Source: Planctomycetia bacterium (GTDB lineage Bacteria; Planctomycetota; Planctomycetia; Gemmatales; Gemmataceae). From it: a stretch of DNA of 34,705 nucleotides. Each line of letters opens with the position of its first letter. Position 1 is the first letter of the stretch. The translations under genes were made by a program, and so were the position numbers. This document shows positions 1 through 34,705 of this stretch, piece by piece. Below the pieces are notes generated by a model, which was given only the letters and a program-made list of their open reading frames with translations, was not told the origin of the DNA and searched no databases. Where the stretch lies: NCBI GenBank assembly GCA_005772955.1, contig SXID01000130.1, positions 1 to 34,705 on the forward strand, read 5' to 3'.

Positions 1-1137
1 ACTGAGACTCAACGCGATACCGAAAGCTTGCTGTGTCAGTGGTGGCAGCAGGTAGAACACGAAATAGAGTTGCAGCAACAGCGGCGTGCCGCGGAGGAAC
101 TCGACGTACAACCCGAGCAGGAACCGCACAAGCCACGGGCCGTACACGCGCCCGAGCGCGACCAACATGCCAATGAGCATCGCGATGGGAAAGGACGCGA
201 CCGCGAGGAACACTGTCATGCCCGCAGCCTTGAGTAACTCAATCAGCATCGGACCCCAATTGGCTTTCCTGGTGGCCTGCTCCTCTTCTTCTTGCCGGAC
301 TTCGGCCGGCGGCCACTTCTGTTCAGTCCAGTACAGAAGTCGTTCCTGGTCCTCGTTCCACAACCCATACTTCTCGTAAATCTTCTTGATCGTTCCGTCC
401 TTGATGCCCTTCTTGATGGCGGCGTTGAGTTGCTCTCGCAGTTCCTTATCAGTCGGACGCGTGAGGATGACATAGAACCCCGCTTGGCGAGGCTCGTCGG
501 CGAGTTTCAGATCCTTGCCATGCTTCACATAGTAGAGCGCCGCGGGCGTGTCCTGCACGGTCGCGTCGAGACGCTTCTGTTCGACCAAGCCGACCACCGT
601 GGCGACGTCCGGGTTGATCGCCAGTTCGATCTTTTCGCCGAAATCCTCACCTTTCATGTACTCGTGAGCCACTGACCCGCCGAGTACGCCGACCTTCGTC
701 TTCCGCTTCTTGCCGCTCTCTTCGCGTTCGCGGTTCAGATCGGTCCAGCCCTGGATCGCGTCCACATTGTCCTTGTGGATCACAAGACCGATTTTGTAGA
801 CGTAGTACGGAACCGTGGACGGGTACTTCTTCTCCAGGTCTTCGCGGTACTCGTAGCCGTTGAGGACGATATCGATGCCGTCGTCGTTCGCCGGTTTGCC
901 GAGCAACTCGGGGAGTTTGTCCCAGTCGCCGGTCACCATCTTGCTGGTGCGGCTGAGTTCCTTCGCGAGGTACTCCGCGAGTTCCACCTCGAATCCGATG
1001 AACTTGTCACCGTCCTTGTAGACGTAGGGCGCGCCGCCGGTCGGGTCGGTGCCCCACCGCAGTTCCTTCTTGTCCTGTGCGAACGCCGGCGCGACGATCA
1101 ACAGCGCGACGGCGACGAGCAACCAGCGTGGGTTCAC
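1..1137 (-). CDS. Amino-acid ABC transporter, substrate-binding domain fused to permease (3' end cut off)
   Basis: This minus-strand frame stays open from a GTG at 1137 to the window edge (379 codons). It starts with a Sec signal peptide (MNPRWLLVAVALLIVAPAFA, then QDKK). Residues of about 25-270 look like a family 3 solute-binding protein (start ELRWGTDPTGG, end IKKIYEKYGLW). After a charged linker rich in Glu, a membrane permease domain of the HisM/GlnP type begins at about residue 300, with the conserved stretch RGTPLLLQLYF. The GTG is chosen because AGGAG lies seven bases upstream and no in-frame ATG precedes the signal peptide. Such binding protein-permease fusions are known in GlnPQ-type uptake systems for glutamine or other polar amino acids. 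The ATPase subunit would lie outside the window on the left. The substrate cannot be told from the sequence. Confidence 0.85.
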   Translation of the reverse strand, partial: MNPRWLLVAVALLIVAPAFAQDKKELRWGTDPTGGAPYVYKDGDKFIGFEVELAEYLAKELSRTSKMVTGDWDKLPELLGKPANDDGIDIVLNGYEYREDLEKKYPSTVPYYVYKIGLVIHKDNVDAIQGWTDLNREREESGKKRKTKVGVLGGSVAHEYMKGEDFGEKIELAINPDVATVVGLVEQKRLDATVQDTPAALYYVKHGKDLKLADEPRQAGFYVILTRPTDKELREQLNAAIKKGIKDGTIKKIYEKYGLWNEDQERLLYWTEQKWPPAEVRQEEEEQATRKANWGPMLIELLKAAGMTVFLAVASFPIAMLIGMLVALGRVYGPWLVRFLLGLYVEFLRGTPLLLQLYFVFYLLPPLTQQAFGIALSLS

Positions 1138-1215
1138 CGGCAGACTCCTGCGAGGAATGCGGTGCTGCAAAATGTACGCGCCGCGCCCCCGCGTGGCGAA
1201 CGCTAAACTAAGGGC

Positions 1216-3753
1216 ATGCCACGCGAATACCTGCCCATCGACGATACCCTTCCCCAACTACTCACCGCGCTCCGCGTGAGCGGTGCCGTCGTGCTGCGCG
1301 CACCCACGGGTGCAGGCAAGACCACTCGCGTACCGCCCGCGGTCGTCGAAAGCGGCCTCGCGGGAAACTGCCTCGTCCTCATGCTCGAACCGCGGCGCGT
1401 GGCCGCGCGCGCCGCAGCGCGGCGAATGGCGATCGAACACGGCACTCCGCTCGGGGACGTGTTCGGCTACCAAGTGCGATTCGACAAGAAGGCAAGCCCA
1501 CGCACGCGTGTGTTGGTGGTGACGCCCGGCGTGCTGCTCCGCCGGTTGCACGACGACCCGTTCCTTGAAGGTGTCGCGTGCGTGGTGTTCGACGAGTTCC
1601 ACGAGCGTGGCCTCGAAGCCGACCTCGCGCTCGGCATGGTGCGGTTGATCCGCGAAAGCGTGCGACCGGAACTGAAGTGCGTCGTGATGTCCGCGACCGT
1701 CAATCCGGCTGCGGTGTCCGCGTACTTTGGTGGCTGCCCGGTCGTGGACAGCGCCGGGCGCGCATTCCCGGTTGAGATCACGTATCGCTCGCGGCGCAGT
1801 GACACCCCGGTGTCACTCGCTGTTGCGGACGCTGTTCGCGATGTGATGAACGCGCGCGACGGCGATGCCCTCGCGTTCCTTCCCGGACTGCGCGAGATTC
1901 GCCAAGCCGCCGCCGAACTCGAAGCCTTCGCGCGTGAGCGAGATATTCTTGTGATGCCGCTACACGGCGACCTTCCGCCCGAACAGCAGGACCGCGCGTT
2001 ACAGAAGCTCGACCAGCGGAAGGTGGTGCTCGCCACCAACGTCGCTGAAACATCGGTGACGGTGGATGGCGTGACCGCAGTGGTCGATTCCGGTCTCGCG
2101 CGGCAAATGGAATTCGAGCCGTCGGTCGGCATGGATCGGTTGCGGCTCGTACCGATCTCTCGTGCGTCCGCGGATCAGCGAAGCGGGCGTGCCGGACGCA
2201 CTGCACCGGGCGTGTGCGTCAGGCTGTGGGACGAACCGAGCCATCGCGGACGCCCGGAGCAAACGGTTCCCGAAATCCGGCGTGTCGATCTGTGCTCGGC
2301 GGTGCTTCAACTCGCGGCGCTTGGTGAACCGGACGTGCGGAAGTTCCCGTGGCTCGACGCGCCAACCGAAGAAGCCGTTCAGCAATCGCTTCAACTATTG
2401 CAGCAACTCGGGCTGCTCGCGAACGCCTCGCTCACGCCACTGGGCGAAGCCGCAGGCGCGCTGCCGGTTCACCCGCGACTCGGCCGTCTCTTGCTCGAAG
2501 GTCAGCGACTCGGTTGTGCGCACCGCGCCGCGCTCGTTGCGGCGTTGCTCTCGGAACGCGACCCTTTTCTGCGAGAGTTCGACAGTGGCCCGCCGGTTCG
2601 CACAGCCCCGCCCACGGTGTCGGACGTCCTCGATCGCGTCGAGGCGATCGAAGCGTTCGATCGCTCAGGGCGAACGGACGGCCCGCTGGGGCGGCTGCAT
2701 CGCGGGAGCGCTAACGCGGTGCTGGAGGTGCGCGACCAGTTGACGCGGCTAATACAATCTCCCCCCCCCTCCCTTCAGGGGGGGGGAGGTTCTGACGAAG
2801 CCATTCTCCGCTGCATCTTCGCCGCGTACCCGGACCGGCTTGCGCGGCGGCGCGAGCCGGGCAGCGCGAAAGCCGTCACGGTCGGCGGGCGCGGGATTCG
2901 ACTCGCCCCGATGAGCGGCGTGAGCGAGCAGGAGTTGTTCGTGTGCGTCGATGTGGACGCAGGCGGCGCGGACTCGTACGTGCGGCTCGCGTCCGGCGTC
3001 GAACGCGAATGGCTCCCACCTGAGCGCATCTCCACCCGCATCGAAGTCATCTTCGACGAGAAGGCTGAGCGGCTCGCGGCCCGTAAATTGGCGCGGTTCG
3101 ACGACCTCGTGTTGGACGAAGTTAACGCGCACATCGCGGACGAAAACGAAGCCGCGAGCGTTCTCGCGAGTGCCGCCGCCGAGCGGTTCGAGAAGGTGCT
3201 TCCGACGTCGGACTCGCACGCGGGGCAGTTCCGCACGCGGGTACGCTGCCTCCGTGCGTGGATACCGGAGTTAGAACTGCCCGCATTCGAAGCGGCCGAT
3301 CTTCGCGAGGCGCTCCAGTGGCTGTGCCGCAACCGGCGATCGCTGAGCGACGTGCGCAACGGCCCGTGGCTCGACTTCCTCAAGGGCCAACTCACATACC
3401 AGCAACTTCAGACCGTCGAGGCTGAAGCGCCGGAGCGAATCGAGGTGCCGAGCGGCAGTCACATCCAGATCGAGTACGCGGAGGGCCGCCCGCCGGTGCT
3501 CGCGGCGCGCATTCAGGAAATGTTCGGCCTCACGGAAACGCCCCTGATCGCGCGCGGGCGACGGAAGGTGCTACTTCACCTGCTCGCGCCGAACTACCGC
3601 CCGCAACAAGTAACAGATGACCTCGCTAGCTTCTGGAAGAACGGCTACCCACTGGTACGGAAGGAACTGCGCGCGCGCTATCCGAGGCACAGTTGGCCCG
3701 ACGACCCGCTCACGGCCGAAGCGATACGAGGAGCGAAGCGGAGGCAGGGATAG
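1216..3753 (+). CDS. hrpB: ATP-dependent helicase HrpB
   Basis: The 845-residue product is a DEAH-type superfamily 2 RNA helicase of the HrpB family, close to the usual 800-850 residues. Walker A (APTGAGKTT) is at about residues 29-37, motif II is DEFH followed by ERG at about 126, motif III is SAT, and motif VI is QRSGRAGR at about 319-327. The HrpB-specific C-terminal region follows (for example FPDRLARRR-like YPDRLARRREPG near 540). The cellular role of HrpB is poorly defined in most bacteria; it is a cytoplasmic nucleoside triphosphatase acting on RNA. The gene is divergent from the ABC transporter, with a 78-base gap. An A/T-containing hexamer TAAACT (1204-1209) ends six bases before the ATG, so the message may be leaderless. 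A dispersed C/G palindrome is inserted in frame near residue 515. Confidence 0.93.
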   Translation: MPREYLPIDDTLPQLLTALRVSGAVVLRAPTGAGKTTRVPPAVVESGLAGNCLVLMLEPRRVAARAAARRMAIEHGTPLGDVFGYQVRFDKKASPRTRVLVVTPGVLLRRLHDDPFLEGVACVVFDEFHERGLEADLALGMVRLIRESVRPELKCVVMSATVNPAAVSAYFGGCPVVDSAGRAFPVEITYRSRRSDTPVSLAVADAVRDVMNARDGDALAFLPGLREIRQAAAELEAFARERDILVMPLHGDLPPEQQDRALQKLDQRKVVLATNVAETSVTVDGVTAVVDSGLARQMEFEPSVGMDRLRLVPISRASADQRSGRAGRTAPGVCVRLWDEPSHRGRPEQTVPEIRRVDLCSAVLQLAALGEPDVRKFPWLDAPTEEAVQQSLQLLQQLGLLANASLTPLGEAAGALPVHPRLGRLLLEGQRLGCAHRAALVAALLSERDPFLREFDSGPPVRTAPPTVSDVLDRVEAIEAFDRSGRTDGPLGRLHRGSANAVLEVRDQLTRLIQSPPPSLQGGGGSDEAILRCIFAAYPDRLARRREPGSAKAVTVGGRGIRLAPMSGVSEQELFVCVDVDAGGADSYVRLASGVEREWLPPERISTRIEVIFDEKAERLAARKLARFDDLVLDEVNAHIADENEAASVLASAAAERFEKVLPTSDSHAGQFRTRVRCLRAWIPELELPAFEAADLREALQWLCRNRRSLSDVRNGPWLDFLKGQLTYQQLQTVEAEAPERIEVPSGSHIQIEYAEGRPPVLAARIQEMFGLTETPLIARGRRKVLLHLLAPNYRPQQVTDDLASFWKNGYPLVRKELRARYPRHSWPDDPLTAEAIRGAKRRQG
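2759..2791. repeat. C/G-rich palindromic repeat inside hrpB, in frame
   Basis: Nine C residues (2761-2769), a short core TCCCTTCA and nine G residues (2778-2786) form a near-perfect palindrome. It is read in frame as PPPSLQGGGG (about residues 516-525) between the helicase part and the C-terminal domain of HrpB. The core resembles the palindromes at 13063, 15403 and 17479. Confidence 0.8.
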
Positions 3754-3759
3754 CTTTCG

Positions 3760-3843
3760 TTTAGCCGCGACCCGGAGTCCGCGGAGGGGAGTGCGCCAGT
3801 TACGCATCGCGCTCCCCTCCGCGGACTACGGGTCGCGGCTAAA
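3760..3843. terminator. Long hairpin between convergent genes
   Basis: Two 36-base arms (3760-3795 and 3808-3843) are reverse complements with two mismatches and a 12-base loop. The hairpin sits between the stop of hrpB and the stop of the sulfatase gene, so it could terminate both transcripts. There is no clear T-tract. The element looks like one of the dispersed repeat hairpins of this genome rather than a simple intrinsic terminator. Confidence 0.7.
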
Positions 3844-3867
3844 CACTCCAACCAATCTCTGCCTTCA

Positions 3868-5178
3868 CTACGGCTTCCACCACGCATCCACCTTCTTGGT
3901 CAACTCCTTCACTTTCTCCGGGTTCTTCTCGGCGAGGTTGTCCTTCTCGGTCGCGTCTTTCGACAGGTCAAACAACTCCAACTTGCTGCCCTTCACCTTC
4001 GTTTCGTGTGGAACGATCAGCTTCCAGGTTCCGTCGATCACCCAGCGGTATTGCACGTTCGCGGAGGGCTTCGTGATGTCGATCGCGTTGTGCTCGAAGA
4101 TCGCGCCGAATACTGTGTCGCGGCTCGCGAGCCAGTGCGCGTCGAGCAGGTCGATACCGGGCATGTCCTTCGCGGGCTTCGCGCCAACCGCTTTCAGCAC
4201 AGTGGGCACCAGATCGACCGAACTCGCGAGCCGATCCGATGCGCCCGCCTTCAGGTGACCGGGCCACTTCACGAGGATCGGCGTGCGCAACCCGCCGTCG
4301 TACGGCGATCGCTTCGACTTGGGTGCGAACGCACCGGACTTCTCGTCCTGAATCCAGCCGTTGTCGTGCAGGTAGACGACAATGGTGTTCTCGGCCTGCC
4401 CGTTCTTGTCGAGCTGCGCGAGCAGGTCGCCCACGGTTTCGTCGAACCACTCGCACATGGCCCAGTACTTCGCGACGAACTCGGACTTCGTTTTGTCCTT
4501 GTACTTGTTCAACAGGCGATCCGGCGGGTTGTGTGGCGAGTGCGGCATCATCGGCGCGTACCACACAAAGAACGGCTTCTTGTCTTTCTTCGCCTTGTCG
4601 AGGAAGTCGAACACCGGTTGCAGTCCCTGGCGCCCGATCTTGAGGCCCTCGTCGCCATGGCGCCCGCCCTTCGCGGGATCGCCATGCGTCATGCCCTCGG
4701 TGAAGCCTCCACAGCGGCACGCGTTGCCTTCCCACCATTTCCCGGCCTGGAAGCTCACGTACCCTTCCTTCTCCAGCATCTTCGGCAGCGACGGTGACTT
4801 CTCGAACAGCGCGATCATGTCTTGGCGCTGTTTCAGGAACCCCGCGTCCTTGTTCGCCTGCGCGCCGGTCAGCCCCTTTGGGATGGGCGGGTCGTTGGAG
4901 GTCATGAGGTGTTGGTGCGGGTAGAGTCCGGTGATCATCGTCGCGAGGCTCGCGCGACACAGGCTGGTCGGCACGTACCCGTGTTTGAAGACGAGCGATT
5001 CGCGCGCGAGCTTGTCGAGGTGCGGGGTCTTGATGTGTTCGTGGCCCATGAACCCGTAGTCGGTCCACGCCTGATCGTCGCCCACGATGAGCACAACGTT
5101 CGGCGGGGCAGCCGTTAGCCGCGAGCCGAAGGCGAGCGTTACGAGTGTGAACGCGAGTACGGAGAGGTAGCGGAGCAT
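3868..5178 (-). CDS. Secreted sulfatase, type I family, with atypical active-site signature
   Basis: The 436-residue protein has a signal peptide (MLRYLSVLAFTLVTLAFGSR, cleavage near LTAA) and an alkaline-phosphatase-like sulfatase fold. Metal ligands are visible as GDD (residues 33-35) and later HDNG. The expected formylglycine cysteine is C74 in LCRASLATMITG. The usual signature is C-x-P-S-R followed by TG, whereas here the proline is alanine and the arginine is leucine, so cysteine maturation or catalysis may differ. The TGLYPHQH stretch that follows is typical of planctomycete sulfatases. It probably acts on sulfated polysaccharides outside the cytoplasm; the exact substrate is not predictable. 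A second sulfatase lies directly upstream on the same strand, separated by a hairpin repeat. Confidence 0.88.
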   Translation of the reverse strand: MLRYLSVLAFTLVTLAFGSRLTAAPPNVVLIVGDDQAWTDYGFMGHEHIKTPHLDKLARESLVFKHGYVPTSLCRASLATMITGLYPHQHLMTSNDPPIPKGLTGAQANKDAGFLKQRQDMIALFEKSPSLPKMLEKEGYVSFQAGKWWEGNACRCGGFTEGMTHGDPAKGGRHGDEGLKIGRQGLQPVFDFLDKAKKDKKPFFVWYAPMMPHSPHNPPDRLLNKYKDKTKSEFVAKYWAMCEWFDETVGDLLAQLDKNGQAENTIVVYLHDNGWIQDEKSGAFAPKSKRSPYDGGLRTPILVKWPGHLKAGASDRLASSVDLVPTVLKAVGAKPAKDMPGIDLLDAHWLASRDTVFGAIFEHNAIDITKPSANVQYRWVIDGTWKLIVPHETKVKGSKLELFDLSKDATEKDNLAEKNPEKVKELTKKVDAWWKP

Positions 5179-5196
5179 GGGGAATCTCGTGAATGA

Positions 5197-5263
5197 TTAC
5201 CAGCCCGCAGCGCACGCAAGGGGCTTTGAAACCAAAACCCTTGCTTGCGCTGCGGGCTGGTAA
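5197..5263. repeat. Hairpin repeat between tandem sulfatase genes
   Basis: Two arms of 26 bases (5197-5222 and 5238-5263) match with one mismatch around a 15-base loop. The element starts four bases after the upstream sulfatase stop codon, read on the minus strand, and lies 19 bases upstream of the start codon of the downstream sulfatase. It could stop transcription after the first sulfatase or shape the leader of the second. There is no U-tract. Confidence 0.75.
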
Positions 5264-5266
5264 AAA

Positions 5267-6760
5267 CTACTTCAACATCGCCTTCATCTGCTTGACCACG
5301 TCGGCGTACTTCGCGTCCTCGGCGAGGTTCTTCAGTTCACCGGGGTCGGTGTCGTAGTCGTAGAGCTGCACGCCCTTCTTGCCGCCGTCCCACTCGGTGT
5401 AGCGGTAGCGCTCGTTCCGCACCGAGTAGCCCAGAAACCACGGGTTCTTACCGACCACTTCGCCGGTCGCGGTCGGCGTGCCGCGACTCACCTGCGTGAT
5501 CGCGGGTTTCTCCCACTTTGCCGAAGGATCGTCGAGCAGCACCTTCACGCTCTTGCCGTCGAGCGCGGGAACCTTCGGGTCTTTGCCATCGGGAACGGGC
5601 AGACCCGCGAGGTCCGCGAGCGTCGGGTGCAGGTCGATCAGTTCCACCGTGCGACCACACGCCTTTCCATTCCCCTTCGCTCGCGGGTCGTAGACCACGA
5701 ACGGCACGCGAGCCGAGTTCTCGAACACACTCATCTTCTGCCACAGCCCGTGTTCGCCGAGGTGGTAGCCGTGGTCGCTGATGAACACCACGATCGTCTT
5801 GTCCGCGAGTTTCAACTTTTCGAGCGCGTCGATGACTTTGCCAACCTGTGCGTCCATGAACGTGGTCGATGCGTAGTACGCTTGCAGCGCTTTGCGGCGA
5901 AGGTCGTCGGTCAGTTTCTCTTGCTCCGGCTTCGCGCTGCCGAACGCGGGTGCGGGACCGGCTTCGCGGTGCTTGTCCGGCACTTTCGGGAGTTCGATCT
6001 TGTCCGCCGGGTACATGTCGAAATACTTCTTCGGCGCGACGTAGGGCGTGTGCGGGCGGAAGAAGCCGCACGCGAGGAAGAACGGTTTGTCCTTGTTCGC
6101 CTCCATCTGCTTGATGACCGCGTCCGCGATCTGGCCGTCGGTCATTTCTTCGTCGGTTCCACCCGACGCGAGCCAACTGAGCGTGCCGCCGAACCGGGCC
6201 GAACCCTTTCCGTTCGGGTTCAAGGTGAAGATGAGGTCTTTGTCTTCGTCGTCCTTGTCGCGGCCGCGCGGGTTGATCGTCTTCTGCCACGATGGTTTGT
6301 CGTCAAGCCCATCGGTGCCGATCTGCGCGGGCACGCCGTAGTGGTAAAGTTTCCCGACGCGTGTGACGTTGTAGCCGCCCTTCTGGAACGTCTGCCCGAT
6401 GCTCTGCGCGTCGGGGATGTTCTTGCGGAACTGGGTCGCGTTCTCGTACACCTTCGTGTGGTCCGGGCGGAGTCCGGTGAGGAAGCTCGCCCGCGACGGG
6501 TTGCACAGCGGGAACTGGCAGTACGCACGATCGAATCGCACACCCTTCGCGGCGAGCTTATCGATGTTGGGCGACTTCGTGACCTTACTGCCGTAGCAGC
6601 CGAGCGTGTTGTTGGTGAGGTCGTCGGACACGATGAACAGGACGTTCATCTTGGTGGGTGAACCCCCCGCGGGTTCCGCCAAGCCCCCTCCTGATTTCTC
6701 CACACCGACCGATGGCGCGGTACACAGCACGAGAGCGGCGAGAGCGAGCAGGCGTGACAT
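5267..6760 (-). CDS. Secreted sulfatase, iduronate-2-sulfatase-like
   Basis: The start chosen is the ATG at 6760, giving 497 residues beginning MSRLLALAALVLCTAPSVG, a good Sec signal peptide preceded by AGGTG; the frame is open further upstream but that part overlaps the epimerase gene and lacks a signal. Metal ligands SDD (45-47) and the canonical maturation motif CNPSRASFLTG with C86 are present, as is ISDHGYHLGEHG in the middle of the protein. These features match iduronate-2-sulfatase-like planctomycete enzymes, which hydrolyse sulfate esters of polysaccharides after conversion of the cysteine to formylglycine. The product likely works in the periplasm or at the cell surface alongside the neighbouring sulfatase. 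The glycan substrate is unknown. Confidence 0.92.
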   Translation of the reverse strand: MSRLLALAALVLCTAPSVGVEKSGGGLAEPAGGSPTKMNVLFIVSDDLTNNTLGCYGSKVTKSPNIDKLAAKGVRFDRAYCQFPLCNPSRASFLTGLRPDHTKVYENATQFRKNIPDAQSIGQTFQKGGYNVTRVGKLYHYGVPAQIGTDGLDDKPSWQKTINPRGRDKDDEDKDLIFTLNPNGKGSARFGGTLSWLASGGTDEEMTDGQIADAVIKQMEANKDKPFFLACGFFRPHTPYVAPKKYFDMYPADKIELPKVPDKHREAGPAPAFGSAKPEQEKLTDDLRRKALQAYYASTTFMDAQVGKVIDALEKLKLADKTIVVFISDHGYHLGEHGLWQKMSVFENSARVPFVVYDPRAKGNGKACGRTVELIDLHPTLADLAGLPVPDGKDPKVPALDGKSVKVLLDDPSAKWEKPAITQVSRGTPTATGEVVGKNPWFLGYSVRNERYRYTEWDGGKKGVQLYDYDTDPGELKNLAEDAKYADVVKQMKAMLK

Positions 6761-6797
6761 GGTGGCACCTGGAAGAGGGGATAAAGGCGTTGTGTTT

Positions 6798-7769
6798 CTA
6801 CCCCTTCGGCGCCTGGCTTCCAAGATGTCCCTTGATCCGATCCCGCGAGAACCACTCCAGCGTGCGCCGAAGCCCTTCGGCGAATGGCACCCCAGGCGCG
6901 TAGCCCAGATCGGTTTTGATACGGTCGATTTTCGCTCGCGAGTACCGCACGTCACCGGCTCGTGCCAGTCCGTGCGCCGGAATCGCGTGCGTGCCCAGGA
7001 TCGCGTTCAACTCCGTGATCAACTCCAACAGGTTCACGCTGCCGCCGGTGCCGACGTTGTAAACGCGACCGCTGACGCCGGGCGCCTCGCCCGCGAGAAT
7101 CAACGCGTTCGCCACATCCGAGACGTACACGAAATCACGTGACTGAAGCCCGTCGCCGTGAATGGTCGGGGTGCGACCGCTCGCGAGCAGCGCCGCGAAG
7201 ATGGCGATGACGCCGGAGTACGGGCTGTCCGCGCGCTGGCGCGGCCCGAACACGTTGAAGAACCGGAGTCGCACCGTTTCGAGACCGTAACAGTGCGCGA
7301 ACGCCTCCGCGTAGAACTCGCCCGCGAGTTTCGCCGCCGCGTATGGGGACAGCGCCATCAGCGGCGTGTTCTCGTCCTGTCCGGCTTCATCGGAAGCATT
7401 CCCGTAGGCGCTCGCGCTCCCCGCGTACACGATTCGCCGCGCGCCCGCCCTGCGGGCCGCGTCGAACACGGTCAGCGCGCCGGTGGCGCAGGCCGCGTGC
7501 GACGCGAGCGGGTCTTCGATGCTCTTCGCGACCGACGCGAGCGCCGCGAGGTGGAACACAACTTCACAACCGCTCACGGCGTGCGCGACCGCGTCAGGGT
7601 CGGTGACGCACCCGTGAACGAGTTCCGGTGCGGGCGAGATATGCGCCAGGTTACCGGGTAGGCCGGTGGAAAGGTTGTCGAGAACACGCACCGTGCGCCC
7701 CGCGGCGGTCAGTGCTTCCGCGAGGTGCGAGCCGATAAATCCGGCCCCGCCCGTGATGAGGCACTTCAT
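6798..7769 (-). CDS. NAD-dependent sugar epimerase/dehydratase
   Basis: The 323-residue protein is an extended short-chain dehydrogenase. The Rossmann motif TGGAGFIGSH is at residues 6-15 and the catalytic YAAAK (in SPYAAAKLAGE) lies near residue 145, preceded by the expected Ser-rich segment. This is the pattern of UDP-glucose or UDP-glucuronate 4-epimerases and related nucleotide-sugar enzymes. The start is placed at ATG 7769 (MKCLITGG), because the Rossmann strand begins there; five extra codons upstream (MEPVL) are possible but do not fit the family. It lies upstream of the sulfatases in the same direction with a 37-base gap, so co-transcription is possible. It probably supplies activated sugars for surface polysaccharide. 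Confidence 0.88.
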   Translation of the reverse strand: MKCLITGGAGFIGSHLAEALTAAGRTVRVLDNLSTGLPGNLAHISPAPELVHGCVTDPDAVAHAVSGCEVVFHLAALASVAKSIEDPLASHAACATGALTVFDAARRAGARRIVYAGSASAYGNASDEAGQDENTPLMALSPYAAAKLAGEFYAEAFAHCYGLETVRLRFFNVFGPRQRADSPYSGVIAIFAALLASGRTPTIHGDGLQSRDFVYVSDVANALILAGEAPGVSGRVYNVGTGGSVNLLELITELNAILGTHAIPAHGLARAGDVRYSRAKIDRIKTDLGYAPGVPFAEGLRRTLEWFSRDRIKGHLGSQAPKG

Positions 7770-7775
7770 GAGAAC

Positions 7776-7874
7776 AGGTTCCAAGTTCCAAGTTCCAACA
7801 GTTCCAAGTTTAGGACATGAGCCGGGCTACTGGCTGTTTTCAACCTGGAACCTGGAACTCTGGAACTCGGAACG
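7776..7874. repeat. GTTCCAA/TGGAAC tandem and inverted repeats
   Basis: GTTCCAA units recur four times between 7778 and 7809, and the complementary type CTGGAAC/TGGAAC recurs four times between 7843 and 7873, so the two clusters form an inverted pair. I recall similar text-like repeats being common between genes of large bacterial genomes, where they give spurious translations of the GTWNLEL type. Confidence 0.6.
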
Positions 7875-7980
7875 GTTCGGTAAGGCAGAAGCGGTGTCAC
7901 GATCCCAATCCCGTTGTTTTTCCCGCCACTGCTGCTGTTGCGGAACTGGTTGTTCACCCTTCCGCCAAGCAGGGCGATAA

Positions 7981-8037
7981 GGGGGAAGGGGAGAAGACAT
8001 AGAGGCGTAGTGCTTTGTCTTTTCTCCCCATCTCCCC
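7981..8037. repeat. Imperfect G/C-tract inverted repeat
   Basis: A purine-rich arm (GGGGGAAGGGGAGAAGACA) faces a pyrimidine-rich arm (TGTCTTTTCTCCCC and following bases). It resembles the C/G palindrome family elsewhere in the window but has a longer and less perfect loop. Confidence 0.45.
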
Positions 8038-8161
8038 GTCTTCTTCCACGCTAACGCGCGAAATCGGCCCGTTCCCGTCTCGACATTCGTGTCACACCAG
8101 AACGGCCGGACTGGACCAGCCGGTTTTTCCGGCATCTTCGACCGAGGCAGTTGCCTCGACC

Positions 8162-8175
8162 AAGTTTGTAAACTT
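8162..8175. promoter_or_regulatory. Operator-like palindrome upstream of regulator gene
   Basis: AAGTTTGTAAACTT is a perfect 6+2+6 palindrome lying about 136 bases before the regulator start. It is A/T rich in a GC-rich genome, and could be a binding site for the neighbouring Fis-type regulator or another factor. This is inference from symmetry and position only. Confidence 0.3.
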
Positions 8176-8311
8176 TGCTTTAGTGTGGAATCGCGACCGA
8201 TACCTTTCCGCATCAGTTTGAGACATTGATTGTGCGGTGAGAGCCGGTTTGGAGCGACCATGCGGTCCGGCGCGCTGCCGTCCGCGAGCGCATCCCGGAG
8301 GATTGCGTCAC

Positions 8312-9754
8312 ATGGTTCCTTATCGTCGGCTCGTCATCGTTGCCCAGGATCTGCGCCTCGCCGCCGTGGTGCAAGGGCACCTTCAGCGAGCCATTCAAGT
8401 TGCCGCGCCAGTCGTGCGGTACGAGGATGTGCCGAACTTGCTAACGCCCGAAACCGATGGCGACCTCCTGCTGATCGCCTCGGACCTGTCGGACGTGCAA
8501 GCCATCGAAACCGTTGTGCGCGAGACGAAGGTTCAACACCTACCAGTCGGGCTGTCGGTACTCGAAACCGACGCGGTTCGCGCGAGTGGCAAACTCGACT
8601 CGCTGAACCCGTACATCGCCGACCGGTTCGTGTGGCCGCACCACCCGCGTGAACTCACCGCGTGGGCACACCGCGCGCTCGCACCGGGCACGCCGTTCGC
8701 TGACCCCACAACCGAGACCGTTGCCGAAACGATTCGTCGTCGGCTCATCAACCACACGCCCTCGCTGACCGCGATGGTCGAGCAACTGTGTATCGCCGTG
8801 GCCCACGACGTGACCGTGCTGATCGAGGGCGAGGCGGGCACTGGCAAGACGTTCCTCGCGAAACTGGTTCACGACTGTTCCGTGCGGCGTGCGAACCGGT
8901 TCCTCGTGGTGTCATGCGGCACGCTTTCGGGCAACCTGATCGCAAGCGAGTTCTTCGGGCACGCGAACGGCGCGTTCACGAGTGCCGATGCCGTGAAGGT
9001 CGGCAAGTTCGCCGCGGCCGGTGAAGGCACGATTCTCCTCGAGGAGATTGACACACTCGGATTGGAGCACCAAGCGAACCTACTTCGAGTGATCGAGACT
9101 GGCGAGTTCGAGCCGGTGGGCAGCAACGAGACGCAGGTGTGCAAGGTGCGCATTGTGGCCGCGACGAACTGGAACCTCGCGGACGCGGTCGAGCGGGGTA
9201 CGTTCCGACGCGACCTCTACTACCGGCTGCACGTGATCAGCTTCCAAATGCCGTCGTTGCGCCACCGCCCGGAAGACATCGGGCCGCTCGTTCGCGGAAT
9301 GGTCGCGAAGTACGGCACGAAGTACGGCAAGCGCTTGTTCGGCGTGTGCCCAGAGGCGCTCCGCGTGCTCGAAGCGTTCCCGTGGCCGGGCAACATTCGC
9401 CAACTGGAGAACGTCGTTCAACGAGCAGTACTCACGAGCGCTGGCAACGTGTTGAAACTGCACCACCTATCACCGCAGGTGGTGTCCCGCGCCGATGCGC
9501 CCGCAGCTACGCTGCCGATATCCAACGGCTTCGACGGCACTCTGAAACATTCCCGCGAGGCGACCGAGCGCGCGAACATCCTGCGTGCGCTGGAGAAGTC
9601 GAACCAGAGCCGGACGCGGGCCGCGCAGATGCTCGGCGTGAGCCGAGTCACGCTCTACAAGAAGATGAAGGCGTACAAGCTGTTGAAGGGGAAAGACTCG
9701 CCTGTGAGTTATCCGTTCGACGAGTTCAGTTCGCGCCGGCAACAAGTGAAATGA
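8312..9754 (+). CDS. NtrC-family sigma-54 enhancer-binding regulator with divergent motifs
   Basis: The 480-residue protein has an N-terminal domain of about 125 residues that resembles a degenerate response-regulator receiver, an AAA+ domain (about 140-375) and a C-terminal Fis-type helix-turn-helix (NQSRTRAAQMLGVSRVTLYK, about 440-460). Walker A is GEAGTGKT (173-180). The loop that contacts sigma-54 reads GAFTSA (220-225) where GAFTGA is usual, and Walker B reads ILLEEID where LFLDEIG is usual. The arginine-finger region FRRDLYYRL is intact. The start at ATG 8312 is preceded by GGAGGA at a spacing of nine; a GTG at 8237 would add 25 residues without domain support. It probably activates sigma-54 promoters, but the altered loop leaves open a sigma-70-type or non-activating role. 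No sensor kinase gene is adjacent. Confidence 0.9.
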   Translation: MVPYRRLVIVAQDLRLAAVVQGHLQRAIQVAAPVVRYEDVPNLLTPETDGDLLLIASDLSDVQAIETVVRETKVQHLPVGLSVLETDAVRASGKLDSLNPYIADRFVWPHHPRELTAWAHRALAPGTPFADPTTETVAETIRRRLINHTPSLTAMVEQLCIAVAHDVTVLIEGEAGTGKTFLAKLVHDCSVRRANRFLVVSCGTLSGNLIASEFFGHANGAFTSADAVKVGKFAAAGEGTILLEEIDTLGLEHQANLLRVIETGEFEPVGSNETQVCKVRIVAATNWNLADAVERGTFRRDLYYRLHVISFQMPSLRHRPEDIGPLVRGMVAKYGTKYGKRLFGVCPEALRVLEAFPWPGNIRQLENVVQRAVLTSAGNVLKLHHLSPQVVSRADAPAATLPISNGFDGTLKHSREATERANILRALEKSNQSRTRAAQMLGVSRVTLYKKMKAYKLLKGKDSPVSYPFDEFSSRRQQVK

Positions 9755-9763
9755 AGAACTCAA

Positions 9764-9783
9764 CCCCGCCCTACAGGGCGGGG
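9764..9783 (+). terminator. Short GC hairpin after regulator gene
   Basis: CCCCGCCC and GGGCGGGG form a perfect 8-base stem with a 4-base loop, ten bases after the regulator stop codon. There is no following T-tract. It may work with the larger hairpin just downstream. Confidence 0.5.
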
Positions 9784-9795
9784 GCACAAGACAGA

Positions 9796-9852
9796 AGCCG
9801 CTCGCGGCTTCGCACGCGCCCACCGTAGCGATGTGCGAAGCCGCGAGCGGCT
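9796..9852. terminator. Perfect 20-base-arm hairpin, AAGCCGC repeat family
   Basis: Arms 9796-9815 and 9833-9852 (AGCCGCTCGCGGCTTCGCAC and its reverse complement) are perfect complements with a 17-base loop. The arm contains a nested near-palindrome (AAGCCGCTCGCGGCTT). The same unit occurs at 15218, 23261 and 31029. It is placed as a terminator for the regulator but is probably a dispersed element. Confidence 0.75.
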
Positions 9853-10025
9853 TTATGCTCCTCTTCTTCGCTCAGCACCACACCCCATCCCCCCACCGCG
9901 TAACTCCTGCAGAAGACCGAACACGAAGCTCCGGCGTCTGGTCATTTGTTCTCTTGGTGTCCTCTGATCTTCTTCAACCCTGTTTGCTGTTTTCTTTGCG
10001 TTGTTGGGATGGCTTTGTGCCTTTG

Positions 10026-10034
10026 TGGTACACT
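10026..10034 (+). promoter_or_regulatory. Possible extended -10 promoter element
   Basis: TGGTACACT matches an extended -10 pattern (TG-n-TAnAcT) and the same nine bases recur at 10741-10749 before the next gene. Transcription would start about 27 bases before the ATG at 10068, leaving room for the GAGGTG ribosome site. I see no good -35. Confidence 0.35.
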
Positions 10035-10067
10035 CTTCATCTTCAGTCCTACCCGAGGTGTTTTATC

Positions 10068-10553
10068 ATGCGTTTTACACTGCTGGTCGTCTTCACCCTT
10101 GCGCTCGCCAGTTCCACCCGCGGCGCGGACGAGGCGAAGGGCGAGAAGGCCGCGTACACTGTTTACGATGCGTACTTCGAGAAGAACAACTCCGGGTTCA
10201 AAGGCGACGCGACGTACATCGCGCTGACCGCCAAAGATGGGTTCGACAAGGTGTTCGCGGCGCGGCCCCCGTTGATGGGTGGGAAGAAGACCGTGCTGCT
10301 CGCGGCCGATGCGTTCGGTAAGCAGTTCGTTGCGGTTGTCGTGAAACGCGGCCCTGCAATCACCACCTATACGGTCGAAGCAGTGACGCTTGACAAGGAC
10401 GGCACCGTGTACGTTCAGTACAAGGCCACGGCCGGTCCCGCAGGCACCGCGACCTTCGCCAGCCCGCTGGTCGTGAGCGTGGCGAAGGACAAGGCGAAGA
10501 AAGTCGTGTTCATCGAGAACGGCAAGACTGTCGGCACGTCGGACGTGAAGTAG
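10068..10553 (+). CDS. Small secreted protein of unknown function
   Basis: The start at ATG 10068 is preceded by GAGGTG at a spacing of eight, and gives 161 residues with a clear Sec signal peptide (MRFTLLVVFTLALASSTRGA). The mature part of about 140 residues is predicted to be mostly beta strand, with the segment FVAVVVKRGPAITTYTVEAV and a closing region rich in Val and Lys. This arrangement reminds me weakly of PrcB-type secreted domains, but the match is not strong enough to name it. There are no cysteines, so it is not a lipoprotein or heme protein. The frame is open upstream to 9831, but that part has no ribosome site and runs over the hairpin region. Confidence 0.75.
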   Translation: MRFTLLVVFTLALASSTRGADEAKGEKAAYTVYDAYFEKNNSGFKGDATYIALTAKDGFDKVFAARPPLMGGKKTVLLAADAFGKQFVAVVVKRGPAITTYTVEAVTLDKDGTVYVQYKATAGPAGTATFASPLVVSVAKDKAKKVVFIENGKTVGTSDVK

Positions 10554-10582
10554 CGGTCACGCGGCGGGGCGCGGCGTGACCG
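10554..10582 (+). terminator. GC hairpin after small secreted protein gene
   Basis: CGGTCACGC (10554-10562) pairs perfectly with GCGTGACCG (10574-10582), starting directly after the TAG stop codon. No T-tract follows. Confidence 0.5.
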
Positions 10583-10631
10583 GAGTCGGGGGCAGGTTGT
10601 TGGAACGGAACCTGAGTGCGGGTTGTGCGAA

Positions 10632-10648
10632 ACGTCTGTATCAGACGT
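10632..10648. promoter_or_regulatory. Perfect 7-base-arm palindrome upstream of cytochrome-WD40 gene
   Basis: ACGTCTG-TAT-CAGACGT is a perfect palindrome with a 3-base centre, about 109 bases before the gene start. It has the size and position of an operator, but no known family motif is recognised. Confidence 0.3.
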
Positions 10649-10740
10649 GGTGGGCCACTCGGTTTGGAAAGGAGTTGCGAACCGCGGTGAAGGATGCGTA
10701 CAAAACTGCGGAACTCCTTCTCTGTTCTCTTCTCGCCTGT

Positions 10741-10749
10741 TGGTACACT
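10741..10749 (+). promoter_or_regulatory. Possible extended -10 with leaderless start
   Basis: TGGTACACT repeats the element at 10026. The hexamer TACACT ends seven bases before the ATG at 10757, so transcription from here would begin at or next to the start codon and the mRNA would be leaderless. This fits the lack of a ribosome binding site for that ATG. Confidence 0.35.
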
Positions 10750-10756
10750 TATCTTC

Positions 10757-12355
10757 ATGACGCGACTCACATTCGCTCTCTGCGTGTTCTGCGTTCTCCG
10801 CGGTGAATCCTACGCCGCGGACCCGACGTACTGGCAGGACGTGCGACCCATCCTCCGCAAACATTGCGTCGTGTGTCACAGTGAGCGTCGGCTCGCCGAA
10901 CCGGACCTGAGCGCGGGGCTGGCGCTCGACAAGCCGGAGAACATCACGAAGGGCGGAAAGAACGGCAAGGTCACCGTTCTCGTCGCGAGCAAGCCGGACG
11001 AGTCGTCACTCGTGACGCTGCTCACGTCGAAGGACAAAAAGCGTGCGATGCCGCTCGACGCGGATCCGCTTTCACCTGACGAGATCGCGATCATCCGCAG
11101 GTGGGTCGCGGCCGGTGCGCCGGACGGCGTCAAGCCAGTGGATGATACCGGAACGGCGGCGGTCGGCCCGGTGCGCCCGGTGCGCAAACTCGACGTGATC
11201 TTCAGCACGAAGGCCACGCTCCCCAAAACCGCGGCGCTGCCCGGCGCGCTCGAACTGACGCTCAAAGTCGGCCCACTGCCGCCGGTCGCGGCGGTTGCGT
11301 TCAGCCCCGATGGGAAGTTGCTCGCAAGCGGCGTTTATGGACGCGTCACAGTCTGGGATTTGGCGACCGCGAAACCGGTCAAGGTGCTCACCAACATCCT
11401 CGGCGCGGTGAACGATCTGAAGTTCTCGCCCAACGGAAAGCTGTTCGCGGTCGCGGGCGGGCAACCGTCGGCGCGCGGCGACTTGCGTCTCTTCGACACG
11501 ACCGAATGGAAGCTTCTTCACGCGCTCGGCGGTCACCTCGATACCGTCTCCAGCGTGTCGTTCAACAAGGACGGCTCCAAACTCGTCTCGGCGAGTTTCG
11601 ACAAGACAGTGCGCCTCTGGGATGTGAAAGACGCAAAGCTAATTCACGCCTACACCGGGCATTCGGACTTCGTGTACGCGGTCGCGTTCGGGCCAGACGG
11701 TTCGTGGTACGTCACCGCGAGCAAGGACCGCACCGGGCGCATCATCGACGTCGCAACCGGCAAAGGCCTCTTCACGCTCAGCGGCACCGACCAGGAAGTG
11801 CTGGCGGTCGCGGTCCACCCGACGAGCGGTCAGGTGATGGCCGCGGGCCTCGACCCGCTCGTGAGCTGGTACGACCCGAAGACGGGCGAACGCGCACGCC
11901 GCGCCGGCGGGCCAAGCACCGCGAACCACGAGATCGCGATCGACCCGAAGGGCACTCTGGTTGTCACGGCGGGCGGCGACGGCAGCATTCGCACGATCGA
12001 CCCGAAGTCCGCGGCGCAACTGAAGTCGATGCAAAGCGGGTCTGTGGTGTTCGCGGTTGCGGTGGACGCGGACGCGAAGCGCATCGCCAGCGGCGGCGCC
12101 GACGGCGTGGTGAAGGTGTGGGACGCGCCCGACGCTCGCCTTCTGGCAACGCTGTGGAGTGGCGCGGAGGATGGTTGGCTGTCACTCACGCCAGAAGGGT
12201 ACTTCGCGGGGGCGGACTCGCTGTTCGCAAAAGGCGCGTGGAAGGCAACCGGGAAGCCGGTCACGGACGTGAATCTGCTCGCCCCGCTCAAGGACGCAGG
12301 TCAGGTTGGGAAGGCGACTCAGGGGCAAAAGCTGGCCGAACCAGTGTGGAAGTAG
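10757..12355 (+). CDS. Secreted planctomycete cytochrome c domain-WD40 protein
   Basis: The protein of 532 residues begins with a signal peptide (MTRLTFALCVFCVLRGESYA) followed by a planctomycete-type cytochrome c domain (PSCyt1-like) with one heme site, CVVCH at residues 37-41, in the typical context DVRPILRKHCVVCH. From about residue 170 there are seven WD40-like repeats (for example FSPDGKLLASG, FNKDGSKLVSAS, DADAKRIASG), enough for one closed propeller. The heme domain implies covalent heme attachment outside the cytoplasm, and the propeller suggests a scaffold for partners or glycans. The start at 10757 is chosen because it gives a proper signal; an ATG at 10694 would add 21 residues in front of it. 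The signal peptide is encoded by a dispersed repeat (see 10775). The redox partner is unknown. Confidence 0.9.
   Translation: MTRLTFALCVFCVLRGESYAADPTYWQDVRPILRKHCVVCHSERRLAEPDLSAGLALDKPENITKGGKNGKVTVLVASKPDESSLVTLLTSKDKKRAMPLDADPLSPDEIAIIRRWVAAGAPDGVKPVDDTGTAAVGPVRPVRKLDVIFSTKATLPKTAALPGALELTLKVGPLPPVAAVAFSPDGKLLASGVYGRVTVWDLATAKPVKVLTNILGAVNDLKFSPNGKLFAVAGGQPSARGDLRLFDTTEWKLLHALGGHLDTVSSVSFNKDGSKLVSASFDKTVRLWDVKDAKLIHAYTGHSDFVYAVAFGPDGSWYVTASKDRTGRIIDVATGKGLFTLSGTDQEVLAVAVHPTSGQVMAAGLDPLVSWYDPKTGERARRAGGPSTANHEIAIDPKGTLVVTAGGDGSIRTIDPKSAAQLKSMQSGSVVFAVAVDADAKRIASGGADGVVKVWDAPDARLLATLWSGAEDGWLSLTPEGYFAGADSLFAKGAWKATGKPVTDVNLLAPLKDAGQVGKATQGQKLAEPVWK
10775..10807 (+). repeat. TCTGCGTT-type dispersed repeat encoding a signal peptide
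   Basis: CTCTCTGCGTGTTCTGCGTT followed by CTCCGCGGTGAA is a tandem of related units. It resembles the widespread bacterial intergenic repeat whose translations read LCVLCVLCGE on one strand and FTAENAEHAE on the other. Here it is read in frame as ALCVFCVLRGE, the hydrophobic core of the signal peptide of the cytochrome-WD40 protein. Confidence 0.6.
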
Positions 12356-12394
12356 GTGTTCGCTCGCCGGCTAACCGGGTAGAGTGAGAGCCGC

Positions 12395-12400
12395 TATACT
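12395..12400 (+). promoter_or_regulatory. Possible -10 element TATACT
   Basis: TATACT lies six bases before an ATG at 12407 and 46 bases before the preferred start at 12446. Transcription from about 12407 would give a 39-base leader holding the AGGAG site. No -35 is evident. Confidence 0.35.
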
Positions 12401-12445
12401 AGCCCGATGTTCCTTGCTTCCGGTAACAAATCAGGAGTCCTGCGG

Positions 12446-13051
12446 ATGTTGCGCGCGATCCGTTCGGTGTTGGGTGCGACGGCGATCTTCTTCGGGGGTG
12501 CGCTGCTCGCGCAACCCAAGGACGCGCCACAGGCCGAAGGGTACTTCCCGCTCAAGAAGGGCACGAAGTGGACCTACAAGGTCGGCGATAACGAAGTGAA
12601 GGTCGAGGTCGTGAAGTCCGAGAAGATCGCCGGCGAGGAACAGTTCCAGGTCGATACGAAAGTGAACAACGACCCGAAGACGACCGAGTGGTACGTCATC
12701 AAGGCCGACGGTGTGTACCGCACGAGGGTGAAGGACGACAAACTCGACCCGCCCGTGAAGGTGCTGCCGCTGCCCATCAAGAAGGATGTGGCCTGGGAGA
12801 TCAAGAGCAAGGTCGGCACGCAAACGATTACGGGCAAGATGACGGTGGTGAACGACAAGGAGAAGATCAAGACCCCGGCCGGCGACTTCGAGACGGTGTT
12901 CATCGAGGGCAAGGACATGGACATCGCCGGGGCCAAGACCACCGTACGCCTCTGGTTCGCCAAGGATCGCGGCATTGTGAAGGAGGAGTTCATCCTCCAG
13001 ACCAACGAGGTCGTGAAGCTCGAACTGAGCAAGTACGAAGAAGCGAAGTGA
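12446..13051 (+). CDS. Secreted protein of unknown function
   Basis: The start at ATG 12446 follows AGGAG at a spacing of nine and gives 201 residues: signal peptide MLRAIRSVLGATAIFFGGALLA, then a lysine-rich, mostly beta mature domain (KKGTKWTYKVGDNEVKVEVV, WEIKSKVGTQTITGKMTVV). The pattern, with alternating short strands and the segment TPAGDFETVFIEGK, is that of a single-domain beta-sandwich like the DUF3108-type proteins seen in secreted bacterial families, which I suggest only weakly. An alternative start at 12407 would add 13 residues and be leaderless relative to the TATACT at 12395. It lies between the cytochrome-WD40 and PPC genes in the same direction, so a shared surface function is possible. 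Confidence 0.78.
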   Translation: MLRAIRSVLGATAIFFGGALLAQPKDAPQAEGYFPLKKGTKWTYKVGDNEVKVEVVKSEKIAGEEQFQVDTKVNNDPKTTEWYVIKADGVYRTRVKDDKLDPPVKVLPLPIKKDVAWEIKSKVGTQTITGKMTVVNDKEKIKTPAGDFETVFIEGKDMDIAGAKTTVRLWFAKDRGIVKEEFILQTNEVVKLELSKYEEAK

Positions 13052-13062
13052 GATAAAGAAGG

Positions 13063-13112
13063 ACCTACCCCCCCAACCCCCTCCCTGAAGGGAAGGGGGT
13101 TGGGGGGTAGGT
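13063..13112. repeat. C/G-rich palindromic repeat between two genes
   Basis: Arms of 24 bases (13063-13086 and 13089-13112), starting ACCTACCCCCCC and ending GGGGGGTAGGT, pair almost fully apart from one-base differences in tract length. The core TCCCTGAAGGGA is shared with other family members. It ends 19 bases before the PPC gene start, just ahead of the TAGGAG ribosome site. Confidence 0.8.
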
Positions 13113-13130
13113 TCTTTTAGGAGCCTACCC

Positions 13131-15209
13131 ATGCGCGCCGTCACGGCCCTCCTGTGCGTTACCGCGTTCACTCAAGTCGCCGAAGCGCAAACCTCCTTCC
13201 CGATGGTCACGCACGTTACTCCGGTCGCGGTGCAGCGCGGCACCGTGTCGGAGGTGACCGTCGAGTGCCGCACCAGTTCGCTCGCGGGCGCGTACAAGGT
13301 GCTGCTCGAAGGCAGCGGCGTCACGGCCGAAGTGATTCCGGGCAAAGAGCCGCCGAAGGCCGCCGACCCGAAGGCGCCCGCGGCTCTCGTGCTGTCGTGC
13401 AAGCTCAAGATCACGGTCGCGCCCGACGCGGCTACCGGCGTGCGCGAGTTCCGCATCGCCTCGTCACTCGGCATCTCGTCGCTTGGGCAACTCCTCATCG
13501 TTGACGCACCCGTGATTCCCGAACAGGCGGTGCCATCCACGATGGCGAAGCCGATGCCGATCACGATCCCCTCTGTTGTGTGCGGGCGCATCAGGCTGGT
13601 CGAAGCGGTCGATTACTACACGTTCACCGCGAAGGCCGGACAGACGCTCACGCTCGAAGTGATCTGTGCCCGCATCCAGGACAAGATTCACGATCTCCAG
13701 AAGCACGCGGACCCGCTCATCGCGATCTTCGACACGGACGGGCGCGAACTCGCCGCGGCCGACGACGGCTACTTCGCCGACCCCGTTCTGACGTTCACCG
13801 TGCCGAAGGACGCGGAGTACCGCGTCGCGGTCCGCGACGCGAAGTACGACGGCGATCCGCGTTGGGTCTACGCGCTTGCGATCACCGACACGCCGCGTGC
13901 GGTGTACTCGTTCCCGCTCGCGGTGAACTTCGGCAAGACCGCAAAGGCGCAACCGGTCGGCAGTGCCGCGTTCGCGAGCAAGGAGTGGACCGTCACCGCA
14001 CCGAACACCTTGGGTGTTCACACCGCACCGCTCAAGTTCAACGGCACCGAGACGAACCCGGTTCCCGTCGTCGTCACGAATCTTCCGCTGGTCGAAGAGG
14101 CGGAGCCGAACGACCTGCCGAAACAGGCGACACGAATGCAGGTGCCGGGCGGCGCGAACGGCCGCATCGGGACGAAACGCGAGCTCGACCACTTCGTCTT
14201 TACCGCGACGAAGGGCAAAGCGATCCGTCTCGAAATCTTCGCGCGGCGTTTCGGCACGCCACTATCAAGCCAGCTCGATGCGCAGCTCGATGTGATGACG
14301 CCCGACGGTAAGATCGTTGCTTCAAATGACGACCTCGTCGGCAAAGACTCCGGGTTGATCTTCACGCCCACCGCCGACGGCGAGTACGTGGTTCGCGTGC
14401 GCGACCTGAACAACAAGGGCGGCGACGGCTTCATCTATTACCTCGAAGGCGACTTCGCCCGGCCGGATTTCACGATCAAGTGCGACCCGGCGAAGGCGAT
14501 GATCGGGCCAGGCTCGCGCACCGCGTGGTACGTGCAGGTGACGCGCACAAACGGCTTCACCGCCCCGGTGAAGGTGACCGTCGGCGGGCTTCCCGCGGGC
14601 GTGACCGTGAACGAACTCACGATCCCCGCGAACATGACGCAGGGGTTACTCGTGGTGAGCGCCACGAAGGACGCGAAGATCGAGGCGAGTGTGGTGGAGG
14701 TGATCGGCACCGCGGACGCAATCGACGAGAACGCGAAGCCCGTGACGCTCACGCGAACCGCGGTCGCGGTGGAAGAGATCTATTCCCCCGGTGGCGGGCG
14801 AGCGCGGTTCGACGCGGGTATGCTGGCGGTAGCAGTCACCGGGCCATCGGACTTGCTCGAAATCAAGGCGAAGCAGACCCGCATCACGCTGAAGCCGGGC
14901 GAAGAGGTGAAGATCGACGTGGAGGTGCTTCGCGGTCCGCAGTACACGAAGGACGTGAATCTCGACGTGCCGCTGCGCCATCTCGGCACCGTCTTCGGTA
15001 ACCCGCTCCCGCCGGGCGTGACGATGGTGGACGGCAAGAGCAAGACGCTGTTGGGCGCCGGCAGCGCGGGTCACATCACTCTGAAGGCCGACGCGAACGC
15101 GGCCGAATGCACCGACGTGCCGGTGTGCGTGCAAGGGTTCGTGGCGATCAATTTCGTGGTGAAGATTGGCTACGCGAGCGAAGTAATCTGGGTGACCGTG
15201 AAGAAGTGA
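13131..15209 (+). CDS. Large secreted PPC-domain protein
   Basis: The 692-residue protein starts with a signal peptide (MRAVTALLCVTAFTQVAEAQ) preceded by TAGGAG at a spacing of seven. Two segments match the pre-peptidase C-terminal (PPC) beta-domain pattern: about residues 155-250 (AVDYYTFTAKAGQTLTLEV) and about 345-435 (ELDHFVFTATKGKAIRLEI). In both, an acidic or aromatic pair precedes the strand and the motif PLIAIFDTDGRELA or QLDVMTPDGKIVASNDD follows. The rest is beta-rich with Ig-like character (PVKVTVGGLPAGVTVNE). No protease triad is visible, so this is a cell-surface or periplasmic binding or structural protein. Such proteins are common next to planctomycete cytochrome genes, as here. 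Confidence 0.85.
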   Translation: MRAVTALLCVTAFTQVAEAQTSFPMVTHVTPVAVQRGTVSEVTVECRTSSLAGAYKVLLEGSGVTAEVIPGKEPPKAADPKAPAALVLSCKLKITVAPDAATGVREFRIASSLGISSLGQLLIVDAPVIPEQAVPSTMAKPMPITIPSVVCGRIRLVEAVDYYTFTAKAGQTLTLEVICARIQDKIHDLQKHADPLIAIFDTDGRELAAADDGYFADPVLTFTVPKDAEYRVAVRDAKYDGDPRWVYALAITDTPRAVYSFPLAVNFGKTAKAQPVGSAAFASKEWTVTAPNTLGVHTAPLKFNGTETNPVPVVVTNLPLVEEAEPNDLPKQATRMQVPGGANGRIGTKRELDHFVFTATKGKAIRLEIFARRFGTPLSSQLDAQLDVMTPDGKIVASNDDLVGKDSGLIFTPTADGEYVVRVRDLNNKGGDGFIYYLEGDFARPDFTIKCDPAKAMIGPGSRTAWYVQVTRTNGFTAPVKVTVGGLPAGVTVNELTIPANMTQGLLVVSATKDAKIEASVVEVIGTADAIDENAKPVTLTRTAVAVEEIYSPGGGRARFDAGMLAVAVTGPSDLLEIKAKQTRITLKPGEEVKIDVEVLRGPQYTKDVNLDVPLRHLGTVFGNPLPPGVTMVDGKSKTLLGAGSAGHITLKADANAAECTDVPVCVQGFVAINFVVKIGYASEVIWVTVKK

Positions 15210-15217
15210 CCGCGGCC

Positions 15218-15236
15218 AAGCCGCTTGCGGCTTCGC
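15218..15236. repeat. Solo AAGCCGC-family palindrome
   Basis: AAGCCGCTTGCGGCTTCGC starts nine bases after the PPC gene stop. It is a near-perfect palindrome and matches one arm of the hairpins at 9796 and 31029, but no full partner arm is seen. Confidence 0.65.
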
Positions 15237-15402
15237 GTGTTGTGACGCCTTTTGTGTGACGTATAACAATCCGAACTGCGAAGCAGTGGGTGGGACGCCT
15301 TCGGTATCGCAGTGAAGTTCCGCGGCTCGTGTCGAACCCGCGTTGCTTGTTCGTGCTGCCCCCACGGGACCGGCTCGCGGGGACGTACCTCGTGCCGGTG
15401 TA

Positions 15403-15441
15403 AGCGACCTACCCCCCTTCAGGGAAGGGGGGTAGGTCGCT
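15403..15441. terminator. C/G hairpin between convergent genes
   Basis: AGCGACCTACCCCCCTT (15403-15419) pairs perfectly with AAGGGGGGTAGGTCGCT (15425-15441) around a 5-base loop. On the plus strand it ends with TTTC, and it lies directly after the stop of the minus-strand gene at 15447. It could terminate both convergent transcripts. It belongs to the C/G palindrome family. Confidence 0.7.
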
Positions 15442-15446
15442 TTCGG

Positions 15447-16121
15447 TCACTTCAGTTCTTTGATCCACACGTTGCGGAAATCGACGCGGATGTTGTAACT
15501 CTGGAACCCGATGCGGCCCTTCTCGCGGAGCAAACCGGGGTGGTTCTTCTCGGCTTTCGCCTTGTAGTCGTCCAGGTTCACGTTCACCAGTTCCACGTCG
15601 TTCTGAACGATGGTCACCTTGCGGCCGTTGCACACGATCTTCACCGTGTTCCACTCGCCGATCTTCTTGTTCTTCGCATCCTTCGCGGGCTGCACGTCGT
15701 AAATGGAACCGGTGTGTTGATAGTCCGCGAGTTTGCCCGGCCAGCCCTCGTCGTCGATTAGCTGAATCTCCATGCCAGCGTAGGCCGGGTCGCCCTTCTC
15801 CGGGGTGCGGAGTGCGACGCCGCTGTTGCCGCCCTTCTTCTCCCACCGGTACTCGCACCGGAACTCGAAGTTGCCGTATTCCTTTTCGGTTAACAGGTAG
15901 CCACCGCCACCGCTCTTGCACACGATCACGCCGCCATCTACTACCCACGCATCGGCCTTGCCGGTCGGCTTCCATCCATCGAGACTCTTGCCGTTAAAGA
16001 GGTTGGTGAACCCCGCGGGCACCTCAGCCGGCTTGTCAGCCGCTTTGGGTTTGTCATCTGCGCGCAGTCCAGCCGCGCACACCACAACCGCGAGGGCACC
16101 GAATCGCAACGCCGTTCGCAT
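15447..16121 (-). CDS. Secreted DUF1080 (3-keto-disaccharide hydrolase-like) protein
   Basis: The start at ATG 16121 follows GGAG at a spacing of six and gives 224 residues with signal peptide MRTALRFGALAVVVCAAGLR. The mature domain is a DUF1080 concanavalin-like fold: FTNLFNGKSLDGWKP near the N-terminus, the core FEFRCEYRWEKKGGNSG and AGMEIQLIDDEG, and FRNVWIKEL at the end. Members of this family have been linked to 3-keto-glycoside hydrolysis and sugar binding, and planctomycetes have many. The gene is convergent with the PPC gene and lies 163 bases downstream of the GT87-like gene on the same strand. The substrate is not predictable. Confidence 0.9.
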   Translation of the reverse strand: MRTALRFGALAVVVCAAGLRADDKPKAADKPAEVPAGFTNLFNGKSLDGWKPTGKADAWVVDGGVIVCKSGGGGYLLTEKEYGNFEFRCEYRWEKKGGNSGVALRTPEKGDPAYAGMEIQLIDDEGWPGKLADYQHTGSIYDVQPAKDAKNKKIGEWNTVKIVCNGRKVTIVQNDVELVNVNLDDYKAKAEKNHPGLLREKGRIGFQSYNIRVDFRNVWIKELK

Positions 16122-16284
16122 GGGAAACTCCAGAGAGGTAATGTCGTCCGCACGACATCTTACCCGCCACGCGTGGAATGGCACATGGTCTCTTGGAGGC
16201 GTCCGTGGTCATCACGCGACCTACACCGAACGCGGACGCGTCGGCACCATCCGCGGGTGGTGTCCATCGATCGCGGGAACACGA

Positions 16285-17547
16285 TCAAGTAGCAGAAGAG
16301 ATTTCGTGCTGCTTTGGATCGACCGGACCGAACAGCACCAACAGCGCGAATGCCATCGCACCGAGCGGGCGGTAGAAGTCGAACATCACGTTTGCGCTGT
16401 TGATTGGGATCGTCTGAATCACCATCAGCAGGACAGCGGCCCAGCCCCACAGGCGCCATTTCGACGCGCACAGGTCGCGCACCCACGGCACCGCGACCGA
16501 GAGCATCAACAATTCGTACGGCAGCACCTGACTGCACACCGCGGCACCCGCGACCGCGGCGGCGCAAGCCCACGCCGCGGATGGTTTCGCACCTGCTATC
16601 GCACATCGGCCCAGCACCAGCCCGCCCCACACGAGGTAGCCCGCGAGCGTCGTCACTGCGGTCAGTTCGATCACCGGCCCACCGCACGACACGAGTAGCC
16701 GGTTCCAGCTCGTGATCTGCGGGTTGAGTTCGGCCTGGTTGTACAGCACCGCCTTGTGTCCGGTCGGGATGTATTCGAGGTAGTCGCGCAGGAACAGCGG
16801 CGAGCCACCTGTGATCGTCGCGCCGAGCAGGTTGATCGCCGCGACCGACCCGACCAGCGCTGCGGCGTGCCTCCACCCACCGAGGTACCACACCAGCGGA
16901 ATAAGGGGTAGCGCGACGTGCGGCTTCACAAACGTCAGTGACCAGAGAATCACGCCGAGCGTGGGCCGGTTGCGCGAGAAGCACCACAGTCCCGCCGCCA
17001 CGCACCCGACGGAAACGATCGTCACCTGACCGACGATGACGATTGCCAGCGTGAGCGGGTTCAGCACCAGCAGAAACGGCACGACGAACCGCAACACGTT
17101 AGCACGAACGGGCATGCCGCGGTCGGGGTTGCGAAGCAGGTTCGGTAGCGTCGCGATGCCGGCCGCAGCGAGGCCGAGCGTGATCCCCCACGCGACCTTC
17201 GCCGCGCCCCACGGCACGATCGCGAACGGCGCGAAGACGAGGATCGCGGACGGCGGGAGAAAGTATCCGCAGTTGAGGACGAAGCTTTCGCGTTTCGGGT
17301 TCTCCTCCGGGAACTGCGCGGACGCGAGTTTGCGGATGCGGGCGATGTCGTAAGGCGACTCACCACGCAGCCCGATTTCGGACCCGGAGCGGTAGATGAA
17401 GAAGTCGGGGAAGTTGTTCGTGACGAGCGCCTGAGAGACGCTCACCATGCCGAGCAGAATGGCCGGCGCGAAGCGAAGACCTCTCCCCCCAAACCCCGCC
17501 CCTTCAGGGAGGGGGGGTGGGGGGAGAGGTTCTTCGCTGTCAGCCAC
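16285..17547 (-). CDS. Polytopic membrane protein, GT87/DUF2029-like glycosyltransferase
   Basis: The 420-residue product has about ten hydrophobic segments and an early Asp-Phe-like loop (NFPDFFIYRSGSEIGLRGESPYD), which resembles the DUF2029/GT87 family of polyprenol-phosphate-sugar-dependent mannosyltransferases. The conserved FVKPHVALPLIPLVWYL region near residue 205 fits this. The start is GTG at 17547, overlapping the E2 stop codon by eight bases, so translation is probably coupled. Residues 6-22 (EPLPPPPLPEGAGFGGRG) come from an in-frame C/G palindrome rather than from the family fold. The link to the 2-oxoacid dehydrogenase operon is unexplained. It would transfer a sugar at the membrane, but the acceptor is unknown. 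Confidence 0.75.
   Translation of the reverse strand: MADSEEPLPPPPLPEGAGFGGRGLRFAPAILLGMVSVSQALVTNNFPDFFIYRSGSEIGLRGESPYDIARIRKLASAQFPEENPKRESFVLNCGYFLPPSAILVFAPFAIVPWGAAKVAWGITLGLAAAGIATLPNLLRNPDRGMPVRANVLRFVVPFLLVLNPLTLAIVIVGQVTIVSVGCVAAGLWCFSRNRPTLGVILWSLTFVKPHVALPLIPLVWYLGGWRHAAALVGSVAAINLLGATITGGSPLFLRDYLEYIPTGHKAVLYNQAELNPQITSWNRLLVSCGGPVIELTAVTTLAGYLVWGGLVLGRCAIAGAKPSAAWACAAAVAGAAVCSQVLPYELLMLSVAVPWVRDLCASKWRLWGWAAVLLMVIQTIPINSANVMFDFYRPLGAMAFALLVLFGPVDPKQHEISSAT
17479..17531. repeat. C/G palindromic repeat at 5' end of GT87-like gene
   Basis: The arms ACCTCTCCCCCC and GGGGGGAGAGGT flank the core CCCTTCAGGGAGGG. On the minus strand it is translated as EPLPPPPLPEGAGFGGRG immediately after five N-terminal residues. 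The reading frame is different from that used in hrpB (LPEG versus SLQG). Confidence 0.8.
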
Positions 17548-18847
17548 CGAACGTCTCCGGCAGGAGCAGCATGGCGGGCGTTTGCAGATATCGCACCACG
17601 GCGTTCCCGAACGCGGCGCCCACGGCCCCGTCCACGACGCGGTGGTCGAATGAGAATGACAGGTAAACGATGTCCGACGGTTTCAGCACGCCGTTGGAGT
17701 CGTAGAGCGGGCGCTTCACCACCTTGCCGACGCCCATGATACCGACTTCGGGGTGGTTGATGATTGGCGTGGAAATCAAGCCGCCAATGCCACCGACCGA
17801 CGTAACGGTGAAGGTGCCGCCGCGCAGGTCATCGATCTTGATCTTGCCGGTTTTCGCGTCGTTGCCCAGGCGTTCGATGTCGGTCGCGATGGTGGCGAGG
17901 TCTTTCTTGTCCGCGTCCTTGACCACCGGTACCATCAGGCCGCTTGGAGCCGCGACCGCGACGCCGATGTGGTACTTGTCGTACAGCACCACCTCGCCCG
18001 CGGTTTCGTCGTAGGTGCTGTTGACGATGGGCACTTCCTTGAGCGCCCGCGCAACGGCCTTCACGAAGAACGCGAGGTAAGTGAGTTTCACGCCGGCCTC
18101 CGCGAGCGGTTCGCGGAGCTGGTTGCGGAGTTTGACCGCATCGGTTAAGTCGCACTCGTCGATGTACGAGTAGTGTGGGATGTGTTTCTTCGACTCGACC
18201 ATGTGCTCGGCGATGCGCCGGCGCAACCCGATGAGTTTCTGCCGCGTGCCCGCGATGCCGAAGTCGAGTTTCGAGGTATCCGTTTTGTTCGGCGCGGATG
18301 CGGGGCGGGTGTCGAGATTCGGCCTTGGAGCGAGATACGGGGTGAGATCGTCGAGCAAGATGCGGCCGTGTTGCCCGCTCCCGCGAACGTGGCTGAGATC
18401 GACGCCCAACTTACGCGCGAGCGTCCGTACCGAGGGCGCCGCGGGCGGGAGCGTTGTGGCGCCGTTGCTACGTGAAGACAACCCCTCCCCAACCCCTTCC
18501 CTAAGAAGGGAGGGGCTTAATACCGAAGACGCGGTGCCTTCTGGTTTTGGTTCGTCTCCCCCTCCCTTCTTAGGGAAGGGGGTTGGGGGGAGAGGTTCCG
18601 CCTTCGCTTCGTCGTCGACCGTGTTGTAACTCAGGATCACCTGTCCGACCTTGACCTTCGTGCCGGGCGTCGCGGCCAGTTCGGTGATCGTGCCCGCGAA
18701 CGGCGACGGCACTTCCATGCTCGCCTTGTCCGACATCACCTCGGCCATTGCCTGGCCGCGTGCGATCGCATCGCCCGGCCGCACGAGCCAGCGCACCAGT
18801 TCCACCTCGAGCAAGCCTTCGCCAACCGGCGGGAGAGAAAAGTCCAT
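17540..18847 (-). CDS. 2-oxoacid dehydrogenase E2, dihydrolipoamide acyltransferase
   Basis: The 435-residue protein has the standard E2 order. An N-terminal lipoyl domain (1-78) carries the lipoylated lysine K41 in MSDKASMEV. A flexible linker (about 79-132) follows, then a peripheral subunit-binding domain (137-170, VRTLARKLGVDLSHVRGSG), and the acyltransferase domain (about 200-435) with the catalytic His402 in DHRVVDG near the end. It transfers the acyl group from E1 to coenzyme A. The substrate class, branched-chain 2-oxoacids or pyruvate, is not fixed by the sequence, though the E1 partners favour the branched-chain type. The linker contains two inverted copies of a C/G palindrome. The start ATG follows GGAG at a spacing of eight. 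It lies 15 bases after the E1 beta stop. Confidence 0.93.
   Translation of the reverse strand: MDFSLPPVGEGLLEVELVRWLVRPGDAIARGQAMAEVMSDKASMEVPSPFAGTITELAATPGTKVKVGQVILSYNTVDDEAKAEPLPPTPFPKKGGGDEPKPEGTASSVLSPSLLREGVGEGLSSRSNGATTLPPAAPSVRTLARKLGVDLSHVRGSGQHGRILLDDLTPYLAPRPNLDTRPASAPNKTDTSKLDFGIAGTRQKLIGLRRRIAEHMVESKKHIPHYSYIDECDLTDAVKLRNQLREPLAEAGVKLTYLAFFVKAVARALKEVPIVNSTYDETAGEVVLYDKYHIGVAVAAPSGLMVPVVKDADKKDLATIATDIERLGNDAKTGKIKIDDLRGGTFTVTSVGGIGGLISTPIINHPEVGIMGVGKVVKRPLYDSNGVLKPSDIVYLSFSFDHRVVDGAVGAAFGNAVVRYLQTPAMLLLPETFGG
18482..18595. repeat. Two inverted C/G palindromes inside the E2 linker
   Basis: The left copy (18482-18515) and the right copy (18558-18595) are near-perfect reverse complements, each being itself palindromic around TTCCCTAAGAAGGGA. 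They enclose about 42 bases. On the minus strand they are read in two different frames, giving EPLPPTPFPKKGGG and LSPSLLREGVGEG. The frame is kept throughout. The whole unit is like a small hairpin transposable element lying in a flexible protein linker. Confidence 0.8.
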
Positions 18848-18862
18848 GTGTTCGCTCCGCTA

Positions 18863-19921
18863 TCAAGCCGCTTCGGTCGCCAGATCCCACAGCGCGGTGC
18901 GGATGTCGCCCAACTGCGGGACGCTGTTGACCTCGTAGTTCTGGTTCATGCCGATGCCGGGAACGTGCTTGCCCATCAGCGTGCGGGGCCGCACCGACAG
19001 ATCGTAGAAATGCTCATCCACGACCCGACGAAGCAGGTGTTCGCCGAAGTTCGTGACTTCCGTGTCCTCATTCACGATCAGTACCCGCCCGGTCTTTAGT
19101 ACGCTCCGGGAAATCATACCCCAGTCATAGGGGAAGATGCTCCGCAGGTCGATCACGTCGAATGTGCGGTAGTGCTGGGCCGCGAGTTCGTCCGCGGCTT
19201 GCGCGCACAGCGGAAGGGGCCGCCCGTAACTGATCACGGTGCCGAACGTGCCCTCGCGCACCAGTTCCGCCGAACCAATCTTAACTGTGTGGTCTTCTAA
19301 GTTCGGCCAGTTCGGTTCCCAGCCGACGCGATCGTTCACCGGCGCGTCGATCATTCTGCTCAATTCGTCCGCGTCCGCCGGTTCGCCGGGAATGAGGCGT
19401 GTGTCCTTCGCGCGGAGCAGTGCCTTAGGCAGCAGCACGAGCACCGGGTTTGGGTCTTTGATCGCCGCGAGCATCAGACCGTAAGCGTCGAGCGCGTTGG
19501 ACGGCATCACGACTTTCCAACCCGGTAAACGGCTCGCCCAACTTTCAAAACTATGCGAGTGGTACAGGCTCCCGCGGATGCCAGCGCCGTTCGGTGTCAT
19601 CACCACAAGGGGCATGTCGTATCCGCCGCCGCTGGCCCACCGCTGGTTCCCCGCGATCTTGAACATGTCGAGGACGTTGAACGCGTAGTCGCAGAACTGG
19701 ATTTCGCAGACGGGTCGGCCACCGGCGTAGGCGATGCCCATCGCGGTGCCGATGATGCCGCGCTCGTCGAGTGGCGTGTTCCACGCGGTCCGGAGACCTT
19801 GCGTCGCGGTGAACACCCCGCCGAGCGGCGGACCGACGTCCTCACCAAACACGTCCGTCACGCCGAGGTGCTTCTCGCCGAAATGTAACGCCATGCGAAC
19901 GGCTTGTGCCATATTCGCCAT
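18863..19921 (-). CDS. 2-oxoacid dehydrogenase E1 beta subunit
   Basis: The 352-residue protein matches the E1 beta family: GEDVG and GGVFTATQGL near residues 26-43, TPLDERGIIGTAMGIAYAGGRPVCEIQF at about 50-77, and the C-terminal segment SIFPYDWGMISRSVLKTGR. It pairs with E1 alpha to form the thiamine-diphosphate-dependent decarboxylase that acylates the lipoyl arm of E2. The active-site His region reads YHSHSFESW, where SQSPEAW is more common. The start ATG at 19921 has only a weak GGGG ribosome site. A 46-base hairpin-like repeat lies between this gene and E1 alpha, and only 15 bases separate it from E2. Confidence 0.93.
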   Translation of the reverse strand: MANMAQAVRMALHFGEKHLGVTDVFGEDVGPPLGGVFTATQGLRTAWNTPLDERGIIGTAMGIAYAGGRPVCEIQFCDYAFNVLDMFKIAGNQRWASGGGYDMPLVVMTPNGAGIRGSLYHSHSFESWASRLPGWKVVMPSNALDAYGLMLAAIKDPNPVLVLLPKALLRAKDTRLIPGEPADADELSRMIDAPVNDRVGWEPNWPNLEDHTVKIGSAELVREGTFGTVISYGRPLPLCAQAADELAAQHYRTFDVIDLRSIFPYDWGMISRSVLKTGRVLIVNEDTEVTNFGEHLLRRVVDEHFYDLSVRPRTLMGKHVPGIGMNQNYEVNSVPQLGDIRTALWDLATEAA

Positions 19922-19967
19922 GATGAAAGCCCCACAGGAGAGGTGTAGGGAATATCAAACAGGTTAG

Positions 19968-20031
19968 CCGCAAGCTGAAGGCGAGCGAGCCACGTCCACG
20001 CACAGGTGGCTCGCTCGCCTTCAGCTTGCGG
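19968..20031. repeat. Perfect 26-base-arm hairpin between E1 alpha and E1 beta
   Basis: Arms 19968-19993 and 20006-20031 are perfect reverse complements with a 12-base loop, one of the strongest hairpins of the window. It begins two bases after the E1 alpha stop codon, read on the minus strand, and ends 46 bases before the E1 beta start. It may protect or cleave the operon mRNA, or stop part of the transcripts, tuning the E1 alpha to E1 beta ratio. Confidence 0.8.
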
Positions 20032-20033
20032 GA

Positions 20034-21176
20034 TCAGCGCGCCCCCGGTAGCCCCGTGAAATCCTTGGGGTAAATCGTGTCCACGGCGCTCTCGGCATAG
20101 GTGAATGCGTACACGTCTTCGCGTGTTGGCTCTGGCTCCTTCATCGTCTCGACAACGGCTCGGTCCGCTTCGGCTTTGGCCTCGTCCTTCAAGGCGCGAA
20201 CGGCGTTCGTGTCGATCGCGCCCGCATCGATGAGCTTCTGTTCGAACGCGGCCAGCGAGTCGGCTTCGTTCCAGTTCCGCTGCGCGCCACTGGAGGAGGA
20301 GTGCCCGTGCAACCGGCTTACCATTGTTTCGAGCAGGAACGGCTTGCGCTCGCGTCGGCAGTACCGCATCGCGCGGTCGATGCCGTGCCACGTCGCGACT
20401 GGGTCGTTGCCGTCGATCGTCTCGTACCGCATGCCATAGGGGATCGCGCGGTCCGCGATCGGTCGGTGCGTGTGAACCGTGTCGAGATCGGTCGAGATGC
20501 CGTACCGGTTGTTGGTCACCAGCATCAGCACCGGGAGTTCTTGGCCGGGACGCGTGGTCCAGTTAAGACAACTTTCGAAGTCTCCCTCCGCGGTGCCGGC
20601 CTCGCCGCCGACCACCACCGTGATGCCTTCATTCTCGGTTGGGTTTTTCTGGCCGTGGCGTTTCTGAACCAGCGCCGTGCCGGGCGCCATCGCGAACTGC
20701 ACCTCGATCACGCTCGTGACCGGGATGACGTTCCACTCGGGGATGCTGTAGTGGCCGACGAAGTTGCGTCCGCGGGAGTGTCGGTCCGTCCACCGCATCG
20801 CGAGTTGTCGCGTGTGGTCGATCATGGGCATGCCCATTGTGAGCATGATACCGGCGTTGCGGTAGTGGAGGTGCAGGTAGTCGTGAGCAGGGCCGTGGCC
20901 TTTGTTGATCTGTAACCCGAGACAGACGTTGAAGGCTTCTTCGCCTGGGCCACCTATCCAGAAGTAGGCTTCCCCAGACTTGGACATCTTGATGCTGCGC
21001 TCTTCGATCGCGCGCGTGCGGAGCATCTGGCGGAAGACGGTAAGTGCGACCTCGACTGACAGGGTGTCGCGCCCTGAGCGGATCGCGGAGGGTGCTGCGG
21101 GGTAGGGAGTGGAACGCGCCCCACGCCGCAGCAGCGCGTCTTCGATATCGGGCGGATCCTCGTTCGCGTCTGGCAT
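20034..21176 (-). CDS. 2-oxoacid dehydrogenase E1 alpha subunit
   Basis: With the start at ATG 21176 (GGGAG nine bases upstream) the product has 380 residues. It matches E1 alpha of the branched-chain type: MRTRAIEERSIKM, GPGEEAFNVCLGL, the thiamine-diphosphate segment GGEAGTAEGDF through TNNRYGIST, and the phosphorylation-loop-like RLHGHSSSSGA. The motif that normally reads GDG (or GEG in human BCKDH) is GEA here, and the Gly-to-Ala change is worth noting. The enzyme decarboxylates a 2-oxoacid. The gene heads the E1 alpha-E1 beta-E2-GT87 unit. A further 32 codons upstream are open but are made of short ACCGAAC-type repeats and are unlikely to be translated. Confidence 0.9.
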   Translation of the reverse strand: MPDANEDPPDIEDALLRRGARSTPYPAAPSAIRSGRDTLSVEVALTVFRQMLRTRAIEERSIKMSKSGEAYFWIGGPGEEAFNVCLGLQINKGHGPAHDYLHLHYRNAGIMLTMGMPMIDHTRQLAMRWTDRHSRGRNFVGHYSIPEWNVIPVTSVIEVQFAMAPGTALVQKRHGQKNPTENEGITVVVGGEAGTAEGDFESCLNWTTRPGQELPVLMLVTNNRYGISTDLDTVHTHRPIADRAIPYGMRYETIDGNDPVATWHGIDRAMRYCRRERKPFLLETMVSRLHGHSSSSGAQRNWNEADSLAAFEQKLIDAGAIDTNAVRALKDEAKAEADRAVVETMKEPEPTREDVYAFTYAESAVDTIYPKDFTGLPGAR

Positions 21177-21301
21177 AAGAGGTACTCCCGGCGGGGTGTC
21201 GGTGTCGGAGAGGATCGACCGGGTATTAGTGGTTCGGTAGTTCGGTGGTTCGGGTTTCGTATTTCGAGGCACGGTCCGCGGTGTAGGTTCCTCCGCAGGA
21301 A

Positions 21302-21333
21302 TTGAGTCATACCTTGAAATACCAGAGACTCAA
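21302..21333. promoter_or_regulatory. Inverted repeat upstream of 2-oxoacid dehydrogenase operon
   Basis: TTGAGTC (21302-21308) and GACTCAA (21327-21333) form perfect 7-base arms, with the inner GTAT/ATAC elements partly symmetric. It lies about 126 bases upstream of the E1 alpha start in the minus direction, so it could be an operator. I cannot match it to a known regulator. Confidence 0.3.
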
Positions 21334-21462
21334 CCCCCAACGCAACGCTAAAGGAATCCTACATCACGGACGCGTCGTGAGACTCGGCAAACTGTGCGGA
21401 ATGCGCGGGCAGTGCAGCACTGTTTCGCGAACGCAACACGTTCTGCTAAATGTCTATCGGCA

Positions 21463-23883
21463 TTATACGCCCTTGTCTGCTGTGCCGTCGCGCAGATCAC
21501 GGTTCCCGAACGCGGCCGACAACAGGTAAAATCCGATTGCAACACACAGGAGTAACCGGAAGCCCAGAACCACGGAACTGTTCTCGGCTAACCCACCGAC
21601 AATCGCCCCCGCGACGTTCGCCCCAAACACGCGGTCCGGCTGGGTGGTACGCTTGAAACTCGTGGCGAAGATCACGCCCGCGAACGCGATTGGTGCGAAC
21701 ACTAACGCACACGCCCCAACCACTTGCACCACTGGCCCCAGGCCGAGGAACACTTTCGGGGAGATCACCAGCCCAACCGCGAGCGTCGCGATCAGGCCAA
21801 CGTAATACGGTTCCAACTGCTTCGGGTTCACCTTTCCCGCAAAGAGATTCCCCGCGAGACTCATCACGAGGATGGCCGCAAACACCGCCGTGTTAACCAT
21901 CCACGTCCCGCCAAACAAGAGCGCCATTTCGACCACGGCTTTGGTCTCGACGAGCATGAATCCGGCACCGAGGAAAAACGCGCGGAGCATGGAGGCGTAG
22001 TCGGGTGTTGCCGCGGCGGTTTCGGGCGCGAGCGATTTCTTCCCGCCAAACGCCCACCACAGCCCGATCGAGAGGACGAGCGTGAGCGCGACGCTTCCCC
22101 ACGTCTGACTCGGGACACGCGACTGACGCGTGTAAAGGAACGGCCAGTTGTCATCGGCGGGCCGCAACGAGTGTTCGCTCTTCTCGATATCGGCGGTAAC
22201 AAGTCCGAGCCATTCCGGTGTGGGGTCTTCCGGACGCACCTCTCCGGGGGGCTTGGTACGCGGGGGCGGGTTTGTGGGTGGAGCCAAACCGAACCGAGCC
22301 TCCGTGGTCTGCGGCACACCGGTGTACCACGGATACCAGTACTTCACCGGCGTGGTGTTCCGCAGTCCGAACACCTCACGCACCGATGCTGGCCGCGCCG
22401 GGTCCACACGTTCAAACGACTGACGCAGCGGATCCATTGCTTCCGGCCCGCCCGCGAAGAACCCGGTGCAGACGCCGGAATCGAACTTGTCGTCGAACCG
22501 GATCGCGGTTCGCGGCGGGGTGGTGACGACTACCGGGTCCGCGCCGAACGCAGTGTGGAGCTGGTCGCGGATGCGGGCCACGATCCACGGCTGACGAAAG
22601 AAGTTGTACACCGCGTACACGCCGGTCGGCTTCAGTACCCTGCGCACGTCCTGGAAAGATTCGAGCGTGAACAGGTAGCTTTCGAGTCGGAGGTTCGAGT
22701 ACCCGGACTGGAGCACCAGTGAGTCGATGAGCGCGAAGACGACGAGGTCGTAAGTTTCGGGTTTGGCGTCGCGCAGGAAGTTCCGGCCGTCGTTGATGGT
22801 TACCTTCACGCGTGGGTCTTGGAACGGCTTATCCGGGTGGTGCGTTTCACCGAGTTTCTGAATCACCGGGTCGATTTCAACCGCATCGATTTGTGCGTCT
22901 GGCGCGGCCCAGAGCAGCGCGCGGGCCACGTCGTTGCCGTTGCCAGCGCCGATGATTAGCACGCGCTTGAACGGCGGCCACGCCTGGGTGCCGTCGGCCT
23001 TTTTGACATCGCGCTGGAACAGGTACGGCAGCGCGTAGGCCACGTCGGTGGACGGCGGGTACAGTTGCGGTTCCATCAACTGCTGGCTGATAAGGTTCGT
23101 GACGATGTACCGGCTCTTCGGTTCGTAGTCGATGCGGTAGTACTCGCTCCAGGTGGTCTGGCAGCCCTTGTACGTGACGAACCCGGAGGTGATCGCGGTC
23201 AGTACCACGGCGGTCGCCAGGAACGCGAGCGGCACAGTGTGTGAACCTCTGTTTTCGACGGAAGCCGCTTGCGGCTTCGCGAGTACGCGAACCAGCCAGT
23301 ACGCCAGCACGCCGCCCGCGAGGGTGAACCAGACGACCGGCGGGAACCGGAGCAGCGAACACGCGGCGAACATGCCGATCCCTACCAAACTGCCCAGCAG
23401 GTTCGCGGAGTACGCGGTGGTGCGGTTCGTGACGCGGTTGAAGGCGCGTCCCATCTCCTGACCGGGGCCGACCATAATGCCCGCGATGAGAACGAAGTAC
23501 AGCCCGCCGACGAGTTCGAGCGGCACCTTGAACGGGAGCGGATTCTTCTTCGTCACCGAGGTTTCGGTGCCGAAGTACACCACATCGGGTTGCTCCTGGT
23601 TACCGACCGTGATCACCGCTTGCAGATACCCGGAGTTACCATCGAAGATGAGCCCGAGCAGGATACCGACGAACAACCAGTACGGCGTGTGGCGGAGGAA
23701 GTTCGTGGGTCGCCGGGCGATGAGGCACCCGACGGACATGCCGACGAAGCACGCGAGCAACACGTGATTGACGAAGAACGTGAGGAACAGGACGTGGGAC
23801 GGGAACCAGCGGATGCAGGCGAGTTCGAGGAACAGCACCAGCCAACTGATGAGGAACAGGTCGTAGGCCGGGCGTTCGCGCAT
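21463..23883 (-). CDS. Polytopic membrane protein with spermidine-synthase-like domain
   Basis: The start at ATG 23883 (MRERPAYDLFLISWLVLFLE) gives 806 residues; an open frame upstream to 24138 is arginine-rich and has no support. Residues 1-250 form about seven membrane segments. A spermidine-synthase-like, class I methyltransferase fold sits at about 300-420, with the nucleotide-binding motif VLIIGAGNGNDVARALL near 304 and a VEIDPVI motif 25 residues on. The C-terminal 200 residues hold another six or so membrane segments. Such fused membrane proteins are widespread in planctomycetes and myxobacteria; whether they transfer aminopropyl groups is unknown. It has no obvious partner in the window. 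A dispersed palindrome encodes AKPQAAS near residue 201, in a loop between membrane segments. Confidence 0.8.
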   Translation of the reverse strand: MRERPAYDLFLISWLVLFLELACIRWFPSHVLFLTFFVNHVLLACFVGMSVGCLIARRPTNFLRHTPYWLFVGILLGLIFDGNSGYLQAVITVGNQEQPDVVYFGTETSVTKKNPLPFKVPLELVGGLYFVLIAGIMVGPGQEMGRAFNRVTNRTTAYSANLLGSLVGIGMFAACSLLRFPPVVWFTLAGGVLAYWLVRVLAKPQAASVENRGSHTVPLAFLATAVVLTAITSGFVTYKGCQTTWSEYYRIDYEPKSRYIVTNLISQQLMEPQLYPPSTDVAYALPYLFQRDVKKADGTQAWPPFKRVLIIGAGNGNDVARALLWAAPDAQIDAVEIDPVIQKLGETHHPDKPFQDPRVKVTINDGRNFLRDAKPETYDLVVFALIDSLVLQSGYSNLRLESYLFTLESFQDVRRVLKPTGVYAVYNFFRQPWIVARIRDQLHTAFGADPVVVTTPPRTAIRFDDKFDSGVCTGFFAGGPEAMDPLRQSFERVDPARPASVREVFGLRNTTPVKYWYPWYTGVPQTTEARFGLAPPTNPPPRTKPPGEVRPEDPTPEWLGLVTADIEKSEHSLRPADDNWPFLYTRQSRVPSQTWGSVALTLVLSIGLWWAFGGKKSLAPETAAATPDYASMLRAFFLGAGFMLVETKAVVEMALLFGGTWMVNTAVFAAILVMSLAGNLFAGKVNPKQLEPYYVGLIATLAVGLVISPKVFLGLGPVVQVVGACALVFAPIAFAGVIFATSFKRTTQPDRVFGANVAGAIVGGLAENSSVVLGFRLLLCVAIGFYLLSAAFGNRDLRDGTADKGV
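23261..23280. repeat. AAGCCGC-family palindrome inside a coding sequence
   Basis: GAAGCCGCTTGCGGCTTCGC on the plus strand is read in frame on the minus strand as AKPQAAS in a loop between two membrane segments of the spermidine-synthase-like protein. The unit is identical in type to 9796, 15218 and 31029, which are all intergenic. Confidence 0.7.
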
Positions 23884-24064
23884 GGTAAACGGCTCGGGTC
23901 GCGGTGCGTCAGAAGCGGGCGGGCGTCCGGTCGGTGTACGGAGCTTAGTGCGATGCGGACACCCGTCGCGAGCTACGGCTGTTGTGTGCGCCTCGGCGGG
24001 GTGAGCAGGTCGAGTTGCGGCTGGTGCTTCTGCGCGTGCGCGCTGGTTGGCGCAACAGCGGAGA

Positions 24065-24409
24065 TCACCTCCAGACCCGGACCTTTCCGTCCGTCGCGAT
24101 CCCGGCGAGCGTTTTTCCGTCCGGCGAGAACGCCACACACTTGACCTCGGCCTTGCCGACCGGGAGGGTCAACACGTCCCGTAGGCCAGTCGGGTCCCAC
24201 AGTTTCACAGTTCCGTCGATGCTCCCGGACGCCAGCGTCCGCCCGTCCGTGGACAGAGCCAGGCTGAAGACCCCGCCCGTGCGGTTGAGATCGGCGGCAC
24301 TTTCGTCCGCGGCGCGGGCGTTGGTGTCGTAGGCGGGTGCGTGGTCGGCCGTCTGATCCGGCGTGGACGCGGCACGCGGCATGGTACGGTCCGGACTGTT
24401 CTCGGACAT
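24065..24409 (-). CDS. Short WD40 protein, two blades only
   Basis: The start at ATG 24409 follows GGAGAAAG with a 7-base gap, giving 114 residues. The first 50 are polar and of low complexity. The rest consist of two WD40 repeats, LALSTDGRTLASGSIDGTVKLWD and VAFSPDGKTLAGIATDGKVRVWR, and the protein ends with the second repeat. A closed propeller needs about seven blades, so this is either a fragment of a once larger gene, an oligomeric propeller, or the remnant of a rearrangement. There is no signal peptide. A TACAAT -10-like element lies 41-46 bases before the start. I lean to a gene remnant that may still be expressed. Confidence 0.65.
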   Translation of the reverse strand: MSENSPDRTMPRAASTPDQTADHAPAYDTNARAADESAADLNRTGGVFSLALSTDGRTLASGSIDGTVKLWDPTGLRDVLTLPVGKAEVKCVAFSPDGKTLAGIATDGKVRVWR

Positions 24410-24449
24410 GGGCTTTCTCCCCGACGCGAGAGAGCGGTGCGGAATAGGG

Positions 24450-24455
24450 ATTGTA
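24450..24455 (-). promoter_or_regulatory. Possible -10 element TACAAT for the WD40 gene
   Basis: Read on the minus strand, the bases GGGTACAATCC carry TACAAT, the same hexamer as at 27165 and 27988. It would start transcription about 33 bases before the WD40 start codon. No clear -35 is seen. Confidence 0.3.
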
Positions 24456-24502
24456 CCCGCGACAGATCGCCCGTTCCGAGTGTTTTTCTTCACCCCGTTG
24501 CC

Positions 24503-24508
24503 TATAAC
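24503..24508 (+). promoter_or_regulatory. Possible -10 element TATAAC for the peptidase gene
   Basis: TATAAC lies 79 bases before the S46 peptidase start, preceded 17 bases further by GTGTTT. The match to a -35 is poor. Confidence 0.22.
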
Positions 24509-24586
24509 GATGCGTCACGGGCGGCTCACTCGCGGTCGGCCCGCGCCTTCGTTCCCGCGGACCCTCTCCCGTCGGAGATTCACCCC

Positions 24587-26707
24587 ATGACCTCACGTTT
24601 CCCCGCGGCGGTTACCGTCGTCGCACTGATAGGGTTACTCATGATCCCCAAAGCCAGCAGGGCCGATGAGGGCATGTGGTTGTTCAACAACCCACCCCGC
24701 GCCCAACTCAAGAAGTACGGCTTCGACCCGACCGAGCAGTGGCTCGATCACGTCCGGCTCTCCAGCGTGCGGTTCAACTCCGGCGGTTCCGGCTCGTTCG
24801 TCTCGCCCGACGGCCTCGTGATGACCAACCACCACGTCGGCGCCGGCGATCTGGAGAAGGTTTCCACCGCCGAGAAAAACTACCTCCGCGACGGATTCCA
24901 CGCGAAGACGCACGCCGAAGAGATCAAGTGCAAGGGTCTGGAACTCAACGTCCTCATCGGCATCAAGGACGTGACCGCGGACGTGGAGAAGGCGGTTCCC
25001 GCTGGCACCGCGCCGGCCGCGGCGTTCAAGCTCCGCACCGCCAAGATCGCCGAACTCGAAAAGGGCGCCGCCGACCCCGAGAAGAAGATTCGCGCCGACG
25101 TGGTCACGCTGTACGCGGGCGGACAGTACCACCTCTACACGTTCAAGAAGTACGAGGACATCCGGATCGTGTTCGCGCCGGAAAAGCAGGCCGCGTTCTA
25201 CGGCGGCGACCCGGACAACTTCGAGTACCCACGCTTCGACCTCGACGTGTGCTTCTTCCGCGTTTACGAAGGCGGCAAGCCGCTGAAGTGCGAACACTAT
25301 CTCAAGTGGAGCGCTGCGGGAAGCAAGGCAGACGAACTGGTGTTCGTCTCCGGGCACCCCGGTCGCACGAACCGCGCAAACACGGTGGACGAACTGAAGT
25401 ACCTCCGCGACACCGGCTACCCGTACCTGCTGAACCGGCTCAACCGGCTCGAAGTGCTGCTCAACTCGTGGTCCGGGCGCAGTGAGCAGAACGCCCAGCG
25501 CGCGGAAGAAGAACTGTTCAGCATTCAGAACAGCCGCAAGGCGCGCATCGGTGGCCTCGCGGGCTTGATGGACCCTGCTTTAATGGGCCGCAAGGAGAAG
25601 GAGCAAGAGCGACTGCAGGCGTTCATCGCTCAGGGCACCACGGCCGAGACGAAGGCCGCGGCCGACGCGTATGCGACCGTTGCGAAGGCCGAGAAGGTCC
25701 GCGCCGCACTCATCAAGGAGATGACCGCGCTGGAGAACGCGGGCGGGTTCAACTCCGCGTCCTTTGGGATCGCGCGGACGCTGCTCCGCGCTTCCGAGGA
25801 GCTGCCCAAGCCCGGCGGCGAGCGCTTACGCGAGTTCGCCGACGCGCGCCTGCCGTCGCTCAAGTTCGGGCTGTTCTCCGACGAACCGATCTTTGAAGAC
25901 CTCGAAATCCTCAAACTCAGCGACGCGTTGCAGTTCCTCGCAGTCACGCTCGGGCCGGACTCGAACCTCGTAAAGAAGGTGCTCAACGGCAAGTCGCCGC
26001 GCGAGCGTGCCTACGAACTCATCAGCGGCACGAAGGTCCGCGACCCAGAAGTGCGGAAGAAGATCTTCGCGGGCATCGAGGCCGCGGCGAAGGACGGCAA
26101 GCCATACGACCTCGCGTCGCTCAAAGACCCGATGATCGAAGTCGCGCGCCTCGTCGATGGCCCGTCGCGTGCGCTCCGCAAACGCTTTGAGAACGAAGTC
26201 GATGAGCCGAAGCGCCAGGCGCACGCGGCGCTGGCGAAGGCGAAGTTCGCGATGGACGGCGACAAGGTGTACCCGGACGCGACGTTCACGCTGCGGCTCG
26301 CCTACGGCACCGTGAAGGGCTACAAGGAAGACGGCAAGGACGTGCCCGCGTTCACCACCTTCGATGGTCTCTACAAACGGTCCGCCGAGCAGCACAACAA
26401 GGGCGCGTTCGAGTTGCCCAAGCGGTGGGTGGACAAGAAGAGCAACCTCAACCTGAAGACGCCGTACAACTTCGTTTGCACTGCGGACAGCATCGGCGGC
26501 ACCAGCGGTTCGCCGGTGATCAACCGCAACGCGGAAGTGGTCGGGCTGATCTTCGACGGCAACATTCAGTCGCTGGTGCTCGACTTCATCTTCGACCAGG
26601 AGACCGGGCGCGCGGTGTCGGTGGACAGCCGCGCGATCGTCGAAGCGCTGCGGAAGGTGTATGACGCCAACGACCTCGCCGACGAACTGACCGGCAAGAA
26701 GAAGTAA
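24587..26707 (+). CDS. S46-family dipeptidyl-peptidase
   Basis: The start at ATG 24587 follows GGAG and gives 706 residues with signal peptide MTSRFPAAVTVVALIGLLMIPKASRA. The protein is typical of S46 peptidases (DPP7/DPP11 type): it opens with DEGMWLFNNPP, has the catalytic His in VMTNHHVGAGD near residues 79-88, an Asp-bearing FEYPRFDLDVCFFRVYE segment near 210-225, and the catalytic Ser in GGTSGSPVINRNAEVVG near residue 641. The length fits the family. S46 enzymes cleave dipeptides from the N-terminus of oligopeptides and act in the periplasm, so this protein probably helps scavenge peptides. Upstream, the WD40 gene is divergent. Confidence 0.93.
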   Translation: MTSRFPAAVTVVALIGLLMIPKASRADEGMWLFNNPPRAQLKKYGFDPTEQWLDHVRLSSVRFNSGGSGSFVSPDGLVMTNHHVGAGDLEKVSTAEKNYLRDGFHAKTHAEEIKCKGLELNVLIGIKDVTADVEKAVPAGTAPAAAFKLRTAKIAELEKGAADPEKKIRADVVTLYAGGQYHLYTFKKYEDIRIVFAPEKQAAFYGGDPDNFEYPRFDLDVCFFRVYEGGKPLKCEHYLKWSAAGSKADELVFVSGHPGRTNRANTVDELKYLRDTGYPYLLNRLNRLEVLLNSWSGRSEQNAQRAEEELFSIQNSRKARIGGLAGLMDPALMGRKEKEQERLQAFIAQGTTAETKAAADAYATVAKAEKVRAALIKEMTALENAGGFNSASFGIARTLLRASEELPKPGGERLREFADARLPSLKFGLFSDEPIFEDLEILKLSDALQFLAVTLGPDSNLVKKVLNGKSPRERAYELISGTKVRDPEVRKKIFAGIEAAAKDGKPYDLASLKDPMIEVARLVDGPSRALRKRFENEVDEPKRQAHAALAKAKFAMDGDKVYPDATFTLRLAYGTVKGYKEDGKDVPAFTTFDGLYKRSAEQHNKGAFELPKRWVDKKSNLNLKTPYNFVCTADSIGGTSGSPVINRNAEVVGLIFDGNIQSLVLDFIFDQETGRAVSVDSRAIVEALRKVYDANDLADELTGKKK

Positions 26708-26765
26708 CCAGGTTGGTCGCGGCTACGCGAGATATACCAAGCACCAAACACAACGAAGGTGCGTA

Positions 26766-27155
26766 GTGCCCATTACCTTCAACTGCCCCTGCGGGAAAAC
26801 GCTGCGCGTGCCCGACGCGCACGCCAGGAAGAAGGCCAAGTGCCCCGGGTGCAGCGCGGTTCTCATCGTCCCCGAACCCGACCCCGTGTTCGAGGTGATT
26901 ATTCCGCCGCTGCCGCCCGACCCAGGCGCGCCGGTCGAACCGGTCGAAGAGCCGGAACCGGTCGCTCTGCCGCCGCTCCCGTCGCGCGGATACGTCCCAC
27001 CGCAATTCGACGACGAAGACGACAACGACAAGACGCCTTACGGGTTAGCCGACGGCGAGAACAAAAAACGCGGAGCCGACCTCGACCACGACGGCAACCC
27101 GCGGAAGAAGGACGGGCTACCGAACTTCAACAAGGGTAAGAAGAAATTCGGCTGA
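26766..27155 (+). CDS. Zinc-ribbon N-terminal protein with disordered tail
   Basis: The frame begins at GTG 26766, preceded by GAAGGTG, and gives 129 residues. The first 35 form a zinc-ribbon-like pattern with two Cys pairs (CPCG and, 20 residues later, CPGC). A proline- and glutamate-rich linker follows (PPLPPDPGAPVEPVEE), then an acidic DDEDDNDK stretch, and the end is highly basic (KKDGLPNFNKGKKKFG). The pattern is common in planctomycete proteins of unknown role. I infer a cytoplasmic protein that might bind nucleic acid or a partner through the basic tail. It lies 58 bases after the S46 gene in the same direction. Confidence 0.72.
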   Translation: MPITFNCPCGKTLRVPDAHARKKAKCPGCSAVLIVPEPDPVFEVIIPPLPPDPGAPVEPVEEPEPVALPPLPSRGYVPPQFDDEDDNDKTPYGLADGENKKRGADLDHDGNPRKKDGLPNFNKGKKKFG

Positions 27156-27164
27156 CGTGGCGCA

Positions 27165-27170
27165 TACAAT
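27165..27170 (+). promoter_or_regulatory. Possible -10 element TACAAT
   Basis: CATACAATTCCACCA precedes the gene at 27246 by 76 bases. The same string GTATACAATTCCATCA, differing only slightly, occurs at 27986, upstream of the next gene. The conserved downstream bases suggest a shared promoter element. Confidence 0.38.
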
Positions 27171-27245
27171 TCCACCACGCCGAACTGGGCACCAACCCGC
27201 CGGTCATCCTTCCGCTACTCTTCACGAAGAACCCCGAGCGCCCCA

Positions 27246-27974
27246 ATGAGAACCACACTCGCCCTCGTCTTTCTCGCCGCGGCTGGCGGCGCTACCGCAG
27301 CCGACCCATCCGTCAAAGCATACGCTCTGAACGTCAACAACCCGCCGAAGGATGCGCCGAAGGAAATCGTCAGCCCGGCGTACACCGGTGCATACCTCTT
27401 TATTCAGGTGCCCGGCCAACACGTCCTGGCGCTCGACACAGTGGCGACCAAACTCGCGCTCACTGACGACAAGGGGACTGATCTCGGTGCCAAAAGCCCG
27501 CTCGCGGGCAACGCCCTCGCAACCGACAAGTCGAAGGAGCAGGCGCGGCTGTATGTCCTCGGGCCGAAGGCCCCCGCGACCGGCGCGACGCGCGTGCGGG
27601 TCAAGGGTGAACTCGTACTCCTGTGCGGCACCGGAGAGAAGACCGCGACCGCCGAGAAGTTCGCCATCAAGGACAAGGAGAAGGTCGCGGTCGGCCCGGC
27701 CGCGTTCGAGGTGGTTCTCGCGAAAGACAAACTGACCGTGACGCTGAAGACCGACGGCGCGGCGGTGAAGTCGGTGGCGTTCACCGATGCGGAGGGCAAG
27801 CCGCTCACCGCGGGCGGCACGACCAACCTGAACGTGGCCGGCGGGAAGATCGCGCAGACCGCTACGTTCACCCTCCCGGCGAAGACGGAGACGGTCGGTA
27901 TCAAGGTTGTGTACTACGAGAAGGTCGAGCCGCTGAAACTGCCCGTGGATACCGACACCGGCGTCGGCCCGTAA
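27246..27974 (+). CDS. Secreted protein of unknown function
   Basis: The 242-residue protein starts with the signal peptide MRTTLALVFLAAAGGATAAD. The mature part is rich in Lys, Ala, Thr and Val, has a single cysteine, and is predicted to be mainly beta strand (KVAVGPAAFEVVLAKDKLTVTL and GKIAQTATFTLPAKTETVGIKVV). I do not recognise a family. The short direct spacing to the zinc-ribbon gene (90 bases) and to the E3 gene (80 bases) and the same direction leave open a transcription unit, but candidate -10 elements precede both this gene and E3. Confidence 0.72.
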   Translation: MRTTLALVFLAAAGGATAADPSVKAYALNVNNPPKDAPKEIVSPAYTGAYLFIQVPGQHVLALDTVATKLALTDDKGTDLGAKSPLAGNALATDKSKEQARLYVLGPKAPATGATRVRVKGELVLLCGTGEKTATAEKFAIKDKEKVAVGPAAFEVVLAKDKLTVTLKTDGAAVKSVAFTDAEGKPLTAGGTTNLNVAGGKIAQTATFTLPAKTETVGIKVVYYEKVEPLKLPVDTDTGVGP

Positions 27975-27987
27975 TCGGCCTCGCGTA

Positions 27988-27993
27988 TACAAT
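27988..27993 (+). promoter_or_regulatory. Possible -10 element TACAAT upstream of the E3 gene
   Basis: GTATACAATTCCATCA repeats the 27165 element almost exactly. It would start transcription about 54 bases before the E3 start codon. The -35 is not evident. Confidence 0.38.
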
Positions 27994-28054
27994 TCCATCA
28001 TGGCGAGCGGCCGGCGTCAGCCGGCTGTTTGCATTTCCCCGCAGAGAGCCAACC

Positions 28055-29479
28055 ATGCCCGACGTTCGCGAAACACAACTTCTCGTCATCGGCGGCGGCC
28101 CCGGGGGGTACCCGGCCGCGCTGCACGCCGCGGACCACGGCATCAAGGTCACGCTGGTGGACGAGGGCCAGAAACTCGGCGGCGTGTGCCTGAACCGTGG
28201 ATGCATCCCGTCGAAGGCGCTGCTGCACACCGCGAAGATCATTCGCGAAGCACACGAGATGGCCGCTTACGGCGTGACGTTCGGCGAGCCGCAACTCGAC
28301 CTCGCGAAACTCCGCGAGTTCGTGCAGACGAAAGTGGTCGGCAAGCTCACGGGCGGCATCGGTCAACTCACGAAGGGCCGTGGGGTCGATGTGGTGAAGG
28401 GCCGCGCGGTGTTCACAAGTCCCAACACCGTGGAAGTAACCGGCGACGCGCCCCAAACGATCAAGTTCGCACACGCGATCATCGCGACCGGTTCACTTCC
28501 GGTGGTGCCGAAGCCGTGGCAGATCAACGACGACCGCGTAATGGACAGCACCGGCGCGCTGCTGCTACCGGACGTACCGAAGAAGTTCCTGGTGATCGGC
28601 GGCGGCTACATCGGCCTCGAAATCGGCAGCGTGTACGCGGCGCTCGGCAGCAAGGTCACCGTGGTGGAAGCGCTCGACCGCATCCTCTTCATGGCCGACA
28701 AAGACCTCGTTGACCCGCTGGAAAAGAAGCTGAAGGCCGAGTTCGAGGCGATCTACACAAGCACAAGTGTGAAGGGTCTGGAAGCGACGAAGGACGGCAT
28801 CGTGGTGAAGCTCGAAGGCGCGAATGCACCGGCTTCGTTGACATTCGACCGCGTGCTGATCTCGGTCGGTCGGCGTCCGAACTCCGCGAACCTCGGTTTG
28901 GACAAAGCCGGCGTGACCGTGAGCGAGAAGGGCTTCATTCCGATCGACCGTCAGCGGCGCACCAATGTGCCCAACATCTTCGCGATCGGCGACGTGGGCG
29001 AAGAACCGGGCCTCGCGCACAAAGCGACCGCCGAGGCGCGTGTGGTGGTGGAAGTGATTCAGGGCTTGCCGGCGGAGTGGAACCCGCGCGCGATCCCGGC
29101 GGTGATCTTCACCGACCCCGAAATCGCGTGGGCCGGCATCACGCAGAAGGAAGCCGACGAGAAGAAGATCCCTTACGAAGCGCTGAACTTCCCGTGGGCC
29201 GCGAGCGGTCGGGCCGTGAGTATCGCGCGCACCGAAGGCCGCACCAAGATGCTGGTCGATCCCGAAACGAAGCGCGTGTTGGGTGTGGGCATCGTGGGCG
29301 CAGGTGCCGGAGAGATGATTGCAGAGGGCGTTCTCGCCATCGAGATGGGCGCGGTGGCGCGTGACGTGTTGGAGAGCATCCACCCGCACCCGACTCTGAG
29401 CGAAACCATCATGGAGAGCGCCGAACTCGCCTACGGCGGCGCGACCCACGTCGGCAAGCCGCGGAAGGCGACGAAGTAG
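28055..29479 (+). CDS. lpdA: Dihydrolipoyl dehydrogenase (E3)
   Basis: The start at ATG 28055 gives 474 residues, the usual length of E3. The FAD site GGGPGG is at residues 13-18, and the redox disulfide is C45-C50 in GGVCLNRGCIPSK. The NAD site GGGYIGLEIG is near residue 185. The active-site His445-Glu450 pair is in HPHPTLSE near the C-terminus. The enzyme reoxidises dihydrolipoyl groups of E2 using NAD and is shared by 2-oxoacid dehydrogenase complexes. The gene is 6.9 kb from the E1/E2 operon and on the other strand, so it is regulated separately. A longer open frame upstream to 27623 overlaps the preceding gene in another frame and is not real. Confidence 0.95.
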   Translation: MPDVRETQLLVIGGGPGGYPAALHAADHGIKVTLVDEGQKLGGVCLNRGCIPSKALLHTAKIIREAHEMAAYGVTFGEPQLDLAKLREFVQTKVVGKLTGGIGQLTKGRGVDVVKGRAVFTSPNTVEVTGDAPQTIKFAHAIIATGSLPVVPKPWQINDDRVMDSTGALLLPDVPKKFLVIGGGYIGLEIGSVYAALGSKVTVVEALDRILFMADKDLVDPLEKKLKAEFEAIYTSTSVKGLEATKDGIVVKLEGANAPASLTFDRVLISVGRRPNSANLGLDKAGVTVSEKGFIPIDRQRRTNVPNIFAIGDVGEEPGLAHKATAEARVVVEVIQGLPAEWNPRAIPAVIFTDPEIAWAGITQKEADEKKIPYEALNFPWAASGRAVSIARTEGRTKMLVDPETKRVLGVGIVGAGAGEMIAEGVLAIEMGAVARDVLESIHPHPTLSETIMESAELAYGGATHVGKPRKATK

Positions 29480-29480
29480 A

Positions 29481-29574
29481 AGGTAGGTCACTCGCTCCGC
29501 GAGTGACGGCTACGGGAGTGCGGCTCGCGTCGCGGACCACCCTACCGCGCAACTCGCGGAGCGAGTTGCCTACT
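29481..29574. repeat. Nested hairpin repeat between E3 and ferritin-like gene
   Basis: The arms 29481-29506 and 29549-29574 are imperfect reverse complements. Each contains a palindrome of its own, TCACTCGCTCCGCGAGTGA on the left and CAACTCGCGGAGCGAGTTG on the right. It begins just after the E3 stop codon and ends 30 bases before the next start. No T-tract is present. Confidence 0.65.
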
Positions 29575-29604
29575 TTGTAAAGACAGAAGACAAGGAGCGT
29601 GACT

Positions 29605-31029
29605 ATGCCGCCACCAACGCCGCTGGCCGGGTACACGTCATACAAGGGTTTGCCGCCACTCGCGGGGCTTTGCACGGTCGAAGAAGCCGCTCGCCCGGGG
29701 TTGAGCGTCGAAGAGTGCGTGCGGCGCTTGAAGCGGTTTCACTACTGCTTCAAGCGGTTGCACCAGATTCTCACCGCCCGCATCACCGCGGAACCGATCT
29801 ACGAACTCAAGACCGGCTTCGCGCACCACGCCTACCTGTGCGCCGAACACGTCACCGCGCTGCGCACGCGCATCGGCGAAATGCGCGAACCGCCTCTGGG
29901 ACTGGAAGACGTTCCGCACCCCGCGTTGGAAGCCTACTTCGAGGAGATTCAAGGCAACTGGAACACAGAGGAGTTGGTTCTCGGTGCGTATCTGCACGCG
30001 ATGTCGGTGCTCGATACTGCGATTGCGAAATACATGGCGGAAACAAACCCACTGACCGACGCCCCGACCTGTCGAGTGTTGCGCTTCGCCCGTCTCGAAC
30101 TCTCGGACATGAAGAAGTTCGGGGAACACGCGTTTGGGTGTCTCGTTGATGACGAAGTCACCGCAGTCAGTCGATGGCTGAATGCCTGTCTCACTGTCGC
30201 AGGCGGACTGGACGGAACCGCTCCCGAATCGGGAACCGTTCCAGATCGCTTCTATTCAAAGAAGCCCTACGTTTACGACCCTATCCCGCAGCGCGACGAG
30301 CGGTTCTCCGATCCGTGGAACCAGGGCGTGAACGCGGAGAGCTTCCTCTACAACCCGGCGTACCCGGCTCGCGCCAAAGCACTCATGATGCTCTACAAGC
30401 GGCTGCGCGAAATCGACGTGCCCGAAATGATGGCGTCGATCATCACGCAGACGCCCGGCAAGCCGTGGGGCTACTACCGCGACATGACCCGCCAACTCTG
30501 GGACGAAGCGCGACACGCGATGATGGGCGAAGTCGGGTTCGTCGCGCTCGGCGTGGACTGGACGAAGGTCAAGATCACGCTGAACTGGTCGCACCGGCTC
30601 AACACCGAATGCACACCGCTGGAACGGCACGGCGTGCTGTACTTCATCGAGCAAGGGCTGATGCCAAAGACCGGCAAGCGCTACGAGTTCGAGACCGGGC
30701 AGGCGAGTGAACTGCCACTCATAGCGACGCTGCAAGACTTCGACTGGGCCGACGAAGTGCTTCATTCGCAGATCGGTCGCGTGTGGTACGTCCCGCAGTT
30801 CGGCAGCCTGAAGGAATCGCTCGATTACGGTGACGCGGCGTGGTCGAAGGTGTTGAGCAACTGGGCGACCGTGAAGGAGCAGGGGCTAACGAAGCACGAG
30901 AACTGGTGGCCTGCGGTGTACCTGATGGCCTGCGCCGCCGAAGGCGCGACTCCAGACGCCCAGGTGATGGCGTTCGACGAAACGTATGAGGGCAAGCGCG
31001 CGGACTTGCAGCGCATCGCCGGAGAATAA
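29605..31029 (+). CDS. Ferritin-like domain protein
   Basis: The ATG at 29605 follows GGAG by seven bases; the GTG at 29599 is too close to that site. The 474-residue protein is mostly alpha-helical. Segments carry the carboxylate-histidine pattern of di-iron ferritin-like proteins: ELKTGFAHHAYLCAEH near residue 65, TEELVLGAYLHAMS near 120, and QLWDEARHAMMGE at about 297-309. This suggests an iron-binding bundle in a family of unknown catalytic role, perhaps an oxidase. No signal peptide is seen, so it is cytoplasmic. It is flanked by E3 upstream and by a convergent MFS gene downstream, which gives little functional context. Confidence 0.7.
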   Translation: MPPPTPLAGYTSYKGLPPLAGLCTVEEAARPGLSVEECVRRLKRFHYCFKRLHQILTARITAEPIYELKTGFAHHAYLCAEHVTALRTRIGEMREPPLGLEDVPHPALEAYFEEIQGNWNTEELVLGAYLHAMSVLDTAIAKYMAETNPLTDAPTCRVLRFARLELSDMKKFGEHAFGCLVDDEVTAVSRWLNACLTVAGGLDGTAPESGTVPDRFYSKKPYVYDPIPQRDERFSDPWNQGVNAESFLYNPAYPARAKALMMLYKRLREIDVPEMMASIITQTPGKPWGYYRDMTRQLWDEARHAMMGEVGFVALGVDWTKVKITLNWSHRLNTECTPLERHGVLYFIEQGLMPKTGKRYEFETGQASELPLIATLQDFDWADEVLHSQIGRVWYVPQFGSLKESLDYGDAAWSKVLSNWATVKEQGLTKHENWWPAVYLMACAAEGATPDAQVMAFDETYEGKRADLQRIAGE

Positions 31030-31076
31030 GCCGCTCGCGGCTTCGCAGGGAATCGCTCGCGAAGCCGCAAGCGGCT
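31029..31076. terminator. Hairpin fitted exactly between two stop codons
   Basis: Arms 31029-31046 and 31059-31076 (AGCCGCTCGCGGCTTCGC and its partner) have one mismatch and a 12-base loop. The left arm starts at the last base of the TAA of the ferritin-like gene, and the right arm ends at the last base of the stop codon of the convergent MFS gene. It can end both transcripts and belongs to the AAGCCGC family. Confidence 0.75.
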
Positions 31077-32338
31077 CAAGGCGCGGGTCGGCCTCGCAGC
31101 GCGAGGGCGATTGCCAGCAGCACAACCACACCACCAATCCCGATAGCCATTCCAAACAGCACCGGGCCGACACCCACTTCCGTGACCGCCTGACCCGCGA
31201 TCAGGTGGCCCAGCGGGGCGCTCGCGCTAAGCATCATCGCCCACACTGCCATCACGCGACCGCGCACCTCATCCGGCACCGCCAACTGAATCGTGGATTG
31301 CCCGGTCGCGAGAAACAGGATCATCCCGAAGCCGATCGCAGCGCAGCACATGTTCGCGAGCCATGCGACCCGCGCGAATCCCAACCCGGCCATTCCCGCC
31401 GCACACACCGCGACCCCACAGAGCATGAACGCCCCGCGCCGCGACACGCTCCCGAACGTCGCGGTGGCGAGCGCCGCGACCAACGCGCCCGCGCCGAGCG
31501 AACTCAGCAGGAAACTGTACGCTTCTTCCTTCAGCCCGAGCCGGAGTTTGGTGTATGCGGGCAGCACCGTGACGACCGGCCAGCCGAACACGCACAGCGC
31601 GAACGTCAGCAACACGACCGCGCCCAGTGCGGGGTGGGCGCGCAGGTATCGCACGCCGTCCCACGCGGAACCGCGTTCGCGCTTCGCGGGCGCCGGCGGT
31701 TCGGGAATGCCGCGGAGCGCGCGCAGCACCGCGAGGAAACTAACCGCGTTCAGCGCGAAGCACGCGGTCGCGCCGATGGTGACCGCGTTCGCGCCTTCGG
31801 GCAAGTGTGGCACCAGCACGCCCGCGACGAGGAACAGCACGCCCGCGATCGCCGGCCCGAGCGCACGCGCGGAGTTGAAAACGAGCGAGTTTAGCCCGAC
31901 CGCGTTGATGAGGTCTTCTTTGGGCACGAGATCCGGCACGAACGCGAGTCGCGTCGGGAAGTCCACCGCCTGAATCACGCCGTTCAAGCTGATGAGCGCG
32001 AGAACCAGCCACGGCGTAGCGAAGCCGCAGCCGACCACGACCGTGAGCGCGATCGCGTTCAGCAGGAAAGCAGTTTGTGTTGTCGAAACGAGTTGGCGTT
32101 TCGGGTAGCGGTCCGCGAGCGACCCGCCCCACGCGCCGAGTAGAAGTGTCGGCCCGATCTGACCGACCAGCAGCCACGAAGGCCATCGTGGGTCGCCGGT
32201 GCGGTCGTACATCAGCCACATGAGCGCGGCCGACTGCATCCACGTGCCGACGAACGACACGATCTGCCCGTAGAAGTACCGCCGGTACGAGCGGTGTCGC
32301 AGCGAGCGGAACGTCGTATCGCGGAGCGTGGCGAGCAT
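31076..32338 (-). CDS. MFS exporter, EntS/MFS_3-like
   Basis: The 420-residue protein has about twelve membrane segments and the MFS_3 pattern: RSLRHRSYRRYFYGQIVSFVGTWMQS at the N-terminus, the loop motif GGSLADRYPKRQL at about 70-82 and NSLVFNSARALGPAIAGVL near 150. This family exports siderophores, drugs or small metabolites from the cytoplasm. The start ATG follows AGAGG by five bases. The substrate is unknown; iron-linked export is suggested only by the ferritin-like neighbour, which is convergent. Confidence 0.88.
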   Translation of the reverse strand: MLATLRDTTFRSLRHRSYRRYFYGQIVSFVGTWMQSAALMWLMYDRTGDPRWPSWLLVGQIGPTLLLGAWGGSLADRYPKRQLVSTTQTAFLLNAIALTVVVGCGFATPWLVLALISLNGVIQAVDFPTRLAFVPDLVPKEDLINAVGLNSLVFNSARALGPAIAGVLFLVAGVLVPHLPEGANAVTIGATACFALNAVSFLAVLRALRGIPEPPAPAKRERGSAWDGVRYLRAHPALGAVVLLTFALCVFGWPVVTVLPAYTKLRLGLKEEAYSFLLSSLGAGALVAALATATFGSVSRRGAFMLCGVAVCAAGMAGLGFARVAWLANMCCAAIGFGMILFLATGQSTIQLAVPDEVRGRVMAVWAMMLSASAPLGHLIAGQAVTEVGVGPVLFGMAIGIGGVVVLLAIALALRGRPAP

Positions 32339-32352
32339 TCCTGCCTCTTAAC

Positions 32353-32429
32353 AAAGTAGTAGGCACACTCCGTGTGCCGTCGCTATTCATCTCGTTTAGC
32401 GACGGCACGCGGAGTGTGCCTACTACTTT
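32353..32429. repeat. 32-base-arm hairpin repeat upstream of MFS gene
   Basis: Arms 32353-32384 and 32398-32429 match with one mismatch around a 13-base loop. Each arm contains GGCACACTCCGTGTGCC or its partner, itself almost palindromic. Translations of the VGTLRVPS/GTRSVPTTL type, which I recall from planctomycete annotations, come from such repeats. It fills the gap between the cupin gene (14 bases) and the MFS gene (14 bases). Confidence 0.8.
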
Positions 32430-32443
32430 CAAAGCCCACCATC

Positions 32444-33190
32444 TCAGCCGTACTTCTTGTGGCAGTCGGCGCTGGTCATCTTCGCGGCCTTGACCAGCCC
32501 GCCCGCGAGCTTCTCGCCGGCCGGATCGACGTACAGCCGCCCGCCCGATTCCTTGATGGTCTTGTCGTACCCGATCACGTGGACGTTGAATATGAACGCG
32601 GTTTCACTCGTCGCTTCGAACCAGTGAATGTTGTCCTTGTGGTCGGAGATGGTCGAGAGTTCGCCGGGCTTGAAAGTGCGGTCGATGGTCGGGCGGATGA
32701 TGTAGTGATCGGCCTTCGTCTCGACGCGGTCATAGTGCCGGCCGTGCCACTCGCCCTTCAGGATGATGAACCCGGTACACATGTTCGCGTGGCCGTGCGG
32801 CACGATGGACCGGCCCTTCTTGCACGCGAAGATCTGCTTGCCGAAGCCCACGTCCGCGGGCAAGCCCTCCACCTTCGACAGGTCGAACCCGAAGTTCGCG
32901 GCCCCGTTGTCGGGGAGCTTCTTCTTCTCCGCGTCGTCAAGCTTGATGAGCTTGCAGAGTTCCGTGAGGTCAACCCGCCTGTACAGGTCTTCCATCTTCG
33001 TCTGGAACTGTAAGTCGGTGAGCTTCTGGCCCTTCAGGTCTTTGCTGATCTCGACCAACTCGCCCATCCACTTCTGAATGGTCGGCTTTGCGTCAGCCGC
33101 GAACAGGTCGCGCCCCCAGAGCGTTTCAATGAGGGAGAACGTGATCGCGGACCCGATCAGCTTGGCGTGAAACTCGCGGCGGGATTGCAT
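32444..33190 (-). CDS. Tat-exported cupin-like protein
   Basis: The 248-residue protein begins with a twin-arginine signal (MQSRREFHAKLIGSAITFSL), with SRREF matching the SRRxF Tat motif, so it should be exported folded. The second half holds a cupin-type beta barrel: GRSIVPHGHANMCTGFIILKGEWHGRHYDR contains the His-x-His and the downstream Gly of the metal site, and a second His is in NIHWFEATSE. A bound metal ion is likely. The start ATG follows GGAG by nine bases. No enzyme activity can be assigned. It lies upstream of the MFS gene on the same strand but is separated from it by a hairpin. Confidence 0.82.
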   Translation of the reverse strand: MQSRREFHAKLIGSAITFSLIETLWGRDLFAADAKPTIQKWMGELVEISKDLKGQKLTDLQFQTKMEDLYRRVDLTELCKLIKLDDAEKKKLPDNGAANFGFDLSKVEGLPADVGFGKQIFACKKGRSIVPHGHANMCTGFIILKGEWHGRHYDRVETKADHYIIRPTIDRTFKPGELSTISDHKDNIHWFEATSETAFIFNVHVIGYDKTIKESGGRLYVDPAGEKLAGGLVKAAKMTSADCHKKYG

Positions 33191-33280
33191 GGCGTGGAAC
33201 TCCGAGGATAGGGGGAGTGTTGAGAGTACCCCGGCGCGAGGGTGGGGAGAAGCGAAAAGGGAACGGCGAAATGCGGAAGG

Positions 33281-33505
33281 TCAAACCGGGCCGATGTGCG
33301 CGAATCGCGGCACGTCTTCGTTGTTATGGCGGACCGCTTCGAGGAACATCGCGAGCGGGCGCACCCACAGTCCGGTCGCGTTGTAGAGTGGCCGGTATAC
33401 CACGAGCAACTCGTCGGTCTCGCTGTGGCGGGCGATGCCGATCACCTCGTACTCGCCACCCTTGTAGTGACGATAGCGGCCCGGCACGGGTTCATTACGC
33501 GACAT
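33281..33505 (-). CDS. DUF1653 domain protein
   Basis: The 74-residue protein is a full-length DUF1653 domain: PGRYRHYKGGEYEVIGIARHSETDELLVVYRPLYN, then GLWVRPLAMFLEAV, matching the family in length and order. These small cytoplasmic proteins have an SH3-like beta barrel; their function is not established. The start ATG at 33505 has only a weak ribosome site. The gene precedes the cupin gene (90-base gap) on the same strand. Confidence 0.88.
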   Translation of the reverse strand: MSRNEPVPGRYRHYKGGEYEVIGIARHSETDELLVVYRPLYNATGLWVRPLAMFLEAVRHNNEDVPRFAHIGPV

Positions 33506-33539
33506 GATGGAATGGCGAAAATGGGAGTTGGTGACGAAC

Positions 33540-33595
33540 GAGCTGCGACCGCAAGGGAGCGGTTAACGTTTGCCACTCCCTTGCGGTCGCGGCTC
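33540..33595. repeat. Hairpin repeat between DUF1653 and small secreted gene
   Basis: Arms 33540-33562 and 33573-33595 (GAGCTGCGACCGCAAGGGAG and following bases) pair with two mismatches around a 10-base loop. No T-tract. It lies 21 bases after the stop of the gene at 33617 on the minus strand. Confidence 0.7.
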
Positions 33596-33616
33596 ATTGC
33601 AAACGCAATTGCGAGC

Positions 33617-34090
33617 CTACTTCGGCTTCACTTCCTTCGGCGGCGGCGCGATGGGCAACCCACTGGGCTTTTTCGGCTCCTCCGGCTTCTTCACCGGTGG
33701 CTCGAGCGGCTTCTTCTCGCTCGCGGTGTCTTTCAGGTTCTTGCGCACGCCCTCGATGGCCACGTGCAGCACGAACGCTTTACGGGCCAAGTCGGTTTCC
33801 TTGTCCGCGTCCGCGAACCCGGTGTCGATGAGCTTCTGCGCGTCCGGTCGGTGCGCAAGTAGCGGCCGGATGGTGATCAGCGCGCCCTGGTACACGTGGT
33901 ACGCACCGGGGAAGTCCTTCTTCTCGTTGTAAAGGTCCGCGCCCGTATTGTGCACGGCGCGGAGCGTGTCGATCACGAGTTTGTCGAACGTCTTTACGTC
34001 GGGCAACTTCGGCTCGTCCGCTGCGGGCGCGACCGCGTTCGTCGCAAACACTACCACGAGCGCGAATGCCGCCACGCGCCGAATGGTCAT
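33617..34090 (-). CDS. Secreted protein with proline-lysine-rich tail
   Basis: The 157-residue protein has a signal peptide (MTIRRVAAFALVVVFATNAVA, then PAADEP). The mature part is helical (residues 30-115, with LYNEKKDFPGAYHVYQGAL, resembling a short TPR-like repeat), and the C-terminal 40 residues are rich in Pro, Lys and Glu (KKPLEPPVKKPEEPKKP) and probably disordered. The start ATG follows AAGGAGAAG with a good spacing. I do not recognise the family. It may bind a partner in the periplasm. Confidence 0.72.
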   Translation of the reverse strand: MTIRRVAAFALVVVFATNAVAPAADEPKLPDVKTFDKLVIDTLRAVHNTGADLYNEKKDFPGAYHVYQGALITIRPLLAHRPDAQKLIDTGFADADKETDLARKAFVLHVAIEGVRKNLKDTASEKKPLEPPVKKPEEPKKPSGLPIAPPPKEVKPK

Positions 34091-34227
34091 GAGTCTTCTC
34101 CTTGAACGTCCCGTGTTGCAAAGCTGCGCACATCATGACGCGCCCGAGTCGGGGTTGCAACGCGACTCCGGTTCCGCGTAGCATCTTCGTGAATACCTCC
34201 ATCTGCCCCCGCACGGAAGCGGAACCC

Positions 34228-34705
34228 GTGGCTGACAAACTCACGCAACAAATCCTCGACGCACTCGGCCGTGTTGCCGCTGAGCCGACCGGCCTGCCGC
34301 TGTACGCGGGGAAGACCGACGCGGGACTGTTCCCCAACGCGGCAAGCGCCAGACCCGCCGCGCAGAAGTGCCTCGCGGACGACCTCGTGCGCGTGGTCAG
34401 CACCGATGCGACGGGGAAGGCCGCGCGCGACCTCTACGTGCTCTCGGAGAAGGGCTGGGAGTTCCTGCTCGCGGCTGTGAACCCGAAGCAAGTGCTTGAA
34501 GATTTCGTCCGCGTCCTCGAATCGCGACGGGGCGAAGTCGGGGAACTGCTTTCGACAGCGAGCCGGATGGCGGACAGTCTGCAAGGGCTGAAAGACGCTG
34601 TGTCCCGCGTGCTCCCCGGCGTGAGTTCGGCGAAGGTGCCTTTGTCTTTTCCCTCTCCCCTTGCGGGAGAGGGGGTCGGCGCTTCGCCGACGGGGGAGGG
34701 GTCGC
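34228..34705 (+). CDS. Partial protein, possible winged-helix N-terminal region
   Basis: The frame is open from GTG 34228 to the window edge (159 codons). It reads MADKLTQQILDALGRVAAEP at the start, a segment DLYVLSEKGWEFLL typical of winged-helix wings at about residues 68-82, and a coiled-coil-like helix (VLEDFVRVLESRRGEVGELL). A C/G palindrome in frame gives FPSPLAGEGVGASPTGEGS at the right end. An alternative GTG at 34189 would add 13 residues without a ribosome site. I infer a cytoplasmic protein, possibly a regulator; the 3' part is missing. Confidence 0.6.
   Translation, partial: MADKLTQQILDALGRVAAEPTGLPLYAGKTDAGLFPNAASARPAAQKCLADDLVRVVSTDATGKAARDLYVLSEKGWEFLLAAVNPKQVLEDFVRVLESRRGEVGELLSTASRMADSLQGLKDAVSRVLPGVSSAKVPLSFPSPLAGEGVGASPTGEGS
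34651..34701. repeat. C/G palindrome inside the right-end gene
   Basis: CCCTCTCCCC and GGGAGAGGG form a stem with the loop TTGC, and GTCGGCG/CGCCGAC forms a second stem followed by GGGGGAGGGG. It is read in frame as SPLAGEGVGASPTGEG. The window ends within or just after it. Confidence 0.65.

Follow-up and report, generated by a model that had tools for sequence, protein, structure and literature searches.

An in-frame copy of a dispersed palindromic repeat in the E2 linker of a Gemmataceae planctomycete

The locus described here raises the question of why a pair of inverted palindromes should be translated as part of the dihydrolipoyl acyltransferase (E2), and whether it is the DNA or the peptide that accounts for its presence. 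The window (the whole stretch of DNA analysed, 34,705 nt) is the entire contig C108 of a genome of 5.93 Mb in 278 contigs (hereafter G000), and it encodes an E2 with the domain set of this enzyme according to Pfam: lipoyl (Biotin_lipoyl), E3-binding (E3_binding) and catalytic (2-oxoacid_dh). The ORFs that adjoin it (18863-19921 and 20034-21272) are read, from the ORF list, as putative E1-beta and E1-alpha. The palindromic pair in the E2 linker is very probably a copy of a non-autonomous dispersed palindromic repeat, which inserted into the gene and is tolerated in frame in a disordered linker.

The element in the E2 gene

The features of the E2 gene and the other palindromes of the window are given in Table 1. 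The inverted pair was recognised in an initial annotation made from the sequence, and it was confirmed: the arms (18484-18515 and 18559-18590) are 32 nt long and 91% complementary, separated by 43 nt (initially given as 42), and the DNA of the element folds with z = -6.65 (0 of 200 shuffles equally good), the mRNA with -80.5 kcal/mol (z = -7.13). Two exact matches to the 22-nt core occur in the window, where none is expected. Comparison with other copies widened the element slightly from the 18482-18595 first assigned to it, and lengthened the added peptide from about 38 residues to 40 (residues 84-123, translated from the minus strand). That both arms are read in frame between the lipoyl and E3-binding domains was upheld by a stop-free ORF across the element and by Biotin_lipoyl and E3_binding on either side, and the suggestion of an insertion into a tolerant linker agrees with the structure model, in which residues 79-131, including the insert, are disordered (pLDDT < 50). 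The element would have survived in E2 because it preserved the reading frame and landed in this disordered linker between the lipoyl and E3-binding domains, the extra residues being predicted to be near neutral for the enzyme.

Table 1. Positions of the E2 gene, the parts of the element and the other strong palindromes of the window.
Feature	Position	Strand	Basis
E2 gene, dihydrolipoyl acyltransferase, 435 aa	17540..18847	-	ORF list, Pfam, PDB relatives
Entire paired element, 118-bp core AACC...GGTT	18480..18597	.	Ends by comparison with other copies; orthologous copy in G001
Type A unit, AACCCCTCCCCAACCCC..TAAGAA..GGGAGGGGCTT	18480..18518	+	Alignment of copies
Type B unit, inverted	18556..18597	-	Alignment of copies
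Left-arm core palindrome, CCCTTCCCTAAGAAGGGAGGGG (CCCTCCCC in most listed genomic copies)	18494..18515	+	
Right-arm core palindrome, same C-to-T variant as left arm	18559..18580	-	
Spacer between arms, 43 nt	18516..18558	.	
Other palindromes	3759-3844, 5197-5263, 9795-9853, 13059-13116, 15402-15442, 17479-17530		
Other palindromes, continued	19968-20031, 29477-29579, 31029-31076, 32353-32429, 33537-33598		

Eleven further strong palindromes of several kinds are present in the window. Judged by the ORF list, most of them sit at the end of a gene or between two gene ends, and the E2 copy stands out as the one clearly inside a gene. Four Rfam matches at E <= 1 were rejected as generic hairpin matches, given scores far under the gathering threshold (best 37.1 bits vs 86).

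A family of paired inverted units and its possible movement

The 22-nt core occurs 143 times in G000 (75 forward and 68 reverse at up to three mismatches; reversed control 0 and 0), and the core palindrome 288 times in the nearest genome, G001 (control 0). The likeness to a transposable hairpin drawn in the initial annotation was thereby supported insofar as the E2 element is a copy of a dispersed hairpin; the element had been presented as a single curiosity, yet numerous copies of its family lie within genes. A local inverted duplication within the linker, unconnected with mobile DNA, would fit arms that are alike and close together, but has next to no probability against a core that recurs 143 times, and both it and chance are ruled out by these genomic copies.

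The family was characterised from 57 element groups at 56 loci, drawn best first from about 100 listed of the 143 core matches, with four listed places (on C134, C84 and C86, and one on C22) left aside. In 48 of the 57 groups a plus-strand unit is followed by a minus-strand unit, the inverted-pair layout of REPINs and BIMEs. Two unit types, A and B, occur in all four combinations (by eye, the E2 copy is A-B' on the plus strand), and spacers differ between copies in length and sequence, with spacers resembling that of the E2 element (CTTAAAACCGAAGAC...) in few other copies, e.g., L006 and L058. In the 40 elements whose two ends could both be identified, AACC and GGTT bound 85 to 146 bp, and at each adjoining outer position more than half of these elements match GAAG before AACC and CTTC after GGTT. 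We conclude that the E2 element belongs to a BIME/REPIN-like family of paired inverted units. The same variant was found in both arms in two instances (33 variant positions, 48 pairs), a number reached in 63 of 5000 permutations, which is suggestive of variants mirrored between the arms of a pair.

Judging from their dispersal and from differences between species, the copies would move by transposition, with an enzyme acting in trans. Inverted pairs without target duplication are tied to the single-strand mechanism of IS200/IS605-type elements, and the layout of the family, together with the absence of target duplications, fits such movement; a true REPIN, mobilised by a RAYT of G000, is a possible reading of the element, though a doubtful one. 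G000 has eight Y1_Tnp genes, five of them bracketed by palindromes, and one bracketing family (AACGAGCCGCGACCGCAAGGGAGCGG; L038 and L163) resembles by eye the E2-linker palindrome of another genome of the genus, G015. Against this, the E2-element family was found near none of the eight loci within flanks of about 1.5 kb (shorter at contig ends), and of 106 units only 1 has GTAG no more than 8 nt from its core (CTAC in 2, CGTC in 0 and GACG in 2). Among nine further Y1_Tnp loci in G001, G009 and G012, L164 has a related copy at a distance of about 1.2 kb and L165 has a single weak match to the family, inside its own hairpin; none of the 17 loci is bracketed by the family, as a cognate RAYT of REPINs or BIMEs would be. 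At the five bracketed loci of G000 (L033, L035, L036, L037 and L038) the palindromes on both sides are REP-like and differ in sequence.

Mobilisation as a MITE, by a DDE transposase recognising terminal inverted repeats, appears unlikely. The symmetric ends (GAAG-AACC...GGTT-CTTC, each position present in more than half of the 40 copies) are terminal inverted repeats of the kind found in MITEs, but direct flank duplication did not exceed chance in these 40 elements (mean longest match 1.45 vs 1.11 shuffled, the observed value being reached or exceeded in 27 of 300 shuffles), so that the target duplications which the initial annotation had proposed to look for at the element ends were not borne out. 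This result, the lack of a clean empty site at the sites compared (see below) and the failure to find a mobilising enzyme at the loci above count against insertion of a non-autonomous repeat, which we still regard as the best explanation.

Copies within genes

Open, coding-like frames contain 28 of the 57 sites, compared with 322 of 1453 random in-silico insertions of the 40 elements into element-free parts of the same loci (Fisher p = 1.5e-5). To count as open, a frame had to run for at least 50 codons to either side of the insert and to exceed 200 altogether, with GC3 >= 0.65 on both sides, a definition that may pass spurious frames. Of 1436 random points in a companion run, 1079 fell in coding-like frames and 298 kept an open frame after insertion, so a model in which intergenic and in-frame insertions alone persist predicts 298/(298+357), about 45%, of copies in frame; since 49% was observed, random insertion and purifying selection are enough, and targeting is not needed. 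Insertions that break the frame would be the ones removed by selection. Length modulo 3 gave no clear separation of in-gene from other copies among the 40 measured elements.

At 17 of the 28 open-frame sites, Pfam domains flank the insert or extend through it. The hosts are E2, MnmE, a sulfatase-BNR protein, an FAD-linked oxidase, NagB-PIG-L, chorismate synthase, PSD1, a double ABC protein, UbiD, a flavoprotein, an acyltransferase-AMP-binding protein, polyprenyl synthase, an amine oxidase, MutL, RsmB, a methyltransferase and a CT_A_B carboxyltransferase. By Pfam coordinates nine of these inserts fall between domains and eight within a domain, the position of the second Pfam stretch being deduced from profile positions at L006, L044 and L053. 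The remaining 11 open-frame sites have no two-sided domain support: L021 and L060 are probably in-gene, though the printed Pfam coordinates give no domain after the insert, and the others are L003 (two sites), L028, L040, L047, L054, L057, L064 (scanned in both best frames, one of which has an FtsK domain on a single side) and L074. In the alignment of chorismate synthase with PDB 5z9a, a gap falls around the insert: the alignment halts at residue 274 of the ORF translation and restarts at residue 326, with six chain residues between. At L008:1-2688 a single frame contains the sulfatase and BNR-repeat parts, separated by the element; the insertion may have fused two genes here.

For eight decorated proteins that were rescanned, NCBIfam names the same protein kinds. 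NCBIfam holds an RPE model, and no RPE family name was among the matches listed for these eight at E <= 0.1 (for E2, among the best 25), a comparison that concerns protein profiles alone.

Among known repeats, RPEs are likewise dispersed palindromes lying in frame in many unrelated genes (PMC3733652, PMC10969869). The second of these sources, a review, places close to half of the RPEs originally described in R. conorii within ORFs, much as 28 of 57 sites here lie in open frames. The family described here differs from RPEs apparently in sequence, and in its length of 85-146 bp, in its two unit types and variable spacer, and in its GC-rich planctomycete host. The GTAG- and CGTC-tagged REPs, BIMEs and REPINs are, according to Di Nocera et al. 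(2013; PMC3733652), small dispersed stem-loop units, often inverted dimers, as in G000; most REPs are described there as intergenic, with copies also within ORFs, most of these in O. terrae and R. conorii. By comparison, the present family is without the tags, is without a linked RAYT among the loci searched, and has about half of its sites in open frames. Coding palindromes in the mitochondria of Nematomorpha are also inverted repeats within translated protein genes, but both of their arms encode conserved protein regions (PMC6649704), whereas the E2 element encodes an added, poorly conserved peptide. No description of the E2-element repeat in Gemmata was found in the full-text literature (open to search without subscription), and where a Gemmata genome paper mentions palindromes, the passage concerns CRISPR (PMC4672568). 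The family behaves like RPEs and intragenic REPs, and is notable for its high coding share outside Rickettsia: in-gene repeats at such a rate are best known from that genus, and here they occur in core enzymes of large-genome planctomycetes.

DNA, peptide and reuse of sites in relatives

An E2 match was present in all 59 genomes searched, and the nearest E2 (92% identical), that of G001 (MAG record CAMDQN010000042.1), carries an orthologous element at the same place, with a nearly identical spacer. The copy in this separate assembly argues against the in-gene copies being assembly artefacts, and the insertion into the E2 gene would predate the split of the G000 species and G001. An element shared at one place, in linkers whose lengths range over 144-306 nt in the genus (17 measured) and could thus be tuned, might also be a functional linker kept by protein selection, e.g., as a longer swinging arm, but we consider this very unlikely. 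Between G000 and G001, residues 84-125 show two synonymous and four nonsynonymous differences in 42 codons, vs 100 and 26 in 350 codons of the lipoyl, E3-binding and core domains (Fisher p = 0.0003 for synonymous and 0.55 for nonsynonymous differences, not normalised for codon type; other linker stretches and residues 173-199 excluded). The insert peptide was not seen in the other aligned relatives, apart from partial likeness in G012 and G007, and similar peptides occur in unrelated proteins. The initial annotation had held that a peptide conserved in distant planctomycetes with many synonymous changes would speak for an old functional linker; instead, the peptide is not conserved beyond the sister genome and synonymous changes there are few, which suggests that the DNA of the segment, not its peptide, is kept.

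A comparison of three orthologous elements gave differences at 5 of 228 arm positions, 22 of 111 spacer positions and 425 of 2922 flank positions; in E2, both arms share one variant in G000, and both have the family majority in G001. These three elements are indicative of a uniformity of arm DNA that stems from copying, either between the arms or ectopic, or from a role at the DNA level, and not from selection on the peptide; repair templated by the other arm or by other copies could perhaps bring this about. A fourth orthologous site (L077/L109) was excluded from the comparison, since its unit types differ: the pair is A-A' in G000 but B-B' in G001, through either two insertions at one site or conversion between copies.

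Both genomes hold a copy at E2 and at three other matched sites (L010, L069 and L077). Where an 18-kb stretch of G000 carries the family at three sites, G001 is without it at all three, having instead another palindromic pair, an GGGGAGAA-rich stretch and other sequence, which shows that copies come and go between close relatives. None of four sites in this stretch (three of the family and one of another repeat) gave a clean empty site in the one to five relatives compared per site, whose divergence was too great to define ends; other palindromes or repeats occupy some of the sites there. In the NagB-PIG-L linker, three element-free relatives have a different linker of about 62 nt and not simply joined flanks. 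At another orthologous site (L139:16240-16400 and L153), G000 and G001 have different palindrome pairs, neither of which is in G015; orthologous sites seem to be reused by palindromes.

With a one-mismatch pattern, the repeat turned up in 4 of 39 genera of the taxonomic family (17 of 95 genomes). A looser pattern detected it in 13 of 19 genomes of the genus, its reversed control giving one match in each of four genomes. Fold scores of z <= -4 occur in 7 of 19 E2 linkers of the genus (G000, G001, G009, G015, G002, G010 and G014); G016, G007, G004 and the clipped G018 lie between -2.2 and -3.3, and the remaining eight are higher. C-rich pieces in the linkers of G012, G006 and G007 resemble, by eye, decayed copies. 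The survey was extended to 70 of 80 E2 loci of named genomes (in nine the match did not include the N-terminal domain, and L227 was omitted), with the linker proxied by a fixed 190-nt stretch that may miss the true linker in distant E2s. Six of these reach z <= -4, and their longest palindromes all differ: those of L166, L168 and L169 are mutually related and C-rich, and those of L167, L173 and L177 are unlike this trio and each other, giving at least four kinds. The L167 palindrome (G015 coordinates) is similar, by eye, to the repeat found on both sides of tyrosine transposase genes in G000 and G012. The other 64 linkers have z >= -2.1 and include, by title, those of other Gemmata and Gemmataceae, Myxococcota, archaea and Bacteroidota; three of them (L178, L195 and L230) nevertheless contain a short inverted repeat that exceeds in length those of all 60 shuffles.

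The unlike palindromes in different species indicate that the E2 linker is a repeatedly used, tolerant site in the genus. One linker with a different palindrome per species is a natural series for the tolerance of linker insertions, and bears on whether the length of the swinging arm matters and on what moves such repeats. A broader proposition, which we think improbable, is that unrelated mobile palindrome families turn over in protein linkers throughout the genus, their symmetry and likeness being maintained by template-switch or ectopic repair and not by protein selection; were it true, the linkers of core enzymes would be repeatedly rebuilt from hairpins, and mobile DNA would be a main source of new linker sequence. 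In G009, the E2-linker palindrome (L082 and L168, the latter titled Gemmata sp. IIL30) puts two TGA codons in frame; the lipoyl and catalytic parts of this E2 may be separate polypeptides, or the record may contain small errors in C-runs.
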